DNA from: Maricaulaceae bacterium EIL42A08
Lineage (GTDB): Bacteria > Pseudomonadota > Alphaproteobacteria > Caulobacterales > Maricaulaceae
DNA: 64,000 bases
Reading direction: 5' to 3'
Assembly (NCBI GenBank): GCA_024178355.1
Contig: JAMZNZ010000006.1
Coordinates: 310,001 to 374,000 of the forward strand
In this document: piece by piece, positions 1 to 64,000 of the stretch
Layout of the letters: each line of letters starts with the position of its first letter
Numbering within the stretch: the stretch's first letter is position 1
Translations under genes and position numbers: made by a program
The notes under the pieces: model-generated
What the model saw: only the letters and a program-made list of their open reading frames with translations
Database searches by the model: none
Told to the model about the DNA's origin: nothing

Positions 1-1
1 G

Positions 2-1645
2 GCCTTTGTGCTGCGCTCGTCTGATAAGGACACCCAGATCCTGGCCGGTCGCGATGACGACCGTGATGCGGACCTGCGCATCGACTCTACCGCCTGGTTT
101 GAGCGTCAGGTTTACACCTACCAGCTCTCCGGCGACCATAGCTTCGACATCGGCCAGGGCCTGAACCTGGAATGGCGCGCGTCGACGTCTGACGCCTCGC
201 GCAACGCGCCAAACGGCCGTGAAGCGATTTACGAGGACGAGGACGGCGGCCCCGGCGTCGACTATCGCCTGCTGAACTCGATCGATGGTAACTCCATCAC
301 CTTCAGCCGCGTTGATGACGTCACCGATGATCTTGGCTTTGACCTGGAGCTGCCGACCACCCTGTTCGGCATGGACTGGGAGTGGAGCGCCGGTTACTCG
401 ACTATGAGCAAGGAGCGCACCGCTTACAGCCGCGAATTCGGCTTTGAGGGGTCGATCCCGGCCGATCTGGCTGACAGCCGCATCGATTTCATCTTTGCTG
501 ACCAGAACATCCTCGACACGCGCTTCCGTCTGCGTGAAATCGGCGGCGTTCTCACCCCGGAAGCCTATCGCGGTGAGCTGGATGTTGAGGGCTTCTATTT
601 CGGCTCTGACGTTGAGGTCTCGCCGTTCCTGCGTGCGGCCTTTGGCGTGCGATTTGAAGACGGTGAGCAGTCAGTAGACACCTTCGGGTTCCCGATTGAA
701 TCGACCGATAACGGCCTGGTCGAAACCCAGATCAACGAAGACTATGTCCTGCCAGCGGCCACGCTGACCTGGACCTTCGCCGATAACCTCCAGCTGCGTT
801 TGGGTTACTCGGAAACCATCACGCGTCCTCAGTTCCGTGAGCTTGGCTTTGCCGAGTTCTTCAACACCGAGACCGACGAGCGTTTCCGCGGCAACCCGTT
901 CCTGGTGAATACCGAGATCACCAACTACGACGCTCGTCTGGAATACTATTTCGGCCGCAACCAGTTCATCACTGCTGGCGTGTTCCACAAGGAGCTTGAA
1001 AACCCGATCGTGGAATACATCCTGCCGGAAGGGGAAACGCTTGCGACCTCCTTCATCAACGGACCGGAAGCCACACTCACCGGTTTTGAGCTGGAGTACG
1101 AGCAGACCTTCGCCATGGGCGATATCTTCGACGGTGAATTCTGGCAGGACGCTGAAGTGTTCGTGAAGGCCAATTACACCTACACGAATAGCGAGATGTC
1201 TGCGGGTGCCAATGACACGGTGATCGTGGCCAACCCGTCTGCGGGTAACCCGGTGGCTGCGGTTGAATCAGCGGGTGGTTATATCCTCGATGGTCAGGCC
1301 CTTCAGGGTCAGTCCGAAAATCTCGCCAATCTCCAGATTGGCTGGGAGGAAGATGATCACCGCACTGCGCTGCTGTTCAACTATACCGGTGAGCGCACAC
1401 GTGCGCTGGCGAATGTGGCCCGTGGTCTGCCTGAAGTGGTTGAAGAGCCGCCCTTCTTGGTCGACCTCGTTCATAGCCGCAGCTGGGAAATGCAGGACGG
1501 AGGGTATCTGGACGTACGCTTTGCGGTTCGCAACCTGCTTGACGAAAACTACACCGCTAGCCAGTCGTCTGGTGGAACCAACCTGGTCGTGGATAGCTAT
1601 GAAATCGGCACGACCTTCTCACTGTCGGTAAGCCGCTCCTTCTAG
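2..1645 (+). CDS. TonB-dependent receptor, C-terminal part (cut by window edge)
   Basis: The reading frame is open to the left edge of the window, so the GTG at 8 is not a credible start and the plug domain lies outside. About 547 residues of the beta-barrel are present, with alternating aromatic/polar strands, strand motifs such as LRLGYSETITRPQF and LRFE-type turns, and a terminal phenylalanine (SVSRSF), the usual C-terminal signature for outer-membrane assembly. These receptors import a ligand across the outer membrane using TonB-ExbBD energy. The substrate cannot be told from the barrel alone. A strong intrinsic terminator follows, so it is probably transcribed separately from the secretion operon downstream. 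Confidence 0.9.
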   Translation, partial: AFVLRSSDKDTQILAGRDDDRDADLRIDSTAWFERQVYTYQLSGDHSFDIGQGLNLEWRASTSDASRNAPNGREAIYEDEDGGPGVDYRLLNSIDGNSITFSRVDDVTDDLGFDLELPTTLFGMDWEWSAGYSTMSKERTAYSREFGFEGSIPADLADSRIDFIFADQNILDTRFRLREIGGVLTPEAYRGELDVEGFYFGSDVEVSPFLRAAFGVRFEDGEQSVDTFGFPIESTDNGLVETQINEDYVLPAATLTWTFADNLQLRLGYSETITRPQFRELGFAEFFNTETDERFRGNPFLVNTEITNYDARLEYYFGRNQFITAGVFHKELENPIVEYILPEGETLATSFINGPEATLTGFELEYEQTFAMGDIFDGEFWQDAEVFVKANYTYTNSEMSAGANDTVIVANPSAGNPVAAVESAGGYILDGQALQGQSENLANLQIGWEEDDHRTALLFNYTGERTRALANVARGLPEVVEEPPFLVDLVHSRSWEMQDGGYLDVRFAVRNLLDENYTASQSSGGTNLVVDSYEIGTTFSLSVSRSF

Positions 1646-1678
1646 GGCGCTGCCTACCTGTCAGCTGAGCGAAAGACC

Positions 1679-1723
1679 GGGCGGGTTTTCCAATAAATCG
1701 GAAATCCCGCCCTACGTCTTTTT
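1679..1723 (+). terminator. Intrinsic terminator after the TonB receptor
   Basis: GGGCGGG (1679-1685) pairs with CCCGCCC (1706-1712). After one T-T mismatch a further five pairs extend the stem inward, with an 8-nt loop. A T-rich run (1717-1723) follows. The site lies 34 bases after the receptor stop codon. Confidence 0.85.
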
Positions 1724-1806
1724 CGTTAAGTTATTCCTCAGGATAATCGGACCTGGATCTTAAGACCGCTTTTCATCCGGGCCCGGACGTGATTGAACTT
1801 CACTCT

Positions 1807-2703
1807 ATGGCTGCAGATCATCTGACCCAAAGCGCATCCTCGCGCCCCACAAGTGCTGCGTCGCTATCCAAATGGATCGCGCGCGGTGTGGAATTGGCGT
1901 TGGTGGCTATGCTGGCCTTTTGGGCAGCTCAGGCGGTGTGGTTTGTCACTTACGGCGATGCAGTCCGGCCACTTGATATCTCAACGTCGACCGCGCAGGC
2001 AGGTGGCTCGACCTCTCGTGTCTCCGATCTGTCTGTCCTGACCGGGATGAGTCTGTTTGCGGCCAGTGCCCATATGGAAGAGGCAGGGCCACAAGTCGTT
2101 CCTGAAACCCGCTTGAACCTGAGCCTCAGTGGCGTGCGTGCGGGCTCGGACCCGCGGTCCGGGGCGGCCTTTATCGAGGCCCCCAATACCGGCCAGCGCT
2201 CCTATGCGCCTGGCGACGAGATTGCAACCGGTGTGACGCTGGAAGAAATCTATGGCGACCGCGTGATTATCAGTCGCGGTGGCAGCCGTGAGAGCCTGTT
2301 TATTAGCCAGGAAGCGGCGGAGCGCGCGCGCAATGCCGCCACTGGTGCGGCACCGCCGCCGACTTCGACCGCGACAATGACCGCAAGCCCGTTATCCGGG
2401 CAGCCGGACCTTGAACTGGCCCGTTCGCTGGACGTGGAGGACTGGGTGGAGGGTTTGCGACTTGCCCCCCGCTTTGAGGATGGCCAGATCACCGGTCTTC
2501 GTGTGCGCGACAATTCCCATCTGGAAATTTTGCGCGCGTCTGGCCTGCAGCCAGGTGATATTATTATCGCTTTAAACGGCCAGCGCCTGACCAGCCTGGA
2601 GGCAGCACAGCGCGCGCTCTCGTCCCTTGAAACCGTTGACCGACTTTCCCTGTCGCTGGAGCGGAATGACGCGCCAGTCCAGATTGATGTTCCGCTGAAC
2701 TAG
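1807..2703 (+). CDS. gspC: Type II secretion protein GspC
   Basis: Inner-membrane clamp protein that links the secretin GspD to the inner-membrane platform of the type II secretion system. There is a short cytoplasmic N-terminus and one membrane helix at about residues 28-46 (ALVAMLAFWAAQAVWFV). A periplasmic HR-like domain follows, which contains LNLSLSGVRAG and the SRESLFISQ segment. The C-terminal part is a PDZ-like domain (SGLQPGDIIIALNG). The ATG at 1807 is preferred; a GTG at 1789 is in frame and would add six residues, and neither has a strong ribosome site. It is the first gene of an unbroken gspC-N run and ends 25 bases before gspD. Confidence 0.85.
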   Translation: MAADHLTQSASSRPTSAASLSKWIARGVELALVAMLAFWAAQAVWFVTYGDAVRPLDISTSTAQAGGSTSRVSDLSVLTGMSLFAASAHMEEAGPQVVPETRLNLSLSGVRAGSDPRSGAAFIEAPNTGQRSYAPGDEIATGVTLEEIYGDRVIISRGGSRESLFISQEAAERARNAATGAAPPPTSTATMTASPLSGQPDLELARSLDVEDWVEGLRLAPRFEDGQITGLRVRDNSHLEILRASGLQPGDIIIALNGQRLTSLEAAQRALSSLETVDRLSLSLERNDAPVQIDVPLN

Positions 2704-2728
2704 ACTGCGGATCGCGAGGAGCCTGACG

Positions 2729-4735
2729 ATGATTGCCAAACGCCTAGCCAAACTCCAGACCGTAGCGCTTGCTGCGGTTTTGAGCCTGGGGCTTATCGCA
2801 AGCCTTCCCGCCGCGGGCATCGCACAGCAGTCGGGGGCCCAGACGCTGAATTTCCGCGATACCGAGATTGCTGCGGTGATCGAAGATGTCTCACGGCTGA
2901 CCGGTTATACCTTTATTGTCGACCCTGAAGTGCGCGGGCGCATCACCATCACATCTCAGTCCCCACTGACGCCTGAGGAGGTTTTCCAGGTCTTCCTTTC
3001 GACCTTGCGCGTTAATGGTTATGCGGCTGTTCGTACTGCGCCGGGGGTCTTTCAGATAGTCCCGATTGCCGAAGGCGCGCGCGCCGGTGCACCGGTTGGC
3101 GGAGCCCGCGATGGTGATGTCTTCCTGACGTCTGTATTTCGGCTGACCAACACCTCGGCGCGTGATGCTGTGCGTGCCATTGGTCCGATGATCAGCGGTA
3201 ACGGTGCGGCGAATGCGGTTGAAGGCGGCAATCTGATCGTGGTGGTCGACTTTGCCAGCAATGTTCAATCCATCGAAGAAGTGCTGCGTGCCATGGATGT
3301 GGACCGCTCTACCGTCGAAATGCTGGTTCTGGAGAATATTCCGGCTGAAGACATGGTTTCCATCGTAGAGCGCCTGCGTACCCGAACCGCTCAGGGTGAA
3401 GATGACCGGGCCTTCGCAGTCACTGTCGCAGCGGTCCCGGCTTCCAATGCGCTTCTTATGCGTGGAGAGCCTCGGGCTGTGGGTGAAATGATTGCCCTGG
3501 CACGCCGGGTGGACGCGGTCAGCGCGTCGAACCAGTCCTTCCGTGTGGTTTATCTTGACCACGCTGAAGGCGAACAGCTCCTGCCGATCCTCGAGCAGTT
3601 TGCCGAGGCCCTGACACCAGGCGAGGCGGGCAGCGGACGTCCGATTTCCATTGCTCACCATGCCCCCACCAACGCCATTATTCTCAACGCTGATCCCGAT
3701 CTCCTGCGCGAGCTGGAGCAGGTGATTGGACGCCTCGATATTCGTCGCCCGCAGGTGCAGGTCGAAGCGATTGTGGTGGAAATCTCTGACCAGGCTGCAC
3801 GCGATCTTGGCGTTCAGTTCCTGTTGTCCGGTGATGGCTCCAATGCAACGCCATTTGGCTATACGCGCTATGACTCGTCGACCTCGCCTGATCTGCTGGC
3901 GCTCGCCGGTGCCCTGATCACCGATGGCTTTTCTGATGACACCACCAGCAGCGCTGGCGGGGCAAACCTGCGCGAACTGGCGCTGGCGTCGCTTTTCGGG
4001 GCGCGGGGCGGTAGTTTTGGTGTGGGCGGCGAGATTGGTGATACCGGCGCGCTGTTTGGCGTTGTGCTCAATGCGCTGGAAGCCGATACCGATAGCAATG
4101 TGTTGTCCAAGCCCCAGGTGACGGTGCTCGATAACGAAGCGGCCTCCCTGATTGTCGGGCAGCAAATCCCGATCACCACCGGTGAATCGCTGGGCGCTAA
4201 TAACGCCAACCCTTTCCGCCAGATCGAGCGTCAGGATGTGGGCGTCAAGCTGGAAGTCACGCCTCAGATCAACGACGGCGATACGATCCGGCTTAATATC
4301 GTCCAGGAAGTCTCCTCGGTGGCCGGTCCTGTGAGCGCCAACTTCCAGGAATTGATCACCAATACCCGCCAGATCTCCACCACAGTGCTGGCTGACAACG
4401 GCGAAATCATTGTGCTGGGTGGTCTGATCGAGACCGACGAACAGGTTGCCACCGACGCGGTGCCGGGCCTGTCCCGTTTGCCGGTGGCCGGGCGTCTTTT
4501 CCAGAACCAGGCCCGCTCCACGACACGCCGGAATCTTATGGTCTTCTTGCGCCCTGTGATCATCCGCGGTCCCGAGGACATGCGCCGGGTGACCCGTAAC
4601 GCCTATGACTACTCGGTCGCGGCCCAGCGTGCGGCTGACGACGGGCGTTCCAGCCTTGATGATCTGGTCGACATGATGCTGGACGGGGAGGCTGCTTTTG
4701 ATCGCCCGCTACCGGCTCGCGAAGAGGGTAACTAG
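2729..4735 (+). CDS. gspD: Type II secretion secretin GspD
   Basis: Outer-membrane channel of the type II secretion system, 668 residues, close to the family norm. A signal peptide (about residues 1-31, ending AAGIAQQ) precedes an N0 domain starting LNFRDTEIAAVIEDVSRLTG. N1-N3 repeats follow (VFRLTNTSARDAVRAIGPM, VVYLDHAEGEQLLPIL). The secretin core contains VEAIVVEISDQAARDLGVQF and the highly conserved PQVTVLDNEAASLIVGQQIP. The late motif IIVLGGLIETDEQ...VPGLSRLPVAGRLF is the classical secretin signature. A GCGAGGAG ribosome site sits 7 bases before the ATG. Confidence 0.97.
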   Translation: MIAKRLAKLQTVALAAVLSLGLIASLPAAGIAQQSGAQTLNFRDTEIAAVIEDVSRLTGYTFIVDPEVRGRITITSQSPLTPEEVFQVFLSTLRVNGYAAVRTAPGVFQIVPIAEGARAGAPVGGARDGDVFLTSVFRLTNTSARDAVRAIGPMISGNGAANAVEGGNLIVVVDFASNVQSIEEVLRAMDVDRSTVEMLVLENIPAEDMVSIVERLRTRTAQGEDDRAFAVTVAAVPASNALLMRGEPRAVGEMIALARRVDAVSASNQSFRVVYLDHAEGEQLLPILEQFAEALTPGEAGSGRPISIAHHAPTNAIILNADPDLLRELEQVIGRLDIRRPQVQVEAIVVEISDQAARDLGVQFLLSGDGSNATPFGYTRYDSSTSPDLLALAGALITDGFSDDTTSSAGGANLRELALASLFGARGGSFGVGGEIGDTGALFGVVLNALEADTDSNVLSKPQVTVLDNEAASLIVGQQIPITTGESLGANNANPFRQIERQDVGVKLEVTPQINDGDTIRLNIVQEVSSVAGPVSANFQELITNTRQISTTVLADNGEIIVLGGLIETDEQVATDAVPGLSRLPVAGRLFQNQARSTTRRNLMVFLRPVIIRGPEDMRRVTRNAYDYSVAAQRAADDGRSSLDDLVDMMLDGEAAFDRPLPAREEGN

Positions 4736-4738
4736 ACC

Positions 4739-6226
4739 TTGAAGCCGCTTGCCTACGCCTTTGCTCGCGAGCACGGCATCGCCCTTCAGATCGGCGAGGC
4801 TCAAGCCTTTCTGTTCCGCGAAGGGGCGGACCCGCTGCGATTGATCGAGGCGCGCCGTGCGGCGGGTGCGGCCTATGAGGTGAAAACCCTCGATGCACGC
4901 CGCTATGACCAGGCGCTGTCGGACATCTATGCCTTTGATGGTCTGGCTCAGTCAGCCGCAGACAGTGACGAGGATGACGACGATCTGTCCAGTCTGACCG
5001 AGTTGATCAACGACATCCCGAAAACCGAAGACCTGCTCGACAGTGCCTCTGATGCGCCGATTATCCGGCTGATCAATGGTTTGATTGCCGAGGCTGTGCG
5101 CTCCGGCGCGTCTGATGTTCACGTAGAGCCGTTTGAAGAGCGGGTTTCGGTGCGCCTGCGGGTTGATGGCGTGCTGCGTGAGGCAGTCAGTCTGTCCTCA
5201 AAGCTTTCCCCGCCCCTAATCAGCCGGATCAAGGTGATGGCGCGCCTGGATATCGCTGAAAAACGCGTGCCGCAGGATGGTCGCCTGAGCCTGACGCTGG
5301 GCGGCAAGTCGGTGGATGTCCGCGTGTCGACCCTTCCTTCGCGCTACGGCGAACGCGTTGTGCTGCGCCTTCTCGACAAGGAGAGTTCGCGCTTCTCCAT
5401 GGAAGATCTCGGCATGGCGACCGACCAGCTTGCGGACCTGGAAAAAGTTCTCGCCCAGCCCAACGGCATCGTTTTGGTCACCGGCCCAACCGGTGCCGGT
5501 AAGACCACGACGCTCTATGCTGGTCTGAATCTTCTCAACGACCAGAGCCGCAATATCCTGACCGTGGAAGACCCGGTGGAATACGCCGTGGAGGGTATCG
5601 GCCAGACTCAGGTGAATACGAAGGTCGGCATGACCTTCGCGGCCGGCCTGCGAGCGATCCTTCGTCAGGATCCAGACGTGGTGATGGTCGGTGAGATTCG
5701 CGACCATGAGACCGCCGAGATTGCCGTGCAGGCCTCTCTGACCGGTCACCTGGTGCTGTCGACCGTCCACACCAATTCTGCCGTTGCGGCGATTACCCGG
5801 CTGCGCGACATGGGCGTGGAGAGCTATCTTCTGGCCTCCACCGTCAGTGCTGTTCTGGCTCAACGCCTCGTGCGCCGCCTCTGCCCGTCCTGCAAGCAGC
5901 CCTATGAGGCCGATGAGGCTGAGCGGCGGATGCTGGACCTGAAGGCCGGTGAGGGCGCGACGCTTTACCGTCCAATGGGCTGTGACAGCTGCGGTGGAAC
6001 CGGGTTTGCCGGGCGTCGCGGTGTCTACGAGATCGCTGTTGTGGACGACCATCTGCGCACCTTGATCCATGACGATGCCCGCGAGAGCGCTCTGGCGGCT
6101 GCGGCCTTTACCAAGCGTGATACGCTGTGGCGGTCGGGTGTGAAGCTGGCGCTGGCCGGTGAGACCAGCCTTGCTGAAGTGATGCGTGTATGTCGGGAGG
6201 ACGCCGAACGCGATGGCGGCGTTTGA
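4739..6226 (+). CDS. gspE: Type II secretion ATPase GspE
   Basis: Cytoplasmic hexameric ATPase that powers pseudopilus assembly, 495 residues. The N-terminal GspL-binding domain is followed by the nucleotide-binding core, with Walker A GPTGAGKTT, an Asp box (TVEDPVEY), Walker B (VVMVGEIRD) and a His box (GHLVLSTVHTN). The C-terminal zinc site is a complete tetracysteine motif, CPSC and CDSC separated by about 29 residues. Translation appears to begin at a TTG three bases after the gspD stop, with GAAGAGGG inside the gspD end serving as ribosome site. The rare start codon may tune the ATPase to a low level. Confidence 0.95.
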   Translation: MKPLAYAFAREHGIALQIGEAQAFLFREGADPLRLIEARRAAGAAYEVKTLDARRYDQALSDIYAFDGLAQSAADSDEDDDDLSSLTELINDIPKTEDLLDSASDAPIIRLINGLIAEAVRSGASDVHVEPFEERVSVRLRVDGVLREAVSLSSKLSPPLISRIKVMARLDIAEKRVPQDGRLSLTLGGKSVDVRVSTLPSRYGERVVLRLLDKESSRFSMEDLGMATDQLADLEKVLAQPNGIVLVTGPTGAGKTTTLYAGLNLLNDQSRNILTVEDPVEYAVEGIGQTQVNTKVGMTFAAGLRAILRQDPDVVMVGEIRDHETAEIAVQASLTGHLVLSTVHTNSAVAAITRLRDMGVESYLLASTVSAVLAQRLVRRLCPSCKQPYEADEAERRMLDLKAGEGATLYRPMGCDSCGGTGFAGRRGVYEIAVVDDHLRTLIHDDARESALAAAAFTKRDTLWRSGVKLALAGETSLAEVMRVCREDAERDGGV

Positions 6227-7436
6227 GTATGAAGCCCTGGACGCGACCGGTAAACGCACCCGCGGCTTGCTGTCGGCGGATTCTGAAGCGGCCGCCCGGC
6301 GCGAGCTGAGGCGCCGCCGCCTGGCTCCCCTATCGGTGAGCCGGGCCGGTGAAGGTCAATCGTCCAAAGGATTGATCGAGCGATTCAGTGGTCCCCCGCC
6401 CATGAGCCAGCGAGATCTGATGGGGGCTACGCGCCAGCTCGCGACGCTGATCGGAGCCGGTATGCCGGTGGAAGAAGCTGTCGGCGTTGTTGGCGGACAA
6501 GCGACCGGCACCGTGACCGCGCGTGTGCTGATGGAGGTTCGCGCCAAGGTCACCGAAGGTGAGCGCTTGTCCGATGCCATGGCAGCCCATCCGCGAAGCT
6601 TCCCAGCGGTGTATCGCGCGATGGTCGCAGCAGGTGAAAGCGCAGGCGGACTGGACCAGGTTCTGGACCGCCTGGCCGATTATCTGGAGAAAGCTGACCA
6701 GTTTAAACGCAAGGTGGGCTCGGCACTCATTTATCCCGGCGTGCTGGGGGGAATGGCGCTTCTGGTCGTGGTCTTTTTGCTGACCTTCATCGTGCCACGC
6801 ATATCCGAGCAGCTAACCTCCATGGGCCAGACCCTGCCCGGGATCACCAGCTTTGTGATTGGTCTGTCGAACGGCCTGGCGCAGATCTGGCCGGTGCTGC
6901 TTGGGATCGTTCTGGTTGCGGTTATCGCCAGCGTGATCGCGCTTCGCCAGGAAGTGGTGCGAAAAGCGCGCGACAGCACGCTGCTCAACCTGCTAGCCCT
7001 TGGCGGCTTTATTGAGCGAACCGAGGCGGCGCGGTTTGCGCGCACCATGGGCATCCTGATCGATGCTGGCGCGGTGCTTCCCGACGCCCTGCGCGCGGCC
7101 AGACGGGCTGCGGGCAATCTGGCCTTCCAGGATGTGATCGCCGGTGTGATCGAGCAGGTTGAAACCGGGCGAGGCCTTGCCGATGCGCTTCGTGCCAGCA
7201 AGGCGTTTCCACCCATCCTCATTTACATGATCGCCGCCGGTGAGCGCTCCGGGCGTCTTGCCGATATGTTTGAGCGCGCCGCCAATCACCTGGAAGCCGA
7301 TATCGATGGCGCGGTCAGCACTGGCCTCAGCCTGCTGGAGCCGGGCATTATCATATTCATGGCTGGGATCGTTATGGTGATCGTTCTGGCGATCCTGCTA
7401 CCTATGATCCAGCTTAGTACTTCTCCGATGCTATAG
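6213..7436 (+). CDS. gspF: Type II secretion inner-membrane platform protein GspF
   Basis: Polytopic inner-membrane protein at the centre of the secretion platform, about 407 residues. Two cytoplasmic GspF repeats are present (MSQRDLMGATRQLATLIGAGMPVEEAV, and IERTEAARFARTMGILIDAGAVLPDAL). Each is followed by membrane helices (LGGMALLVVVFLLTFIVP, then GIVMVIVLAILLPMIQL at the end). The ATG at 6213 (protein begins MAAFEYEALD) is chosen over a GTG at 6186 because GGGAGG lies 12 bases before it and MAAFxYxAxD is the family's usual beginning. It overlaps gspE by 14 bases. Confidence 0.95.
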   Translation: MAAFEYEALDATGKRTRGLLSADSEAAARRELRRRRLAPLSVSRAGEGQSSKGLIERFSGPPPMSQRDLMGATRQLATLIGAGMPVEEAVGVVGGQATGTVTARVLMEVRAKVTEGERLSDAMAAHPRSFPAVYRAMVAAGESAGGLDQVLDRLADYLEKADQFKRKVGSALIYPGVLGGMALLVVVFLLTFIVPRISEQLTSMGQTLPGITSFVIGLSNGLAQIWPVLLGIVLVAVIASVIALRQEVVRKARDSTLLNLLALGGFIERTEAARFARTMGILIDAGAVLPDALRAARRAAGNLAFQDVIAGVIEQVETGRGLADALRASKAFPPILIYMIAAGERSGRLADMFERAANHLEADIDGAVSTGLSLLEPGIIIFMAGIVMVIVLAILLPMIQLSTSPML

Positions 7437-7463
7437 TTGCGTTGCGAGACAAGGAGACACGTC

Positions 7464-7931
7464 ATGACCGATGACATTCAAATCGAAGAGCCCGCCATCA
7501 AGGATCGCGAAGCCGGCCTTTCGCTGATCGAGGTGCTGGCAGTGCTGGCCATCATCGGCATTGTGGGAACGATCGTGGTCATCAATGTTCTGCCGCTGAT
7601 CGGCGGGGCGAATACTCAGGCCGCCGAGGCGCAGGTCAGCCAGCTTGAACAGGGTGTTGAGACCTATCGCCTTGTCATTGGCCGCTACCCCTCGACCGAG
7701 GAAGGCCTTGAAGCACTGGTTGTGCCGCCGGAAGATCCCCGCGATGCCGCTCGCTTCCCTGAAGATGGCTTCATTAACGAGCTGCCGCTCGATCCCTGGG
7801 GCAATCCCTTCCAGTATCTCTATCCGGGCGAAAATGGTCGGTTCGATATCTGGACCTGGGGGGCAGATGGCCGTCCGGGCGGTGAAGGCGAAGACGCCGA
7901 TATTGGCAACTGGACGCCAGAGAGCAACTAA
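7464..7931 (+). CDS. gspG: Major pseudopilin GspG
   Basis: Main subunit of the type II secretion pseudopilus, about 155 residues. A short leader ends in Gly, followed by the mature N-terminus LSLIEVLAVLAIIGIVG, with Glu at +5 of the mature protein as required for prepilin processing. The C-terminal half has the GspG signatures TEEGLEAL, LPLDPWGNPFQYLYPGENGRFDIWTWGADGRPGGEGEDADIGNW, including the calcium-loop aspartates. AAGGAG lies 8 bases before the ATG at 7464. The stop codon overlaps the gspH start by one base. No prepilin peptidase (gspO) gene is visible in this window. Confidence 0.96.
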   Translation: MTDDIQIEEPAIKDREAGLSLIEVLAVLAIIGIVGTIVVINVLPLIGGANTQAAEAQVSQLEQGVETYRLVIGRYPSTEEGLEALVVPPEDPRDAARFPEDGFINELPLDPWGNPFQYLYPGENGRFDIWTWGADGRPGGEGEDADIGNWTPESN

Positions 7932-8452
7932 TGGCACGCGCCGACTTATCCAAGGACGCTGGCCTGTCCCTGATGGAGGTGCTCACCGCGCTGGCGGTGA
8001 TCGCGATCCTGACCGGGGCGGTGATTGTGTCCATGGGCAGTCGGCCCAGCGAGACTCGCCAGGCGGCCGATCAATTGATCACCCGCCTTGCTGAAGCGCG
8101 CGAGTTTGCGCTGGTTTCTGGAGAGACAATCGGCTTTGCCGCCGACTTTGATCAGCGTGGCTGGCGCTTCTTCCATGCCCCTGATGGCTTGTGGGAAGTG
8201 ATGGGCGATCACCCGGCCCTCGGTATTGAGCCGCTGCCGCGCGGGGTATCAATCTATGTTACCGAAGGCGCTCTTCAGCGCAGGGAGGACGAGGAGACGA
8301 GGGAAGCTCCTCAGGTCTTTTTTGACCCCACCGGATTTGACCAGCCCTTTGCCTACATTATCCGCAGTGACGACGACCGCTTCACCGTGTTGCGCGATGA
8401 GCGGGGCGAGCTGCGTCTCGTCACCGATGGGGCCGGGGTTGCAGCGTCATGA
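7931..8452 (+). CDS. gspH: Minor pseudopilin GspH
   Basis: Minor pseudopilin thought to cap or regulate the pseudopilus. Its prepilin leader reads SKDAG followed by LSLMEVLTALAVIAILTG, with the +5 glutamate. The remainder is a small globular periplasmic domain (GWRFFHAPDGLW, VFFDPTGFDQPFAYII). At 173 residues it matches the GspH family, and its position between gspG and gspI supports the assignment. It shares one base with gspG and four with gspI, so translation is likely coupled. Confidence 0.9.
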   Translation: MARADLSKDAGLSLMEVLTALAVIAILTGAVIVSMGSRPSETRQAADQLITRLAEAREFALVSGETIGFAADFDQRGWRFFHAPDGLWEVMGDHPALGIEPLPRGVSIYVTEGALQRREDEETREAPQVFFDPTGFDQPFAYIIRSDDDRFTVLRDERGELRLVTDGAGVAAS

Positions 8453-8811
8453 CCGGCAGGACCGAAGGCTTTTCCCTTGTTGAGATGCTGGCGGCCCTGT
8501 CCATTCTGGCGGTTGCCGGCGTTGCGTTGACCAATGCCATGACGTCCAGTGTCCGCGCCGCATCGCAGGCGCGCGATATCAGCCTTGCCGGTGTCGCGGC
8601 GGATAATGTGATGGCGCTCAACCTCGCCTCGGACCAGGGACAGGACTTGCGGGCGCGATCAGGGACGTATGAACTGGCAGGGACAGAGTACGACTGGACG
8701 CTGGCTCTTGAAGAAACGCCTGACCCTCAGCTCACCCGAGTCACGGTGACAATCGAGCGTGATGAACGCGAGCAGGCCCGCCGCGTAACCTTTGTGAGGG
8801 CGCGCTCATGA
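8449..8811 (+). CDS. gspI: Minor pseudopilin GspI
   Basis: Small minor pseudopilin (120 residues) of the tip complex GspI-J-K. The leader MTGRTEG is followed by FSLVEMLAALSILAVAGVALTNAM, the canonical cleavage site with Phe at +1 and Glu at +5. The C-terminal part has the family pattern of alternating strands ending in VTVTIERD and VTFVRARS. The ATGA overlaps with gspH and gspJ fit translational coupling. Confidence 0.92.
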   Translation: MTGRTEGFSLVEMLAALSILAVAGVALTNAMTSSVRAASQARDISLAGVAADNVMALNLASDQGQDLRARSGTYELAGTEYDWTLALEETPDPQLTRVTVTIERDEREQARRVTFVRARS

Positions 8812-9461
8812 CAGGACGTGAACAGGGCTTCTCCCTGCTTGAAGTGCTCGCCGCTGCCGCTGTTTTTGCGGTGGTGGCTTCGCTGTCCGCCAGCCTTTTG
8901 ATCGGCGCGCTACGCACTGAGGAACAGGGCGAGGCGGTGCTGTCGGAAGTCTCTGACGTGCATCGGATCGGCGCGCTCATTCGCGAGGATGTGGGCCAGA
9001 TTGCCATCCGCCCGGTGCGCAACTCTGAGGGCCTGAATGATCCACGCGTCTTTGCCACCGATATTACCGGGACCGAAGACGTGCGCACCCGCCTGACCGG
9101 CCCGGTGGAGATCATGGTGATGACGCGCAGCGGCTGGGCCAATCCAGGCCGCCTGCAGCCGCGTTCCAGCTTGCAGCGCGTGTCGTGGATCCTTGATGAG
9201 GACCGGCTCTACCGCAGTGTCTGGGCTTATCCCGATGCTGGGCTGGACACCGAGCCCCAACGTCAGCTGCTGGCTGAAGGGGTGATTGATGTCGAGATCG
9301 AGGTCCTGCAGGCGGGCGTCTGGCGGAACACAACCCGAGTCACCGCAGGCGAGCAGGGCGAAGCCGAGCTGCCAGATGCGGTGCGCCTACGCTATGGCTT
9401 GCCAGGGCTGGGCCAGCTGGAGCACATCATCCTGACCCCGGCGGTGGAGCCGCGCTCATGA
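8808..9461 (+). CDS. gspJ: Minor pseudopilin GspJ
   Basis: Minor pseudopilin of the tip complex, 217 residues. The leader MTGREQG is followed by FSLLEVLAAAAVFAVVASLSASLL, with Glu at +5. The globular domain contains the GspJ-like stretches WANPGRLQPRSSLQRVSWIL and LYRSVWAYPDAGLDTEPQRQLLAEGVIDVEIEVL. Four-base overlaps with gspI and gspK place it in one tightly coupled operon. Confidence 0.92.
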   Translation: MTGREQGFSLLEVLAAAAVFAVVASLSASLLIGALRTEEQGEAVLSEVSDVHRIGALIREDVGQIAIRPVRNSEGLNDPRVFATDITGTEDVRTRLTGPVEIMVMTRSGWANPGRLQPRSSLQRVSWILDEDRLYRSVWAYPDAGLDTEPQRQLLAEGVIDVEIEVLQAGVWRNTTRVTAGEQGEAELPDAVRLRYGLPGLGQLEHIILTPAVEPRS

Positions 9462-10456
9462 TCGGTAAGTCCTCCCAGCCAAAGGATCAGGGCACGGCGC
9501 TGATGGCGGCGCTTCTTTTGGTGGCCATGATGGCGGCGGTCAGCGTCCAGCTTGTGGACATGGCGCGCTTTGCGGTGTTCCGCACTAGCCATATCGATAT
9601 CCGCTCGGAAACCTACTGGCAGGCTTTAGGTGCGCGCGAGTTTGCCGAAAGCGTTGTGACGCGCGGCCTTGAGGGCTCAGTGATGCGCGCGGACCTGCCC
9701 TGGCTGAATGAGCCGCAGGTCTTTGCCGCCGACAACGCTCTCATTTCCGGCACGATCAGCGATGCCAACAATTGCTTTAATATCAATACTCTCGCCCTTG
9801 GTCCAAGTGACGAGGATGACCCGGAAGCTCAAAACGCCCTTCAGCGTCACCGCGAGCGCTTTGATATCCTGATGGATCGCATTGGCGCGCCACCGGGTCA
9901 GGCGAGTAACCTGAAAGCGCAGATCATTGACTGGATCGACCGTGATACCCGGCCCGAAGCCGGTGGTGCCGAGGATGAGGCCTATCAGCGCTTTGATCCG
10001 CCCTATCGCGCCGCCAACCGGCCCATGGCCGAGCTGGATGAACTGATGGCATTGCCTGCCATGACAGCAGATTTCTACGCCTTTCTGGAGCCGTGGCTGT
10101 GTGTGCTGCCGACGTCCGGCCAGCCGCCGCTCAATCTCAACACGTTGAGGCTGGAGCAGGCCCCGCTTCTTGCCGCCGCGTTTTCGCAGCGTCTGGATGT
10201 CAGCGATGCGGAGCGCGTGCTTTTCCGCAGACCGCCGCAAGGCTATGACGCTCTTGAAGGCTTTTTCGCCGACCCGGTGATTGAGCAGCTGGAACTGGAC
10301 GGGGCGGACCAGTCTGCCGTCACGTTGCGCAGCAGCTGGTTTGCCATGGTGATAAGTGTACGCTCCGAACAGGCGCGCTTCACAGTGCGCCAGCTGGCAG
10401 AAGTCGATGAATCCGGGCGTGTCGTGCGCCACCAACAACGCTTTGGAACCTTTTAA
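9458..10456 (+). CDS. gspK: Minor pseudopilin GspK
   Basis: Largest minor pseudopilin, 332 residues, placed at the tip and controlling pilus length. It lacks the +5 glutamate of other pseudopilins, which is normal for GspK; the hydrophobic start is GTALMAALLLVAMMAAVSVQLV. The characteristic NCFNINTLAL segment, the LIDWIDRDTRPEAGGAEDEAYQ calcium/loop region and LNLNTLRLEQAPLLAA are present. It ends directly before the gspL ATG with no spacer. Confidence 0.94.
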   Translation: MIGKSSQPKDQGTALMAALLLVAMMAAVSVQLVDMARFAVFRTSHIDIRSETYWQALGAREFAESVVTRGLEGSVMRADLPWLNEPQVFAADNALISGTISDANNCFNINTLALGPSDEDDPEAQNALQRHRERFDILMDRIGAPPGQASNLKAQIIDWIDRDTRPEAGGAEDEAYQRFDPPYRAANRPMAELDELMALPAMTADFYAFLEPWLCVLPTSGQPPLNLNTLRLEQAPLLAAAFSQRLDVSDAERVLFRRPPQGYDALEGFFADPVIEQLELDGADQSAVTLRSSWFAMVISVRSEQARFTVRQLAEVDESGRVVRHQQRFGTF

Positions 10457-11722
10457 ATGCGTGTGCTTGTCCTGACCCTGCCCGCTGAAGCCACCGCCAC
10501 TCAGGCCGGATGGGCGCTGGTTGAAGGCGATGTGGTTCTGGCTGACGGTGAAATTGCATCCGGTGAAGAGCCGCGGCTGCCTGGTGGTGGATCAGCAGAC
10601 CACGCCGTGGCGCTGGCCCCTGCTGAGTCTGTCTTCTTGCGCCGCGCGCCGGTGCCGGGTGCTAATGATCGTGATGCGGCGCGGGCTGCGCCTTTCCTGA
10701 TCGAAGAACAGCTGGCTCAGCCGCTGGAGGATGTGGAAACCGCCATTGGCCCAGCCGCCCCGGACGGTGCACGATTTGTGGGCGCGGTGGATAAGGAGTT
10801 GCTGGCGAGCTGGCGGCGCTTTGCGCTGGGTCTTGGCATCAAGCCTGTCCATCTGGTGCCGGATGCCTTCGTGCTTCCTGATGTGGGCGCGGACCTCGTG
10901 GCTTTTGAATATGGCGCGCGGGTCCTTGCGCGCACCCGTAGCGCAGATGTAGCCGACGGAGGCGGTGCTCGCGATGTTGAAGCCGCGCTGGCCGAGCCGG
11001 TGGCCATCTCACTGGATACTGACCTGGCTGAGGCGCTGCTGCCCGCGCTTGCCAATCACCTCGCCCCAAAGCGTGTGCTGGTCAGTGAGGGGCTGAATCC
11101 GAACCTGGCTGCCCCTGACGCAGAGCCGGTTGCACTCAAGCGCGTGCCTGCGCCGGACTTGCGGGTTCTCGCGGCTCAGAGCTCAGCTGAAACACTGGCC
11201 AGTCTTCCAGCGCTTTTCGGGGCTGGTCTGATGCGAGCACTGGATTGGGCAGGACTGCTCAAACCGTGGCGCGGAGCGGCAATTCTGGCGGCTATCCTTG
11301 TCCTGGGAACGGCGATTTTTGCGGCTGGTGAGGCCGCCTATCTGGAACGCCGCGCAAGTGCCTACGCCAGCGCCGAGCAGGACGCATTCCGCAATGCTTT
11401 CCCGGACACTCGCATTGTCGATACGCAGGTCCAGCTGCGCCGCGCGCTGGCGTCAGTGGGCGCAGTTGAAGACAGCGCCGGCTTCCTTGATCTCGCGGCT
11501 GCTTTGGCGCGGATTGTGGACGGCAATGACGACGTGCGTGTCGACTCGATACGCTATGATGCTGATCGCGGTGTCCTGTCGGTGAGCGCGCTTTATGCCG
11601 GATTTGATGATTTTGAAGCCTTGCGCGTGGCCGCCGACGCTGAGGACGTAATCCTTGAAGATGGCGGCGCGCGCCAGTCGGCTAACGGGGTCGAAGGCGC
11701 ATTTACCGTGAGGCTGCCATGA
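10457..11722 (+). CDS. gspL: Type II secretion protein GspL
   Basis: Bitopic inner-membrane protein that anchors the ATPase GspE, 421 residues. The cytoplasmic domain is actin-like, with segments such as VALAPAESVFLRRAPVPG and ARAAPFLIEEQLAQPLEDVETAIG. One membrane helix (AAILAAILVLGTAIFAAGEAAYL, about residues 274-297) leads to a ferredoxin-like periplasmic domain. Its start immediately follows the gspK stop and its end overlaps gspM by four bases. Confidence 0.92.
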   Translation: MRVLVLTLPAEATATQAGWALVEGDVVLADGEIASGEEPRLPGGGSADHAVALAPAESVFLRRAPVPGANDRDAARAAPFLIEEQLAQPLEDVETAIGPAAPDGARFVGAVDKELLASWRRFALGLGIKPVHLVPDAFVLPDVGADLVAFEYGARVLARTRSADVADGGGARDVEAALAEPVAISLDTDLAEALLPALANHLAPKRVLVSEGLNPNLAAPDAEPVALKRVPAPDLRVLAAQSSAETLASLPALFGAGLMRALDWAGLLKPWRGAAILAAILVLGTAIFAAGEAAYLERRASAYASAEQDAFRNAFPDTRIVDTQVQLRRALASVGAVEDSAGFLDLAAALARIVDGNDDVRVDSIRYDADRGVLSVSALYAGFDDFEALRVAADAEDVILEDGGARQSANGVEGAFTVRLP

Positions 11723-12222
11723 ACCGATCAGATCGTTTGGCACCGCTAAAAGCGGCTTGGGCAGAGCGGACCCCGCGTGAGCAAATGCTGGTCGCAGGGG
11801 TTGGTGCTTTGTTGGTTGGCGTGGTCGCCTGGTACGCCATCCTGTCGCCTGCCCTGTCTTGGCGCGCCGAGGCGCGTGCAAGCCATGCCATAGCCGTTGG
11901 CCACTACGAGACCATGGTCTCCGGCGTTGCGCGCTATCGTGAACAGCTGGCCGCGGCCGACCAGACCCAGGGGGATACGGCTTTGCGGACTATTGTCGGG
12001 ACCACGGCTTCGGCACGCCAGCTGGCGATCAGCCGCGTTCAGCCGCTGGAAGATGGGCGCCTGGGAGTCTGGATGGATGGCGTTTCTGATCAGGCGCTTA
12101 TGACCTGGCTGCTGGCGTTGTCGCGTGAAGAAGGCATTCGGGTGGATCAGATCAGCATCGATCGGGAAGGCGATCAGCGTGTGCGCACCCAGATGGTTCT
12201 GGTCAGAGGCGGCGCACAATGA
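11719..12222 (+). CDS. gspM: Type II secretion protein GspM
   Basis: Small inner-membrane partner of GspL, 167 residues. A short cytoplasmic start (LKAAWAERTPREQMLVAGVGALLVGVVAWYAILSPAL) contains the conserved RTPREQ-type motif directly before the single membrane helix. The periplasmic domain ends in a ferredoxin-like fold (DGRLGVWMDGVSDQALMTWLLAL). Four-base overlaps with both neighbours. Confidence 0.9.
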   Translation: MNRSDRLAPLKAAWAERTPREQMLVAGVGALLVGVVAWYAILSPALSWRAEARASHAIAVGHYETMVSGVARYREQLAAADQTQGDTALRTIVGTTASARQLAISRVQPLEDGRLGVWMDGVSDQALMTWLLALSREEGIRVDQISIDREGDQRVRTQMVLVRGGAQ

Positions 12223-12959
12223 TGCGCATCATCCCGCCTCTCCTGTTTGGTCTGATCCTGTTTGTTGGATTTTTGATTGCCGCAATGCCGGCGCGTCTGA
12301 TCTTTGATCTGGCCCTCAAACCGGCCGGAGTTGAAGCCGGCCTTGTGCAAGGGCGGGTCTGGGATGCCCAACTCCTGCGGATTCGGTCCGGCCAGCTTTC
12401 CATCGATGAAGCGCGTGCCTCGCTCGAGCCTTCAAGTCTCCTTAGGTTTTCTCCGCGCTTTGATGTGACGCTTTCTGACCCGGCTTTACGCGGCGAGGGT
12501 GTGGTCATCCTGAGTGGTGGCGGTGTCCGCATTGAGGATGCGCGCGGCGTTGTGCGCCTGGATCAGGTGATGCCTGAGCTGGCGGCGCTGGGGGGCGATG
12601 AAGTGATTCAGCTGAGCCTCGAAGCGCTGGCGCTGGACGCAAGCGGCCGCTGCGAGGCCGCGTCCGGTCAGGCGACTACGGCTGCACTTATTGGTCTGGG
12701 CGAGCGCTATGGGGTTAATCTGCCGGTCTTGCGCTTTGACCTCATATGCGCCGGTGACCGTATCGGCGCTGACGTGTCCGGCCTCTCAGACGCGGTTGAG
12801 GTTGAAGGTCGTCTACAATTTACCGAGCGGGGCCCGGAAGGGCGCATCGAAGCGCAAACCAGCGTCACCAATGTGATCGCGGCGCTGTCTTTCATGGGGT
12901 TCGAACAGGTCAATCAGACCACCTACACCTTGACCCTTCCACTGCCTGAGGAGGGCTAG
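12219..12959 (+). CDS. gspN: Type II secretion protein GspN
   Basis: GspN-family protein, 246 residues, an accessory component present in only some type II systems. An N-terminal membrane helix (LLFGLILFVGFLIAAMPARLIFDL) leads to a periplasmic domain with GLVQGRVWDAQLLRIRSGQL, the segment typical of the family, and a late cysteine pair (CEAASGQ...CAGDRIGADV). It overlaps gspM by four bases and closes the core operon. Confidence 0.88.
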   Translation: MMRIIPPLLFGLILFVGFLIAAMPARLIFDLALKPAGVEAGLVQGRVWDAQLLRIRSGQLSIDEARASLEPSSLLRFSPRFDVTLSDPALRGEGVVILSGGGVRIEDARGVVRLDQVMPELAALGGDEVIQLSLEALALDASGRCEAASGQATTAALIGLGERYGVNLPVLRFDLICAGDRIGADVSGLSDAVEVEGRLQFTERGPEGRIEAQTSVTNVIAALSFMGFEQVNQTTYTLTLPLPEEG

Positions 12960-12963
12960 CACG

Positions 12964-13458
12964 ATGCGTTATCTCCCCATTTTTGTGCTTTTCCTAACGA
13001 TGTCTGCCTGCGCCACGAGTGAGCAGGGTGTCCCAGGAGGGGCGCGTGTCGAGGCGGCAACCACAAACCCGGTCGCGACGGTCTCTTCGCTTCCCGCCCA
13101 GCGCCTTGATCCGGGGCAGTGTGGGCTCTTCCTGTTTGGAACGCGCCAACCCTTCGACTTCGTCCTGTTCGAGGATGAGGCCGCCCGTCAGGTCACGCTC
13201 GTTCACGGCGGCTCGGTCTATGAGATCGCGATCACCTCTCGCGATGCGGCTTTTATTGCTGGTGACGCCTTCCAGCGCAGCTACTCGACCACCGATGATG
13301 GTCTGCGCTTTACGCTTGACGGTACGGTGGGTGAGCAGACGAGCGAAGGGCAGCAGCTCAATGACGTTATTCTGACCGCACACCAGCTTGATGGCACACG
13401 TGTGGTGCGCCCGCTGGCCGGTGTGCGTCGCTGTGATGAGGGCGGGCCGCGTCGCTAG
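12964..13458 (+). CDS. Small lipoprotein at the end of the T2SS operon
   Basis: Unrecognised 164-residue protein, 4 bases after gspN and so probably the last gene of the operon. It has a lipoprotein signal peptide with lipobox MSAC (Cys18). The mature part is a likely beta-rich domain (QCGLFLFGTRQPFDFVLFED, VTLVHGGSVYEIAITSRD, LRFTLDGTVGE). The position suggests an envelope protein that serves or is served by the secretion system; a pilotin role would be speculation. Its stop codon shares four bases (CTAG) with the convergent gene. Confidence 0.75.
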   Translation: MRYLPIFVLFLTMSACATSEQGVPGGARVEAATTNPVATVSSLPAQRLDPGQCGLFLFGTRQPFDFVLFEDEAARQVTLVHGGSVYEIAITSRDAAFIAGDAFQRSYSTTDDGLRFTLDGTVGEQTSEGQQLNDVILTAHQLDGTRVVRPLAGVRRCDEGGPRR

Positions 13459-14021
13459 TCGAAATTCGCCCACAGCGCGTCGGCGGCGTCATTCTCGCCG
13501 TCGGCCTCCACCGGGACATAGCGCCCGATAAACCAGACGGACCACTCACCGGTTTCGGCGTTTTGCTGGTGGAAGCTCTGGATCACCTCGCCATTGTCCT
13601 GAAGCGCCCAGCTACCGCGAAAGGGCGCGCGCGTGCCCTGGCCTGGATAGACGATCTCGCCCTCCAGCCGCATGGTGCCTTCTTCATCGAGGCTGCCGAT
13701 ATAGTCGATCTGCGCGCCGAGGCTGACCCAGACCTGCCGCCAGGCCTCCTGGCCCGCATCATAGAAATTCATCGAGAAACCAGTGGTGTTGTTGGCCGAA
13801 CGCCAGCTCTCCCGGATCAGGCAGTCATTCTCTGTCTTGGTGATCCGGTTAACGCCCGCAAACTGACCGTTCTGGGCATAGACATTCCAGTCACCCAGCC
13901 AGAAATCAAAATGGCCGTAGATCGCCTCGGTCTCACACGGGTTCGGGGGCGGGGCTTGTTGCGCGAGCGCAGTGCCGGACAGGGCCAGCAAGCCCGCAGC
14001 GGCCAGTACAGGTTTGATCAT
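13455..14021 (-). CDS. Secreted DUF1579-like protein
   Basis: 188-residue exported protein of unknown function. The signal peptide is MIKPVLAAAGLLALSGTALA with an Ala-X-Ala site, and the mature protein contains FDFWLGDWNVY, GVNRITKTENDCLIRESW and GSWALQDNGEVIQSF. This FDFxxGxW pattern is typical of small calycin-like DUF1579 proteins, often annotated from context only. Upstream in-frame codons up to 14249 are ignored because the ATG at 14021 has an AGGGGAGA ribosome site and begins the signal peptide. Two conserved cysteines may form a disulphide. Confidence 0.8.
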   Translation of the reverse strand: MIKPVLAAAGLLALSGTALAQQAPPPNPCETEAIYGHFDFWLGDWNVYAQNGQFAGVNRITKTENDCLIRESWRSANNTTGFSMNFYDAGQEAWRQVWVSLGAQIDYIGSLDEEGTMRLEGEIVYPGQGTRAPFRGSWALQDNGEVIQSFHQQNAETGEWSVWFIGRYVPVEADGENDAADALWANFD

Positions 14022-14202
14022 GGATCGTCTCCCCTTGGCTTGATATCGACCCGGAGACCATACTTCAGAAAAGGGTATTGCCCGCATTATCATTTGGACA
14101 GGAAATAAAGGGCTCGCCGATACCAGCATGCGCCTTGCCGCGGCGGGGATAAGGGCGTAAGCCTCACGCCCGGTTATTGGCCGGTGCGCGGAGTTTTCTG
14201 TC

Positions 14203-15492
14203 ATGTCGAATGTTGTGGTCGTCGGTGCCCAGTGGGGCGACGAAGGCAAGGGAAAAATCGTGGACTGGCTGTCGAACCGCGCCGATCTGGTGGTGCGCTT
14301 CCAGGGCGGTCACAATGCCGGTCATACGCTCGTTGTGGACGGGGTGACCTACAAGCTTTCCCTGATGCCCTCCGGCGTGGTCCAGAAGAAGCTGTCGCTG
14401 ATCGGCAATGGCGTGGTCGTTGACCCCTGGGCCTTCATCAAGGAAGTCGAGACCGTCCGCGCCCAGGGCGTGGACATCAATTCCAAGCTGGTCCGCATCG
14501 CCGAAACCGCGACGCTGATCCTTCCCGTCCACCGCGAGCTCGATGCCCTGCGTGAGAACCGCGACGACGGCATGAAAATCGGCACAACGCGGCGCGGCAT
14601 TGGCCCGGCCTATGAAGACAAGGTGGGCCGCCGCTCGGTGCGCGTCATCGACCTGGCTGACGAAGGCCAGCTGCGCTCGCGCATTACCGAGCTGCTGCAT
14701 CATCACAATGCGCTGCGCCGTGGCTTTGGTGTGGCTGAAGCCGATGCCGAAGAGCTGGTTCAGCAATTGCTCGAGATCGCGCTAAAAATCCTGCCTTTCG
14801 CCGACCCGGTCTGGAAGACGCTCAATGGCAAGATCGCCGATGGCAAGCGCGTGCTGTTTGAGGGCGCGCAAGGGGCCTTCCTGGACGTTGACCACGGAAC
14901 CTATCCCTTCGTGACCAGCTCCAACACCGTGGCGGGTCAGGCCGCGGCCGGCTCCGGCGTGGGGCCGGGCGAGGTTGGCTATGTGCTGGGCATCGTGAAG
15001 GCCTACACCACCCGCGTGGGTGAGGGGCCTTTCCCGACCGAGCTGACCGACGCGATCGGCCAGAAGATCGGCGAGCGCGGCCATGAGTTTGGCACCGTCA
15101 CCAGCCGCCAGCGCCGCTGTGGCTGGTTTGATGCAGTGCTGGTGCGCCAGAGCGCAAAGATCAACGGGATCAAGGGTATCGCGCTGACCAAGCTGGATGT
15201 TCTCGATGGCTTTGACGAGCTGAAGGTCTGCGTCGGCTACAAGCTTAATGGCGAGATGTATGACCGCCTGCCGGCCGGGACCTCGGCCCAGGCCAAGGTC
15301 GAGCCGGTTTATGAAACGATGGAGGGCTGGTCAGGCTCCACCGCCGGTGCGCGCAGCTGGGCCGACCTGCCAGCCGAAGCGGTAAAATATGTCCGCCGCA
15401 TCGAAGAGCTGATCGAAACCCCGGTCGCCCTCCTCTCCACCAGCCCCGAACGCGACGACGTCATCCTGATGCAGGACCCGTTCAGGGCGTAA
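14203..15492 (+). CDS. purA: Adenylosuccinate synthetase
   Basis: GTP-dependent enzyme joining IMP and aspartate, the first committed step from IMP to AMP. It is full length at 429 residues. It begins with the switch/P-loop signature [19 protein letters not shown], followed by [11 protein letters not shown], the IMP loop ([14 protein letters not shown]), [34 protein letters not shown] and [14 protein letters not shown]. It ends with the usual [12 protein letters not shown]. It stands alone, with a 245-base spacer before the convergent gene. Confidence 0.98.
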
Positions 15493-15507
15493 TCGGCGTT
15501 TTACCTA

Positions 15508-15531
15508 TCCCGGACGCGAAGCGATCCGGGA
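15508..15531. repeat. Dispersed palindromic element, copy 1
   Basis: TCCCGGA (15508-15514) and TCCGGGA (15525-15531) form a 7-bp inverted repeat, followed by CCT. A similar unit occurs at 23667-23696. It lies in the 245-base gap between purA and the next gene. That gap also holds a second hairpin-forming stretch at about 15576-15615 (GCGCCC/GGGGC within an outer CCCGGC/GCCGGG). No gene is visible in the gap. Confidence 0.5.
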
Positions 15532-15737
15532 CCTGGGGTCGGTGTTTCTGCGATCAGAACCTGGCGTAATCAATTGATCCCGGCACTGCGCCCTTGAAGG
15601 GGCTTGGCCGGGACAGGGTTGTTCGTTCTGAGAAGCAGACCGTGGCGCACCGTCTCTCATCCCCCCAACTGACCAGACTTGCAGCCTTGCCACTCTCCAC
15701 ACGTAAAGAGAGGGAGAAAGACAGACTCCACCGCGAA

Positions 15738-16841
15738 CTAACGCCCCAACAGCCGAATCCCCCGATTGGCTGCCAGGAGCAGGCGCTCATCGCCGAGCGC
15801 GCTGTGGGCTTCCAGCAGGGCGTCGGTCAGCTTGATCGCGTGATCATCGCCGGTTTGCGCGGCGAGCTTTGCCAGCGTGTAGCGGGCATCTGCGACATCG
15901 GAACCGGGGTCCTGATCGCCATGCAGGCCGAAGAAGGCGGCTTTCATGGCTGCGGCTGCCTCAAACACTCGCATCAAGAGCGCGCGAGCTTCGTCGTCGT
16001 TTAATACCGGCCGCAGGCGTCGCACCGCCATCGTTGCGGTGATCGCATGGCACCAGACCACGGCGGTGTAGGGGCTGCGCGCTTGGGCCAGGAAAGCGTC
16101 AGCCAGGGTGATCACCAGCGTATTGAGGCTGTCCTCCAGCGGGCGTGTGAAGTCTGCCTGAGCCAACTCGTCAGCAAAGCCAGGGGCATTCAGGGCGTGT
16201 GTCAGCCCGCCACTGATGGAGCCCTGGGGCGCGCGCTGATCCTGCGGCGCTGGCGTCAAGTGCTGGAAGGTTGCGCGCGGGCTGAGCTTGCCTTGCCCCG
16301 TCATCGCGGGCCATGGCGGTACACCGTAAAGCGAGGCCCAGCTGGCTATGGCGCGCACCAGTTCAGCCCGGCGTGCTGCGGTGTTGCGCCGGCTCAACGC
16401 GCAGACCGCGTGGGCGGTCCGGATCAGGCCGTGAAGGGCCGCTGTCGTGGCCCCTGGTGTCAGACGTACGACCCACTTTTGTGCCAGCGATTTCCAGCTG
16501 CTCGCCACCAGTTCAGCTTCCAGAAGCTCGACCCAGTCGGCAAAGCGCTCGCCCTGACCAAGGGCGCTCTGCCATTGATTGGCCTGGATGGGCTGAGCGG
16601 CCTCAGGGGCGCGGCGAACGCCCGCGTGGGCCAGATGCTGGGCGGTAAAGGATGCGATCTGGGAGCGCATCCCCATCGCATCCAGCGCTTCAAGCGCCAT
16701 GGTGCCATGGTCGAAATAACCGTTCTCCATGATGGGGTGGGCGCGGCGCATGGCGTCCAGACCGGCATCCAGCGGGGTGCGGGAAGAGGCAAAGCTGTCG
16801 GGCAAATTGGTCAGGGCGGGGGAGAGGGAAAGATCGTCCAT
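15738..16841 (-). CDS. Questin oxidase family protein
   Basis: 367-residue protein that I assign to the questin-oxidase-like family (PF14027). The basis is the N-terminal ENGYFDHGTMALEALDAMG and the TPGATTAALHGLIRTAHAVCAL block, both characteristic of the family. Fungal members open an anthraquinone ring by a Baeyer-Villiger-type oxidation; bacterial substrates are mostly unknown. There is no signal peptide, so it is cytoplasmic. It is divergent from soxR, and its own promoter has the 19-bp spacer and inverted repeat expected of SoxR control (see 16885-16915), which points to a role in handling redox-active compounds. Confidence 0.8.
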   Translation of the reverse strand: MDDLSLSPALTNLPDSFASSRTPLDAGLDAMRRAHPIMENGYFDHGTMALEALDAMGMRSQIASFTAQHLAHAGVRRAPEAAQPIQANQWQSALGQGERFADWVELLEAELVASSWKSLAQKWVVRLTPGATTAALHGLIRTAHAVCALSRRNTAARRAELVRAIASWASLYGVPPWPAMTGQGKLSPRATFQHLTPAPQDQRAPQGSISGGLTHALNAPGFADELAQADFTRPLEDSLNTLVITLADAFLAQARSPYTAVVWCHAITATMAVRRLRPVLNDDEARALLMRVFEAAAAMKAAFFGLHGDQDPGSDVADARYTLAKLAAQTGDDHAIKLTDALLEAHSALGDERLLLAANRGIRLLGR

Positions 16842-16884
16842 AGGGTGTGAAGCTCCAGCATCATGTTTTGACTTGACGCCCAGG

Positions 16885-16915
16885 AGTATGAAATCTCAAG
16901 CTAACTTGAGATCAA
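16885..16915 (-). promoter_or_regulatory. SoxR-type promoter with SoxR box
   Basis: On the minus strand, TTGATC (16910-16915) and CATACT (16885-16890) are separated by exactly 19 bp, the over-long spacer typical of MerR-family activated promoters. Inside it is an inverted repeat at 16893-16912 with 8-bp arms ATCTCAAG/CTTGAGAT. This closely resembles the known SoxR box CTCAAG-N4-CTTGAG. The soxR gene begins 40 bases away on the other strand, so self-binding is plausible. Transcription would run into the questin-oxidase-like gene. Confidence 0.85.
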
Positions 16916-16951
16916 GAAATTAGTTTCTTTGTTTTTGAAAGGCTTGGCGTC

Positions 16952-17398
16952 ATGACTAAACGCATTGAGACCACGCTGCCCATTGGGGCGATTGCCGCGC
17001 GGACCGGTCTGAGCGTCTCGGCTATCCGTTATTATGAAGAGTTGGGGTTGGTCACTTCCGAGCGTAGTCCAGGTGGCCGGCGGCGATTTGTTCGCGCAGC
17101 GATCCGGCGGCTCTCCTTCATTCTGATTGCCCAGAAGCTTGGCCTCAGCCTGGAGGAGATTTCCGAGGCCCTGTCCCGCCTGCCCGACGGGCGCACGCCA
17201 ACCGCAGCGGACTGGACAAAGATATCCACCGGCATTCGAACCCGCATCAATGACCAGATCGCCGCGCTGGAGCGCATGCGCGATCGTCTTGATGGCTGCA
17301 TTGGCTGTGGCTGCCTCTCACTGGAGGCTTGCGGCCTTTACAATCCGGCTGATGAGCGCGGCGGGGAAGGTGCCGGCCCGCGCCTGGTTTTGGGTTAG
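16952..17398 (+). CDS. soxR: Redox-sensing activator SoxR (MerR family)
   Basis: 148-residue MerR-family regulator. The N-terminal winged helix-turn-helix reads PIGAIAARTGLSVSAIRYYEELGLV. A dimerisation helix follows, then the [2Fe-2S] motif CIGCGCLSLEAC with four cysteines in the SoxR arrangement (C-x2-C-x-C-x5-C) before LYNPADE. SoxR activates when the cluster is oxidised by redox-cycling molecules. Outside enteric bacteria it usually controls a few oxidoreductases or pumps directly rather than soxS. Its neighbour is divergent and carries a matching promoter. The end overlaps the convergent gene by 4 bases (TTAG). Confidence 0.95.
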   Translation: MTKRIETTLPIGAIAARTGLSVSAIRYYEELGLVTSERSPGGRRRFVRAAIRRLSFILIAQKLGLSLEEISEALSRLPDGRTPTAADWTKISTGIRTRINDQIAALERMRDRLDGCIGCGCLSLEACGLYNPADERGGEGAGPRLVLG

Positions 17399-17886
17399 TC
17401 GAGGCAGACGCCGCTGGCCGTTTCGATCACCATGTCACTCGGATCGCTGCCCCAGGATGTGGCCATTCCAATTGCACTGCGCACCCACACAACATTGAAG
17501 CGGTGCTCTTCAAGGCTGCCATACCAGTCGATAATTCGGTTGGGGCGCAGCGACGCTGTGCAACGAAACATCATACCGTCCTCGCCAAGGGTACAGCTTT
17601 CTGTCGTTTCAGGAGGCGCGTCTAAGTCCTCTGGTGGGGTAAGAATGATCCCGAGAAGCTGGTTGTCTTCGTAGTTGTCATCATCACGCACGGTGAGCTG
17701 GAATGTATCGCCGGCATTCATGCTCGGGTTGGGCGCGCGATCGCGATCGTCCATGCGTAAATAACCTGTATCATCGACTGTACAGGTGAATGTACGTTGC
17801 CATTCGCCATCGACCTGGATCCAGGGATCAGCCTCTTCTTCCTGTGCAAGTGTCAGGGAAAGGGCGCTCAACGCGATCTCAAACAT
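17395..17886 (-). CDS. Small exported protein of unknown function
   Basis: 163-residue protein I do not recognise. A hydrophobic start (MFEIALSALSLTLAQ) looks like a short signal peptide ending near Ala-Gln. The mature part is acidic with at least three cysteines (TCTVDD, SCTLGED, FRCTAS) and ends GVCLD, which suggests disulphides in the periplasm. The ATG at 17886 is preferred over 17910 because GGAGG lies 8 bases upstream. It runs away from the imuA promoter region. Confidence 0.65.
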   Translation of the reverse strand: MFEIALSALSLTLAQEEEADPWIQVDGEWQRTFTCTVDDTGYLRMDDRDRAPNPSMNAGDTFQLTVRDDDNYEDNQLLGIILTPPEDLDAPPETTESCTLGEDGMMFRCTASLRPNRIIDWYGSLEEHRFNVVWVRSAIGMATSWGSDPSDMVIETASGVCLD

Positions 17887-17968
17887 GGACAATGCCTCCG
17901 TTATGCGCATCTATAAAATGCAAGAGCGTTGCCCTGCGCAAGGGCGTACTTGACTCTGAATCCCTAAA

Positions 17969-17983
17969 GAACAAAAATAGAAC
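17969..17983 (+). promoter_or_regulatory. LexA (SOS) box upstream of imuA
   Basis: GAAC-AAAAATA-GAAC, an exact match to the alphaproteobacterial LexA site GAAC-N7-GAAC, 50 bases before the imuA ATG. It implies DNA-damage-inducible expression of the imuA-imuB-dnaE2 operon, as established in related bacteria. Confidence 0.85.
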
Positions 17984-18032
17984 AAATGGGCTCTGAAGGG
18001 CTCGGTTAAAGGTTCAAAGACAGGAGTTGTCC

Positions 18033-18872
18033 ATGCCCCGCGCAGCGAGCCGCCGCGCGACAGAGACCACGTGTGCCCAGGTCAGGGAGTGCCCTGATCG
18101 CCGGGCCAGGCTGGATCGTTTGCGCGATCATATTGCCGCTCTGGAGGGCGAGGGAGTGGGCCAGATCCGCACTCTTGCACGCCTGAATGCGCCTGAAGCG
18201 CCGGTTTCAGGTCTCGCGGCCAATGACGATCCGCTGGCGGTGTTTCGTGCTCAGGCCGGGCTCCATGACCTGCGCCCGGACAGCTATCTTGATGCGCCAG
18301 CGGCCTATGTGTTTGCCGCGTGCTGGCTGGCCAGGCTGCCCGGCGACCGACCGCTGGTCTGGGTGCGCGCGCGCGGCGATACCCGGCTTGATTTCGGCGC
18401 GCCCTGCCCAGATGGACTGGCCGAGCTGGGCCTTGATCCGGCCCGCCTGATCCGGGTGGAGGCGCGGGCTGGAGCCGATGCCCTGTGGGCCATGGAAGAG
18501 GCGCTCAACGCCGGGGCTTTTGTTCTGGGCGAGGCCGGTCTGGCGCGCAGCTATGACCTGACCGCATCGCGGCGTTTGCACCGTGCGGCGCGGGAAAGCG
18601 GCGGACAGGTCCTGGTGGTGCGCGCCCACGATGCTGACGGGACCAGCGCGGCGCTGACACGCTGGCGACTGGCCTCTATGCCGGGCGCGGCGGCTCCATG
18701 GCGCGGAGCGGGTGGCCTGCCCGGACTTGGCAGTTTGCGTTTGCGAGCGGTTCTGGAGCGACGCCGTGGCGGGGCTCCGGCCAGTTTTGAGATGGAGTGG
18801 GAGGATGATGCGGTACGCAGCCTTGAGCCTGCCGCGCTGGCCGGTCGAGCGCCTCAGGCCCTCGCCAGCTGA
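18033..18872 (+). CDS. imuA: Mutasome protein ImuA
   Basis: RecA-related accessory protein of the damage-induced mutagenesis complex, 279 residues. It lacks a complete Walker A. The pattern DRLRDHIAALEGEG at the N-terminus and a RecA-like core (YVFAACWLARLPGDRPLVWVRARGDTRLDFGAPCPDGLAELGLDPARLIRVEA) fit ImuA. The order imuA-imuB-dnaE2 is diagnostic. The ATG at 18033 follows CAGGAG by 6 bases and is better than the TTG at 18027. Its 3' end overlaps imuB by 68 bases in another frame. Confidence 0.88.
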   Translation: MPRAASRRATETTCAQVRECPDRRARLDRLRDHIAALEGEGVGQIRTLARLNAPEAPVSGLAANDDPLAVFRAQAGLHDLRPDSYLDAPAAYVFAACWLARLPGDRPLVWVRARGDTRLDFGAPCPDGLAELGLDPARLIRVEARAGADALWAMEEALNAGAFVLGEAGLARSYDLTASRRLHRAARESGGQVLVVRAHDADGTSAALTRWRLASMPGAAAPWRGAGGLPGLGSLRLRAVLERRRGGAPASFEMEWEDDAVRSLEPAALAGRAPQALAS

Positions 18873-20331
18873 TAGCGTCGAGCGTCCCTTCGTCCTGACC
18901 CAGACGGGCGCTGGCGGCGAACGGCTCTACGCGCTCACGCCGGCCGCTGAGGCCGCACGCCTGTCCGTTGGAATGGGTGTGGCCGATGCCCGGGCGCTCG
19001 CACCTGCGCTGCAGGCTCGCGCAGCTGATCCTGAAGCTGATCGTGCGGCGTTGAAGCGCTTTGCGCGCTGGGCAGGGCGTTTTTCACCGTGGACCGCGCC
19101 CGATCCCGGCTTGCCCGGACTGGATGGAGTGCTGCTGGATGTTAGCGGTTGTGCGGGAGTGTTCGGCGGAGAGGATCAGCTGCTGACCCGGCTGGTGAAT
19201 GAGACGCGCGCGCTGGGTTTGACGGCGACTGCGGCGGCGGCACCAACGCTGGGGCTGGCCTGGGCGCTCGCTCGCTTTGCGGCCCCGGATACAGCGCGCG
19301 CGTGGGTGTCGGTGGACGGTGTGGGCGCAACCCTGCCTGGCCTGCCGGTGGAGGCGCTGCGCATTGGTGAGACGGCCGCAAAGTTGAAACGCTTTGGCTT
19401 GAAGCGGGTGGCGGATTTGCAGGCACTGCCACGAGCCTCGCTTGCCAAACGCTTCGGCCTGGAGCTGGTGCGCCGCCTCGATCAGGCCAGTGGCCAGGAG
19501 CGCGAAAGCCTGACGCCATTAAGCCCACAGGCGGACTTGCGGGCCCGCGTACGCTTTGCCGAACCGCTGCAGACCCTCGATGCCATCACCGCCGCAGCGG
19601 GCGATGCCACCGCGCGCCTGTGTCAGGCCCTGGAACAGGAGGGGCTAGGCGTCACCCGTTTGCGCATCACGCTTTATCGCGTGGATGGTCAGGCTCGGAA
19701 TGTGTTGATCGGGGTGGCGGCCCCCAGCCGGGACCCTGACCACCTGAAGCGCTTGCTGAAAGAGCGCCTGGCCCGGGCCAGTATTGATATCGGCTTTGGT
19801 GTGGATCTGGTGGAGGCGGGTGCCGCGCTCGCCCGCCGCCTTGATCACGCTCAGGGCGATATGGCGAGCACGGGTGTTGAGGGCGCTGAAGCTGCCCGAC
19901 TGGCTGACCGGCTTAATGCGCGTCTTGGCGCGGATGTGGTTCAGCATCCGCGGCCGCAGAACAGCCACCTGCCTGAACGCGCTGCCAGCTGGTCGCCGCA
20001 CGGCGAAGGTGTAACCTGGCCGCAGCGTGCGGAGCGTCGCCCGCTTCTGATCCTGGACCGCCCGGAACCGGCCGAAGCGGTGGCGGAAATCCCCGATGGT
20101 CCGCCGCGTCGTTTTACCTGGCGGCGGGTGCGCCATGATGTGAAGCGCGCTGAAGGCCCTGAGCGCCTGGCACCCGAATGGTGGCGCGCGCCCGCAGGCG
20201 CAGGCCCCGGCCTGACCCGTGATTATTTCCGTGTCGAAACCGACGCTGGCCGCCGCTTCTGGCTCTATCGCGATGGCCTCTATGCCAGCGAAACCATGCA
20301 GCCAGCCTGGTTCGTTCATGGAGCCGGGTGA
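18805..20331 (+). CDS. imuB: Y-family polymerase-like protein ImuB
   Basis: 508-residue Y-family fold protein that acts as a scaffold linking DnaE2 to the sliding clamp. The first catalytic motif is replaced (RYAALSLPRWPVERL, no aspartate after the beta strand), and LDVSGCAGVFGGE stands where active polymerases have SxDE, as expected for inactive ImuB. The helix-hairpin-helix/thumb segment (LKRFGLKRVADLQALPRASLAKRFGLELVRRLDQASGQ) is clear. The start is ATG 18805 or 18808 behind a GGGAGG site, overlapping imuA. The stop codon TGA shares its last base with the dnaE2 ATG. Confidence 0.92.
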   Translation: MMRYAALSLPRWPVERLRPSPADSVERPFVLTQTGAGGERLYALTPAAEAARLSVGMGVADARALAPALQARAADPEADRAALKRFARWAGRFSPWTAPDPGLPGLDGVLLDVSGCAGVFGGEDQLLTRLVNETRALGLTATAAAAPTLGLAWALARFAAPDTARAWVSVDGVGATLPGLPVEALRIGETAAKLKRFGLKRVADLQALPRASLAKRFGLELVRRLDQASGQERESLTPLSPQADLRARVRFAEPLQTLDAITAAAGDATARLCQALEQEGLGVTRLRITLYRVDGQARNVLIGVAAPSRDPDHLKRLLKERLARASIDIGFGVDLVEAGAALARRLDHAQGDMASTGVEGAEAARLADRLNARLGADVVQHPRPQNSHLPERAASWSPHGEGVTWPQRAERRPLLILDRPEPAEAVAEIPDGPPRRFTWRRVRHDVKRAEGPERLAPEWWRAPAGAGPGLTRDYFRVETDAGRRFWLYRDGLYASETMQPAWFVHGAG

Positions 20332-23300
20332 TGACCCGCTTTGCAGAGCTTTGCGCCCTGTCCAACTTCTCGTTCCTGCGCGGTGCGAGCCATCCCCATG
20401 AGATGGTGCAAGCGGCTGCACGGCTGGGCCTGGATGCGCTGGTGATTGCCGATCGCAACACGCTGGCGGGCGCGGTGCGCACCTTTCTGGCGGCGAAGGA
20501 TCATGACTTGCGCGCGCTGGTGGGGTGCCGCCTTGTGACCGCAGAGGGCGTTGAGCTGGCGTGCGTGCCAAGGACGCGCACCGCCTATGGCCGCCTGTCA
20601 CGCTACCTTACCGATGCCCAGCTTGCCGGGGAGCCCAACGTGCCGCTGGTGCAGCTTGCTGGAGCCGGCGCGGCGCTGGGCGAAGACCAGATCTTCATTC
20701 TGATACCGCCGCCGGAAGAAACACCCGATTGGCGCGTCAGCGTGGAGTGCTTTCTGGCTGAGGCTGAAAGCCCGGTTCACCTGGCTCTGGTGCGCCGCTT
20801 TGACGGGCGCGATGGTGCGCGGCTGATGCGCCAGAGCCGTCTGGCGGGGGCCTTGGGACTAGAAACCGTCGCGAGCACTGATGCCCTCTACCACGCGCAG
20901 GAGCGACGCATGCTGCAGGATGTGCTCACCTGCATTCGAGAGCATGTGCGCCTCGATGCGGCGGGCCGCCTGCTCCAGGCCAATGCCGAGCGTCACCTGA
21001 AGGCCCCCGAGGAGATGGAGCGGCTGTTTGCCGGTTATGAGGATGCGGTGACCCGCACCGCTCAGCTGGCCGATAGCGTGTCGTTTCAGCTTGATCAGCT
21101 GGTCTACCAATACCCCGACGAGGTCATTGGTGAGGGCGAAACGCCCATGCAGACGCTCAGGCGTCTGGTTGAAGAGGGTAGCCATCGCCGCTGGCCCGAG
21201 GGCCTGCCGCACAAGACGCGCGCGGCTCTGGACCATGAGCTCAAACTGATCGAAGAGCTCGATTACGCCAGCTATTTCCTGACCGTTTATGATCTGGTTC
21301 GCCATGCCCGCAGCGAAGGCATTCTGTGCCAGGGGCGGGGCTCTGCGGCAAACTCGGCCGTGTGCTACGCGATTGGCATCACAGAGGTGGACCCGGTCAA
21401 GGTCGACCTGCTTTTTGAGCGCTTTGTTTCGGCTGAACGCGGCGAGCCACCTGATATTGATGTCGATTTTGAACATGAGCGCCGCGAGGAGGTCATCCAG
21501 TATGTCTATCGCAAATATGGTCGCCGCCGGGCGGGGATGACGGCTGTTGTCCACTGCTACCGACCGCGTGGGGCGATCCGCGAATGTGGCAAGGTCTTCG
21601 GTCTCTCCGGGGATGTGATTGCGGCTTTGTCCAAGGCGGTTTGGGGCTGGCGCGAAGGCATCACGCCTCAGGTCATCCGCGATGAGCTGGGTCTTGATCC
21701 AGATAGCCCGGTGTTGAAGCGTGCACTGGGCGCGGCCAGGGCGTTGCAGGGCTTTCCTCGCCACCTGTCCCAGCATCCCGGCGGCTTTGTGATCACGCTG
21801 GGCCGGCTTGATGAAATCGTCCCGGTGCGCAAGGCGGCGATGCCTGAGCGGACCGCCATTGAGTGGGACAAGGAGGATATCGAGGCGCTGGGCCTGATGA
21901 AGGTGGATGTGCTGGGGCTGGGCATGCTCACCGCTGTGCAAAAAGCGCTGGAGCTGATTGGCGAGACCTATGGCCGTGATCTACCCATTGCCGCCATTCC
22001 GCCGGAGGATCCGCGTGTCTACGACATGATCTGCAAGGCCGATACGCTGGGGGTGTTTCAGATTGAAAGCCGGGCCCAGATGACCATGCTGCCGCGCTTA
22101 AAACCGCGCTGCTTCTATGATCTGGTGATCGAGGTCGCCATTGTGCGCCCCGGCCCCATCCAGGGCGATATGGTCCACCCTTATTTGAGGCGCCGCGAAG
22201 GCAAGGAGCAGGTGGACTACCCGTCTGACGCCCTGCACCAGGTGCTGGGCAAGACGCTCGGCGTGCCGCTGTTCCAGGAACAGGCGATGAAGATCGCCAT
22301 TGTGGCCGCTGGCTTCACCCCGTCTGAAGCTGACAGGCTACGCCGCTCCATGGCGGCCTTCCGGCGTTCTGGCACCATTCAGGAGATGGGCGAAAAGTTG
22401 ATCAGCGGCATGATCGCTAACGGCTATGAGCTGGACTTTGCCGCACGCTGTTTCAAACAGCTGGAAGGCTTTGGCGAGTATGGATTTCCCGAAAGTCACG
22501 CGGCGAGCTTTGCGCTGATTGTGTACGTGTCCTGCTGGATCAAATGCCATTATCCAGACGTGTTCCTGGCCGCCATGCTGAACGCCCAGCCGCTAGGCTT
22601 TTACGCTCCAGCCCAGCTGGTGCGCGATGCGCGCGAGCATGGGGTGGTGGTCCGTCCGCCGGACGTCAATCATTCTGATTGGGACTGCACAATGGAGCCT
22701 TTGAGCGAGGGTGAGGGCGTGCGGGCTACACCTGAAGGCGGCGGGCGCTTTGCCGTGCGCCTGGGGCTGCGCCAGATCAAGGGGCTGGCTGAGATCACGG
22801 CGGCCCGCGTGATGGCCGCCCGCCTTGAAGGCGGCGGGTTTTCCAGCGTGGAGGATCTGGCGCGGCGCGCCCGGTTGAAACGGGCCGAAGTGGACCGGCT
22901 GGCGTCTGGTGATGCCTTTGGCTCACTCCGGACCTCGAGGCGCGAGGCGGGCTGGCGGGCGCTGGGCTTGTCGGGCCCGGACCTGCCTCTGTTTGACGTG
23001 GCGGGTGGAGAGCGGCGCAGCGTGCCGGACCTGTCCGGTGCGCGCCTTCCGGCCATGGCTTTAAGTGAGGAGGTTGCTCGCGATTATGTCCACCTGTCGC
23101 TGTCGCTTAAAGCCCACCCCATGCGCTTTCTGCGCCGCCGGTTTGACAGCTATGGCTACCGGCCATGCGAGCAGCTTCTGACTGCCAAAAATGGCTCCCG
23201 ATTTGGTCTTGCCGGTCTTGTTCTGGTGCGACAGCGCCCTGGGTCAGCCAAGGGCGTGATTTTCGCCACGCTGGAGGATGAGACGGGTATCGCCAATGTC

Positions 23301-23594
23301 ATCATCTGGCAAAGCGTGTTCCAGCGCTATCGAAAGACCGTGATTGGCGCAAAGCTTCTGGGCGTGACCGGCAGGCTTCAGCGTGAGGGGGAGGTGATCC
23401 ACCTGGTGGCGGAACAACTGGTCGACTGGACGCCGGCGCTTGCCAAACTCAGCGAGGGTGGCTTTGACCCCAGCCTTGCTCACGCCGATGAAATCGCCCG
23501 TCCAGGGGCGGATGCACGCCAGAAACCGGGTCGCAAGCACGGGCTGATATCTCCAGGCGCAGAGATCATTCCCGCCAGCCGGGATTTTCATTGA
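20331..23594 (+). CDS. dnaE2: Error-prone DNA polymerase DnaE2
   Basis: C-family polymerase of the ImuABC mutasome, 1087 residues, which carries out error-prone lesion bypass after DNA damage. The N-terminal PHP domain (AELCALSNFSFLRGASHPHEMVQAAARLGLDALVIADRN) is followed by the palm with CQGRGSAANSAVCYAIGIT and the catalytic aspartates in PPDIDVDFEHERREE. The fingers and tandem HhH region follow, then an OB-fold (GLVLVRQRPGSAKGVIFATLEDETGIANVIIW). It is co-transcribed with imuB and ends after a proline-rich tail. Confidence 0.96.
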   Translation: MTRFAELCALSNFSFLRGASHPHEMVQAAARLGLDALVIADRNTLAGAVRTFLAAKDHDLRALVGCRLVTAEGVELACVPRTRTAYGRLSRYLTDAQLAGEPNVPLVQLAGAGAALGEDQIFILIPPPEETPDWRVSVECFLAEAESPVHLALVRRFDGRDGARLMRQSRLAGALGLETVASTDALYHAQERRMLQDVLTCIREHVRLDAAGRLLQANAERHLKAPEEMERLFAGYEDAVTRTAQLADSVSFQLDQLVYQYPDEVIGEGETPMQTLRRLVEEGSHRRWPEGLPHKTRAALDHELKLIEELDYASYFLTVYDLVRHARSEGILCQGRGSAANSAVCYAIGITEVDPVKVDLLFERFVSAERGEPPDIDVDFEHERREEVIQYVYRKYGRRRAGMTAVVHCYRPRGAIRECGKVFGLSGDVIAALSKAVWGWREGITPQVIRDELGLDPDSPVLKRALGAARALQGFPRHLSQHPGGFVITLGRLDEIVPVRKAAMPERTAIEWDKEDIEALGLMKVDVLGLGMLTAVQKALELIGETYGRDLPIAAIPPEDPRVYDMICKADTLGVFQIESRAQMTMLPRLKPRCFYDLVIEVAIVRPGPIQGDMVHPYLRRREGKEQVDYPSDALHQVLGKTLGVPLFQEQAMKIAIVAAGFTPSEADRLRRSMAAFRRSGTIQEMGEKLISGMIANGYELDFAARCFKQLEGFGEYGFPESHAASFALIVYVSCWIKCHYPDVFLAAMLNAQPLGFYAPAQLVRDAREHGVVVRPPDVNHSDWDCTMEPLSEGEGVRATPEGGGRFAVRLGLRQIKGLAEITAARVMAARLEGGGFSSVEDLARRARLKRAEVDRLASGDAFGSLRTSRREAGWRALGLSGPDLPLFDVAGGERRSVPDLSGARLPAMALSEEVARDYVHLSLSLKAHPMRFLRRRFDSYGYRPCEQLLTAKNGSRFGLAGLVLVRQRPGSAKGVIFATLEDETGIANVIIWQSVFQRYRKTVIGAKLLGVTGRLQREGEVIHLVAEQLVDWTPALAKLSEGGFDPSLAHADEIARPGADARQKPGRKHGLISPGAEIIPASRDFH

Positions 23595-23624
23595 GGGGGA
23601 TGGGGCGCGACCGCCAGAGCTTTC

Positions 23625-23651
23625 CTCTCTCCCCTTGGTGAGGGGGGAGAG
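23625..23651. repeat. Hairpin between dnaE2 and rpoH
   Basis: CTCTCTCCCC (23625-23634) pairs with GGGGGGAGAG (23642-23651) around a 7-base loop, a 10-bp stem including one G-T pair. There is no T-run, so it is either a weak bidirectional terminator between convergent genes or a dispersed hairpin repeat. Confidence 0.5.
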
Positions 23652-23666
23652 CAAAATGTAATGAAA

Positions 23667-23696
23667 CCCCGGACGGAGCGCAGCGCAGATCCGGGA
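23667..23696. repeat. Dispersed palindromic element, copy 2
   Basis: CCCCGGA (23667-23673) and TCCGGGA (23690-23696) flank a GC-rich spacer, followed by CCT as in the copy at 15508-15531. A further related half (CCCCGGATCAAGTCCG, from about 23733) lies just beyond. No coding signal is seen in this 171-base convergent gap. Confidence 0.45.
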
Positions 23697-23765
23697 CCTT
23701 CATCAGATCTAAGCGCTTCACTGTGAGAGACGCCCCGGATCAAGTCCGTGGTTTCAGGCGCTGTC

Positions 23766-24665
23766 TTACGCGTCTTCTTCAGCTGGCGTAAGACCGCGTT
23801 CGGCCGCGAGGCGGACCATTTCCTTTTGCAGCTTTTCAAAGGCACGCACTTCGATCTGGCGGATGCGCTCGCGGCTGACGCCATAGACCTGGGCCAGGTC
23901 TTCCAGGGTTTTCGGCTCTTCGGTAAGCTTTCTTTCCTGAATGATATTCTGCTCCCGCTCGTTCAGCGCGCCCATGGCTTCCTGAAGCAGGGCCATGCGG
24001 GTATCAAACTCGTCGCTTTCAGCAAGCTCGTCTTCAGCCGATTCCGCGTCGTTGTCCTCAAGCCAGTCCTGCCACTCGCTTTCGCCATCTGACCGCAGCG
24101 GGGCGTTTAGCGAGGCATCCGGACCGGACAGGCGGCCATTCATGGAAATGACTTCGTCACTGGTGACGCCCAGCTTGGTGGCGATTTCCTCGACCTGTTC
24201 AGGGCGCAGATCGCCCTCCTCCAGAGCCTCCATCTGGCTTTTCATGCGGCGCAGGTTGAAGAAGAGCTTCTTCTGGGCAGCCGTGGTGCCCATTTTCACA
24301 AGTGACCAGCTGCGCAGGATATATTCCTGGATGGCCGCCCGGATCCACCACATGGCATAGGTCGCAAGGCGGAAACCCTTGTCAGGGTCGAATTTCTTGA
24401 CCGCTTGCATCAGGCCGATATTGCCTTCGGAGATAACCTCGGCCACCGGCAGGCCGTAGCCGCGATAGCCCATGGCAATCTTCGCCACCAGACGCAGGTG
24501 AGAGGTGACCATCTTATGAGCCGCTTCGGTATCCCCATGCTCGGCCCAGCGCTTGGCCAGCATGAATTCTTCGTCCTTTTCCAGCATCGGAAACTTGCGA
24601 ATATCGGCCAGATACTGGGACAGGCCGCCTTCCGGCGACAGCGGGATCATCGATGTATTCGACAT
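23766..24665 (-). CDS. rpoH: Heat-shock sigma factor RpoH (sigma-32)
   Basis: 299-residue alternative sigma factor. Region 2 reads HLRLVAKIAMGYRGYGLPVAEVISEGNIGLMQAVKKFDPDKGFRLATYAMWWIRAAIQEYILRSWSLVKMGTTAAQKKLFFNLRRMK. It includes the RpoH box QKKLFFNLR that separates this family from RpoD. Region 4 ends with LEDLAQVYGVSRERIRQIEVRAFEKLQK. The ATG at 24665 has GGGGGA upstream and begins MSNTSMIPL; an alternative ATG eight codons earlier is less likely. It is divergent from an MFS gene with a 246-base gap. Confidence 0.96.
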   Translation of the reverse strand: MSNTSMIPLSPEGGLSQYLADIRKFPMLEKDEEFMLAKRWAEHGDTEAAHKMVTSHLRLVAKIAMGYRGYGLPVAEVISEGNIGLMQAVKKFDPDKGFRLATYAMWWIRAAIQEYILRSWSLVKMGTTAAQKKLFFNLRRMKSQMEALEEGDLRPEQVEEIATKLGVTSDEVISMNGRLSGPDASLNAPLRSDGESEWQDWLEDNDAESAEDELAESDEFDTRMALLQEAMGALNEREQNIIQERKLTEEPKTLEDLAQVYGVSRERIRQIEVRAFEKLQKEMVRLAAERGLTPAEEDA

Positions 24666-24911
24666 GGGTCTTTCCCCCTCATGTGGCACGCTCTGGCAGG
24701 CTCGGCCCTGCGCGCCGGACTACCCATATAGGTATCCGATTTTGAAAGCGCGAGCCCCTCACAAGCTGGTGAGGCAGTTGTGTTGGTTTCGTGTGCGATA
24801 TTAACCGCACACGGTGACATGATTAAGGCGAGAACCGGAAAGAATGGATTTCCATAAAGGCGGGTGGGTTATAGTCGTTGCTCCCATGAACCACCTGACA
24901 TCAAAGCGTCC

Positions 24912-26159
24912 ATGACAGACGAGACCTGCCCAGCACCGTCGCAGCGCAAGCCCCGGACCGCTGCCACCATTTTTGTGGTGGGCACGGTGGGTATTGATGC
25001 CATGGCGTTTGCCATAGTCATGCCGGTCCTTCCTCAGCTTCTGATGGAGCTGACTGCCGGTGGTATCGGCGTTGCGGCCTTTTGGGGTGGTCTTGCGACC
25101 TTCGGATTTGCGGTGATGCAATTTGTCTGCTCGCCAATCATTGGCGGACTATCGGACCGGTTTGGGCGGCGTCCGGTGCTGCTGTTGTCGCTTACGGCAC
25201 TGGCGCTGGACTTTCTCCTTATGGGGTTGGCTCATGCCCTATTCGTGTTCTTTTTTGCCCGGCTTCTGTCGGGAATCTTTGCCGCAACTCACTCCACCGC
25301 CAACGCCTATATCGCCGACATCTCAACCCCGGAGGAGCGAGCCAAGCGCTATGGCCGGCTGGGCGCGGCGGCGGGGGCTGGCTTCATTCTGGGCCCGGCG
25401 CTGGGCGGGCTTCTGGGCGACGCCGATCCGCGCACGCCCTTTTTTGTGGCGGCCGCGCTTGCCGGCGTGAATGTGCTCTATGGATTCTTTGTCGTTCCCG
25501 AAAGCCTAAGAGAAGAAAACCGCCGAGCTTTTGACTGGAACCGTGCCAATCCGCTGGGAACTTTGATGCGCCTGCGTCAAACCGAGGGGCTCGGCGTTCT
25601 GATCTGGGTTTATACCTGTATGGGACTGTCCGGCTTCGTTTATCCAGCGGTCTGGACTTATGTGGCCATTGCCAAGTTTGACTGGGCTGCAAGCCAGGTG
25701 GGTCTCTCGCTTGCTGTTTATGGCGCGATCTATGTGATCTGCCAGACGGTGATGGTCCCCTTTGTGCTTCCGCGGCTGGGTGAACGACGAACCATCTGGA
25801 TTGCGCTGTGCGTAGAGATTGTCGCGCTCATCGGCTTCGCCTTCGCGCCCAGCGGGTTCTGGGTCTATTTCTGGATCAGCTTTGCGGTCTTCACCGGACT
25901 TCAGGATCCCGCCCTGATGAAGATCATGACCGAACGGGTGGGCAAGGATGCGCAAGGCGAGCTGCAGGGCGGGCTCGCCTCGCTGGGCGCCATTGTGCTC
26001 GCCATCGCGCCGCTACTCTACACCCAGCTTTTCTATCTGTTTGAAGGCGGGCTGGCGGGCATCGAGTTTGCGGGCGCACCCTTCCTGGCGTCAGCCGGGT
26101 TCAGCGCGCTTGGCCTGATCCTGTTTTTGAGCCGGCGACGGGTCACCGGACCCGCCTAA
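24912..26159 (+). CDS. MFS transporter, TetA-like drug/H+ antiporter type
   Basis: 415-residue inner-membrane protein with 12 predicted helices. The MFS motif between helices 2 and 3 is intact ([17 protein letters not shown]), and the drug-antiporter motif C-like stretch [19 protein letters not shown] in helix 5 places it near the TetA/TCR group. Such proteins expel small hydrophobic compounds in exchange for protons; the true substrate is unknown. The ATG at 24912 (MTDETCPAP) is chosen over GTG 24864. Its stop overlaps the convergent gene by four bases (CTAA). Confidence 0.87.
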
Positions 26160-26617
26160 CCCGCGTCCAGCTGCTCCATGATCGCCTCAGCGGCCCTTTC
26201 AAAGTCGCGCTTGACCGTCGTCTTGAAGCCATAGGCGTTGAGCATCGCCGTCATCAAACGTGCGTAGGGCCAGGTATCTTCGTCACACAGATAGGCGATG
26301 AGCAGCGATTTGGGGAAGTTTGCGGTGAACGCGTCTGCCACTTTGCCAAACCCGTTACCGTCGTGGTTGATGGTGGCCCGGCGGTAGTCCATGACGAGGC
26401 CCTTATAGCCTCCTTCGGCGACTTTACGCCCCAGCATCAAAGCGTTGGTCTCCGCGTCCTCATGGTGCTGTGTATGGAATAGTCGCACGAAATAAAGCCG
26501 CGGATTTAACAGGCTGACCGAGCGATACGGCCATTCAGGAGAAAACCCCGCCAGCTGGTGGTGAGGGTCTTCTGGCGCGATGGCCAGATCATTGGGAAGC
26601 AGGGCTTCAATACTCAT
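26156..26617 (-). CDS. Conserved hypothetical protein
   Basis: 153-residue soluble protein I cannot name. It has no signal peptide or membrane helix. The segment GGYKGLVMDYRRATINHDGNGFGKVADAF, followed by FPKSLLIAYLCDEDTWPYARLMTAML, has the strand-helix alternation of SpoIIAA/STAS-like folds, but this is only a resemblance. Its 3' end touches the MFS gene. Confidence 0.6.
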   Translation of the reverse strand: MSIEALLPNDLAIAPEDPHHQLAGFSPEWPYRSVSLLNPRLYFVRLFHTQHHEDAETNALMLGRKVAEGGYKGLVMDYRRATINHDGNGFGKVADAFTANFPKSLLIAYLCDEDTWPYARLMTAMLNAYGFKTTVKRDFERAAEAIMEQLDAG

Positions 26618-26693
26618 GAGCCCGGTTATAGCCGAGCAAGATTAAGCGTTACTGAATATATTCAGTAATCTATCTGTGGAGAGTCCAGTGGCC

Positions 26694-27467
26694 CTAGAAT
26701 CGCGGCGCGCGCTTTTCCAGGAAGGCGTTATAGCCTTCAGAAAAATCATCGCTGGCAAAGGCATCGAGGAAGAGCTGGCGGGTGGCGTCGTCGTCCTCGT
26801 CCTGACCGGCGACGATGCGCGCGATGATGTCCTTGGTGACACGCGCTGTACGCGGGCTGGTGGCGGAGACCTGCCTCGCAAAGTCCTCCACCGCATCATC
26901 CAGCGTGCCGCGTTCCACGAGGCGATCAATCAGGCCGATCTGAAGGGCTTCTTCGGCCTGCATCAGGCGTCCTGTAAACAGGATGTCCTTGGCTGCCGAA
27001 GCGCCCACCGCGCTGATTAGGCGGCGGGTATCATTGAGCGGATAGGCGAGCCCCATCTTTGCTGGCGTGATCCCGAATTTCGAGCCATCTGCAGCAAAGC
27101 GCAGGTCGCACGCCAGTGCGATCGCGCACCCTCCACCCACGCATGCCCCGTCGATGGCGGCCAGCGTTGGTTTTGGAAATGCGGCCAGGTCGTCAAGCGC
27201 GGTGGCGATGGCTTTGGAATACTCCGCGGCGCGCTCTGGTGTGGCGTAAACGGCGGCAAATTCGGAGATGTCGGCCCCGGCGGCAAACGCGCCGCCTTCA
27301 CCGCGCACCACCAGCAAGCGGACTGCGTCGGTCTCGCGCGCCTCTGTCAAAAGGTCCGGGATCGCGCGCCACATGGCTTCGGACAGGGCGTTGCGCTTTT
27401 TCGGGGCGTTCAGCACCAGATGAGCGACCGCACCCTCGTGCTCCAGATAGACAGATGGCTTGTCCAA
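26694..27467 (-). CDS. Enoyl-CoA hydratase/isomerase family protein
   Basis: 257-residue crotonase-fold protein. The oxyanion-hole segments KKRNALSEAMWRA and FAAGADISEFAAV are present, as is the family signature AAIDGACVGGGCAIALACDLRFAADGSKFGITPAKMGLAYPLND. The pathway is not shown; a general acyl-CoA role is likely. There is no ATG near the conserved start. A TTG at 27467 lies 4 bases after the nth stop and 7 bases behind a CAGGAG that sits within the nth end, so translation is probably coupled to nth. Confidence 0.88.
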   Translation of the reverse strand: MDKPSVYLEHEGAVAHLVLNAPKKRNALSEAMWRAIPDLLTEARETDAVRLLVVRGEGGAFAAGADISEFAAVYATPERAAEYSKAIATALDDLAAFPKPTLAAIDGACVGGGCAIALACDLRFAADGSKFGITPAKMGLAYPLNDTRRLISAVGASAAKDILFTGRLMQAEEALQIGLIDRLVERGTLDDAVEDFARQVSATSPRTARVTKDIIARIVAGQDEDDDATRQLFLDAFASDDFSEGYNAFLEKRAPRF

Positions 27468-27471
27468 GGGG

Positions 27472-28185
27472 CTACTCCTGTGGCTTGGCCTTGACCGATT
27501 TAGGGGCAGGCGTCTTGTCCTTGAACTTGCAGATATCGGCAATCGGACAGCGCCAGCATTCCGGCGTACGCGCCTTGCACAGATAGCGCCCGTGCAGGAT
27601 CAGCCAGTGGTGCGCACCTTTGAGGTATTTCTCAGGCGTAATCCGCTCCAGACGTTCTTCGACTTCATCCGGATTCTTGCCAGGGGCCAGCCGTGTACGG
27701 TTGCCAACGCGGAAGATGTGGGTGTCGACGGCAATGGTCGGCTGACCGAACGCCTCATTGAGCACCACATTGGCGGTCTTGCGGCCCACCCCCGGCAGGC
27801 GGACCAGCTCATCACGGGTCTGGGGCACTTCGCCGCCAAACTCCTCAATGATCATTTTGGAAAGCGCGATGACATTCTTGGCCTTGTTGCGGAACAGGCC
27901 GATGGTCTTGATATGCTCGCGTACCTGATCTTCGCCCAAAGCCAGCATGGCTTCGGGCGTATCGGCGGCCGCAAACAGGCGGCGCGTGGCCTTGTTGACG
28001 CCCACATCGGTGGCCTGCGCCGACAGGGCAACGGCCACCACCAGGGTGAAAGGCGAGGTGTATTCCAGCTCGGTTTTCGGGTCCGGCATCACCTCTGACA
28101 GGCGGGCGTAAAGCTCTTCGGCCGCTTCCGGGTTCAGGCCCGGCGGACGGCGTTTGGTCTTCTTTGGTTTGGCAGGCTTTGTCAT
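27472..28185 (-). CDS. nth: Endonuclease III
   Basis: DNA glycosylase/AP lyase for oxidised pyrimidines, 237 residues. The helix-hairpin-helix LPGVGRKTANVVL carries the catalytic lysine and VDTHIFRVGNRT the catalytic aspartate. The [4Fe-4S] loop CKARTPECWRCPIADIC has the required C-x6-C-x2-C-x5-C spacing. A lysine/proline-rich extension sits at each end. The ATG at 28185 is chosen because it begins just before the basic tail (MTKPAKPKKTKRR); an upstream ATG at 28209 is possible. Confidence 0.95.
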   Translation of the reverse strand: MTKPAKPKKTKRRPPGLNPEAAEELYARLSEVMPDPKTELEYTSPFTLVVAVALSAQATDVGVNKATRRLFAAADTPEAMLALGEDQVREHIKTIGLFRNKAKNVIALSKMIIEEFGGEVPQTRDELVRLPGVGRKTANVVLNEAFGQPTIAVDTHIFRVGNRTRLAPGKNPDEVEERLERITPEKYLKGAHHWLILHGRYLCKARTPECWRCPIADICKFKDKTPAPKSVKAKPQE

Positions 28186-28312
28186 GACACAGCGAGGTAG
28201 CGGGCTCATCCGCGCTCTGCAAGAGACAAGTCGGTTTACATGCGCCGAAGGTCGGGCTTGTGGACAGGGCCCGATCATGCAAATACCCTTAACTCAAATA
28301 GGGGAATAGAGC

Positions 28313-29656
28313 ATGACTGGTCGTCGTGAGACACTTCGGGCCTTCGCCAGCCACCGCAGCCCGCGCTACACCAGCTATCCCACCGCGCCGCATTTCCACA
28401 CCGGCGTTGGCTCGGATGTGTATGGCAATTGGCTGGAGCAGCTGGATCCCGGCGAGCCGGTCTCGCTTTACCTGCATGTGCCTTATTGCCGGACGCTATG
28501 CTGGTATTGCGGCTGTAATACGCGGGCAACGACAAAGCCGGAGCCGGTGGCTGCCTATCTGGAGACACTGATGGATGAGCTTGCGCTGGTGGCGGATCGC
28601 CTGCCGTCGCGCATGATGATTTCACATCTGGCGATGGGTGGCGGCACGCCAGCGATCCTGACGCCGGGCCAGATTGATCGGCTGATGGAGCATGTGCGCG
28701 CGCGCTTTGACTTCGCCGAAGACGCCGAGCTCGCAATTGAGATCGACCCGCGTCACTTCACTCGCGAGGATGCCGAGGCGCTCGGGCGCAATGGTTTCAC
28801 CCGCGCGAGCACCGGGGTGCAGAGCTTTGATCCGGCCGTGCAAGCCGCGATCAATCGCGTCCAGCCCTTTGAGCTTGTGGAAGCCGCCTTCAACCGCCTG
28901 CGGGAGGCTGGCGTTACGCGGATCAATGCCGACCTTCTTTACGGTCTGCCAAAGCAGACGGTGGAAAGCGCGCTTGCTAGCGCTGAAGCAGCGGCGAAAC
29001 TGAACCCTAGCCGCCTGGCCGTGTTTGGATATGCCCATGTGCCCCACATGATGGCGCACCAAAAGCTGATCCTGGAGGAGGATTTGCCCGGCCCGGCCAC
29101 CCGGATTGCCCAGGCTGACGCCATGGACCACGCCCTCCGTGATGAGGGCTATCGCGCCATCGGCATCGATCACTACGCCCAGCCGGACGATCCTATGACG
29201 GTAGCACTCGACGCCGGTGTTCTGAAGCGCAACTTCCAGGGCTACACCACGGACAAGGCCCGCACGATGATCGGGCTTGGTGCTTCTGCAATCGGGGAAA
29301 ACCCGTCCGGATACATCCAGAATATTGCCGACGTGCGCAGCTGGCGGATGGCGATTGGCGAGGGGCAGCTACCGGTCGCACGCGGTGTCGCTATCAGTGC
29401 CGAAGACTACCTTCGACGGGCGATTATCGAGCGTATCATGACCGACCTGACGGTCGATGTGGTAGCCGTCGCGAACGCCCAAGGCCTTCCCGCGCCAGAC
29501 TTTGATGTCAGCGAGCTGGAAGCCGCCGGCATTGTCACCCGCTTTGGCACCTGTCTTGCGATAAACCCGGCCTACAAGCCCTTGGCGCGACTCGCGGCGG
29601 CGGCGTTTGATGCCTATCTCGCCACCGGTCCGGTCAAGCATTCGGTCTCGGTCTAG
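28313..29656 (+). CDS. hemN: Oxygen-independent coproporphyrinogen III dehydrogenase
   Basis: Radical-SAM enzyme converting coproporphyrinogen III to protoporphyrinogen IX for haem synthesis without oxygen, 447 residues. The N-terminal RYTSYPTAPHF and LYLHVPYCRTLCWYCGCNT hold the C-x3-C-x2-C cluster ligands plus the extra cysteine that marks true HemN. MGGGTPAIL and STGVQSFDPAVQAAINRVQ follow, and the HemN C-terminal domain is complete (ERIMTDLTVD). I see no convincing FNR box in the 127 bases upstream. Its end overlaps the convergent btuD by four bases (CTAG). Confidence 0.95.
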   Translation: MTGRRETLRAFASHRSPRYTSYPTAPHFHTGVGSDVYGNWLEQLDPGEPVSLYLHVPYCRTLCWYCGCNTRATTKPEPVAAYLETLMDELALVADRLPSRMMISHLAMGGGTPAILTPGQIDRLMEHVRARFDFAEDAELAIEIDPRHFTREDAEALGRNGFTRASTGVQSFDPAVQAAINRVQPFELVEAAFNRLREAGVTRINADLLYGLPKQTVESALASAEAAAKLNPSRLAVFGYAHVPHMMAHQKLILEEDLPGPATRIAQADAMDHALRDEGYRAIGIDHYAQPDDPMTVALDAGVLKRNFQGYTTDKARTMIGLGASAIGENPSGYIQNIADVRSWRMAIGEGQLPVARGVAISAEDYLRRAIIERIMTDLTVDVVAVANAQGLPAPDFDVSELEAAGIVTRFGTCLAINPAYKPLARLAAAAFDAYLATGPVKHSVSV

Positions 29657-30405
29657 GCCGGATCAAATCCACCGTCGGTGCGGCGCTTGATCCGGAAGAC
29701 GGTCGAGAGTGTTGCATCGTCAAGCACTGAACGCGCATTGCCGACCGCGACGAGCTTGCCCTCGTCCAGCACGGCAATCCGGTCAGACATGCGTTCAGCC
29801 AGCGTCAGATCGTGGAGTGCCACCAGCACGGCCTTGCCGTCACCGGCTTCTGCTTTCAGCGCGGCGAGGGCGTCTAGCTGATGGCGTGGATCAAGCGCGG
29901 CAGCGGGCTCGTCGGCGATCAGTAATGGGGCGCTGGATGCGAGCAATCGCGCCAGATGTAGCCGGGCTTGCTCCCCACCGGACAGATCGCGCACAGGCCG
30001 ATCCCTGAAAGCAGTGGCATTGGCTTTTTCAAGCGCTGCGTCGACGGCGTCACGATCACCGGCTTCGAGCTGGTCGTAAGCCCGTCCTCCGCCCCAGGCA
30101 TAGCGTCCTAACGCAACCAGATCGCCGCCCAGAAGCGACCACGCGACTGACCGCTCCTGCGCCAGATAGCTCGCGAGTCGAGCGCGTTCAGCCGGGGCGA
30201 GCGCGGTCAGATCGGCCCCGCCGAGGGTGATTGTTCCGGTGGCTGGAATGAGTCCGAGCGCTGCGCGCATCAGCGTGGTCTTGCCTGCACCATTTGGACC
30301 GACCAGCGCCAGCACTTCGCCGGGCTTCACGCTCAGGCTCACGCCGCTCAGTGCCTGCTGGCGGCCAAGCTGCGCGGAGACGGATTCAAGGACAAGCGCG
30401 CTCAC
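29653..30405 (-). CDS. btuD: ABC transporter ATPase, cobalamin uptake (BtuD-like)
   Basis: 250-residue ATP-binding subunit with Walker A GPNGAGKTT, the Q-loop (YLAQERS), signature DLSGGEQARLHLARLLA, Walker B LLIADEPAAALDP and the H-loop (VALHDLTLAERM). By sequence alone it could serve haem, iron-siderophore or B12. The cobalamin riboswitch at the head of the operon makes B12 the likely substrate. The start overlaps the permease gene by four bases. Confidence 0.88.
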   Translation of the reverse strand: MSALVLESVSAQLGRQQALSGVSLSVKPGEVLALVGPNGAGKTTLMRAALGLIPATGTITLGGADLTALAPAERARLASYLAQERSVAWSLLGGDLVALGRYAWGGGRAYDQLEAGDRDAVDAALEKANATAFRDRPVRDLSGGEQARLHLARLLASSAPLLIADEPAAALDPRHQLDALAALKAEAGDGKAVLVALHDLTLAERMSDRIAVLDEGKLVAVGNARSVLDDATLSTVFRIKRRTDGGFDPA

Positions 30406-31391
30406 TGGCCAATCCCCCGATTGCGGGCGGCAATCCAGATGAAGGCGGGTGCTCCGATCAGGGCAGCCATCACGCCAAGACGCAATTCCTGATCCAGCGG
30501 TGCAAGACGCAGGACCAGATCCGCCAGCGACAGCAGCACACCCGCCAAAAGGGCGCTGGGCCAGATCAGGCGGGCCGGGTCATGGTTTACAAAGGGGCGG
30601 ATCAGGTGCGGGGCCACAATGCCAACAAAGCCAATCACGCCAGCCACCGCGACGGCCGCTCCGGTCAAAAGCGCTGTCCCGAGCACAGTGAGCAGCCGGA
30701 TGCGTCCTACGTCTGCCCCGAGGCTCGCCGCCGTTTCCTCGCCAAGGCTCAAGGATCGCAGGCCCGGTGCCGCAAGGGCCAAAAGCACGGCTCCAGCCAC
30801 CCAGAACGGCGCGGCAAATCCCAGATCAACCCAGGACCGGTTCGCTACAGAACCCAGCATCCAGGTGATGAGATCAGCAATGGCAAAGGGGTTGGGGGCC
30901 AGATTGATGGTCAGCGCGGTGAGCGCGCCAGCAAAGCTCGACAGGCCAACCCCGGCAAGGATCAGACCCACGGGCCCCAGTCGCCCGGCCCCCAGAACTG
31001 CCAGTACGGCTGTGGCGGCCAGCGCCCCAATGAGCGCTAATGCCGGCAGAGCGAAGGCCGACAGGCTCGCCAGTCCGAAATAAAGTGCGATCACAGCCCC
31101 CAGCGATGCACTGGCTGAAACGCCGAGCACACCGGGGTCGGCCAGCGGATTGCGAAGCAGGCCTTGAAGCGCGGCACCGCTAGCTCCCAGAGCCGCTCCG
31201 GTCAGAAAGGCCGCCAGCGCACGCGGCAGGCGGATTTCCCAGATGATCACGGCGGTCGTGGCATCGCCCGCGCCAAACAGTCCGGCGAGGGTTTGCTCAA
31301 GGCCCAGGTCTGCCGTACCGTTCGCCACCGACAGAACAAGCGTCACAAGGCTGGCGATCCCTAAAGCGATGAGGAGGCGCACCGGTTTCAT
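30402..31391 (-). CDS. btuC: ABC transporter permease, cobalamin uptake (BtuC-like)
   Basis: 329-residue FecCD/BtuC-family permease with about ten membrane helices. Characteristic segments are IWEIRLPRALAAFLTGAALGASGAALQGLLRNPLADPGVLGVSASASLGAV near the N-terminus and GVIGFVGIVAPHLIRPFVNHDPARLIWPSALLAGVLLSLADLV, which holds the coupling region for the ATPase. Four-base overlaps with btuF and btuD indicate one transcript. Confidence 0.9.
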   Translation of the reverse strand: MKPVRLLIALGIASLVTLVLSVANGTADLGLEQTLAGLFGAGDATTAVIIWEIRLPRALAAFLTGAALGASGAALQGLLRNPLADPGVLGVSASASLGAVIALYFGLASLSAFALPALALIGALAATAVLAVLGAGRLGPVGLILAGVGLSSFAGALTALTINLAPNPFAIADLITWMLGSVANRSWVDLGFAAPFWVAGAVLLALAAPGLRSLSLGEETAASLGADVGRIRLLTVLGTALLTGAAVAVAGVIGFVGIVAPHLIRPFVNHDPARLIWPSALLAGVLLSLADLVLRLAPLDQELRLGVMAALIGAPAFIWIAARNRGIGQ

Positions 31392-32200
31392 TCAGCCTCC
31401 AGCGCATCTGCGGCGTCTCTCAAATCACCGGCAGCCTCTGCCAGCATCCATGTGCCGCAGGAAGTGCGGGCACCGTCCATTTCAAGCCGCGGCGTGTCCC
31501 CGATCAGGCGCTTAAACACCGGATGACTTGCGACCGCCCACCCGTCAGGAGGTGCGCTCTGATCGTCCATGAACGCCGTCACGACCAGCTCTGGCGTCTC
31601 CTGCGCCAGCTGCTCCAGCGGCAGGCTGCGCCAGCCCGTGCCGGGTGCAGCGTTTTCCAGACCCGCAGCTTCTAGTGTCGCGTCGATGAGCGTGCCAGCC
31701 CCAGTCGTGGCCCCCGAGGGTGTCAGATATAGCGCTGAGCGGTCAGACGTGCCGGTCATCGCCGAGAGATGGGCGTTCATTTCCGTGATCAAGATTTCGC
31801 CGCGCTCTGACTGGCCCAGCGCCGCGGCTGTGGCGCGAACATTGTTACGAATACCGTCAAAGTCATTGGCGAAGCCGATCTGGTAGACTTCAAGGCCGAG
31901 CCGTTCAAAAAAATTGAGGGTGCGCGCGTCCCCGCCATAGCTGCGCACGATGAGGTCGGGCTGGAGCGCCAGAACCTCTTCAGCTGTCGCTCTCAGTTGA
32001 GGAAGGCCCTCGGCCTGATCGCGCAGGGCGGAGTGGGCGTCATCAGCCTGGGGGGAGACGGCCAGAATGTCCTCCCTGTCAGCCAGGGCGATAACGAACT
32101 GATCGGCGCAGAAATCCAGCGATACCACGCGCGGTGGGCTCGCCTCGGCGGTGGCCAGAGCGAGCCCTGAAAGCGCGGTGATGAGGGTTATGGATGCCAT
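31388..32200 (-). CDS. btuF: Periplasmic cobalamin-binding protein (BtuF-like)
   Basis: 270-residue class III binding protein. The signal peptide (ITALSGLALATAEA) is followed by RVVSLDFCADQFVIALADREDILAVSP, typical of BtuF/FhuD-like proteins, and by ALQPDLIVRSYGG. It would deliver B12 from the outer-membrane receptor to BtuCD. The start overlaps the receptor gene by 13 bases. Ligand identity rests on the operon's riboswitch. Confidence 0.87.
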   Translation of the reverse strand: MASITLITALSGLALATAEASPPRVVSLDFCADQFVIALADREDILAVSPQADDAHSALRDQAEGLPQLRATAEEVLALQPDLIVRSYGGDARTLNFFERLGLEVYQIGFANDFDGIRNNVRATAAALGQSERGEILITEMNAHLSAMTGTSDRSALYLTPSGATTGAGTLIDATLEAAGLENAAPGTGWRSLPLEQLAQETPELVVTAFMDDQSAPPDGWAVASHPVFKRLIGDTPRLEMDGARTSCGTWMLAEAAGDLRDAADALEAE

Positions 32201-34101
32201 CTTACCCCAACCGATACCGTGCGCGGCGCGCCTGCGAAAGCGGCCGGTTGCTCGTAGGTTTTATCGAACGCATTCGCGATACGGGCAAACAGCTGGACAT
32301 CGTCACGGAGGTCGAAGTGTCCAGATATGTCCAGCAGCTGGTAGCTGTCGACCTGGCCCGAACCACTGACGAAGAAGCCGTCATCGTCGTAAGTGACGTC
32401 CAGCCGTTCACCGGTATGGGTGAGGCGAGTGCTGAGCGTCAGCCGCTCGCTCGCCTGCCAGCTGAGGCTTGCGCTCACCGCGTGCTCAGGCCGGCGAAGG
32501 AGCGCTACACCGGTGTCGCCGTTGGTGGCGTCGGTGTGGGTGTAATCAAGGCGGGCCTGAAGCCCTGTGATGGGCGTGATGGCGGCATAAAGCTCGTAGC
32601 CGGTCAGATCGGCCTTGCCGATATTCTGATTGGTGCCGGTAAAGGTGGTAAAATCAAACACGGTCTCGATCAGGTTTTCGATCTCGCCGTCATACCACGC
32701 TCCACCAAACTGGACGTCGGTGCCGTCCAGCAGCAGCTCTGTATCAAAGCCAATCTCGATGGTTTCGCCCTCTTCCGGCGTAAGGTCTGGATTGGGGGTG
32801 ATGAAGGCCGAGCTCGCAAAGCGTTCAGACAGGGTCGGCGCTTTAAAGCTGGTGCCCCAGCTGGCGCGCAGCCGTGTGGAGATCGCCTCAATGGCCCAAA
32901 CGGCTCCGATATTGTGTGTGGTCTGAGAGCCGAAGCGCTCATAGTCGTCGTGGCGCAGCGATCCGGTAAGGGTCACTTCACCCAGCGTTGCCTGACCGAT
33001 CACATAGCCCGACAGGCCGTATTCGCTCACGCTCAAGGGCACATTGAAGGCGGTGTCAGTCGCAATGGTCTCATCCTGCCAGTCGAGCCCAAGGGTCAGG
33101 ACCGGGCTTAGCGCACCGCCCGGCGCAAAACTTGCCCGCGCCTCAGCGAAGTTACGCTCGCTGTCATAGGTGTCGGTGAGCGCGTTAGCGTCATAGCTAT
33201 CGAGCGCGGTCTCGACACGGCCAGCGCGCAGCCGCGTGGTCAGGGTTTCGGTTTCGTGAGTGAGGCCAACGGCGACAATCTGCAGCCTATCTTCGCTTTC
33301 AAGGTCGGGATCATCGGCGCGCTGGAAGCCAGACGGGCCGCCGGAAAAGGTATCGAATTCCACCTGGCTTTCTCGCCAGCGATAGAGCGCGTCGGCTTCA
33401 AGCCCATCAGTCAGGTCCACCTCACTGCGAAGGGTCGCGGTACGGAACCGGGCTCCGTCTTCATCACCATTCGCGGTCGACAGGCGTGCTGGGGTGACGT
33501 CATAGCCGTCCGTGTCCATCAGCTCGACGGATGCGCCGATCCGCCAGCGATCGCCGCCATAGCCAAGCCCGGCATTGGCGCGGCGGGTGTTCAATTCGCC
33601 CAGCTCGGCCGAGCCATAGGCCTGAACGCTCTCATCTGGTAGCGCACGCGGCAGGATATTGATCACCCCGCCCACAGCGTCCGAGCCGTAAATGGAGGAG
33701 AGCGGCCCGCGCACAATCTCGACGCGTCCGGCGTCGCCCAGCGTGTCTGAGCCAGGATTGAAAACGCCCGTCGCAGAGCTCGCGTCATTGATGCGGATGC
33801 CGTCATAAAGCGCGAGCGTATGCTTGGCGTTGGCCCCGCGAAAAAACAAGCTGGTCAACGAGCCGGCCGGGCCAGACTGAACCGCCTGAACACCAGGCAC
33901 GGTGGCTAGCAATTCTGCCAGCGTCGCGATTGCTTCCAGCTCAATCTGATCGCGATCGATCAGCGTCGCTGTTGCGGGCAGGGTGTCTGCCTCGGTGGCG
34001 ATACGCGTTGTGGTGATGAGAATGCGATCAGCCTCTTCAGCCAGGCTGAAGGGAGTGAGCGCAAGGGTCAGCGCGATGGCACTGACAGATGTCCTGAACA
34101 T
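32188..34101 (-). CDS. btuB: TonB-dependent cobalamin receptor (BtuB-like)
   Basis: 637-residue outer-membrane receptor, close to E. coli BtuB in length. A signal peptide (ALTLALTPFSLAEEA) precedes a TonB-box-like ILITTTRIATEADTLPATATLIDRDQIE. The plug follows (LAELLATVPGVQAVQSGPAGSLTSLFFRGANAKHTLALYDGIRINDASSATGVFNPGSDTLGDAGRVEIVRGPLSSIYGSDAVGGVINI). The barrel ends RTVSVGVRWHP rather than in Phe. It is the first gene of the B12 uptake operon, 160 bases behind the cobalamin riboswitch. The ribosome site is weak, consistent with riboswitch control of translation. Confidence 0.92.
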   Translation of the reverse strand: MFRTSVSAIALTLALTPFSLAEEADRILITTTRIATEADTLPATATLIDRDQIELEAIATLAELLATVPGVQAVQSGPAGSLTSLFFRGANAKHTLALYDGIRINDASSATGVFNPGSDTLGDAGRVEIVRGPLSSIYGSDAVGGVINILPRALPDESVQAYGSAELGELNTRRANAGLGYGGDRWRIGASVELMDTDGYDVTPARLSTANGDEDGARFRTATLRSEVDLTDGLEADALYRWRESQVEFDTFSGGPSGFQRADDPDLESEDRLQIVAVGLTHETETLTTRLRAGRVETALDSYDANALTDTYDSERNFAEARASFAPGGALSPVLTLGLDWQDETIATDTAFNVPLSVSEYGLSGYVIGQATLGEVTLTGSLRHDDYERFGSQTTHNIGAVWAIEAISTRLRASWGTSFKAPTLSERFASSAFITPNPDLTPEEGETIEIGFDTELLLDGTDVQFGGAWYDGEIENLIETVFDFTTFTGTNQNIGKADLTGYELYAAITPITGLQARLDYTHTDATNGDTGVALLRRPEHAVSASLSWQASERLTLSTRLTHTGERLDVTYDDDGFFVSGSGQVDSYQLLDISGHFDLRDDVQLFARIANAFDKTYEQPAAFAGAPRTVSVGVRWHP

Positions 34102-34261
34102 CGATGTTTCCGTTCATAGCACCCGCCGTGAGCCAGCACGGGTGTGAAGCGACACGGTGCCCCTGCTTTCGCAGCGCTCACGCACCGATGTGCGTCGCTT
34201 CAAACGGAATAATCCCGCGTCCTGAACGGTGTGCTCCCGCACCGCGAACGAGCGACCGTGG

Positions 34262-34450
34262 CGGCAGGTCTCCTGGCTTGCAGGTCATTGCCTCGTGTCG
34301 CGCGGCCTTCCCAGGATCGCTCCCAGTGGCTTTTGTGCGCGCAAGGCTCGCTGCTCACAGTAGCGGGCACTGCTCCGGACCTGACCCGTGGCGGGTCGCA
34401 CCGGTATTCCCTCTTCGCTCCCTCGCGGGAGAACCGTCACAGGTCAAGGC
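34262..34450 (-). promoter_or_regulatory. Cobalamin riboswitch
   Basis: On the minus strand the B12-riboswitch blocks appear in order: GGGAATACCGGTGCGAC (the family's conserved GGGAA-CGGTG region), AGCAGTGCCCGCTACTGTGA (the B12-box-adjacent core), GCCACTGG...CCTGGGAAGGC, and finally ATGACCTGCAAGCCAGGAGACCTGCC, the most conserved B12 box. It precedes btuB. Between it and btuB are two hairpins that could form the expression platform: 34149-34198 (GCGAC/GTCGC with CGGTGC/GCACCG) and 34120-34144 (CACCCG/CGGGTG), close to the start codon. Confidence 0.93.
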
Positions 34451-34486
34451 ATAAGCCCATAGGCTTTGTAGGGTCAAGAGCCAAGC

Positions 34487-34525
34487 GGTCAGGAGGAAGA
34501 TCTTTGTCGGGGCTCCCTCCTGACC
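34487..34525 (-). terminator. Hairpin downstream of the MFS sugar permease
   Basis: GGTCAGGAGG (34487-34496) pairs with CCTCCTGACC (34516-34525), a 10-bp stem 9 bases after the permease stop. No T-run follows on the minus strand, so termination is only a possibility. It separates this gene from the riboswitch transcript. Confidence 0.4.
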
Positions 34526-34533
34526 GGTGATCT

Positions 34534-36054
34534 TTACTCCTCGTGGGCCGGGATGAACTGGCCCTTGCCGGGAACCAGCGTCAGAGCTACGGCGGCGCAC
34601 ACCAGAGCGCCTGCGGCTACAAACAGGGTATAAATCGCACTCCCGCCCAGGAAGAGTGACAGCACTGTTCCCATGACGCCGGCCACCATCATCTGGGGCA
34701 GCACGATGAAGAAATTGAAGATGCCCATATAGATTCCCATCTTCTTGACCGGCAGGCTGTCGGACAGGATGGCGTAGGGCATTGTCAGGATGGAGCCCCA
34801 GGCCATGCCAATCCCGATCATCGGGATCCATAACAGGGTCGGATCAGAGATGATGTAGAAGCTGGCGTAGGACGCTGCTCCGGCTAGCAGGCTGACCGCA
34901 TGGGCAATGCGCCGGTTCGACATTCGCGCAACATAGGGCAGCAGCAACGCCCAGATCGCCGCCACGACATTGTAAACTGCAAACAGGATGCCGACCCAGT
35001 TTGCGCCCTCGTTATAGAGGTCAGAGGTCGTGTCCGTAGTGCCGTAATGGAAGGCGGTCACCGCCGGGGTCGTGTAGACCCACATGATGAACAGAGCGAA
35101 CCAGGAGAAGAACTGAACGACGGCCAGGCGCTGCATGACCTTGGGCATGGCGACCAGGTCGCTCATGATGTGAACGACAATATTGTCGCTGCTTTTAAGC
35201 TGCTTGAACAGCGCGGTGAGGATGAACATCACGCCCACGCCGCCAATGGTGATGGAGATTACCAGAAGCTGTGGCGACAACTCAAAGCGCCAGATCGCGA
35301 TGCTGGCCACCAGACCGGCCATGAAGAAGCTGAACCCATTGGCGAGGAAATACCCGACCGAGCGCGGCTTGATGGTTTCCTGAACCGCATCCTCGCGGAA
35401 CAGGCTAGGTGGCTCTTTGAAGCTGGCGAGCTCTTCAGGTGTGTATTCTTTTGTAGAAACGATGGTCCAGCCAACCGCCAGCAGAACGGCGGCGGCACCA
35501 ATATAGAAGGAGAAGAGCACCGCATCGGGCACGATGCCGGGATCCGCCGTGGAGGCCACGCCCAGCTGGGTCAACGCCCACGGGGCAATGGATGCCAGCG
35601 CAGCACCGGTACCGATGAAGATTGTCTGCATGGCGAAGCCGCGGGTACGCTGCTGGCTTGGCAGCATGTCGCCGACGAAAGCCCTGAAAGGCTCCATCGT
35701 TATGTTGATCGACGCATCAAGCAGCCAGAACAACGCCACAGCGAGCCACAGATAGGGGGAGTTTGGCAGGAAGATCAGGGCAATTGTGGTCAGGACGGCA
35801 CCGGCGAGGAAGTAGGGGCGACGTCGACCCATGGGCCCCCAGGTCCGGTCGGAGAAATGGCCGACAATGGGCTGAACCAGCAGACCGGTTACCGGGCCGG
35901 CCAGCCAGTAAATGGCCAGGTTGGACACGTCTGCGCCCATGGTCTGGAAGATGCGGCTGATATTCGCGCCTTGCAGAGCCAGAGCGATCTGAACACCAAA
36001 GAAGCCAAACGAAATATTCCAGATCGACCAGAAGCCCAAAGTTGGTTTCTGCAT
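34534..36054 (-). CDS. MFS sugar (maltose/sucrose-type) permease
   Basis: 506-residue inner-membrane protein of the glycoside-pentoside/SUT-like MFS group. It starts KPTLGFWSIWNISFGFFGVQIALALQGANISRIFQTMGADVSNLAIYWLAGPVTGLLVQPIVGHFSDRTWGPMGRRRPY, in which the motif after helix 2 (GHFSDRTWGPMGRRRPYFLAGA) is diagnostic. Linked to a LacI regulator, a GH13 glucosidase and a TonB receptor, it most likely imports alpha-glucosides such as maltose with protons. The ATG at 36054 is preceded by AAGGGGAGG; upstream in-frame codons to 36147 lie in the promoter region. Confidence 0.9.
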   Translation of the reverse strand: MQKPTLGFWSIWNISFGFFGVQIALALQGANISRIFQTMGADVSNLAIYWLAGPVTGLLVQPIVGHFSDRTWGPMGRRRPYFLAGAVLTTIALIFLPNSPYLWLAVALFWLLDASINITMEPFRAFVGDMLPSQQRTRGFAMQTIFIGTGAALASIAPWALTQLGVASTADPGIVPDAVLFSFYIGAAAVLLAVGWTIVSTKEYTPEELASFKEPPSLFREDAVQETIKPRSVGYFLANGFSFFMAGLVASIAIWRFELSPQLLVISITIGGVGVMFILTALFKQLKSSDNIVVHIMSDLVAMPKVMQRLAVVQFFSWFALFIMWVYTTPAVTAFHYGTTDTTSDLYNEGANWVGILFAVYNVVAAIWALLLPYVARMSNRRIAHAVSLLAGAASYASFYIISDPTLLWIPMIGIGMAWGSILTMPYAILSDSLPVKKMGIYMGIFNFFIVLPQMMVAGVMGTVLSLFLGGSAIYTLFVAAGALVCAAVALTLVPGKGQFIPAHEE

Positions 36055-36270
36055 GACCCTCCCCTTAAGCCTTGTAAATTTTTTGCAGAGTTTGACGAAA
36101 TGTGTCCTCGAAGTCGAGAAAATATACCCGAATTCGGATGCGACCAAATAACCTTATATTTTACATATATATAAAGGGTTATAGTGAGGCTGGATTATCA
36201 GATTTCTGATCAATCTCTCAATTTAAAGAGGGTCTAGATCAAAAAAAATTGGCTCTGATTTCGCAGAAAT

Positions 36271-36295
36271 TTGCGTTGCAATTTTGCGTGCAAAA
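36271..36295. promoter_or_regulatory. Palindromic operator candidates for the LacI regulator
   Basis: Two adjacent TTGC/GCAA palindromes lie between the divergent permease and regulator genes: TTGC-GTT-GCAA (36271-36281) and TTTTGC-GT-GCAAAA (36282-36295), 42 bases before the lacI-type ATG. Similar TTGC/GCAA palindromes sit before the TonB receptor (39076-39241). LacI-family proteins bind such palindromes, so autoregulation and control of the locus are likely. Confidence 0.6.
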
Positions 36296-36336
36296 ATGCA
36301 AATTGCGGATGATCGGTTACGGCATGAGGGTGTGAG

Positions 36337-37362
36337 ATGGAAGATCAGGGTTCAAAGAAAGTCACGCGCCTGGAAGATCTGGCCCGCATGGCCGGGGTTT
36401 CTGTGTCGACAGCCTCTCGTGCGCTCAACGACAGTCCTGCGGTTAACATGCGCACAAAGCAGGCGATCTGGAAGCTCGCGCGCGAGCATGACTACCCGTT
36501 CCGTCGATCCATGCCTGCCGGTCCCATTGGGGCGAAGGCGACAATCTCCATTGTTGTGCCAAAGCCGCAGGGGCGTGAGGCGCGCCTGTCTGACCCTTTT
36601 TTCTTCGAGCTCTTGTCGGGGCTGGGTGATGCGGCCCGCGAGCGCGGATGTGATGTCCATATCAGTCATGTCACGCCCTCTAATTACGAGGATCTTCATT
36701 TGGCGCTCACCACCCATCGGGCTGAAGGCGTCGTTTTTTTTGGTCAGGCAAATCTGCATGCGGCTTTCAACAAGCTCGCTGAGTCCGACGGGCGATTTGT
36801 GGTCTGGGGCGGCAGTTTGCCAGAACAGCGCTATTGCTCCATCGGCTCTGACAACCATCTGGGCGGTTGGCGCGCGACGACGCATCTGGCGCGTCTGGGG
36901 CGTCGCAAGATCGCCTTCATGGGCCAGACTGACGCGCCGGAGATGGGGCAACGCTATCGCGGCTATTGTGATGCGCTGGAGGAAAGTGGCCTGACGCTTG
37001 ATCCAGACCTGACGGCTCAATCCTTCTTCGCGGTTGAATCGGCCGAGTCCTGGATTGACTCCATGCTGGAGCAGGGCCTTGAGTTCGATGCGATTTTTGC
37101 CGCGACCGATCTGATTGCGCTGGGGGCCAAGCGTGCATTGCAGCGTGCCGGGCGTCGCATTCCCGAAGATGTCGCCATCGTGGGCTACGACAATATTTCC
37201 TTTGCCCGCTACTCCAGCCCCTCGCTGTCCACCATTGACCAGGACATGGCCAAAGCGGGTCGGCTGATGGTGTCCAAGCTGCTGGATCGCCAGGGGCGCG
37301 GGGCCCCGGCATCGGAATATCTGGCAACAGACCTGATCGTGCGCGAAAGCTGCGGCGGCTAG
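36337..37362 (+). CDS. LacI-family transcriptional regulator
   Basis: 341-residue repressor. The N-terminal helix-turn-helix and hinge read VTRLEDLARMAGVSVSTASRALNDSPAVNMRTKQAIWKLAREHDY. A periplasmic-binding-protein-like ligand domain follows (FFFELLSGLGDAARERGCDVHIS, GFDAIFAATDLIALGAKRALQRAGRRIPEDVAIVGYDNISFARYSSPSLSTIDQD). The locus suggests an alpha-glucoside effector. It is divergent from the MFS permease and convergent with the GH13 gene, 4 bases apart. Confidence 0.93.
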   Translation: MEDQGSKKVTRLEDLARMAGVSVSTASRALNDSPAVNMRTKQAIWKLAREHDYPFRRSMPAGPIGAKATISIVVPKPQGREARLSDPFFFELLSGLGDAARERGCDVHISHVTPSNYEDLHLALTTHRAEGVVFFGQANLHAAFNKLAESDGRFVVWGGSLPEQRYCSIGSDNHLGGWRATTHLARLGRRKIAFMGQTDAPEMGQRYRGYCDALEESGLTLDPDLTAQSFFAVESAESWIDSMLEQGLEFDAIFAATDLIALGAKRALQRAGRRIPEDVAIVGYDNISFARYSSPSLSTIDQDMAKAGRLMVSKLLDRQGRGAPASEYLATDLIVRESCGG

Positions 37363-37366
37363 ACGC

Positions 37367-38995
37367 TTAGCGCCGGGCGAAAAGGCCCTGTAGCGGCTTC
37401 AGTTGCCCAGTTTCCGGATCGGCTCCATTGATCGCTTCAACCACATGCCAGCCCTCTGGCAGCGGGAACTCTGCTGAAGCGTGACCGAGATTGAAGGCAC
37501 ACAGGATCGCCTCATTACCTTCGCCGCGGGTAAAAACCAGCAAGTCATCATCGGAGGCCACGAACTCGATCTTCCCGATTCGCAGCGCCGCAAACTTCTT
37601 GCGAAGGGCAATGGCTCTGCGCGTATGATGCAAGGTCGAGTTCGGGTCGTTCTCCTGGCGGTCAACCGCCAGATCGACATGGTCGTCCGAAACCGGAAGC
37701 CACGGCGTACTAAGACCGAAACCGGCGTGGAGCTGCGTACTGCTCCAGGGCAGGGGTGTTCTGGCCCCATCGCGGCCCAGCGTCAGCGGCCAGTTGGCGA
37801 TGGCTTCAGGATCCTGAAGGCGCTCGAACGGCACCTCGGCCTGGGGTAGACCCAGCTCCTCACCCTGATAAAGGAAGATATTCCCGCGCAGAGCGGTCAG
37901 CAGCATCACCGCCATATCGGCAAAGGCCTTTGGGTCGCGGCCCTTTGCCCAGCGACTGACAGCCCGCGGTGCATCATGGTTTGAAAAGGTCCAGCTCGGC
38001 CAGCCCTCTCCGGGGTTGCCGGGCCATTCTTCCATGGCCTGACGGACCAGCTGTGGGGTCAGTGTGTCGGCATAGAGAAAGGTGAAGCCGTAGGCGCTTT
38101 GCAGCGTATCATCGCCATGTGTGAAGGCCTTCATCTCGGCATCGGAATGCTCGCGATCGACCTCGGCCACCATGAAGGAGGCTCCGAATTCGTCGCCCAC
38201 CGCGCGCAGGCGTTTGAGGAAGTCGACAATGGCGGGCTGGGACTGGTTGTAGAGATGCTTCTGGAAGTCAAAGGACCGGGTACGCGCCCGATCATTGCCC
38301 TCGCGCGGCGGATTATCGCGGAGCTGGAGATCGTGCATCATGAAGCTGACCGCGTCGAGGCGATAGCCATCAACACCGCGCTTCAGCCAGAAGCGCATGG
38401 TGTCCATGATCGCGGCCTGAACATCGGGGCGGTGCAGGTTGAGCTGGGGCTGAGAGCTTAAGAAGTTGTGCAGATAGTACTGGCCGCGGCGGGCGTCCCA
38501 CGTCCAGGCTGCCCCCCCAAAGACTGACTGCCAGTTATTCGGTGGCGTGCCATCCGGCTTTGGGTCTGCCCATACATACCAGTCCGCACGTGGTCCAGTC
38601 CGGCTGGTGCGGCTTTCCTTAAACCAGTCATGTTCATCAGAGGTGTGTGAGAAGACCTGATCGATGATCAGCTTCATGCCTAGCCGATGGGCCTTTTCAA
38701 TCAGGTGATCGAAGTCTTCGAGCGTCCCGAATAGTGGGTCCACCTGGCAATAATCAGATACATCATAGCCGAAGTCTGCCATTGGCGACTTGAAAAACGG
38801 CGACAGCCAGATCGCGTCAGCCCCCAGTGAAGCAATATGCTCAAGACGTTGCGTGATCCCGTTGAGATCGCCCACCCCGTCTCCGTTGGAATCGCAATAG
38901 CTGCGTGGGTAGACCTGATAGATCACCGCGCCGCGCCACCAGGGCTGCGGGCTTGATACGGCGTCTTGTAGCGAGGTCGCATCCAGTGCTGTCAC
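37367..38995 (-). CDS. GH13 alpha-glucosidase
   Basis: 542-residue glycoside hydrolase of family 13, oligo-1,6/alpha-glucosidase type. The catalytic triad is visible: nucleophile Asp214 in DGYRLDAVSF, acid Glu278 in FMVAEVDREH, and Asp341 in FSNHDAPR. The N-terminal QVYPRSYCDSNGDGVGDLNGI is typical. There is no signal peptide, so it acts in the cytoplasm on sugars brought in by the neighbouring permease. It begins at a GTG with GGAG seven bases ahead and is divergent from the TonB receptor gene. Confidence 0.94.
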   Translation of the reverse strand: MTALDATSLQDAVSSPQPWWRGAVIYQVYPRSYCDSNGDGVGDLNGITQRLEHIASLGADAIWLSPFFKSPMADFGYDVSDYCQVDPLFGTLEDFDHLIEKAHRLGMKLIIDQVFSHTSDEHDWFKESRTSRTGPRADWYVWADPKPDGTPPNNWQSVFGGAAWTWDARRGQYYLHNFLSSQPQLNLHRPDVQAAIMDTMRFWLKRGVDGYRLDAVSFMMHDLQLRDNPPREGNDRARTRSFDFQKHLYNQSQPAIVDFLKRLRAVGDEFGASFMVAEVDREHSDAEMKAFTHGDDTLQSAYGFTFLYADTLTPQLVRQAMEEWPGNPGEGWPSWTFSNHDAPRAVSRWAKGRDPKAFADMAVMLLTALRGNIFLYQGEELGLPQAEVPFERLQDPEAIANWPLTLGRDGARTPLPWSSTQLHAGFGLSTPWLPVSDDHVDLAVDRQENDPNSTLHHTRRAIALRKKFAALRIGKIEFVASDDDLLVFTRGEGNEAILCAFNLGHASAEFPLPEGWHVVEAINGADPETGQLKPLQGLFARR

Positions 38996-39075
38996 GCGTC
39001 GTCTCCATTGGTTGGCCCTTATACACGACGCGCTGTCGTCTCCAGGCCCCGCACGCCTTGCAACATCAAGAATGC

Positions 39076-39241
39076 GATTTGCAAATCAAGCATTATTTTG
39101 CACTTTCTTGCAAGTGTGCAAATCCGCGTCACGAGTACAAATATCTCAAAATGCTTAGCTATTATTGACACATATAGCTATAAAATTTCTCGGTGCAGCA
39201 TGGGCGAGGGTGCGTGACCCTGTCGCATTAGCAAAATTTGC
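39076..39241. promoter_or_regulatory. Divergent control region with repeated TTGC/GCAA palindromes
   Basis: The 333-base gap between the GH13 and TonB receptor genes is AT-rich and without a gene. It holds GATTTGCAAATC (39076-39087, perfect 12-bp palindrome), CTTGCAAG (39107-39114), a nearby GTGCAAAT half, and GCAAAATTTGC (39231-39241). They share half-sites with the palindromes before the LacI gene and are likely its operators or those of a related regulator. Confidence 0.55.
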
Positions 39242-39328
39242 ACTTGCTGCTTTTAAAAATTCTCATTAATTTGCATTCATTACATAGCACGGTCCGCAAT
39301 CTGTCTGGCGGCCAGGGGAGGGAATAAA

Positions 39329-42100
39329 ATGGCTCAATCACGCATGTATCGGCGTGTGCTTCTGTCAACGACGGCCGCCGGCATTGCGCTGGCCATGACC
39401 GCCGGGGCACTCGCACAGGAAGCTGAAGACACTCAGACCGACGACGTCATCACCGTCACCGGTATTCGCGGCTCAATTCTCAGCTCCATTGCTGAGAAGC
39501 GCGAAAACACGTCGATCGTTGAAGCGATCTCCGCAGAAGATATTGGCAAGCTGCCAGACGTCTCAATCGCTGAATCGCTGGCGCGTCTTCCCGGCCTTGC
39601 CGCTCAGCGCGTTCGTGGTCGCGCTCAGGTGATCTCTGTTCGCGGCCTGGGTCCGGACTTTACCACCGCACTTCTCAATGGCCGCGAGCAGGTTACCGCT
39701 GGTGACAACCGCGGCGTTGAGTTTGACCAGTACCCCGCCGAGCTGATCAATCAGGCGATCGTCTACAAGACGCCAGACGCCCAGCTGGTCTCTCAGGGTC
39801 TTGCTGGTACGGTCGACCTTCGCACCATCCGTCCGCTGGCCTTCGGTGAGCGCACGATCAGCCTATCGGGGTCCTATGAGGTCAACTCCAACGGCAGCCT
39901 GAACCCGGACTTCGATGACAACGGCTACCGCATCACCGGGACCTATGTGGATCAGTTCGCCAACGATACCGTTGGTGTTGTGTTCTCCATCGCCCACCAG
40001 GACACGCCAACCCAGGGCGAGCGCTACGAAATTTGTAACTTCCAGGATCGTGGCGGCGCGCAGGCTCCTGAATGCTTCAAGATGTTTTCAGAATCGCGTG
40101 ACCTGGATCGCACTGCGGTTCTTGGCACACTGGAATTTGAGCCGAACTCAACAGTCAACGCGTCGCTGGACGTGATGTATACCGAGTTTACCGATGGCGG
40201 CATTCGCCGCGGTCTTGAGCTGCCGACCGGAACCTGGCTCGGTGGTTCCAACACCGGTCTCGACCTTTTCAACTCAACAGTTGAAAACGGCCTTGTGACG
40301 TCTGGTGAATTCCGCAATGTGTTTGCCGTGGGGCGTAATGACGTCCAGGAGCGCACAGCGGAGCTGTTCTCCATTGGCGGTAATGTCCAGTGGCAGCCTA
40401 TCGACAATTGGACCTTTGAAGGTGACCTGAGCTATTCGCGCGTTGAACGCTCTGCGCTCGACTTTGAAAGCTATTTCGGCTTTGCCGAAGGTGGCTGGCC
40501 GAATTACCCGTCCGCCATCGACAATATCGGATTTGAGCTTGATGGTGGCGAGCGCTATCGCTTCTTCTCCACCGTTGGCTCTGACTATGCTGACCCGAAC
40601 CTGATGGTCCTCACAGACCCGGGTGGCTGGGGTCAGGATGGCTTCCACAAGATCCTGAATACCGAAGATGCGCTGACCGCCCTGCGCGGCAGTGCCACGC
40701 GGGAGTTCAATGAGGGCTTCTTCACCTCCATTGAGGCTGGCATGTACTACACCAGCCGCGAAAAAGAGCGAGAGACGATCGAGAGCTTTGTTGATCTGGC
40801 CAGTGGCAATGGCGCTGACCCGTTCCCGGCTGGTTCGGTCTTCGGCTCCACCAGCCTCGGTTTTGTGTCCAACATCAACGTCGTGGCCTACAGCCCGACC
40901 GAGCTGTTGAACAACGGTACCTACACGCTTCGCCCGCTACCGCTCGGCTTCATTCCCAACAAGCAGTGGCAGGTCGAGGAAGAAATTCTGCTGGGCTATG
41001 TCCAGGGTAATTTCGAGCGTGACATGGGCTTTGCCTTCATGCGTGGTAATGCGGGCCTTCAGGTCGTGCATACCGACCAGAGCTCAACCGGTCCGATCGG
41101 CTTTGGCACTGGGTTCCTGCCGGTCGTCTCTACCGATGGCGATACCTATACTGAAGTCCTGCCTAGCCTGAATGCGGCATTCGAGGTCACTGAAGACTTC
41201 TATATTCGCATCGGCGCCGCCCGTACGCTGGCCCGGGCCCGTATGGATGACATGCGCGCATCGGTGGGCGTGGGAACCAATTCCACGATCTGTCCTCAAA
41301 ATCCGGACGGCTCCCTGCAGGCCTTCATCCCGGGCGCGGATCCGAACGGCACCTGCGTGAGCGGTGGCTCGGGTGATCCGCGTCTGCGTCCGTACATGGC
41401 CGACAGCTTCGACATCGGCTTTGAGCATTACTTCGCTGATGGCGCGTACTGGTCGCTTGCCTTCTTCCACAAGGAAATCGACTCCTGGGTCTTCGGCAAT
41501 GTTGGCCGCAACGTCGTCGTGCCTGAAGTGGTGGATTCCATCTTTGGTGCCGGAACCGCTGCGGCGAACCCGGGCATTGAGCAGGCACGCTATTTTGCAC
41601 CGGAGAACTCTGACGGTGGCTGGCTGCGGGGCGTGGAAGCGTCGCTGAGCCTGCCAGGTGAAGTGCTCACGCCGACGCTTGAAGGCTTTGGCATCTTTGC
41701 CACCTACTCGATCACTGACAGTGAAATTCAGCCGTCGACAGCCGCAAACCCGATTACCATTCCGGGTCTGTCCGAAGATCTCGGCAACATTACCCTCTAC
41801 TATGAGCGTGGTGGCTGGGAAGCCCGGGTCTCAAATCGCTGGCGCGGCGACTTCCTGGCAGAGTTGCCAGACTTCACGGGTCAGCCGGATTTTCGTTCCG
41901 CCTTTGATGAGTCGGTTGTGGATGCCCAGATTGGCTACGAATTCACCGAAGGTGATCTTGATGGTCTGACCATTCTGTTCCAGGCCCAGAACCTGACCGA
42001 CGAGCGCTTTGGCACCTTCATCAATGGTGATGAGCGCTTTGCCCGGAACTGGGAAGAATACGGCACCACCTACACCCTGCGTGTGAACTGGCGCCGTTAA
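39329..42100 (+). CDS. TonB-dependent receptor of the alpha-glucoside locus
   Basis: 923-residue outer-membrane receptor with a signal peptide (TTAAGIALAMTAGALAQ) and a TonB box-like DDVITVTGIRGSI. The plug has AEDIGKLPDVSIAESLARLPGLAAQRVRGRAQVISVRGLGPDFTTALLNGREQVTAGDNRGVEFDQYPAELINQAIVYKTPDAQLVSQGLAGTVDLRT, typical of the large carbohydrate-type receptors of Caulobacterales and Xanthomonas. The barrel ends YTLRVNWRR. Given its neighbours it probably imports malto-oligosaccharides. GGGAGGG sits 10 bases before the ATG. Confidence 0.93.
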   Translation: MAQSRMYRRVLLSTTAAGIALAMTAGALAQEAEDTQTDDVITVTGIRGSILSSIAEKRENTSIVEAISAEDIGKLPDVSIAESLARLPGLAAQRVRGRAQVISVRGLGPDFTTALLNGREQVTAGDNRGVEFDQYPAELINQAIVYKTPDAQLVSQGLAGTVDLRTIRPLAFGERTISLSGSYEVNSNGSLNPDFDDNGYRITGTYVDQFANDTVGVVFSIAHQDTPTQGERYEICNFQDRGGAQAPECFKMFSESRDLDRTAVLGTLEFEPNSTVNASLDVMYTEFTDGGIRRGLELPTGTWLGGSNTGLDLFNSTVENGLVTSGEFRNVFAVGRNDVQERTAELFSIGGNVQWQPIDNWTFEGDLSYSRVERSALDFESYFGFAEGGWPNYPSAIDNIGFELDGGERYRFFSTVGSDYADPNLMVLTDPGGWGQDGFHKILNTEDALTALRGSATREFNEGFFTSIEAGMYYTSREKERETIESFVDLASGNGADPFPAGSVFGSTSLGFVSNINVVAYSPTELLNNGTYTLRPLPLGFIPNKQWQVEEEILLGYVQGNFERDMGFAFMRGNAGLQVVHTDQSSTGPIGFGTGFLPVVSTDGDTYTEVLPSLNAAFEVTEDFYIRIGAARTLARARMDDMRASVGVGTNSTICPQNPDGSLQAFIPGADPNGTCVSGGSGDPRLRPYMADSFDIGFEHYFADGAYWSLAFFHKEIDSWVFGNVGRNVVVPEVVDSIFGAGTAAANPGIEQARYFAPENSDGGWLRGVEASLSLPGEVLTPTLEGFGIFATYSITDSEIQPSTAANPITIPGLSEDLGNITLYYERGGWEARVSNRWRGDFLAELPDFTGQPDFRSAFDESVVDAQIGYEFTEGDLDGLTILFQAQNLTDERFGTFINGDERFARNWEEYGTTYTLRVNWRR

Positions 42101-42133
42101 GGAACGCAATTCCTTCCAGACTGTGTGAAACTG

Positions 42134-42168
42134 ACCCTCGCTGGACAACCAGCGAGGGTCTCTTTTTT
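42134..42168 (+). terminator. Intrinsic terminator after the TonB receptor
   Basis: ACCCTCGCTGG (42134-42144) pairs perfectly with CCAGCGAGGGT (42149-42159) around a 4-base loop, followed by CTCTTTTTTC. A textbook terminator, so the halogenase gene downstream probably has its own promoter or relies on read-through. Confidence 0.95.
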
Positions 42169-42258
42169 CGCTGAATCGGTCGCACTCAAATTGCTTGACC
42201 CCAAGGGGTGGTGCGCCACGATTGCTCTATACAAAAAGGCCGACGGGGAGGCGCTTAA

Positions 42259-43773
42259 GTGCAGGACTCGCGCGTAAAATCAGTGGTGATTGTTGGCGGT
42301 GGAACCGCAGGCTGGATGGCCGCTGCGGCGCTGACACGCTTCATGGGCAAGGGCCTTCAGATCACGCTCGTGGAATCTGATCAAATCGGGATCGTCGGCG
42401 TCGGCGAAGCGACCATCCCCCAGATCAAGCACCTCAACCGAGAGCTGGAGATCAATGAAGCCGAGTTTGTTGCCAAAACCCAGGGCAGCTTCAAGCTGGG
42501 GATCGAGTTTCTCAACTGGCGCCAGCAAGGCCATGCCTACCTGCATAATTTCGGGAATATCGGCTTCAATCTGAATTCCATCCATTTCCATCACTACTGG
42601 ATGCGCGCTCGGGCTGAAGGCTCTGACGTTGATCTGTGGGACTTCTGTGTCAACACACAGGCCGCCCGCGCCATGAAGTTCGCGCCGCTTGAAAAGTTGG
42701 GCTCTTCACCCCTGTCCGGCATTGCCTACGCCTACCATTTTGATGCTGCCCTCTATGGCCAGTTCCTGCGCAGCTATGCTGAAGCGCGCGGAGCCAAGCG
42801 TGTCGAGGGCAAAATCGTGGATGTCGATCAGAACCCCGACACAGGCTTCGTCACCGGGGTGAAGCTTGAAAGCGGCCAGACGGTTGAGGGCGATCTTTTT
42901 ATCGACTGCTCGGGCTTTCGCGGGTTGCTCATCGAGCAGGCGCTTCAGACCGGTTATGAGGACTGGACGCGCTGGCTGAAAAGCGATCGAGCGTTTGCCG
43001 TGCCTTGCGCCAACGAAGGGCCGTTGCGCCCCTATACCCAGTCGATTGCCCACAAGGCGGGGTGGCAGTGGCGCATTCCGTTGCAGCATAGAACCGGCAA
43101 CGGGCATGTCTATTCCAGTGCCTATCTGGATGATCAGACCGCCGCTGAAACGCTTGTGGCCAATCTTGATGGTGCGCCGCTGGCCGAACCGCGCCTGATC
43201 AAGTTCACCACTGGTCGCCGCAAGAAATTCTGGAACCGGAATGTTGTTGCGCTGGGGCTGGCGAGCGGGTTTCTGGAGCCGCTGGAGTCCACCTCCATTC
43301 ATCTGATCCAGTCAGGTATCAGTCGCCTGGTTCCCTTGTTTCCAAACGGGGGTTTCGATCCTGCGACCGAAGATGAATATAACCGGCAAATGGGGCTGGA
43401 GTTTGAGAAAATCCGGGACTTCCTGATCCTGCACTACCACGCCAATGAGCGCACTGACTCCCAGTTCTGGATCGATTGCCGCGAGATGGAAGTGCCCGAA
43501 ACCCTGCAGCGCAAGATGGCCCTCTTTAAGCAAGCGGGCCGCCTCTATCACGAGCAGGAAGACCTGTTTACCGATTCAAGCTGGCTGCAGGTGATGGTAG
43601 GTCAGGGGATTGTGCCGCAAAGCTATCACCCCATTGCAGACCAGCTGGACCCGGACCAGTTTAAGGGATTCCTGACCAATATCCGACAGATCGTGACCAG
43701 CGCGGCTGACAAAATGCCGAGCCATGCCGACTTCATCGCGCGCACCTGCCCGGCTGAGCCACCCGCGGCGTAG
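42259..43773 (+). CDS. Flavin-dependent tryptophan-halogenase-like protein 1
   Basis: 504-residue FAD-dependent halogenase-family protein. The Rossmann motif GGGTAGWMAA (about residues 14-23) and GVGEATIP are present, as is the halogenase fingerprint W-x-W-x-I-P (WQWRIP near residue 270). PLEST (near 340) contains the glutamate that pairs with the catalytic lysine in PrnA/RebH, and FKLGI probably supplies that lysine. Family members halogenate tryptophan, indole or other aromatics; members beside carbohydrate TonB receptors have mostly unknown substrates. No flavin reductase is adjacent. It begins at a GTG with GGGGAG 8 bases ahead. Confidence 0.92.
   Translation: MQDSRVKSVVIVGGGTAGWMAAAALTRFMGKGLQITLVESDQIGIVGVGEATIPQIKHLNRELEINEAEFVAKTQGSFKLGIEFLNWRQQGHAYLHNFGNIGFNLNSIHFHHYWMRARAEGSDVDLWDFCVNTQAARAMKFAPLEKLGSSPLSGIAYAYHFDAALYGQFLRSYAEARGAKRVEGKIVDVDQNPDTGFVTGVKLESGQTVEGDLFIDCSGFRGLLIEQALQTGYEDWTRWLKSDRAFAVPCANEGPLRPYTQSIAHKAGWQWRIPLQHRTGNGHVYSSAYLDDQTAAETLVANLDGAPLAEPRLIKFTTGRRKKFWNRNVVALGLASGFLEPLESTSIHLIQSGISRLVPLFPNGGFDPATEDEYNRQMGLEFEKIRDFLILHYHANERTDSQFWIDCREMEVPETLQRKMALFKQAGRLYHEQEDLFTDSSWLQVMVGQGIVPQSYHPIADQLDPDQFKGFLTNIRQIVTSAADKMPSHADFIARTCPAEPPAA
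43093..43194. repeat. 102-bp inverted identical tract, copy in halogenase 1
   Basis: These 102 bases are identical, by my base-by-base reading, to the reverse complement of 44356-44457 within the second halogenase gene. Identity begins at ACCGGCAACGGGCATG and ends at GCCGAACCGCGC, with clear divergence immediately outside on both sides. Confidence 0.92.
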
Positions 43774-43776
43774 TGC

Positions 43777-45309
43777 CTATTCGGCAGCCAGGGGCATCGC
43801 CCGGCAGTGCTTGTCGATATAGGCCTCGTGGCTTGGCATTGCGCTGGCAGCCCCTTCGATAGCCGTCTTGATGCCCGCCAGATAGCGCGCGCCATCAACG
43901 CCGCGCAGATCAACCAGCGGATCATGGCGCTTGGGCATCAGGCCCTGGCCGGTCATCACCGCTAGCCAGCTGGGGTTGGTGAACAGCTCCAGCCCGCGCG
44001 CGACCAGGCGGCCATGCTCTTCAAACTGGGCCATCTTGTATTTCAGCCTCTCGGGGATATCCATCTCGCGGCAATACCGCCAGAGCTCCCCTTCACTGCG
44101 CTGATTGAGGTGGTAGTGCAGGATCAGGAAATCGCGGATCCCGGCAAACTCATCCCTCATCAGGTGATTGTATTCGGCCGCATTCAGCGCGTGGCTGTCC
44201 GCGCTCGGAAACATGGCGATAAACCGCATGATGCCCACCTGAATGAGGTGGAGCGAGGTGGATTCCAGGGGTTCCAGGAAGCCGCTTGAAAGCCCGATGG
44301 CCACGCAGTTCCGGTTCCAGAACTGTTTGCGCATGCCGGTGGTAAAGCGAAGGAAGCGCGGTTCGGCCAGCGGCGCACCATCAAGATTGGCCACAAGCGT
44401 TTCAGCGGCGGTCTGATCATCCAGATAGGCACTGGAATAGACATGCCCGTTGCCGGTACGGTGTTGTAGTGGGATACGCCACTGCCAACCTGCCGTGCGC
44501 GCGGTGGAGCGGGTATAGGGCGTCAGGCCATCACCGCCATGCTCACACGGCACGGCCACGGCCCGGTCCGCCGGAAGCCAGTGACTCCAGTCCTCATAGC
44601 CGGTCTGCAGGGCCTGCTCGATCAGCACGCCGCGGAACCCCGAGCAATCGATGAAGAAGTCCGCGTCAAAACGCTGCCCATCCTCCAGTGTAACTGCCTC
44701 GATAAAGCCGTCTTCGGCGCGCACAGATACGTCGGCAACCTTGCCCTCGGTGCGCTTTACGCCGCGCGCCTCGGCATAGTCGCGCAGGAAGGCGGCGTAG
44801 AGGCCGGCATCGAAATGATAGGCGTAATCGAACGTGGACTGGATCAGGCGACGATCCTGTTGCGGCTGGTCAAACTTGCCCGCCTTGGCCGCGCCCCAGC
44901 ACATGGAATAATCCTGCAGGTCGCTGGCTTTGCCCTCCGCCTGCGCCTTCAGCCAGTAGTGATAGAGCGGCACCTTGTCGAAGTCGGCCCCATAAAGGCC
45001 AAAGGGGTGGAAGTAGCGATCCTCACCGGTTGTCCAGTTGATGAACTCAATGCCGAGTTTGAACGAGCCTTGCGTCTTCGAAACAAAGGTATTCTCGTCA
45101 ATCCCAAGCTCGCGATTGAAGATCTTGATGTAGGGGATGGTCGCTTCACCGACGCCGACGGTGCCGATGGCATCGGACTCGATGAGATCAATCTGGCACT
45201 GGCCCTTGGTGGCGTTGGCAATGGCCGCAGCGGCCATCCAGCCCGCCGACCCACCGCCCACGATGACCAGCTTTCTCACCGGCCCTGAGGCCTTGGTCTG
45301 ACCGTCCAT
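43777..45309 (-). CDS. Flavin-dependent tryptophan-halogenase-like protein 2
   Basis: 510-residue paralogue of the neighbouring halogenase, convergent with it and only 3 bases apart. It has GGGSAGWMAAAA, GVGEATIP, FKLGIEFINW, WQWRIP and GFLEPLESTS, so the FAD site and both catalytic positions look intact. The first 12 codons from a GTG at 45345 are not used here because the ATG at 45309 follows GGGGAGGAGG. Two close paralogues may act on different substrates or positions. Part of the gene is identical to its neighbour at the DNA level. Confidence 0.92.
   Translation of the reverse strand: MDGQTKASGPVRKLVIVGGGSAGWMAAAAIANATKGQCQIDLIESDAIGTVGVGEATIPYIKIFNRELGIDENTFVSKTQGSFKLGIEFINWTTGEDRYFHPFGLYGADFDKVPLYHYWLKAQAEGKASDLQDYSMCWGAAKAGKFDQPQQDRRLIQSTFDYAYHFDAGLYAAFLRDYAEARGVKRTEGKVADVSVRAEDGFIEAVTLEDGQRFDADFFIDCSGFRGVLIEQALQTGYEDWSHWLPADRAVAVPCEHGGDGLTPYTRSTARTAGWQWRIPLQHRTGNGHVYSSAYLDDQTAAETLVANLDGAPLAEPRFLRFTTGMRKQFWNRNCVAIGLSSGFLEPLESTSLHLIQVGIMRFIAMFPSADSHALNAAEYNHLMRDEFAGIRDFLILHYHLNQRSEGELWRYCREMDIPERLKYKMAQFEEHGRLVARGLELFTNPSWLAVMTGQGLMPKRHDPLVDLRGVDGARYLAGIKTAIEGAASAMPSHEAYIDKHCRAMPLAAE
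44356..44457. repeat. 102-bp inverted identical tract, copy in halogenase 2
   Basis: Reverse complement of 43093-43194 without a mismatch. It encodes the stretch after WQWRIP (TGNGHVYSSAYLDDQTAAET and beyond). The surrounding parts of the two genes differ at many synonymous and non-synonymous sites. Confidence 0.92.
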
Positions 45310-45400
45310 AAGGCTCGGCCTCCTCCCCTTGAAATCGTTGAACACAGTCTAACGATCAAGGTTGGATATGGAAGCGTGGCAAGTGCGGCCAAAGGGCGGT

Positions 45401-45598
45401 CTAGCGCCGTGTGGCAATGATCCAGATGGCGTGCACGAGGCCTGGAATATAGCCCAGCAGCGTCAGCAGGATGTTCAGCCAGAAATGAAGTCCGAAGCCG
45501 ACCTGAAAAAAGACCCCGACCGGCGGCAGGATCACCGAGAAGATCACCCGGAAAATGTCACCAAAGGTGACCGTTGACTGTGACACGACACGCTTCAT
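45401..45598 (-). CDS. YqaE/Pmp3-family small membrane protein
   Basis: 65-residue protein with two hydrophobic helices (IFRVIFSVILPPVGVFFQVGF and WLNILLTLLGYIPGLVHAIWII), the PPVGVFF turn and the GYIPGLVHAIW motif of the Pmp3/YqaE family. Members sit in the plasma membrane and are often stress-induced, with an effect on membrane potential in yeast. It is divergent from the PadR gene, and the PadR operators lie between them. Confidence 0.92.
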   Translation of the reverse strand: MKRVVSQSTVTFGDIFRVIFSVILPPVGVFFQVGFGLHFWLNILLTLLGYIPGLVHAIWIIATRR

Positions 45599-45682
45599 CG
45601 CTGATGCCCTCTCCTAGTCTGCAAATGGGGCTTGAGCGGCCGCGGTGCAAGCTTGCTTTCAATAATGCCCATTGATTTATAG

Positions 45683-45712
45683 TACGCATCGTATTATTTA
45701 GTACGAAACGTA
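45683..45712. promoter_or_regulatory. Tandem PadR-type operator
   Basis: Two copies of an AGTACG-N3-CGTATT unit stand 19 bp apart centre to centre: TACG-CAT-CGTA (45683-45693) and TACG-AAA-CGTA (45702-45712). The second ends 2 bases before the first ATG of the PadR gene. Autorepression is the likely role, with possible effect on the divergent Pmp3 gene. Confidence 0.7.
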
Positions 45713-45714
45713 TT

Positions 45715-46257
45715 ATGGATAAGGCCATGAATATTACAGCATTGGGATACGCCCTGCTGGGGCTCGTCCGCGCCCGGCCGCGAACCGGGTACGCGTTGCG
45801 CAAGGTTTTTGAAACCACCCCCATGGGGGCATTCTCCTCCAGTCCGGGAAGCATCTATCCAGCTTTGAAAAAGCTGGTGAACGCAGGGCTGATCGAGAAG
45901 CGCTCAAAGGCGACGGGAGGCAGTGCGCTCCATTATCTGACTCCTCGTGGTGGCGACATGATGATGGCCTGGCTGAGAGCCCCAGTGACCATTGATGAGG
46001 TTGCAAGCTCCATCGATCTTGTCCTGTTGCGTTTCGCCTTCCTGGAAGACGCCGGGGATGATGCGATTACACGGCAGTTCCTGTCGAGTTTTGAAGACGC
46101 CGTCGCGCACCATACGCGCGATCTTGAGGCTTACCTGACTGGCCCGGAGGGGCAGTCCTTAAGCCGGCATGGCCGCCTTGCCGTGGAGAACGGCATTCGC
46201 GGCTTCAAGGCTCATATCCAATGGGCAGCCTTCGCAAAAAGAGAGTTTTGCTTATGA
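45715..46257 (+). CDS. PadR-family transcriptional regulator
   Basis: 180-residue regulator. The winged helix reads ALGYALLGLVRARPRTGYALRKVFETTPMGAFSSSPGSIYPALKKLVNAGLIEKRSKATGGSALHYLTPRG, matching PadR, with a C-terminal dimerisation helical part. Two ATGs are possible, 45715 and 45727. Neither has a good ribosome site and the operator ends 2 bases before the first, so a leaderless message is possible. It overlaps the membrane-protein gene by four bases (ATGA). Confidence 0.88.
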   Translation: MDKAMNITALGYALLGLVRARPRTGYALRKVFETTPMGAFSSSPGSIYPALKKLVNAGLIEKRSKATGGSALHYLTPRGGDMMMAWLRAPVTIDEVASSIDLVLLRFAFLEDAGDDAITRQFLSSFEDAVAHHTRDLEAYLTGPEGQSLSRHGRLAVENGIRGFKAHIQWAAFAKREFCL

Positions 46258-47075
46258 TCGGATCAGCAAGCCGATTCATCTTGAAGGCTGGCCTTTTGTG
46301 GGCCGCGATCCTTGCCGCATCCGTTGCAACTTCAGTGTTCATCGGGGTGGCTGGCGAGGCGGTACCGGAGGATGGGCCGCTGGCAGCAGGCGTTGCCTTC
46401 CTTGTCGTCAATGGGCTTCACGCGCTGGTGCTGGCGGCGATTGCCCACCGTGCCGCGCTCGGTGGCTGGCGGTTGGGACTTGTGCTGGGTGGGACGCTCT
46501 TTTTTGCTCAATCCTTCCTGCTCTTGATTGAAGCAGTCTATTTTGCGCAAAGCGTCAGTGTACCGATTGCTGAGCTCGCGGCCGGTAGCATCATTGCGCT
46601 TGCCGCTGCAGCGGCGGTCGGGCTGCTTGCCACATTTGTTTTCAACGGTAAGGGTCGCTTCAACTTTGAGTTAGGCAATCGTGTTAGATTTGCATACTCA
46701 CTGGCCGGCGTCACACTGCTTTACGTGCTGGCTTATTTTACGGCGGGCTATTTCATCGCCTGGGCGGCACCGGAAGTTCGCGCCTACTATGCAGACGGTA
46801 TCCAGATTGATGTGCTTAATTTGGCATGTTTTCAGGTCTTTAGGGGCTTTATGTGGGCGCTGTTGGCGCTTGTGATCGTCCGCAGCCTTGAACGTGGTCC
46901 GCTTGTTGCTGCAGTGGTCGTGGGTCTTTGCTTTTCGGTGCTGGCCTCAGCGCAGCTGCTTTATCCAAACGCCTTTATACCATGGGAAGTCCGATTGCCT
47001 CACCTCGTTGAGATCGGCGTGTCGAACTTCCTGTTCGGGTTCACCGCCGCATTGATCTTGCGACGACCAGCTTGA
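46254..47075 (+). CDS. Polytopic membrane protein of unknown function
   Basis: 273-residue hydrophobic protein with about seven or eight helices (for example AGLLWAAILAASVATSVFIGVAG, VGLLATFVF, YSLAGVTLLYVLAYFTAGYFIAWAA, FLFGFTAALIL). I do not recognise the family. It is translationally coupled to the PadR gene by an ATGA overlap, so it is probably the regulator's main target. PadR proteins commonly control membrane pumps or stress proteins next to them. An upstream in-frame ATG at 46221 is less likely. Confidence 0.7.
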   Translation: MIGSASRFILKAGLLWAAILAASVATSVFIGVAGEAVPEDGPLAAGVAFLVVNGLHALVLAAIAHRAALGGWRLGLVLGGTLFFAQSFLLLIEAVYFAQSVSVPIAELAAGSIIALAAAAAVGLLATFVFNGKGRFNFELGNRVRFAYSLAGVTLLYVLAYFTAGYFIAWAAPEVRAYYADGIQIDVLNLACFQVFRGFMWALLALVIVRSLERGPLVAAVVVGLCFSVLASAQLLYPNAFIPWEVRLPHLVEIGVSNFLFGFTAALILRRPA

Positions 47076-47081
47076 TGCCCC

Positions 47082-47897
47082 TCAGGGCTCAACTTCTTCG
47101 CGGACCTGACCGTAAGCGAGTCCGGCAAACAGCGCTGCTCCACCCAAAGTGTTGCCGATCAGGACCGGCAGAATGAAACCAAGTGCATCGGCCACGCCAA
47201 AGTCGCCACTGACCAGTAGAACGGTGGTTTCCACCGTACCTGCAATGATGTGTGGGAAGCCGCCAGCCCCCACCAGATAGGTCACAATGAAGACCGTTAA
47301 AATTCGCTGCTGGCGGACCGAAGGCAGTTACCAGGCGAGAAGTCCAATCAGGAATCCAGCCGGAATGGCGCTCACCAGATTGGCGAGGGGACCGCGATCC
47401 CCGATCTTCGAGACTGCATCGACGACTGCGCCCATCGCATCACCTGTCAGGATGGCTGGATAGGCAAGGCCCACTATGACCGCGCCGACCATATTGCCCA
47501 GAAGAACCACGCCCCAAAGCCGAAGCAGAAGTTTAAAGCTCGACATCCCGGGCGTGCGCGTGACAGGCAGCACGGCAGTCAGCGTATTTTCGGTGAAAAG
47601 CTGAAGCCTTGCGATCGCGATCAGAATGAAGCCGACCGGATAGCCCAGCGCCGTGATCAGGTGGCTGGCGCTTGTTCCGTCGCCAGCGTGATAAAGCGCA
47701 CCCATCAGCATGGGAGAGGTGCCCATCGCCAGACCTGCAGTGATGGCGGAAAACCATAGTGCACTGACCGGACGGTTCAGCTCCTCTTCGCCCATCTCGC
47801 TGATCGCGGCATAGAGGGTTTTGGGCGCGACATCCTCGCGCTTTACAAGCTGTTCGGCCTTTTTGTCGTCGTGGTCCGGAGTAGAGATGGCGATCAC
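47082..47897 (-). pseudogene. Formate/nitrite transporter family gene broken by an in-frame stop
   Basis: The two parts read in the same frame as one FNT (FocA/NirC-like) protein of about 271 codons: NRPVSALWFSAITAGLAMGTSPMLMGALY to IPAGFLIGLLAW, then TAA at 47328-47330, then LPSVRQQRILTVFIVTYLVGAGGFPHIIAGTVETTVLL to the end. The stop stands where the family has a leucine in W-L-L-P, so a single base change from TTA or TTG would explain it. The FNT signature TYLVGAGGFPHIIAG is downstream of the stop. A sequencing error or read-through is possible. The start is a GTG with a poor ribosome site. Confidence 0.85.
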
Positions 47898-48001
47898 CCA
47901 GGTCTGGAATTGGCAAAATTCAATGCCTTCAGACCTAGATCAAAACCGGCCAGCACCAAATCAAGCCACGCTTCGAGGGTACGCGTCGCTGCGTTGGCCC
48001 G

Positions 48002-50572
48002 TCAGCGCTCATCACCGCAGGTCTGAACAGCATCGGTGTCCGATGCCAGGATGATATCGCCCAGGCCGATCTCACCTTCTGCCTCGTTTGAGCGCAGGAT
48101 GAAGGCGGCGTCCAGCGCGGTCATATTCACCCCGGCCTGGGCAAAGCAGCTCAGGCTTACGCGGTATTCCTGCCAGGGTCCCTGGGTGATTTTGATGGGC
48201 ACGAAGTGTGAAGCACCATCGGCGCTAGAGGCTCCCACGTCCATCCAGACATCCACGCTGTCAAAGGCGCGGGCCCGGAAGGATATCTCCATCTCGCCAT
48301 TGGACTCACGCGACAGATCAACACCGCTATCGCTCGCCAGTCGCAAGCCCGCGCCAGCTTCCCGCCAGGTAAACTGGATAGAATCCTCCTGGGCAGTGCG
48401 GTCGGTTTGAGCCAGACTGACGGCCCCGGCGTCCAGCCGCCCGGCCTCTGCGGCCGTCCAGGTCTCGTCTGAGCCTGCTTCAAGCACCCACGGAGCAACC
48501 GCCTGACCTTGCATGTAGAAGGCTCCGCTCGGGGCCAGGTCTTCAGCCGAAAGGCCAGACTCTTCAGACAGAGCCTCGACCGTTACGGTATCACCGTAGC
48601 CGAGCCCATAACCGTAAGCGAAGAGTGTAGTGTCCTGGTTCTCCCCACGATTGGGGCCACCGCCAACCGCCGTGTTGGGCCATGAAAAAGACAGGCGTCC
48701 GGTAAACTCAAACGTCGGATCAGTGCGAAACAGCATGTCTGCAATCCCACCTCCTTCGGTGCCAGGCAGCCAGGCTGCGATGAAGGCATCAGAGGCATTG
48801 ATTTCAGGGTTGGTCCACATGGGGCGCCCGGACAGGAAAACGCTCACCACCGGCACACCGGCATCGCGGTAGCTGCTCAAATGGCGGGTATCAAAGCCTG
48901 GAGACTGAAAGGCGAGGTGGTCCCGGTCGCCCTGAAATTCTGCATAGGGGTTCTCGCCATAAACGGCGACGACAATATCGGCCTGTGTCGGATCAATCGT
49001 CTCACCGCCTTCATCAAAAAGGACTGTGCCACCTGCCGCATCAACGGCCTCGCGAATGCCATCCAGGATGCTCTGCCCGGCTGGAAACTCAGAATTAGGG
49101 TGATGCGTGCCGCCCTGCCAGGACAGCGTCCAGCCGCCCGCCGCCTTGCCGATTGAGGCGGCTCCATCGCCCACCACCAGCACCGTCATGCCAGGGTCAA
49201 GCGGCAGGACACTTGCGTTATTCTTCAACAAAACAAGGGATTCGCGGACCGCCTGCCGGGCCACTGCGCGATGCTCCGGTGCTGCCAGGATGTCCATGTT
49301 GTTGGCCAGTGGGCGCTGGCTGGGAGCGACTTGTTCAAACAAGCCAGACTGAATCTTCACACGCAGGATCCGACGCACCGCATCGTCCAGCCGCTCCATG
49401 GAGATGCGGCCAGCCTGAACATGGCCCAACGTGCTTTCATAAAGCTCGCGCCAGCTGCCAGGTGCCATGTACATGTCGACGCCGGCATTAAAGCTCTCCG
49501 GACAGTCGGTCGCCGTGCATCCGCGTACCAGCCCGTGGCCATTCCAGTCGCCGACCACAAAACCGTTAAAGCCCATACGGTCCTTTAGCACATCGGTCAC
49601 AAGGCTCTGATTGCCGTGCATGCGCACATCATTCCATGCCGAGAACGAGACCATCACCGTCTGAACGCCTGCAGGGATGGCAGTGTAATAGCCCTGGGCA
49701 TGAATATCGCGCAGCTCGCCCTCGCTGATTTCGGCGTTGCCCTGATCGCGCCCGTCGATCGTTCCGCCATCGGCCAGGAAGTGCTTGGCGCTGGAGATGA
49801 CACGGCCGGTGGCCATGAAGTCTTCGGTTCCTGGTCGCCCCTGAAGCCCCCATACGATGCGCTCGCCATAGGCGCGTACAATCTCCGGATCTTCTGAAAA
49901 GCCCTCATAGGTCCGGCCCCAGCGGTCATCGCGCGGCACGGCAAGTGTAGGAGCAAATGTCCAGTCATGTCCGGAGACCGAAAGTTCGCGCGCTGTGATC
50001 TGGTAGATGTCCTCTATCAAATCAGGATTATTCGCCGCGCCGAGCCCGATGTTGTGAGGGAAGACAACCGCGCCGCGCAGATTGGCATGACCGTGGACCG
50101 CATCAATGCCCCAGATAATCGGGATCGCGATCTCAACCCCGTCTGGGTCCAGCGAAGCGTTAAAATAGGCATCGGCAGCATCAAGCCAGGTCTGCGCATC
50201 GGCATAGGGCAGGGGCCCCGGGGCCGAGTTGCCGCCACTCAGGACAGACCCAAGCCGGTAGTCACGCACCTCTTCAGGCGTTACTGCACCGCTGTCAGCC
50301 TGGATCGTCTGGCCGACTTTCTGTTCCACCGTCATCATGGCGAGGATCGTGTCGATCCGCGCTTCGACCTCAGGATCAAGCGCAAGCGGTTCAATGGCGG
50401 GCCACGCCATGGGGGTCGCGGTCGCTGCGTCAGGTAGATTCACAAAGACCGGCTCGGCCATGCCGGGGCGTTCCTCCATCGCAGCCTCCTCAGGCCCACA
50501 GCCCACCAGGCCGAGCGCGGCACACAAGGCGACAAATGAACTGCGTGAATTTAGCTGAAACTGCATGGCCAT
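48002..50572 (-). CDS. GH3 exo-beta-glucanase lipoprotein (ExoP-like)
   Basis: 856-residue family 3 glycoside hydrolase. It is a lipoprotein, with lipobox LVGC (Cys25). The N-terminal barrel has MMTVEQKVGQTIQAD, SAKHFLADGGTIDGRDQGNAE and the nucleophile Asp342 in GFVVGDWNGH. The second domain carries RQAVRESLVLLKNNASVLPLD. A C-terminal beta-sandwich extension (from about residue 680) resembles that of marine ExoP-type 1,3/1,4-beta-glucanases. It would act in the periplasm or at the surface on beta-glucans, releasing glucose from chain ends. AGGGGGGG lies 6 bases before the ATG. Confidence 0.93.
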   Translation of the reverse strand: MAMQFQLNSRSSFVALCAALGLVGCGPEEAAMEERPGMAEPVFVNLPDAATATPMAWPAIEPLALDPEVEARIDTILAMMTVEQKVGQTIQADSGAVTPEEVRDYRLGSVLSGGNSAPGPLPYADAQTWLDAADAYFNASLDPDGVEIAIPIIWGIDAVHGHANLRGAVVFPHNIGLGAANNPDLIEDIYQITARELSVSGHDWTFAPTLAVPRDDRWGRTYEGFSEDPEIVRAYGERIVWGLQGRPGTEDFMATGRVISSAKHFLADGGTIDGRDQGNAEISEGELRDIHAQGYYTAIPAGVQTVMVSFSAWNDVRMHGNQSLVTDVLKDRMGFNGFVVGDWNGHGLVRGCTATDCPESFNAGVDMYMAPGSWRELYESTLGHVQAGRISMERLDDAVRRILRVKIQSGLFEQVAPSQRPLANNMDILAAPEHRAVARQAVRESLVLLKNNASVLPLDPGMTVLVVGDGAASIGKAAGGWTLSWQGGTHHPNSEFPAGQSILDGIREAVDAAGGTVLFDEGGETIDPTQADIVVAVYGENPYAEFQGDRDHLAFQSPGFDTRHLSSYRDAGVPVVSVFLSGRPMWTNPEINASDAFIAAWLPGTEGGGIADMLFRTDPTFEFTGRLSFSWPNTAVGGGPNRGENQDTTLFAYGYGLGYGDTVTVEALSEESGLSAEDLAPSGAFYMQGQAVAPWVLEAGSDETWTAAEAGRLDAGAVSLAQTDRTAQEDSIQFTWREAGAGLRLASDSGVDLSRESNGEMEISFRARAFDSVDVWMDVGASSADGASHFVPIKITQGPWQEYRVSLSCFAQAGVNMTALDAAFILRSNEAEGEIGLGDIILASDTDAVQTCGDER

Positions 50573-50734
50573 GGACGCCCCCCCTTAAAAGCTGGACGCG
50601 ATTAGACACCGGAAACGGCAAACCCGGTCAACAGCATACTGACAACGACGGTCAATTTGGGGATGGGGCAGGCAGGGCCAGGGGCCAATCCAACCAGCGC
50701 CTTTGGCCGCCAGACATCATATTGCGGGAAAAGC

Positions 50735-50751
50735 TGGCGGAGAGAGAGGGA
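50735..50751 (+). repeat. Attachment-site repeat, left (attL)
   Basis: TGGCGGAGAGAGAGGGA, identical to the 3' end of the tRNA-Ser gene at 58793-58809 and in the same orientation. The sequence after it (CTCTCC) departs from the tRNA sequence (TTCGAA). It marks the likely left junction of the element. Confidence 0.88.
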
Positions 50752-50821
50752 CTCTCCGCTATATCTAATAAAGCTATTATAAATCAGTTACTAAGACATA
50801 AAAGAGTGTACCGAATGAAGC

Positions 50822-50838
50822 TGTAACGTCCCGTTACA
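50822..50838. promoter_or_regulatory. Left-end palindrome shared with the integrase promoter
   Basis: TGTAACGTCCCGTTACA, 7-bp perfect arms, followed by CAT. GTGTACCG stands 8 bases before it (50806-50813). The same pair of blocks recurs in inverted orientation at 58719-58752. It may be an integrase arm-type or excisionase site, or an operator. Confidence 0.6.
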
Positions 50839-50849
50839 CATTGGAAGTT

Positions 50850-50981
50850 CTAGGCGGTGGCGTCAAGCGCCGCTAGCTCAAGCCCCGATAGCTCGGCGTC
50901 CACCTCATGCACCCTCCCGGCCAGCCTCTCCCAACCAATCAGCAGTGAGATAAGCGTCTCCCAGTAGCCGTTAGCGGCTAT
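50850..50981 (-). pseudogene. Start-less ORF remnant at the left end of the element
   Basis: An open frame of 43 codons without a start runs between two stops and reads like the end of a real protein (GYWETLISLLIGWERLAGRV and then HEVDAELSGLELAALDATA). It is probably the 3' stub of a gene lost by deletion or left at the element's edge. No family recognised. The rest of the 514-base gap 50573-51086 holds attL, the palindrome at 50822, and nothing else I can support. Confidence 0.45.
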
Positions 50982-51086
50982 TCAGTGTTTGAAGCTTTCG
51001 TTTGATTTTGGTTGTGTAGTGCTGGAGAGAGCATAGTCTCTTTTCTCCGACAAATTGTACAATTGCGTCTGAGCTAAGGAACGCCA

Positions 51087-51734
51087 ATGATTGCGGTAAC
51101 TACGCCCCAAAAGATCGCTGAATCTCCGGGACGGGGTATTGAGCTACAGCAAAGCATTCCCGACGACGCATCGGCTCCTCGCTTACACCTCCGGCGAGAG
51201 GTTTTAGATGGTTATCCGAACCTAAAGCGCGCCTACACTGAGCTGACAATTGGTGCGGGTGTTGCACTTGTACTCGCAATTCCTTCTGGGTTTGCCTCAA
51301 TTGGCTTTGGTGTCATTGTCGGTGGGCTTTTTTGGTATTTAGAGCGATACCGTCCCGCCATGCTCGGAGAACAGGAAAAACAGTTTTTTCTGGAGATAAG
51401 CGGGTCCGCTGAAGCAGCTGCCCTCCTTCAACAGGAAATGACGCAGAGACGCTGGAAGAAGCCTGACTTGGTAACTCTTGCAGAAGAGGTGGGACGGCGA
51501 GCGCAATACGCTGAGCGGACGGATTACTTCTGTAGCGAGTTTTGCATCCTCTTGTCCGAGCTTTCTGGCATCCACGGTTATAGCTTGGAGCAAGGATGGT
51601 CCGCGTATCGGCAGTGGCGCAATGGCTATCGTGATGAAGACTTGAATAGTTCAAGCCGCGCAGAGCGGATCGACAACATGTTCGGATATATAAAATCCCA
51701 TACAACGTCGGACGGAGTTTTCCGACCAAGGTAA
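51087..51734 (+). CDS. Hypothetical membrane protein of the element
   Basis: 215-residue protein not recognised. A hydrophobic hairpin at about residues 53-84 (LTIGAGVALVLAIPSGFASIGFGVIVGGLFWYL) is followed by a soluble helical part (MLGEQEKQFFLEISGSAEAAALLQQEMTQRRW) containing LSELSGIHGYSLEQGWSAYRQWRNGY. Codon use is less GC-biased than in the flanking chromosome. It stands alone on the plus strand near the left end. Confidence 0.6.
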   Translation: MIAVTTPQKIAESPGRGIELQQSIPDDASAPRLHLRREVLDGYPNLKRAYTELTIGAGVALVLAIPSGFASIGFGVIVGGLFWYLERYRPAMLGEQEKQFFLEISGSAEAAALLQQEMTQRRWKKPDLVTLAEEVGRRAQYAERTDYFCSEFCILLSELSGIHGYSLEQGWSAYRQWRNGYRDEDLNSSSRAERIDNMFGYIKSHTTSDGVFRPR

Positions 51735-52048
51735 CTGATGCGCTCAGGTTTCAGCTTTAGTGCGGAAACATGAAAGGCATTCAAGAGGGGTCGTTCAAAT
51801 TACCAAACAATCTGTCGGGTCTCTTGATGTATAGCGCGGCGCGAGTTTCCCCCTTGCCCCCTCGCGCTCCGTGAGAGTGCGAAGGCTGGGGGTGGAGGGT
51901 ATGTTATTAAATTATTCTCTCGTGAGGGGGGCGTTGAATTTAAGTGAGATGTCAGCGCCTCGAAGGGTCTCAGGTAGGGTACCAAACAAAAAGCGCTGAA
52001 GGCTCCCACATCCTAGCAAAAATGGACGCGAGGGGCATTGTAGCCCCC
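51735..52048. other. Gene-free stretch inside the element
   Basis: 314 bases between two convergent genes. It holds a GC-rich imperfect hairpin (about 51860-51883) and an AT-rich patch. A 69-codon minus-strand frame (51800-52009) has no protein-like composition. I see no supported gene. Confidence 0.5.
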
Positions 52049-52606
52049 CTACTCAGCCTGTAATGCCCGATATACTGACGCCCGACCGATGCCCAGTCGC
52101 TGAGCTATCTCGGTCTTGGCGACACCCTGAGCAGCGAGAGCCTTGATCTCTTCAGCCTTGGCCATCGCTGTGGGGGCGCGTCCCTTATACTTCCCAGCTT
52201 CCTTCGCTTTGGCGATGCCTATCCGTTGGCGCTCAAGCATCAGCGAACGCTCGAACTCTGCGACCGACCCGATGATGCCCATGACCATCTTCCCATGCGG
52301 TGTCGATGTGTCTAGGCCCATGTCTAGAACCCTGAGTCCAACGCCACGTGTCTCAAGTTCAGTCCTGATCGACATCAGGTCAGGCAGCGAGCGTGCTAGG
52401 CGGTCCAGCTTCGTCACGACCAGTGTGTCTCCCTGTCGAAGGTAGGATAACGCGGCGTCGAACTCAGGGCGCTCTTGAGCTACCGCGCTGACCTGTTCGC
52501 TGAAGACCTTGGTGCACCCTTCTCTTTGAAGCGTGTCGAGCTGATCTTGGTAGCTGTAGCTCTGATCGACCGTTGATGTCCTGGCGTATCCGACTGTCTC
52601 ACTCAT
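52049..52606 (-). CDS. Serine recombinase (resolvase/invertase family)
   Basis: 185-residue small serine recombinase. The catalytic serine is Ser11 in YARTSTVDQSYSYQDQLD. Other family blocks are present (DTLVVTKLDRLARSLPDL, HGKMVMGIIGSVAEFERSLMLERQRIGIAKAK), with a C-terminal helix-turn-helix (KTEIAQRLGIGRASVYRAL). It acts on sites with paired repeats; candidates lie directly upstream (52622-52690). It may resolve dimers of the element or invert a segment. TAGGAG precedes the ATG by 7 bases. Confidence 0.93.
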   Translation of the reverse strand: MSETVGYARTSTVDQSYSYQDQLDTLQREGCTKVFSEQVSAVAQERPEFDAALSYLRQGDTLVVTKLDRLARSLPDLMSIRTELETRGVGLRVLDMGLDTSTPHGKMVMGIIGSVAEFERSLMLERQRIGIAKAKEAGKYKGRAPTAMAKAEEIKALAAQGVAKTEIAQRLGIGRASVYRALQAE

Positions 52607-52621
52607 GTCTGTCTCCTAGTG

Positions 52622-52690
52622 TGTCTCAATGACATTTGAGACATATGAGTCCGACTGTATCAGAAGTCAATATATGATTTGTGTGATACA
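52622..52690. promoter_or_regulatory. Inverted repeats upstream of the resolvase (possible res site)
   Basis: TGTCTCAA-TGACAT-TTGAGACA (52622-52643) is a perfect 8-bp inverted repeat, 16 bases from the resolvase start. Further out, TGTATCA (52656-52662) and TGATACA (52684-52690) form a second pair. Two spaced dyads ahead of the recombinase fit the layout of a res site that also represses the gene. Confidence 0.55.
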
Positions 52691-52742
52691 CTCGACCTGA
52701 GCAGCTGAGGCGTACCAATAGAGCATGGTCTATTGAGATGCC

Positions 52743-53351
52743 TCAGGCAGTAGAGGTCGCCGTTTCTGGTTTTCGTGCGTAGCCCATTTGGTTCCGATCA
52801 AACGTCGAGACCTCGTCTCCGCCAACGCCGTCTGGATCGGCGATTGGTTGCCCATCTTCGTCGGTTTCTATTTTGTGCTTGAAGGTCTTGTAACGCCCAA
52901 GCGCTTTGAGCGCATCATGAAGCTCGCCTTTGGTTTGCCCATACCAACCACGCATCTTGTCGGTGGCGTTCGTGTATCCCTCCCAGTGGTCGAAGAAGGT
53001 GCTGACGCTCCTACTGTAAGAGTCGACCGCTGGTCCAACCTTGCCACCAAGGCCAGAGGCGCGAGCTTGTGCTTTGACCTCGTCAATGCGCGCGATGAAC
53101 TGCCCTCTTAACGTTGTAGCCACATGATCTTGAAGCTTGGCCCCACCACCGCGACCGAACGCTATATCCGCCAGGTGTCTTTGGATCGAAAATAATTGTG
53201 AAGCAGCGTTATCACGTGCAGTCCGCCTCGCAAGATATCCCCTGAACAGAAAAACACCGAGCGTCAGCACCACTGAGGTAATCGGATGGTCGAGGCGGTC
53301 GAATCCGGAGAGCGCCGCTGCGGTTATCCGTTCTAGATCGAAATTGGTCAT
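52743..53351 (-). CDS. Hypothetical membrane-anchored protein of the element
   Basis: 202-residue protein not recognised. One membrane helix (ITSVVLTLGVFLFRGYLA, about residues 24-41) is followed by a helical soluble domain (ASQLFSIQRHLADIAFGRGGGAKLQDHVATTLRGQF, SRSVSTFFDHWEGYTNATDKMRGWYGQTKGELHDALKALG). The ATG at 53351 follows GGAGGGAG and is better than 53363. Confidence 0.6.
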   Translation of the reverse strand: MTNFDLERITAAALSGFDRLDHPITSVVLTLGVFLFRGYLARRTARDNAASQLFSIQRHLADIAFGRGGGAKLQDHVATTLRGQFIARIDEVKAQARASGLGGKVGPAVDSYSRSVSTFFDHWEGYTNATDKMRGWYGQTKGELHDALKALGRYKTFKHKIETDEDGQPIADPDGVGGDEVSTFDRNQMGYARKPETATSTA

Positions 53352-53570
53352 CGCTCCCTCCAACGCAACTGTTTTGCTTAGCCTAATGCTGGTGCTGTCA
53401 GAAGAAACTGCCCGTTAGCCGGCACGCGGTCAGAATGCTAGCATGACCAGCCGCCCACGCCTCCGTCCACAACCACTTCAACCACGACCGATCCCTAGAA
53501 CGCCGATCCAGATTTAAGGACCTTCGCGACGCCGCCCTCATCGAGTGGCGCGATTGGCTGAGGACCTAAA

Positions 53571-53804
53571 TTAACAGACGCGTCTGCTCTCGTATAACCT
53601 TGGCGTAGGTGTTGCCGCAACGGTCCCATTGGCGCATCCAACGATGTAAGTGCCTTGCTGTGTGGTCGAGGGAATAATCACTGTAACCCCACTTCCAGCT
53701 TGCGCTTCTGCGTTGGGTTGCCCCAGTAAAACGACACCAGTGCTCGAGCCAACGGCTAGTGCTAGCATTATTCCGAAGACAGACGCGATCTTAGCCAATT
53801 TCAT
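53571..53804 (-). CDS. Small exported protein of the element
   Basis: 77-residue protein with an N-terminal hydrophobic signal (KLAKIASVFGIMLALAVGSSTGVVLL). The short mature part is rich in Thr/Val (GVTVIIPSTTQQGTYIVGCANGT) with two cysteines. GGGAGA lies before the ATG at 53804. The family is unknown and secretion is an inference from the signal alone. Confidence 0.5.
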   Translation of the reverse strand: MKLAKIASVFGIMLALAVGSSTGVVLLGQPNAEAQAGSGVTVIIPSTTQQGTYIVGCANGTVAATPTPRLYESRRVC

Positions 53805-53996
53805 TTTTTTCTCCCAGCAGAAGGCTTTTAGGTGTTCATACCGAAGCATGAAATGGAAGGATAATGCCACCCCTCAATAACTCTTTTTTCGGATGGCGAA
53901 GTACAAATTGAATCATTAGAGAAAATCTATTTGGAGCGTCTTAGGGCATGGTCTAATGGCTCATGGTCGATCATTAACTTCGCCTTAAAGGAGAGC

Positions 53997-54941
53997 GTGA
54001 TTATTTTGGACGTCTTTTTTGTTGTAGGAAATAGTTGTGCAATGCCTTTGACGAACGGTGAGTTAGGTCCCATTCTAGCAGCCATAAGCATTATGGCCTT
54101 AAACGTTTCTACGGCGTATGGCGACGAACGGCTATCCTCAACCATATCGTCACAAGACCGGCTAGAGCGAGTTCTTGAGCTTTATGCAGAATTTCCCGAT
54201 GGTCAGGAGGTCGTGGAGTATTTTGCCTGTCAACAGGCGCGAGCTGTTCGGCGTGAAATTCGAAATCAACTTCCTGAAAATACTATAATTCACCTTCCGG
54301 AAGATATATTCCCCGCCGATAATAACCTCAAGCATGAGATAAGAACACTTACTCAGAACCTCCCTCGGCAAGAATCAACTGAATATCGGTCGGAAGTTGC
54401 GAGGTGGGCCGACTATCAAGTAACTTCTGACAATCACATTGATGATTGTGCTAACCTTCTTCTGCCATACGTCTCAGTTCAAGTGACCATTGTGGGGCGC
54501 ATTGAGCGGTCACCTCTGAGCCTGCCAGAGGAAATGCATCCTAATGCGATCGAGGCCGCCAATTTGATGCGGCTTGCGTATCTTGAAGAGCTTGGACCGG
54601 AAGCATGGGATTATCTAGTTTGTGTTGTAAGCCTTCGCCTTGAAGATGCGCCGGCTTTGGAGCCGGGGCATTCTTTCAGCAGTCCGCAATATGTTAACGA
54701 CCCGTTTGGCCAGCAGAGGGTGGAAGAGCGCCTAGATGCGCACAAGGACGATTGGCAAGCCGCTGGCTTAGACCTAAGCGGTCATAGCTTCATTTGGGCA
54801 TTAGAAACAATTTCTGAGCCTAGATTTCTTGAACTTGGTGTGGAGTTCTGTTCTCAAAGACTTCTGGAGGAAGCGGTTACCTCGCAGGAGTTGCTTGATC
54901 GTTTTAGAGAGAACCAAGCTATTTTGAATAGAGGTCGGTAA
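53997..54941 (+). CDS. Hypothetical protein of the element, possibly exported
   Basis: About 314 residues if begun at the GTG at 53997, which follows AAGGAG closely; a TTG at 53931 and an ATG at 54042 are alternatives. A hydrophobic N-terminus (IILDVFFVVG, then GPILAAISIMALNVSTAYG) could be a membrane or signal segment. The rest is acidic and helical, with cysteines in YFACQQARA and DDCANLLLPYVS. The base composition is clearly more AT-rich than its neighbours, which points to separate ancestry. No family recognised. Confidence 0.5.
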   Translation: MIILDVFFVVGNSCAMPLTNGELGPILAAISIMALNVSTAYGDERLSSTISSQDRLERVLELYAEFPDGQEVVEYFACQQARAVRREIRNQLPENTIIHLPEDIFPADNNLKHEIRTLTQNLPRQESTEYRSEVARWADYQVTSDNHIDDCANLLLPYVSVQVTIVGRIERSPLSLPEEMHPNAIEAANLMRLAYLEELGPEAWDYLVCVVSLRLEDAPALEPGHSFSSPQYVNDPFGQQRVEERLDAHKDDWQAAGLDLSGHSFIWALETISEPRFLELGVEFCSQRLLEEAVTSQELLDRFRENQAILNRGR

Positions 54942-55048
54942 AGTCAGATAAGGCGGCTAGCTTGTTGAAGTACTGTCACTTCCAATAACCCAAGTAAGAT
55001 GGGCGGGGCATGCCGGTTCCGATGGCTGCCCCACTTTAACCGGTGGCT

Positions 55049-56395
55049 ATGTGTACCTACTTAGGTGACCCCACTTCGGATCAGGCAGGGTCGGTGAGCA
55101 CCACACGCAACGTCATATCTATAGGCAATGACAAGTATCTGGATCCGTGGCTTCGTCCGGCATCGGATGCGATGAAGCAAATCATTGAGTACGCGAAGCA
55201 CGACATAGAGCGGAGCGAGGACCGAAGGCGCGCCCGCAAGCCAGCCGACCAAGCAATTTTCAACCAAATAGTCGCGGGTGTGCTCTGCGCTATCGCTAAG
55301 CACCACCTTCTCGGATTGGATGGCTGGCTAGTGACCACCAGAAGCAATGACCGTCTTGGATCTGCCGGGCGATACAAGTCGCCATTGGCCTCCAAGCCCT
55401 ATCCAAAGATTTTGGATGCGCTCGCAGCAGAAAACGCCGGGTGGATTGAGCAGCGTATTGGAGTTCAAACTAGGCTCTCTGGTGCGCCAGCGACCACGAT
55501 CAGAGCTTCAAAACGACTTCAGATTTACCTCGAGAAACACGAGGTCGATGTTGAAGATATAAAGCGCGCTGCTGGTGGTGAGATCATTCATCTCAAGGCA
55601 CCGAAAAAGGCAGGGTCGGATGGCGCTAAGCTGATCGATTACGAAGACACGGAGCAAACCAAGAATTGGCGGGATCGACTCACTCAGATCAACGAATTTC
55701 TGGAGAGCGCTGAAATCATAGTCGGTGATCTCGAGCACGTTGATCCGACACAGGTCGCTCTTCGACGGGTCTTTAATAACGGTCGCTTCGATCATGGAGG
55801 ACGACTCGTCGGCGGCTTCTGGCAGAGCATGAGTAGTAAAGACCGGTTCAACGAAATCGAGCTGGATGGCGAGTCCGTGGTTGAACTCGACTATCAACAG
55901 ATGTCGCTCTCGGTCGCCTACGGCCTAGCTGGCCATCCCCTGCCTGCTGGCGATCTCTATGCGCTGGATAAGCTTGAGAGTGTCTGGAATCCGACAATCC
56001 GCAAGCGTGTGAAGCAATACACGAACACCATGCTTCATCGGTCATCACCAATGACAAGGCGACCGAAGGACATTGAGCCTCTAATTGTCGCTGAAGGATC
56101 TAGTGAACGTGAAATCACAGCATCAATGGTGAGAGAAATGGTGCTTGCAAAACACCAACCTATCGAGGGCTGGTTTGAAACTGGCAGGGGTATGGAATTG
56201 ATGTTCCACGAAAGTGAGGTTCTCTTTTGTGTGGCCGAGGCCTTGATGAAGAAAAGCATCATTAGCTTGCCCATCTTCGACGCCATCCTCGTACCTGGAT
56301 CAGCTGCCAGTGAGGCCGAGGGGGTAATGAAGTCTGTCTTTGAACAGGTGACTGGAGGTAAGGCTCGGATCTCTAAAGAGACTGGGGCATCATAG
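55049..56395 (+). CDS. Polymerase-like palm-domain protein of the element
   Basis: 448-residue uncharacterised protein. VFNNGRFDHGGRLVGGFWQ precedes LDGESVVELDYQQMSLSVAYGLAG, where DYQQMSLS aligns with motif A of family-A DNA polymerases (DYSQIELR; Asp281 would be the metal ligand). IRKRVKQYTNTMLH near 318-330 resembles the fingers motif B (R-x3-K). LPIFDAILVP near 408-417 resembles motif C (HDE), with Asp411. The histidine and glutamate of motif C are lost, so activity is uncertain. Proteins of this pattern are usually annotated hypothetical. It may serve replication of the element. The start is ATG 55049 or GTG 55043, with no clear ribosome site. Confidence 0.65.
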   Translation: MCTYLGDPTSDQAGSVSTTRNVISIGNDKYLDPWLRPASDAMKQIIEYAKHDIERSEDRRRARKPADQAIFNQIVAGVLCAIAKHHLLGLDGWLVTTRSNDRLGSAGRYKSPLASKPYPKILDALAAENAGWIEQRIGVQTRLSGAPATTIRASKRLQIYLEKHEVDVEDIKRAAGGEIIHLKAPKKAGSDGAKLIDYEDTEQTKNWRDRLTQINEFLESAEIIVGDLEHVDPTQVALRRVFNNGRFDHGGRLVGGFWQSMSSKDRFNEIELDGESVVELDYQQMSLSVAYGLAGHPLPAGDLYALDKLESVWNPTIRKRVKQYTNTMLHRSSPMTRRPKDIEPLIVAEGSSEREITASMVREMVLAKHQPIEGWFETGRGMELMFHESEVLFCVAEALMKKSIISLPIFDAILVPGSAASEAEGVMKSVFEQVTGGKARISKETGAS

Positions 56396-56492
56396 GATTA
56401 GTTTGATAGATGGGGGTATGGATATCAACTAAGAGCTGTCTGTCCTCCTTCCCCATAGTAGGACTCATAAGAGCTAGCACGCAGCTGTACGA

Positions 56493-57167
56493 ATGACCGT
56501 AGAAGACCCCGACTTCAACAAGTTTCAGAGGAAGCTAATCCGGGCGGATGCCTACCGCGAAACCTGCGTGCTGCCTGAGTGCTCAGAGCCTACCAGCGCG
56601 GCTAGCCTTCAAGGTATCAACAAACGTTTCTGCCGAAAACACTACGAGCACTACCAGCGCCATGGAAGCCCTTACAGAGGCTCATACAAGGCCGCTGAGC
56701 TTCAATCGGCCCGGAAGGCGGCTAGGGCGTGGCTAAGATCTAATCGCGACTCTCAGGGCGTTCTGGCGGCCTTAGAGCGCATTCGGATCCTTTACCGGTC
56801 CGCAGGCCCCCATGTACCGGCCTACCGCCTCAAAGGTATGTTGCCAAAGGAGCGCGCCCGAAAAGCATGGGCGAGGCTTCGGGATGCTCAGGTGGCACCT
56901 GAAAAGATTCTCCTAGCTTGGCTCTCAGTAAACGAGGCGATCCGCACCGACACCAATGCTGATACCAAACCCGAATTCCGGCGCGTGCAAGCTGCCAAGC
57001 TTGTTCATCGGCTAGCGTCAGGCACCCATAAACGCTGGGAGCGGGAGAGAGCTGACGGGTCGAAGCACGTTGAGCGGCTTGATGTTTACCCGCGCAGCCG
57101 TGGGCGGATCTTGAGAGTGCTTGGCGAGGATATCGAACGAGCAATGGAGCCGCTGGGGTTGGATTGA
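56493..57167 (+). CDS. Zinc-ribbon (HNH-like) protein of the element
   Basis: 224-residue basic protein. The N-terminus carries CVLPECSEPTSAASLQGINKRFCRKHYEHYQRHGSPYRG, a C-x4-C...C-x2-H arrangement common in phage HNH-associated zinc ribbons. The catalytic HNH residues are not evident. The rest is helical and arginine-rich (KGMLPKERARKAWARLRDAQV), fit for nucleic-acid binding. It follows the polymerase-like gene by 97 bases and may work with it. Confidence 0.6.
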   Translation: MTVEDPDFNKFQRKLIRADAYRETCVLPECSEPTSAASLQGINKRFCRKHYEHYQRHGSPYRGSYKAAELQSARKAARAWLRSNRDSQGVLAALERIRILYRSAGPHVPAYRLKGMLPKERARKAWARLRDAQVAPEKILLAWLSVNEAIRTDTNADTKPEFRRVQAAKLVHRLASGTHKRWERERADGSKHVERLDVYPRSRGRILRVLGEDIERAMEPLGLD

Positions 57168-57346
57168 TACTCCTCATCGGCTTATGGCCTTAGAGCGCGG
57201 TCTGTTGACCTCTCAAGAGCGGGTCTACGGCTACGCCTGAGCCTGGCACCACGTTTAATTCTGCTATGCCCACATGCCGTTCAGTAACTTTTGGTGCCTT
57301 GGGTAGCCTGAAGCCGCGAAACGGCCTGTGAGCATAGTTAGATTTC

Positions 57347-58705
57347 TTATTTCCAGTATCGCTCTAGCAGCTTGTTCGTCACCCTCTTCTGGAGCTTTGC
57401 CTTTTCTTTCGCCACAGGTCCGCTGGAGTAAACATCGCCAGCGATTGAGCCGGTAACCCTGCGCTGAAGCCTGTCTATTTCGTGAGGCATCAGCTGGGCA
57501 TTCTCAGCGGCGGTGGCGTGTGTGCGTCGGAAGCTATGATTATCGACCTCCGCAGCTCCTGATGCAGGCAGGCCCAGTGCATCGCGCACCGCTGCTCTGA
57601 GTGTTTTGGCGACATTATGTGAATAACCCTGCGCGCCGGGGGTCAGTTCATCGAAGACCATATCCGTAGGGGCTTTGCCTTTGATTCTGCGCTCAAGAAT
57701 TTCCAAAGCGTCGGTCGCTACAACTGGGAACCAATCTTTCGTGCCTTTGCCGCGCTTACCGTCCTTCACGATCAGTCCTGTGATTTTGCCCTTACTGGTT
57801 TTGGTGACCTGCTCGACCCGAAGAGAGCAGAGTTCCTCAATCCTGCACCCCACAAAGAGTAGCAAGATCACGAGATCGATGTGCTTTGGCTCTTTGAGCA
57901 GCCGCTCATGTGTCCGAAGCTTTGCGATTTCCGCAGGCTCAAACGCTCGCTTCTGTAAGTTCTGCTCGGCTTTTATTTTATGGCCGCGCCATGGGTTCAT
58001 CTGCGCTAGGCCCAGCGGCAGCGCCCACTGCCAAAGGGTCCCAAGACTGCTGACTTTGTCGATCACGGTTTTGGGCGCTTGTCCCCGGTCCAAGAGGTCA
58101 TCGATATATGTGGTGGCATCAAGGAAGCTGATGTCCCTCAGCTTGGCATCTTCGACTTCGTACCACTCAGCAAACTCAGCCTGATGGCGAAGGCGCTTCT
58201 TGCGAGTGCGCTGGTCCGTAATACCCCGCCTGTCACAGTGCTCTTTGTACTCATCAGGCGCTGAGGCAAGCGTGACCTTGCCAATAGCTCTTTCCATCCA
58301 CTTGCGAGCTGTCTCATCGCCGTGGACCGCAGCAATCTTTTCAACTTCTTGATCCAATGCAGGGTGCTGGTCATCAACCACATGGACGAAGCCAGAAGGC
58401 TTGGGCTTATCCTCAAATCGCTCAGCTGGGTCGTCGGAGTACACGGCGACCTTTTTAGTCCGAGGTCGTACCTTGAACGCTTTGGCGTCTGGCAGCTGGT
58501 AAACTACCGCCGTCAGCTCTGGCAGGAGAGCGACCGCTTTTGTCTGCGCTTCTCTCCGGTCCTTGGTCTTCAAGCCTCGAACGATTTCCAGCTTGGGCTT
58601 GCCCGACGCTGTTGTGTGGAGGTGCTGAAGATCGCTCGGTATGTAAACGCGAATAGCGTATCCGCCACCGCGCCGGGTCAGGAGATTCCACTTCAAAGCG
58701 TTCAT
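57347..58705 (-). CDS. int: Tyrosine-type site-specific integrase
   Basis: 452-residue phage-type integrase. The catalytic residues are visible: Arg288 in VGCRIEELCSL, a lysine in the DGKRGKGTKDWFPV hairpin, His390-x2-Arg393 in HSFRRTHATA and nucleophile Tyr426 in GDVYSSG. An arm-binding/core-binding N-terminal half precedes (YAIRVYIPSDLQHL, LDATTYIDDLLDRGQAPKTVIDKVSSLGTLWQWALPLG). It reads away from the tRNA-Ser gene 88 bases off, which is its likely target. A palindrome shared with the left end of the element sits in its promoter. Confidence 0.95.
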   Translation of the reverse strand: MNALKWNLLTRRGGGYAIRVYIPSDLQHLHTTASGKPKLEIVRGLKTKDRREAQTKAVALLPELTAVVYQLPDAKAFKVRPRTKKVAVYSDDPAERFEDKPKPSGFVHVVDDQHPALDQEVEKIAAVHGDETARKWMERAIGKVTLASAPDEYKEHCDRRGITDQRTRKKRLRHQAEFAEWYEVEDAKLRDISFLDATTYIDDLLDRGQAPKTVIDKVSSLGTLWQWALPLGLAQMNPWRGHKIKAEQNLQKRAFEPAEIAKLRTHERLLKEPKHIDLVILLLFVGCRIEELCSLRVEQVTKTSKGKITGLIVKDGKRGKGTKDWFPVVATDALEILERRIKGKAPTDMVFDELTPGAQGYSHNVAKTLRAAVRDALGLPASGAAEVDNHSFRRTHATAAENAQLMPHEIDRLQRRVTGSIAGDVYSSGPVAKEKAKLQKRVTNKLLERYWK

Positions 58706-58718
58706 ACCCTATTAGATG

Positions 58719-58735
58719 TGTAACGGGCCGTTACA
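58719..58735. promoter_or_regulatory. Palindrome in the integrase promoter region
   Basis: TGTAACGGGCCGTTACA with 7-bp arms, 14 bases upstream of the integrase ATG. On the minus strand it continues CAT, and GTGTACCG (58745-58752) lies 9 bases before it, matching the blocks at 50806-50841. Confidence 0.6.
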
Positions 58736-58792
58736 TTTCAAGGCGGTACACTATCGCCTAAATCTCTGTTTTATATGAACTTTAAAGAGAAT

Positions 58793-58809
58793 GGCGGAGA
58801 GAGAGGGAT
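58793..58809 (+). repeat. Attachment-site repeat, right (attR, in tRNA-Ser 3' end)
   Basis: TGGCGGAGAGAGAGGGA on the plus strand, the reverse complement of the tRNA 3' end with CCA, identical to 50735-50751. Confidence 0.88.
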
Positions 58810-58882
58810 TCGAACCCTCGGAACGCTTGCGCGCTCAACGGTTTTCGAGACCGCCCCGTTCGACCACTCCGGCACCTCTCCG
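58793..58882 (-). tRNA. tRNA-Ser (anticodon CGA)
   Basis: 90-nt class II tRNA with CCA encoded. The acceptor GGAGAGG pairs with TCTCTCC. The anticodon arm reads CGGT-CTCGAAA-ACCG with anticodon CGA, a long variable arm is present, and the T-arm is GAGGG-TTCGAAT-CCCTC. It decodes UCG. Its 3' 17 bases (58793-58809) are the right attachment site of the neighbouring element, and integration leaves the tRNA intact. Confidence 0.97.
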
Positions 58883-59005
58883 CACGGGCTGCGTGGTGTG
58901 GCCCATGAGCGTGATAAAATCAACCGCCAAAAACGGTTCTGATCGACTCCGGGCGTATTTCTGGTAGTGTTTCGCGTCATACGTGATTGGAAAAGGGGAG
59001 TTGTC

Positions 59006-59335
59006 ATGAAGGAACCGATTATCGGTATGGGCATCCTGGCTTTGATGCTCACTTCCTGCGCAACCACAGAAAATATGGATCGTCAGGCACTTGTGGACGC
59101 CGGTGAGCTTACTGGCGAAGCAAGTGATGGCTCTCGTGTGAGGTGTGAAAGCGTTCGGGTTACAGGTTCGCGCCTGTCAGAACGCATCTGCCTGACCCAG
59201 CGTGAATGGGACCAGATGGAAGAAAATGCGCAGCAGGCGCGCCGTGATCGCGATGAGCAAAATCTGATCACCCTTCCAAGTGCAGCTGATGCGCCGCCGG
59301 GCGACTTTGGCGGAGGCCGTGGTCCAACACGGTAA
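59006..59335 (+). CDS. Small lipoprotein, tandem paralogue 1
   Basis: 109-residue lipoprotein with lipobox LTSC (Cys18). The mature part has DGSRVRCESVRVTGSRLSERICLTQREWDQMEENAQQARRDRDEQ, a short conserved module with two cysteines common in uncharacterised proteobacterial proteins, and a Gly-rich tail. AAAGGGGAG stands 5 bases before the ATG. The next gene encodes a close paralogue 166 bases on. Confidence 0.85.
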   Translation: MKEPIIGMGILALMLTSCATTENMDRQALVDAGELTGEASDGSRVRCESVRVTGSRLSERICLTQREWDQMEENAQQARRDRDEQNLITLPSAADAPPGDFGGGRGPTR

Positions 59336-59501
59336 CTTCGGTCTTTGTGGGCGTAGATACCGAGTATGTGCCGCCATTCCAGCGGATCAAATTCGCGTAC
59401 CAGATTAAAAAAATGAAATCTTCTTCGAAAAGGAGTCGACGTGGCGTGTCGGACCACTAGCTTACGTGACAACGACAAGCCTTATCGAAGGGGAAAACAA
59501 G

Positions 59502-59807
59502 ATGAAGGTGATTGGTGCTGTCGTCGCAGGATTTGCGGCGCTTGTTCTTGGTGCGTGTGCAACCACCGAAACGTCTAACCGTCAGGAGCTGGTCGATGCA
59601 GGGCAGCTGCGCGGTGACCAGACGGATGGTGACCGTGTGCGGTGCGAGAATGTTCGTGAAACCGGCTCTCGCATGACGACGCGCATCTGCCTGACCCAGC
59701 GTGAATGGGATGAAATGGAAGAAAACGCCCAACAGGTCGTGCAGGATCGCAACGAGCAGAGCCAGCAGGTGCTGCCGGGTGCGGGTGGGTTTGGCGGCGG
59801 TCGCTAA
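59502..59807 (+). CDS. Small lipoprotein, tandem paralogue 2
   Basis: 101-residue lipoprotein with lipobox LGAC and the same module as its neighbour (DGDRVRCENVRETGSRMTTRICLTQREWDEMEENAQQ). The lipobox region CATTE and the Gly-rich end FGGGR are also shared. The pair arose by tandem duplication. Function unknown. GAAGGGGAAAA precedes the ATG. Confidence 0.85.
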   Translation: MKVIGAVVAGFAALVLGACATTETSNRQELVDAGQLRGDQTDGDRVRCENVRETGSRMTTRICLTQREWDEMEENAQQVVQDRNEQSQQVLPGAGGFGGGR

Positions 59808-59896
59808 ACCGTTTTCCGGATCTGGCGCTCTGGCCTTGTAGAACAGGCCTTTCGCGTTGACTCTGCTTTCATGATCGGCGATAAGCCGCGCTCCGT

Positions 59897-59963
59897 CCCC
59901 GCCGGGTCCTCCTGGCGGGGCGGTTTGTTGTTGACAACGCGGGCTCGGATCCAAGAACCCGCG
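59897..59963 (+). promoter_or_regulatory. Leader/promoter region of rplU-rpmA
   Basis: CCCCGCC (59897-59903) pairs with GGCGGGG (59914-59920) and is followed by a T/G-rich run, perhaps ending upstream transcription. TTGACA follows (59931-59936), a consensus -35. Just after it CGCGGG (59938-59943) can pair with CCCGCG (59958-59963) around a GGATCC core. Which of these matters is not certain. Confidence 0.4.
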
Positions 59964-60041
59964 AAGAAAAAGAGACCCGGTCGGACCCCACTTGAGACAA
60001 GGGCGGTTCGGGACGGTTCTGAGCGAAAAAGGAAGATGGCG

Positions 60042-60692
60042 ATGTACGCGGTAATCAAGACCGGCGGCAAGCAATACAAGGTTTCCGAAGGCGACATCCT
60101 TCGCGTCGAAAAGCTCGACGTGGAAGCTGGCGACACAGTGTCCTTTGATGAAGTTCTCATGATTGGCGGCGAAGGCGACGCGCTGGTGGGTAGCCCTGCC
60201 ATCGATGGCGCCAAAGTGACCGCTGAAGTTCTCGACGTGCGAAAGGACAAGAAAGTCCTCGTCTTTAAAAAGCGCCGCCGCCAGAACTATCGCCGCAAGG
60301 CTGGCCACCGTCAGTGGCTGACCGTTGTGTCCGTGGCTGAAATCCTGAAGCCGGGTTCCAAGTCCAAGCTGTCGGCCAAGTCGACCAAGAAGGCTGACGC
60401 ACCGGCTGAAAAAGCGGCTGCGAAGAAAGAAGCGCCGAAGGCAGCTCCCAAGGCAGAGGCCAAGCCGAAGGCCGCAGCCAAGGCTGCACCGGCTGGTAAT
60501 GACGACCTGACCCAGCTGACAGGTGTGGGCCCGGCCTTCGCCAAGAAGCTGAACGAAGCTGGCGTGACCAGCTTTGCTCAGGTCGCCGCCTGGGACGCAG
60601 CCGAGATCGAGCGCCTTGATGGTGAGATTTCCGGTCTGAAGACCAAAGCAGAAAAAGGCGACTGGGTCGCTGAAGCAAAGAAGCTCGGCTAA
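60042..60692 (+). CDS. rplU: 50S ribosomal protein L21 with C-terminal HhH extension
   Basis: 216 residues, about double the usual bacterial L21. Residues 1-103 are canonical L21 (MYAVIKTGGKQYKVSEGDIL, VDVRKDKKVLVFKKRRRQNYRRKAGHRQ). A lysine/alanine-rich linker follows, then a helix-hairpin-helix-like domain (DLTQLTGVGPAFAKKLNEAGVTSFAQVAAW). This extension is found in several alphaproteobacteria. The ATG at 60042 is taken because AGGAAG lies 6 bases ahead; an ATG at 60036 would add two residues. Confidence 0.95.
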   Translation: MYAVIKTGGKQYKVSEGDILRVEKLDVEAGDTVSFDEVLMIGGEGDALVGSPAIDGAKVTAEVLDVRKDKKVLVFKKRRRQNYRRKAGHRQWLTVVSVAEILKPGSKSKLSAKSTKKADAPAEKAAAKKEAPKAAPKAEAKPKAAAKAAPAGNDDLTQLTGVGPAFAKKLNEAGVTSFAQVAAWDAAEIERLDGEISGLKTKAEKGDWVAEAKKLG

Positions 60693-60724
60693 TTAGCCGC
60701 GAAGCAGTTTGATAGGAGGCCATC

Positions 60725-60994
60725 ATGGCTCACAAAAAGGCAGGCGGCTCATCGCGTAACGGCCGCGACTCAGAAGGCCGGCGCTTAGGCGTCAAGAAAT
60801 CCGGCGGTCAGCACGTGATCCCGGGCAACATCATCATTCGCCAGCGCGGCACCCGCTATAACGCAGGTGATAATGTCGGCATGGGTAAAGACCACACCCT
60901 GTTTGCCCTCACCGAAGGCCGCGTCGTCTTTGCGCGCAAGAAGGACAAGAAGATGTTCGTGTCCGTCGCACCGCTCGCAGAGGCCGCTGAATAA
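60725..60994 (+). CDS. rpmA: 50S ribosomal protein L27
   Basis: 89 residues, full length: [69 protein letters not shown]. The N-terminal AHKKAGGS reaches the peptidyl-transferase centre. It lies 32 bases after rplU behind TAGGAGG, the universal rplU-rpmA pair, and a terminator follows. Confidence 0.98.
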
Positions 60995-61049
60995 GGCGAT
61001 CGACCAGACCGATCGCCTCTCCCCAAAAGGGGGCGATCCAAAAGACCAA

Positions 61050-61079
61050 GGGGAGCTGGATCGCCAGCTCCCCTTTTTC
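61050..61079 (+). terminator. Intrinsic terminator after rpmA
   Basis: GGGGAGCTGG (61050-61059) pairs perfectly with CCAGCTCCCC (61064-61073) around a 4-base loop, then TTTTTCTTT. A second hairpin (GGCGATCG/CGATCGCC) lies 45 bases upstream. Confidence 0.95.
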
Positions 61080-61134
61080 TTTGCCTCCCCTGAACCGACA
61101 AGTTGTTCAAATCCCAGATCGGCAGGAGGCCGCC

Positions 61135-61698
61135 ATGCTGGACCAGGAAATCGAAACGCACGCCGCTCAAGACGCTGACATCATGTCCGTGATCGAAACC
61201 GAACGCCTGGTCCTCACCCCGCTTGCCGTGGAGGACGCCGACTGGGTCTCTCGTGAGAGCGGTAAGCCGGAGGTAGCGCGTAATCTGGCCCTGGTACCGG
61301 AGCCCAACCCGGCTTTGGGTGTGGAGATATTCATCCTGACCGCACGAGCGCGCGAAGCCAATATGGGCGATTTGGTCCGGGCGGTCCGTTTGAAAGATGG
61401 CACGCCCATTGGCGTGATCGGCGCAAACCCGCGCGGTGAAGGCGTGTGGAGCCTTGGCTACTGGTACAAGCGCACGGCCTGGGGGCAGGGCTATGCCACT
61501 GAAGTTGGCCTTGCCATGATTGAAGCCCTCCGCCAGCGTGGCGCGCGCCAGCTGGTTGCCGGCTTCTTCAGCCATAATGCCGCCTCGGCCCGGGTGCTCT
61601 CAAAGCTCGGCTTTGAGCGCAATGGCCAGGACGAGCCCGAATTCTGCACGGCCCTCCTGGCCAAACAGGCCCAGGTGGGCATGACGAAGACGCTTTAG
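61135..61698 (+). CDS. GNAT-family N-acetyltransferase
   Basis: 187-residue acetyltransferase of the RimJ/RimL-like group. It starts the fold at IETERLVLTPLAVEDADWV. The acetyl-CoA loop region is LGYWYKRTAWGQGYATEVGLAMIEAL (a Q/RxxGxG/A variant, WGQGYA), followed by FFSHNAASARVLSKLGFER. The substrate is unknown, possibly a ribosomal protein or amino acid. The ATG at 61135 follows CAGGAGG. Confidence 0.9.
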   Translation: MLDQEIETHAAQDADIMSVIETERLVLTPLAVEDADWVSRESGKPEVARNLALVPEPNPALGVEIFILTARAREANMGDLVRAVRLKDGTPIGVIGANPRGEGVWSLGYWYKRTAWGQGYATEVGLAMIEALRQRGARQLVAGFFSHNAASARVLSKLGFERNGQDEPEFCTALLAKQAQVGMTKTL

Positions 61699-61721
61699 AA
61701 GGCCTTGCACGAGTTTGCTCT

Positions 61722-61760
61722 CCATGGGTTTCAAGCCGTAGTCCGGCTTGAAACCCATGG
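61722..61760. repeat. Perfect 17-bp hairpin between convergent genes
   Basis: Arms 61722-61738 and 61744-61760 (outer CCATGGGTTTCAAGCC) pair without mismatch around a 5-base loop. It lies between the ends of the acetyltransferase and the repeat protein. No T-run follows, so a factor-aided or bidirectional terminator, or a dispersed repeat, are the options. Confidence 0.7.
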
Positions 61761-61779
61761 CAGCCATTGTGCGCCCAGC

Positions 61780-64000
61780 TTAATCCCGCCGGATCAGGCC
61801 CGACAGCGACGCTGCGATCAGGGCGGATATGGCAAAGCCGGAGATCATGAGGAGCCATTGGAGCCAGAGAAGGCCGCCCCTTGGCGCCCACCAACGTACA
61901 CCCGCGTCGATGGCATTCGTGACGACGCTGAACGGGCCTGTCTGCTCCCCGACCGTGAAAGCCCAGCCCGGATTAAGCGCGTCGAGCCGCGCCAGAGTTG
62001 CCGCGTCGCCGCCGCAGCGCGCAGTTCGGGCCGGCTTCCAGCTGGATTCCTGATCTATATCCACCAGCGGCACGAAAGCGTCGATCACATACATGCCCGC
62101 ATGGAAGGGCGGCACGGCTTCGGTGAGGTCTGCGGCGGGGCAAGGCGGGCCGGCACCGCCTGCCGCGCCTCGTATGGCGTCCACGTCAGCGCCGATTTGC
62201 GCCAGCGCCGCGTGGGGCTGGGCGGGCGTGACAAAGCCCTGGCGATAAGCCGATGCGAAAATGAAAAGCGACACAAGGAGCAAAGGCAGGCCAATGCATG
62301 CGAAAGGCCGCGCCGGCCTGTAGCCGTAGCCGGTGAGCTTGAACAACAGCCAGCGGGTCACCCACCAGGCGCGGGCAAGCGCCTTTTGAATCCAGCCGCC
62401 CTCCAGCGTGCGGTGCCAAACGGCGCTGTGATGGGCACCCTCCTTGGCCCTGCCAACCTCCCGCGCCTCGGCGGGGTGACCCATTTCGCGTAGCACTTTG
62501 ATCAGCTGCTCATAGGGCTGGGGCTTGAACGCATCGCCCTCGCGATCCGCCTCCGGCTGGCAACCAAGCCAGGCTTTCCTGTTCGCCCAATCGGTCGGTG
62601 AGCGCGAGCCCAGTCGGCCATAGGTAAAGCCGTCCAGAATGAGCTTTGCGTCTTTTTCAAGCCAGGGCTGGCCCTCCGCTGGTTGAAGCGGGGCATCATC
62701 CAGAACGGCGCAGCGCGCATTGGACAGGTCCACATCGCCGGCAATGCGCGCCGGCGCACTATCGCCGCTCCATGGAATGGCGAACATCAGCGACGCGCCG
62801 ATCTCAGCGCTGTCGAGGTCCAGCGCGACGCCTCCATTTGACGGCTTTAGGTGCCCGCCAGACAGGATTAAACTTCCCGCAATCCGCGCGCGCACGAAAT
62901 CCACCTTGGCGCTTGCGAAGAACCCGTTGCGCAAAAACACATCCGCGCCAATCTCGGCGCAGTCGGCGTCCAGGGCGCGGCCCGTTTCCGCCTCGAACCG
63001 TCCGCCAGTATAGTCCAGCTGGCCGCGGATTTGTGAACCCCTCAAGTTAACCTCGGCGCTTGCGAAGAAGCCGTTGCGCAAAAACACATCCGCGCCGATC
63101 TCGGCGGCGTCGGCGTTCAGGGCGTTGCCCGTCTTCGCCCCGAACCGTCCGCCAGTACACACCAGCTGCCCGCGGATTTGTGAACGCTTGATACTTACCT
63201 CGGCGGCTGCGCGGAAGCCGTCGCACAAAAATACATCCGCGCCGATCTCGGCGGCGTTGGCGTTCATGGCGCAGCCGAACGTCGCCCGCAGACGCGCGCC
63301 TTGCCAGAATAGCCCGCCGCCGATGCGCACGCCACGCAAAGCGGCTTCGTGCGAATCAAGGTCCCATGCCTGAAAATCGGCTTCGACCCTGAGCCGATCG
63401 CCGGAAAGCTGACCTAGCGCCGCGCCAGCGAGGTCGAGGCCACCCAGCATGGCGCGGTCGAGGGTGAGGTTGCCAACGGGCGCGGGGGGCGTTTCCGCCC
63501 CGGGCTTGCGCGCGCCGGAGCCTCCAAAAACGCAGCCGCGCAGCAGCATCGCGCCGGGAAACCGGCCGCCGGTGAAGTTCAGATCGCCGGTGACAACCGG
63601 ACGGTTCGCGATCAAATGGTGCGCGCGCCAGTCGCATTCCGCGGTGATGCGGCGCTCGCGTTCCTCATCTTTTTGCTCTTTCGTCCAGAAGTCCGGCAGC
63701 GGCTCGAACTCCCCCATCGCCTCCATGTCCTTTTCCACGTCGGTGCGATCCACCGTCGCCAGATTGTCGGTGACCCAGTCGATCACCAGAGCCTGAGCAA
63801 GGTGGCGGCGTTTTGGATCAAGGCTATAGGCGTCAAGACGCTCGGCTTCGGCTGTCGGCGGGGTGCAGCCGCTCATATGAGCCCCTTCAACGAACAGAAT
63901 TGCGCGGATCAATTCGGCGCGGACGGTGATGGGGTCGTTTGGGTTCTTCCTGTTGGCCTTGCACCACTTTTTATGAAACACCGGCGTCCACTTCTCCCCG
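61780..64000 (-). CDS. Large repeat-containing membrane protein (cut by window edge)
   Basis: At least 739 residues; the frame is open through the right edge, so the true start lies outside. After an N-terminal part (RAELIRAILFVEGAHMSG) comes a beta-helix-like region with three 49-residue repeats (AEIGADVFLRNGFFASAEVN, LRGSQIRGQLDYTGGRFEAE), their DNA copies spaced 147 bases, plus weaker copies. Two membrane helices follow near the end (FACIGLPLLLVSLFIFASAY and LLWLQWLLMISGFAISALIAASL) with a short periplasmic loop containing CPAADLTEAVPPFHAGMYVIDAFVPLVDIDQ. The architecture resembles pentapeptide-like membrane proteins of unknown function. Confidence 0.8.
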   Translation of the reverse strand, partial: GEKWTPVFHKKWCKANRKNPNDPITVRAELIRAILFVEGAHMSGCTPPTAEAERLDAYSLDPKRRHLAQALVIDWVTDNLATVDRTDVEKDMEAMGEFEPLPDFWTKEQKDEERERRITAECDWRAHHLIANRPVVTGDLNFTGGRFPGAMLLRGCVFGGSGARKPGAETPPAPVGNLTLDRAMLGGLDLAGAALGQLSGDRLRVEADFQAWDLDSHEAALRGVRIGGGLFWQGARLRATFGCAMNANAAEIGADVFLCDGFRAAAEVSIKRSQIRGQLVCTGGRFGAKTGNALNADAAEIGADVFLRNGFFASAEVNLRGSQIRGQLDYTGGRFEAETGRALDADCAEIGADVFLRNGFFASAKVDFVRARIAGSLILSGGHLKPSNGGVALDLDSAEIGASLMFAIPWSGDSAPARIAGDVDLSNARCAVLDDAPLQPAEGQPWLEKDAKLILDGFTYGRLGSRSPTDWANRKAWLGCQPEADREGDAFKPQPYEQLIKVLREMGHPAEAREVGRAKEGAHHSAVWHRTLEGGWIQKALARAWWVTRWLLFKLTGYGYRPARPFACIGLPLLLVSLFIFASAYRQGFVTPAQPHAALAQIGADVDAIRGAAGGAGPPCPAADLTEAVPPFHAGMYVIDAFVPLVDIDQESSWKPARTARCGGDAATLARLDALNPGWAFTVGEQTGPFSVVTNAIDAGVRWWAPRGGLLWLQWLLMISGFAISALIAASLSGLIRRD

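Follow-up and report, generated by a model that had tools for sequence, protein, structure and literature searches.

Tyrosine integrase and putative TV-Pol-type polymerase in a probable compact integrative element at a tRNA-Ser gene

RESULTS

We consider it likely that positions 50735–58808 of the window (the whole 64,000-nt stretch of DNA that was analysed) make up an integrative element at the 3′ end of tRNA-Ser(CGA), with a core of tyrosine integrase and TV-Pol-type polymerase accompanied by a resolvase, orfE and cargo. The exact repeats, the inverted repeats and the recurrence of integrase and polymerase between tRNA repeats at other loci point to a genuine integrative element that targets tRNA genes and supplies a polymerase of its own. 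The features are as follows.

50735..50751, no strand: distal attachment repeat, matching the tRNA-Ser 3′ end exactly over 17 nt
50805..50841, no strand: left arm of an imperfect inverted repeat of 37 nt whose core, TGTAACGNNCCGTTACA, is palindromic
51087..51734, plus strand: orfA, 215 aa, cargo, no family at a meaningful E-value
52049..52606, minus strand: serine resolvase/invertase, 185 aa, PF00239 (2e-41)
52743..53363, minus strand: orfB, 206 aa, no assigned function
53571..53870, minus strand: orfC, 99 aa, no assigned function
53931..54941, plus strand: orfD, 336 aa, cargo, no assigned function
55043..56395, plus strand: putative TV-Pol-like A-family polymerase, 450 aa, GTG start (alignments, AlphaFold2, PDB matches, PHROG)
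56493..57167, plus strand: orfE, 224 aa, Cys/His-containing N-terminus, helical model, homologues at other loci
57347..58705, minus strand: tyrosine integrase, 452 aa, DUF6538 and Phage_integrase
58716..58752, no strand: right arm of the 37-nt imperfect inverted repeat, shuffle-tested as a pair with the left arm
58792..58881, minus strand: tRNA-Ser(CGA), intact target (ARAGORN), whose last 17 nt (58792–58808) are the proximal attachment repeat

Ends of the element

The 17-mer TGGCGGAGAGAGAGGGA is present in two copies, at 50735–50751 and 58792–58808. The original prediction was right about two copies in the same orientation with one at the tRNA-Ser 3′ end, but placed the second at 58793–58809; as the tRNA delimited by ARAGORN spans 58792–58881 on the minus strand, the proximal 17-mer is its exact 3′ end. 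With up to three mismatches allowed, the two copies were the only matches in 64 kb, where 0.20 were expected by chance and two or more were seen in 1 of 100 shuffles; across the whole genome, with one mismatch allowed, again just the two copies at the element ends were found. The shuffles and the genome-wide uniqueness rule out a chance repeat as the origin of the 17-mer. The repeat reaches 20 nt with one mismatch, the repeat-to-repeat length of the element is 8,057 bp, and G+C falls from ∼0.60 outside to 0.48–0.57 within it.

The arms of the inverted repeat (37 nt, 81% complementary) lie 39 and 53 bp inward of the element ends. Their score of 19.5 was reached by none of 300 shuffles (shuffle maximum 11.0), and the palindrome TGTAACGNNCCGTTACA has no further copy within the window. 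An independent inverted repeat just inside both ends indicates that the ends are real; the arms are probably arm sites of the integrase.

The proposed check, an empty site joining 50734 to the right flank, was run on 14 congeners; none of them (0/14) showed the junction, since in no case was the left flank conserved beside this tRNA. What the comparison did reveal is that similarity between the joined-flanks query and the congener tRNA-Ser loci begins at position 351, the 3′ end of the tRNA, or at most 8 nt before it, and therefore DNA specific to the window genome begins there. There was no common immediate neighbour gene to the left of tRNA-Ser in 16 relatives, and the glucosidase orthologue in G002 sits on a 4,184-bp contig, too short, and not at the tRNA. 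For a related element at tRNA-Val in G063, clean empty sites were present in two of 41 other congeners, G701 (88%, 1–651) and G148 (78%, 1–650); for the element L142 none was found in six congeners.

Gene content

Both recombinases named in the original prediction are in place: the tyrosine integrase lies 86 bp from tRNA-Ser(CGA), and the serine resolvase lies inside the element. Pfam, NCBIfam and PHROG scans likewise bear out a small element in tRNA-Ser(CGA) with no recognised conjugation or virion genes: relaxase and transfer genes gave no Pfam or NCBIfam match in the window element, and no head or packaging PHROG and no helicase family were detected among the eight element ORFs scanned. A recognised initiator was not found among the element ORFs either. 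A casposon is out, as none of the window ORFs matched a Cas1 family. The description of the cargo as mostly of unassigned function stands for several ORFs, but fails for 55043–56395, a putative A-family polymerase gene that had been overlooked. Its presence gives direct support to a replication protein of the element's own, one of the two options originally offered (the other being a helper).

Homologues of orfE adjoin the polymerase gene at three other loci. The predicted structure of orfE is helical (pLDDT 72), with no fold match at E 0.001; as the model is helical, its identification as an SSB is unsupported.

The polymerase

Judged from its motifs and modelled fold, the product of 55043–56395 is probably a homologue of the TV-Pol-type A-family polymerases. 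It is probably a primase-polymerase. The AlphaFold2 model (pLDDT 83) has a predicted A-family fold; Foldseek matched it best to PolI (E 1.1e-6), and VIA-align of residues 178–450 with a PolI-type polymerase gave Z 14.3. At the sequence level the protein matches phrog_4756 (4e-33) and the published TV-Pol motifs, while a sequence search of PDB returned nothing. All 53 aligned sequences share the palm aspartates D283 and D413 and, ahead of the palm, arginines R242 and R254, which fall in model strands 241–244 and 252–256 of a β-hairpin. In the fingers, D304 is conserved in 49/53, R320 in 51/53 and K324 in 53/53 (R320xxxK324). The window polymerase is the single sequence of the 53 in which the motif C His is replaced, by Phe, and therefore its activity could be reduced. 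The N-terminal half of the model mixes helices and strands; an all-helical N-terminal domain marks a subset of the TV-Pol family. In Microcystis phage LMM01, said to hold a published TV-Pol, the best ORF matched weakly (E 0.074; 150 of 162 kb searched). A scan of genome contigs with the window polymerase gave 26 stretches, none confirmed.

Related elements in alphaproteobacteria

Homologues were collected in three sets. The first used 14 of the 15 matches besides the window (G180, on a 3.2-kb contig, was left out); the second comprised 26 places, leaving out four weak matches near E 1e-15, G411, G469, G679 and second gene fragments; the third comprised 18 places, leaving out G828 and small secondary fragments. 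L197, on the same contig as L134, was counted once.

Exact copies of a tRNA 3′ end, 15 nt or longer, bracket 17 of 41 polymerase loci, window included, and in all 17 the repeat is on the tRNA 3′ side and an integrase lies inside. The number rose to 20 of 41 once five unresolved loci were lengthened. A second sample of polymerase loci gave 7/18, and the named Rhodobacterales homologues 4/4; among control tRNA-Ser loci with no polymerase, 1/16 was bracketed, a partial control that covers one tRNA species and stretches of 7–16 kb, those of the polymerase loci reaching 20 kb. Bracketing repeats were not found at 21/41 and 11/18 polymerase loci, some of them at contig ends. Across the family the attachment repeats measure 15–66 nt and derive from tRNA ends, and the elements with integrase and polymerase occupy many different tRNA genes. 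Of the other 16 delimited elements, one (L141) had terminal inverted repeats scoring above all 200 shuffles; the signal was weak in L138, L145, L052 and L134, and the remaining ones were not above shuffles.

Throughout the 17 delimited elements (median size 8.3 kb) only polymerase and integrase are constant; the cargo otherwise varies (counts based on 65 ORFs picked from the 17). Homologues of the serine resolvase occur in 4/17, window included. The relatives' cargo includes restriction-modification systems and, once, a complete CRISPR-Cas9 locus.

One alternative is an ordinary genomic island of small size, mobilised by nothing but its integrase; the polymerase would be cargo or a relic, and replication would take place only within the chromosome. 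The ORFs with no helicase or recognised initiator, the lost motif C His and locus L063, where the polymerase is cut down to 173 aa and the integrase retained, all fit such an island. We nevertheless regard it as unlikely: the polymerase is the sole gene besides the integrase to recur in elements of differing cargo, its catalytic aspartates are invariant, and it is kept across a change of target, polymerase genes 78–81% identical in DNA being found at tRNA-Cys in L197 and at tRNA-Ser in L198 and L199.

A phage satellite, with a helper phage triggering excision, replication and packaging, seems quite unlikely here. The size is similar to that of satellites, and head or packaging genes of phages are found on nine of the 18 IMG/VR contigs in which this polymerase occurs, one of the nine being a circular 9.9-kb molecule. 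Against this, the window element has no head or packaging PHROG, and the head-gene queries that detected the IMG/VR cases matched none of the 41 chromosomal loci, an absence that rests on the direct query, the family tallies having covered the first 25 families listed.

That the element is what remains of a larger prophage or conjugative element, as the ORFs of unassigned function and the lack of detected transfer genes might suggest, is very improbable given that both ends, the integrase frame, the inverted repeats and the tRNA are all intact and that the size agrees with the 16 other delimited elements.

DISCUSSION

For a tRNA-targeting element bringing its own polymerase, the following cycle can be proposed. 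Bound to the inverted repeats as arm sites, the integrase would recombine across the 17-bp core and release the element in circular form. The polymerase may then initiate and extend DNA synthesis on the circle with the help of a host helicase, the resolvase would separate dimers, and the circle would re-integrate into a tRNA-Ser. Movement between cells is assumed to occur by hitch-hiking on conjugation, transduction or transformation.

A wider generalisation, which in our view falls somewhat short of probable, is that compact elements integrating into tRNA genes form a broad class in alphaproteobacteria. Just two genes would be constant among them, one for a tyrosine integrase and one for an A-family polymerase capable of self-priming, and the class would have arrived independently at a second solution to the pipolin design. 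Such elements would shuttle defence systems, including complete CRISPR-Cas9, and one branch with acquired phage head genes would be a capsid-making satellite.

The TV-Pol prediction of 2008, hardly followed up in the open literature searched, can now be tied to elements whose ends and targets are defined, with an empty site and a core of two genes. With these, two questions become testable: whether an A-family enzyme begins DNA synthesis unaided in vivo, and how small elements with no transfer genes disseminate CRISPR-Cas9 and restriction systems.

Comparison with known systems

The pipolin design combines a tyrosine recombinase with a tRNA att site, and the window element has both. Pipolins are likewise small integrative elements encoding their own DNA polymerase; theirs, however, is the primer-independent B-family piPolB, whereas the window polymerase is assigned to the A family by predicted fold and motifs. 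PICI-type phage satellites are small and have an integrase and their own replication gene. The window element resembles them in these three respects and differs in that no packaging or capsid gene was found in it.

SCC elements with CcPol-MP or PolA-SSB primases also have an A-family polymerase near site-specific recombinases and carry genetic-conflict cargo (PMC10061031). There, an OB-fold SSB and a helicase accompany the polymerase, and the recombinases are mostly large serine recombinases, whereas in the window element no helicase was found and orfE is modelled as helical.

Iyer, Abhiman and Aravind described the TV-Pol family itself in 2008, with members from mobile elements and viruses (PMC2579912). 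Mobile elements with TV-Pol, gamma-delta resolvases and lambda-type integrases were predicted there, with alphaproteobacteria among the hosts, and were proposed to be replicative transposons, the worked example having direct repeats of ∼200 nt (PMC2579912). The window element agrees in polymerase motifs and size, in the resolvase/integrase neighbourhood, in an alphaproteobacterial host and in spread via mobile elements and viruses. A subset of TV-Pols has a linked D5-like helicase, which is not required of all members and was not found here. The original suggestion of an undescribed element thus has to be narrowed, this kind having been predicted in 2008 (PMC2579912). Unlike the elements described then, the present family has tRNA-end repeats of 15–66 nt, a compact core of integrase and polymerase and defence cargo, and the window element has inverted repeats inside its ends. 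What is new here is the tRNA att sites, the integrase-polymerase core and the cargo of TV-Pol elements.

A predicted polymerase gene within the element

The original prediction described the cargo of the integrative element as mostly unknown and missed one gene, an ORF with a predicted A-family polymerase fold, as indicated by a structural model and its PolI-type matches. The features of the region are:

50735-50751, left copy of the 17-mer repeat
52049-52606, minus strand, resolvase
55043-56395, plus strand, polymerase gene (450 aa)
56493-57167, plus strand, orfE, adjoining the polymerase gene
57347-58705, minus strand, integrase
58792-58808, right copy of the 17-mer
58792-58881, minus strand, tRNA-Ser(CGA)

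The polymerase ORF has no meaningful match in Pfam, NCBIfam or PADLOC and matches PHROGs family phrog_4756, of unknown function (4e-33). Its AlphaFold2 model (pLDDT 83) hits PolI-type polymerases in Foldseek (best E 1.1e-6, probability 1.00, TM-score just 0.25), and VIA-align gives Z 14.3 and rmsd 4.5 across 253 residues against a PolI-type polymerase. Residues R242, R254, D283, K324 and D413, invariant in an alignment of 13 sequences, are still invariant at 53, where R320 is present in 51 and D304 in 49. In the window copy the motif-C His is replaced by Phe, the only Phe at this position among the 53 (51 His, one Asn). The features listed for the TV-Pol family are a hairpin arginine, two palm aspartates, a fingers Asp with RxxxK and the superfamily A fold (Iyer, Abhiman and Aravind 2008, PMC2579912); judged from alignment and model, all are present in the window polymerase.

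Ends of the element

The first copy of the exact 17-mer was placed correctly in the original prediction, while the second lies one base lower than proposed, at 58792-58808. Since ARAGORN finds an intact tRNA-Ser(CGA) at 58792-58881 (minus strand), this proximal copy is the exact 3′ end of the tRNA, as had been claimed. The concern that the 17-mer could be a frequent chance repeat proved unfounded: these are the sole copies in the 64-kb window at up to three mismatches and in the genome at up to one. The element occupies the 3′ side of the tRNA, which is usual for tRNA-integrating elements, and the integrase, already placed next to the tRNA, is 86 bp away and transcribed away from it. DNA similarity to congeners on the tRNA-Ser side begins at the tRNA 3′ end or at most 8 nt from it.

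A 37-nt imperfect inverted repeat (core TGTAACGNNCCGTTACA) is situated 53 bp inside the left 17-mer and 39 bp inside the right one. Its ungapped score is 19.5 versus a maximum of 11.0 in 300 shuffles, and the palindrome of its core occurs within the 64 kb at the two end sites only. The repeat is support for the ends that is independent of the 17-mers. Integrase arm sites flank a recombination core; on an excised circle the two arms of the repeat would take such positions, where the integrase may bind.

An operator-like, near-palindromic 17-mer, TAGRGCRYGGTCTRWTG, has three copies, all within the element (52719-52735, 53942-53958 and 57191-57207); the pattern was built from its own copies, so a shuffle control is not independent.

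Polymerase loci at tRNA genes

With the window genome counted, polymerase homologues are present in 15 genomes among 299 from the order, 30 among 385 from the class Alphaproteobacteria and 24 among 398 from the phylum, of which 23 belong to the same class. We called a locus bracketed if the polymerase gene had a tRNA 3′ end on one side and, on the other, an exact repeat of 15 nt or more of that end. Among 41 loci, window included, 17 were bracketed, all on the 3′ side of the tRNA with a tyrosine integrase inside; repeat to repeat they measure 3.2 to 17.3 kb (median 8.3 kb). When five unresolved loci were extended, three of them also proved bracketed (20/41). In a second sample, 7 of 18 loci were bracketed (in two, the integrase ORF extends to the tRNA end and was not scored inside), as were 4 of 4 further named Rhodobacterales homologues. 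As a control, 16 tRNA-Ser(CGA) loci from relatives without the polymerase yielded one repeat.

The targets are tRNA-Ser, Leu, Val, Gly, Thr, Arg, Cys, Glu, Ala and Gln. A polymerase can be kept through a change of tRNA target: the polymerase genes of L197 (at tRNA-Cys) and L198/L199 (at tRNA-Ser) share 78-81% DNA identity. At L150, together with L193, several tandem copies of the tRNA-Leu(GAG) end extend over ∼20 kb and L150 has two integrases, which looks like a stack of elements. In congener G004 a segment of 8.4 kb at the same tRNA-Ser (L066:3573-11945) is enclosed by the identical 17-mer; neither an integrase nor a polymerase homologue was found in this segment, which would be a decayed or trans-mobilised occupant.

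Core genes and cargo

Only the polymerase and the integrase recur throughout the 17 delimited elements; the resolvase is in four. Three further loci, L049, L051 and L059, have an orfE homologue adjoining the polymerase gene. L051, at tRNA-Leu, is closest in content to the window element (resolvase, orfE, polymerase and integrase); no distal repeat turned up there, even in the lengthened locus. The 65 cargo ORFs scanned include DNA methylases, type I restriction subunits, an NgoMIV-type enzyme and matches to MADS models. L062:7281-17747, an element of 10.4 kb in tRNA-Gly, has an integrase and a TV-Pol-like gene along with Cas9, Cas1 and Cas2; its CRISPR array has about 25 units, each 66 bp long. 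One delimited element (cargo set A2) has thymidine hypermodification matches, one member each of aGPT-Pplase3, ADDT and thymidylate synthase.

Empty sites

The joined flanks of the tRNA-Val element in genome G063 align unbroken with G701 (1-651, 88%) and G148 (1-650, 78%). In the remaining 39 of 41 congeners, the flanks are ∼2.2 kb apart (G695) or the match covers one flank or the tRNA only. A full join was seen in 0 of 6 congeners for the L142 element. The same check, proposed originally for the window element, gave no join in 14 congeners, every match being limited to the tRNA side, but it could not succeed there because the gene immediately left of tRNA-Ser(CGA) differs in all 16 relatives, no two having it in common.

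Proposed mechanism and comparison with known systems

In the best-supported reading, the integrase would excise the element across the 17-bp core, the element's own polymerase would synthesise DNA on the excised circle, and the circle would re-integrate into a tRNA-Ser. Excision and re-integration are suggested by the anatomy of the element and the empty site of a relative; DNA synthesis is suggested by the polymerase's fold and motifs, by its conservation and by the 2008 prediction. A related system supplies one biochemical precedent: CcPol with its partner MP carries out primer-free DNA synthesis (PMC10061031).

Of 18 IMG/VR contigs with the polymerase, nine (L111, L113, L114, L116, L117, L118, L120, L121 and L122) encode phage head or packaging proteins, with a terminase at minimum. 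L115:1-13249, a circular 13.2-kb contig with a 99-nt terminal repeat, carries the polymerase, a serine recombinase, a phage replication-initiation protein and a virion-protein match. L118:1-9932, circular and 9.9 kb long with a terminal repeat of 127 nt, encodes terminase, portal, protease and major head protein; an integrase was not found on it, and by its genes it resembles a capsid-making satellite.

In the open-access literature searched, we found no account of tRNA-delimited TV-Pol elements; related work there comprises the 2008 TV-Pol paper (PMC2579912), CcPol/PolA-SSB and pipolins. A subset of TV-Pol has an all-helical N-terminal domain (PMC2579912); the N-terminal half of the window polymerase model mixes helices and strands.

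Follow-up and report, generated by a model that had tools for sequence, protein, structure and literature searches.

An integrative element at a tRNA-Ser gene

The window, that is, the whole stretch of 64,000 nucleotides that was analysed, contains an integrative element of about 8.06 kb at the 3' end of a tRNA-Ser(CGA) gene. The element carries two recombinase genes, three genes that are probably cargo, and a gene for a compact polymerase, next to which lies a small gene here called o224. Apart from these last two genes, which are given below, its features are as follows:

50735 to 58811, no strand: integrative element, about 8.06 kb (direct repeats, GC content, integrase adjoining the tRNA gene)
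50735 to 50754, plus strand: distal att copy, TGGCGGAGAGAGAGGGACTC (19 of 20 positions match the copy at the tRNA-Ser 3' end)
50805 to 50841, plus strand: left arm of a subterminal inverted repeat, with the palindrome TGTAACG-N3-CGTTACA at 50822-50838
51087 to 51734, plus strand: 215-aa protein with a hydrophobic stretch, probably cargo (no family match)
52049 to 52606, minus strand: small serine recombinase of the resolvase/invertase type (Pfam PF00239, E 2e-41)
52743 to 53363, minus strand: 206-aa protein, probably cargo (no family match)
53931 to 54941, plus strand: 336-aa protein upstream of the polymerase, probably cargo (no family match; absent from other loci)
57347 to 58705, minus strand: tyrosine integrase with DUF6538 and Phage_integrase domains, adjoining the tRNA gene (Pfam, PHROG)
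58716 to 58752, minus strand: right arm of the subterminal inverted repeat, with the same palindrome at 58719-58735
58792 to 58811, plus strand: att copy within the tRNA-Ser gene (direct repeat)
58792 to 58881, minus strand: tRNA-Ser (CGA), the target gene, intact (ARAGORN; Rfam RF00005)

That a bounded integrative element carries the polymerase gene is well supported. Indeed, the direct repeat at its ends is 20 nt long and has a 17-nt core that occurs only twice in the window, where 0.02 occurrences are expected by chance, while the GC content is 0.48-0.57 within the element as compared with 0.56-0.65 outside. The perfect palindrome TGTAACG-N3-CGTTACA also has only two matches in the window (0.03 expected), both just inside the element ends, and these are possibly binding sites of the integrase, of an excision factor or of a replication initiator. 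The core of the empty site left after excision is predicted to read TGGCGGAGAGAGAGGGA. Within the genus, the right flank with the tRNA is syntenic; the left flank lies away from tRNA-Ser in relatives, and for this reason none of them showed a clean pre-integration site. Among the genes of the element, none could be recognised as that of a helicase, a capsid or a relaxase, and a known defence system on it is not supported, since PADLOC models gave none. Beyond its right end lie two adjacent small lipoprotein-like genes (58967-59335 and 59466-59807), apparently tandem paralogs with 77% identity over 125 bases.

Fold and catalytic motifs of the polymerase

The polymerase gene and the parts of its product that are relevant here are listed below, with the basis of each assignment in brackets:

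55049 to 56395, plus strand: compact A-family polymerase of the divPolA2 family, PHROG 4756, 448 aa (ORF, profiles, model)
55130 to 55597, plus strand: N-terminal domain, residues 28-183, made of helices and a beta hairpin, without exonuclease (secondary structure of the model)
55802 to 55804, plus strand: R252, invariant Arg in the beta hairpin preceding the palm, as in the TGR of Pol I (conservation, profile alignment)
55889 to 55891, plus strand: D281, metal ligand of motif A (kept in 49 of 49 homologs; aligned to the Asp of DYSQIELR)
55904 to 55906, plus strand: S286, at the position of the steric-gate Glu of Pol I (Glu in none of 49 homologs)
56000 to 56014, plus strand: R318-x3-K322, O-helix motif of the fingers (aligned to the R-x3-K of Pol I)
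56276 to 56281, plus strand: F410-D411, motif C, which reads HD in nearly all homologs (conservation, profile alignment)

The ORF is intact from the ATG at 55049 to the stop at 56395, and an alternative GTG start at 55043 would yield 450 aa. Three family-A motifs had been assigned in the initial annotation, namely motif A (ELDYQQMSLS, with D281), the R-x3-K motif of the fingers (IRKRVKQYTNTMLH, with R318 and K322) and motif C (LPIFDAILVP, with D411), and they are confirmed in these places and in this order, in register with E. coli Pol I. In alignments of 46 and 49 sequences, G251, R252, R266, D281, Y304, K322 and D411 show no or almost no variation, which means that the motifs are not due to chance, and N215, R240, F242, D302, R318 and H410 are conserved at about 90% or more. 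In particular, R318 is found in 48 of the 49 homologs and K322 also in 48, the remaining one having a gap. The window protein keeps every conserved position except H410, which is replaced by a Phe that is unique to this copy among the roughly 46 sequences covering the position. Such a substitution would fit a catalytically degenerate protein, be it the window copy or its whole subgroup, that is kept for DNA binding; the retention of both metal ligands and of R252, R318, K322, D302 and Y304, together with the intact ORF and partner gene, makes this quite improbable.

Alignment of the family profile with that of Pol I by hhalign gave a score of 44.9 (P=1.5e-4) over residues 230-444. Among the controls, 40 block-shuffled profiles of Pol I did not exceed 29.6, and neither the reversed Pol I profile nor those of the integrase, the serine recombinase and o224 scored above 16.1. 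In this alignment, R252 corresponds to the Arg of TGRLSS, D281 to the Asp of DYSQIELR, R318 and K322 to the R-x3-K of the O-helix, and residues 410-411 to the HD of HDE. The AlphaFold (AF2) model of the polymerase (pLDDT 89.4, pTM 0.86) has the order of strands and helices of a palm with inserted fingers, so that the palm fold to which the motifs had pointed is present, with motifs A and C on the expected strand and hairpin. Indeed, D281 is borne by the strand 275-282, R318 and K322 by the helix 315-330, and D411 lies in a hairpin between the strands 407-409 and 412-416. A Foldseek search of the PDB returned family-A polymerases as all of its best 50 matches (best E 1.4e-6, probability 1.00). 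The whole-length TM score to Pol I in Foldseek is low, around 0.3, and therefore the thumb and the N-terminal parts differ from those of Pol I. Ahead of the palm the model has a single long helix (202-220), and a coiled-coil thumb of two antiparallel helices is not evident. The initial annotation had seen no 3'-5' exonuclease domain, and none is present either by Pfam or in the model. A profile search of PDB sequences gave no polymerase match and related the N-terminal domain only weakly to eS19, MarR and ORC2 (E 0.017-1.1), which makes a winged helix possible and a weak lead.

Thus the protein has the fold and the motifs of a family-A polymerase, a conclusion that is well supported. That the protein, searched by itself, matches no polymerase in Pfam, NCBIfam or the PDB sequences, and that its whole-length TM score to Pol I is about 0.3, could be taken to mean that the motifs are coincidental and that the protein is not a polymerase, which is very improbable and strongly disfavoured by the invariance across 49 homologs, by the in-register profile alignment with its controls and by best Foldseek matches that are exclusively of family A.

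Family membership and nucleotide pocket

The window protein matches PHROG 4756, a family of 'unknown function', with an E value of 4e-33, and a barbavirus member matches it with 3e-64. Barbavirus relatives were recovered by both sequence and fold searches; in particular, the best Foldseek matches among viral models are phage proteins of equal size, one of which, from Barba31A, is named 'DNA polymerase'. Proteins of this kind in barbaviruses and other Caudoviricetes were called 'divPolA2' by Yutin et al. in 2024, who describe an active-looking palm, a thumb without homology to other polymerases, the lack of an exonuclease and a structural similarity to mitochondrial and N4 RNA polymerases (PMC11348598). 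The same authors consider divPolA2 to be probably not the replicative enzyme of the phage and suggest a repair polymerase or an RNA polymerase instead (PMC11348598). The literature found reports no activity for proteins of the divPolA2 family. The earlier view of this pattern as merely hypothetical no longer applies, as the phage members have carried a name since 2024 (PMC11348598).

The window protein belongs to the same sequence family as divPolA2 and shares with it the palm and fingers, an unrelated globular N-terminal domain, the lack of an exonuclease and a length that is mostly 400-450 aa. It differs in being encoded on a chromosomal integrative element rather than in a phage, in the dedicated zinc-motif partner gene of its subgroup and in a motif C that reads FDA. 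Whole-genome searches with PHROG 4756 found matches, a few of them weak (E around 1e-4), in 5 of 61 genomes of relatives, in 32 of the 385 class genomes and in 26 of the 399 phylum genomes, whereas 14 well-known genomes used as controls gave none. Related polymerases are thus carried by about 7-8% of the genomes sampled at the level of class and phylum. Scans of genomes and viral contigs with single family members gave no or few matches, and the family alignment offered no sufficiently conserved stretch for such a scan. By tblastn, relatives were found in 183 phage records, all of them of Rheinheimera or Vibrio phages, and in three alphaproteobacterial plasmids or second replicons. The family as such, known mainly from phages, had been discovered before; what is new is its context on a chromosomal element, the partner gene, the link to RNase HI, the analysis of the steric gate and the spread over about 7-8% of the genomes sampled.

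The active-site pocket sets the family apart from the polymerases to which it is otherwise similar. The steric-gate Glu of Pol I, which we take to be Klenow E710, is present in 51 of 51 Pol I and T7 DNA polymerases examined, and in 20 of 20 T7-like RNA polymerases the position is Gly. Among the 49 family members it is never Glu; 25 have His, and the remaining ones have F, G, M, S, N, Y, A, W or L, with S, G, F, M, Y, N or A in the window subgroup and Ser286 in the window protein. The residue that follows the HD of motif C is Ser, Ala or Gly, not the Glu of Pol I, and T7 RNA polymerase has Ser here. The O-helix Tyr, kept in Pol I and in T7 RNA polymerases, is replaced by Asn, Phe, Gly, Ala, His or Ser. 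Overall, the family shares palm, fingers and catalytic landmarks with Pol I and the T7 single-subunit polymerases, from which it differs in lacking the exonuclease, a recognisable Pol I thumb, the gate Glu and the O-helix Tyr, and in having HDS or HDA instead of HDE as motif C. Judging from these residues, the nucleotide pocket is unlike that of a standard DNA polymerase, and its relaxed sugar gate would accept ribonucleotides as well; the consistent loss of the gate Glu therefore leads to a sharp prediction on ribonucleotide use.

These same residues bear on a different possibility, namely a DNA-dependent RNA polymerase of the single-subunit type, which would transcribe genes of the element or the phage from promoters of its own; this is one of the options of Yutin et al. 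for divPolA2 (PMC11348598). A gate position without Glu, a motif C that in most of the family reads HDS, like the HDSFGT of T7 RNA polymerase, the reported likeness to mitochondrial and N4 enzymes (PMC11348598) and the weak matches of a few family members to RNA polymerase profiles are all consistent with it. However, the family profile favours Pol I (P 1.5e-4) over T7 RNA polymerase (P 0.068, out of register), the Tyr common to the O-helices of both is absent (N/F/G/A/H/S), a promoter-recognition domain is not recognisable and the best Foldseek matches are DNA polymerases, all of which makes an RNA polymerase unlikely, although it stays a serious rival reading.

A further comparison is with the TV-Pol family of Iyer, Abhiman and Aravind (2008), for which priming was predicted (PMC2579912). 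TV-Pols are likewise A-family polymerases of mobile elements, 400-600 aa long and without exonuclease, and the hairpin Arg (R252), the two Asp (D281 and D411), the Asp of the fingers (D302) and R318-x3-K322 are all present in the window protein. The genomic context is also similar, as TV-Pols occur with gamma-delta type recombinases and lambda-type integrases and the window element has a serine recombinase and a tyrosine integrase. On the other hand, no D5 helicase was recognised on the window element and the antiparallel coiled-coil thumb is not evident. According to Iyer et al., TV-Pols are never found with an adjacent nuclease (PMC2579912). Some relatives of the window protein, in contrast, do have an adjacent nuclease, RNase HI. 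The profile link to MAP_030 of Microcystis phage Ma-LMM01, presumably the TV-Pol of Iyer et al., is weak (P 0.003), with motif A in register. MAP_030 (506 aa; L063:22746-24266, minus strand) lies beside a transposase gene, has YD..CH and HDG motifs and carries His at the steric-gate position, as do most members of the divPolA2 family. A protein of the Polaromonas plasmid pH8NP1 (L150:3287-4792), annotated as 'Clp protease N-terminal domain-containing' and encoded near a recombinase gene, has the polymerase-like motifs SGRLY, NLQN, YDIENCH, VKQALLALIYGA and LQHDGF, and is likely a misannotated TV-Pol.

Partner gene, neighbours and possible function

Downstream of the polymerase gene lies the second gene of the pair:

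56493 to 57167, plus strand: partner gene o224, 224 aa, with a zinc motif and a helical body (adjacency in 8 loci; AF2 model)

Homologs of o224 were found at seven further loci, all with a polymerase of the window's subgroup. The gene always adjoins the polymerase on the same strand, upstream of it at some loci and downstream at others; counting the window, it is present beside 8 of the 14 polymerases of the subgroup and beside none outside it. In a search of 385 class genomes, the sole match was the window's own gene. The motif C-x4-C...C-x2-H is invariant among the homologs, and the AF2 model (pLDDT 82.5) is mostly helical. Foldseek returned nothing significant for o224. Its five best matches, all to N4 virion RNA polymerase, are non-significant (E 0.1-0.34), not independent and not used as evidence. 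N4 virion RNA polymerase is an A-family enzyme.

Beside o224 there is no third conserved gene, and the upstream genes are not homologous across loci, with the exception of RNase HI. This nuclease is encoded directly beside the polymerase at 4 of the 44 loci, in four different genomes (L078:8981-9472, L071:9319-9834, L077:9316-9792 and L083:10403-11056), which is unexpected for TV-Pol-like genes. A serine recombinase is found near about 14 of the 44 loci, as compared with a class-wide background of 76 matches per 162 Mb, and many of the related loci also have tyrosine integrases nearby. In one related element, an HNH endonuclease gene (L080:9228-9776, minus strand) lies between the polymerase and the serine recombinase. 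Helicases are absent from the first 25 Pfam families listed for genes adjoining related polymerases.

The closest functional parallel to such a pair is CcPol, an A-family polymerase of SCCmec elements that was shown biochemically to prime de novo with its partner MP (PMC7581432). CcPol itself is closely related to Pol I, as which it is annotated; MP belongs to the SSBs with an OB fold, and the operon includes a helicase (PMC7581432, PMC10061031). Both systems thus place an A-family polymerase of an integrative element beside a small dedicated partner gene. The window partner, however, is a helical protein with a zinc motif, by which an OB-fold SSB like MP is rejected, and the element has no recognisable helicase.

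Collectively, the profile alignment with its controls, the model, the conservation and the bounded element bear out a mobile-element polymerase of the A family, as the initial annotation had proposed; the replicative or priming role that it had put forward alongside stays conjectural. The protein is probably an active, compact A-family palm polymerase of the divPolA2 kind, similar to TV-Pol, and from its motifs and context we infer catalytic activity, priming, ribonucleotide use and binding of o224 to the polymerase.

As to the role, the best single guess, which falls just short of being probable, is that the polymerase primes and carries out short synthesis for the excised element, with a relaxed choice of sugar and with o224 as DNA-binding partner. 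In this scheme, the integrase would excise the element from tRNA-Ser, and the polymerase would then initiate short strands on the single-stranded DNA of the element and lengthen them, its relaxed sugar gate taking ribonucleotides too. o224 would contribute DNA binding or make initiation stable, the replication of the element would be completed by host enzymes, and RNase HI, which is borne by the element in some relatives, may remove RNA primers. Several findings count against this reading: TV-Pol and CcPol primases accompany D5-type helicases, of which none was recognised on the element; o224 does not have an OB fold like MP; H410 of motif C is Phe; the whole-length TM score to Pol I is low; and phage relatives of the protein are found next to a regular replicative polymerase.

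A rather unlikely alternative, though a serious one, is a primer-dependent accessory DNA polymerase that is not a primase and that would act in gap filling, repair, recombination or completion of the second strand after mobilisation. Indeed, phages that have a member of the family also have a PolB-type replicative polymerase, and the gene neighbourhoods of these members vary; since they sit beside this regular replicative enzyme, the family need not replicate its carrier; the absence of a helicase from the element and of an exonuclease from the protein points the same way. The missing gate Glu and the RNase HI genes next to some of the polymerases suggest instead a ribonucleotide chemistry, and the dedicated partner gene likewise counts against an accessory polymerase. 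Returning to priming, it is possible, if doubtful, that an A-family subunit without the gate Glu and o224, with the addition of RNase HI in some cases, form an undescribed two-protein priming system that starts the replication of small integrative elements lacking a helicase. If true, this would add a further route of primer making for mobile elements, beside the DnaG and AEP primases and CcPol-MP.

The window thus offers a small, bounded and chromosomal example of divPolA2 with a conserved partner gene, by which the question of whether these proteins are primases, RNA polymerases or repair polymerases becomes a two-gene problem of biochemistry, for a family that occurs in marine phages and in about 7-8% of the class and phylum genomes sampled.
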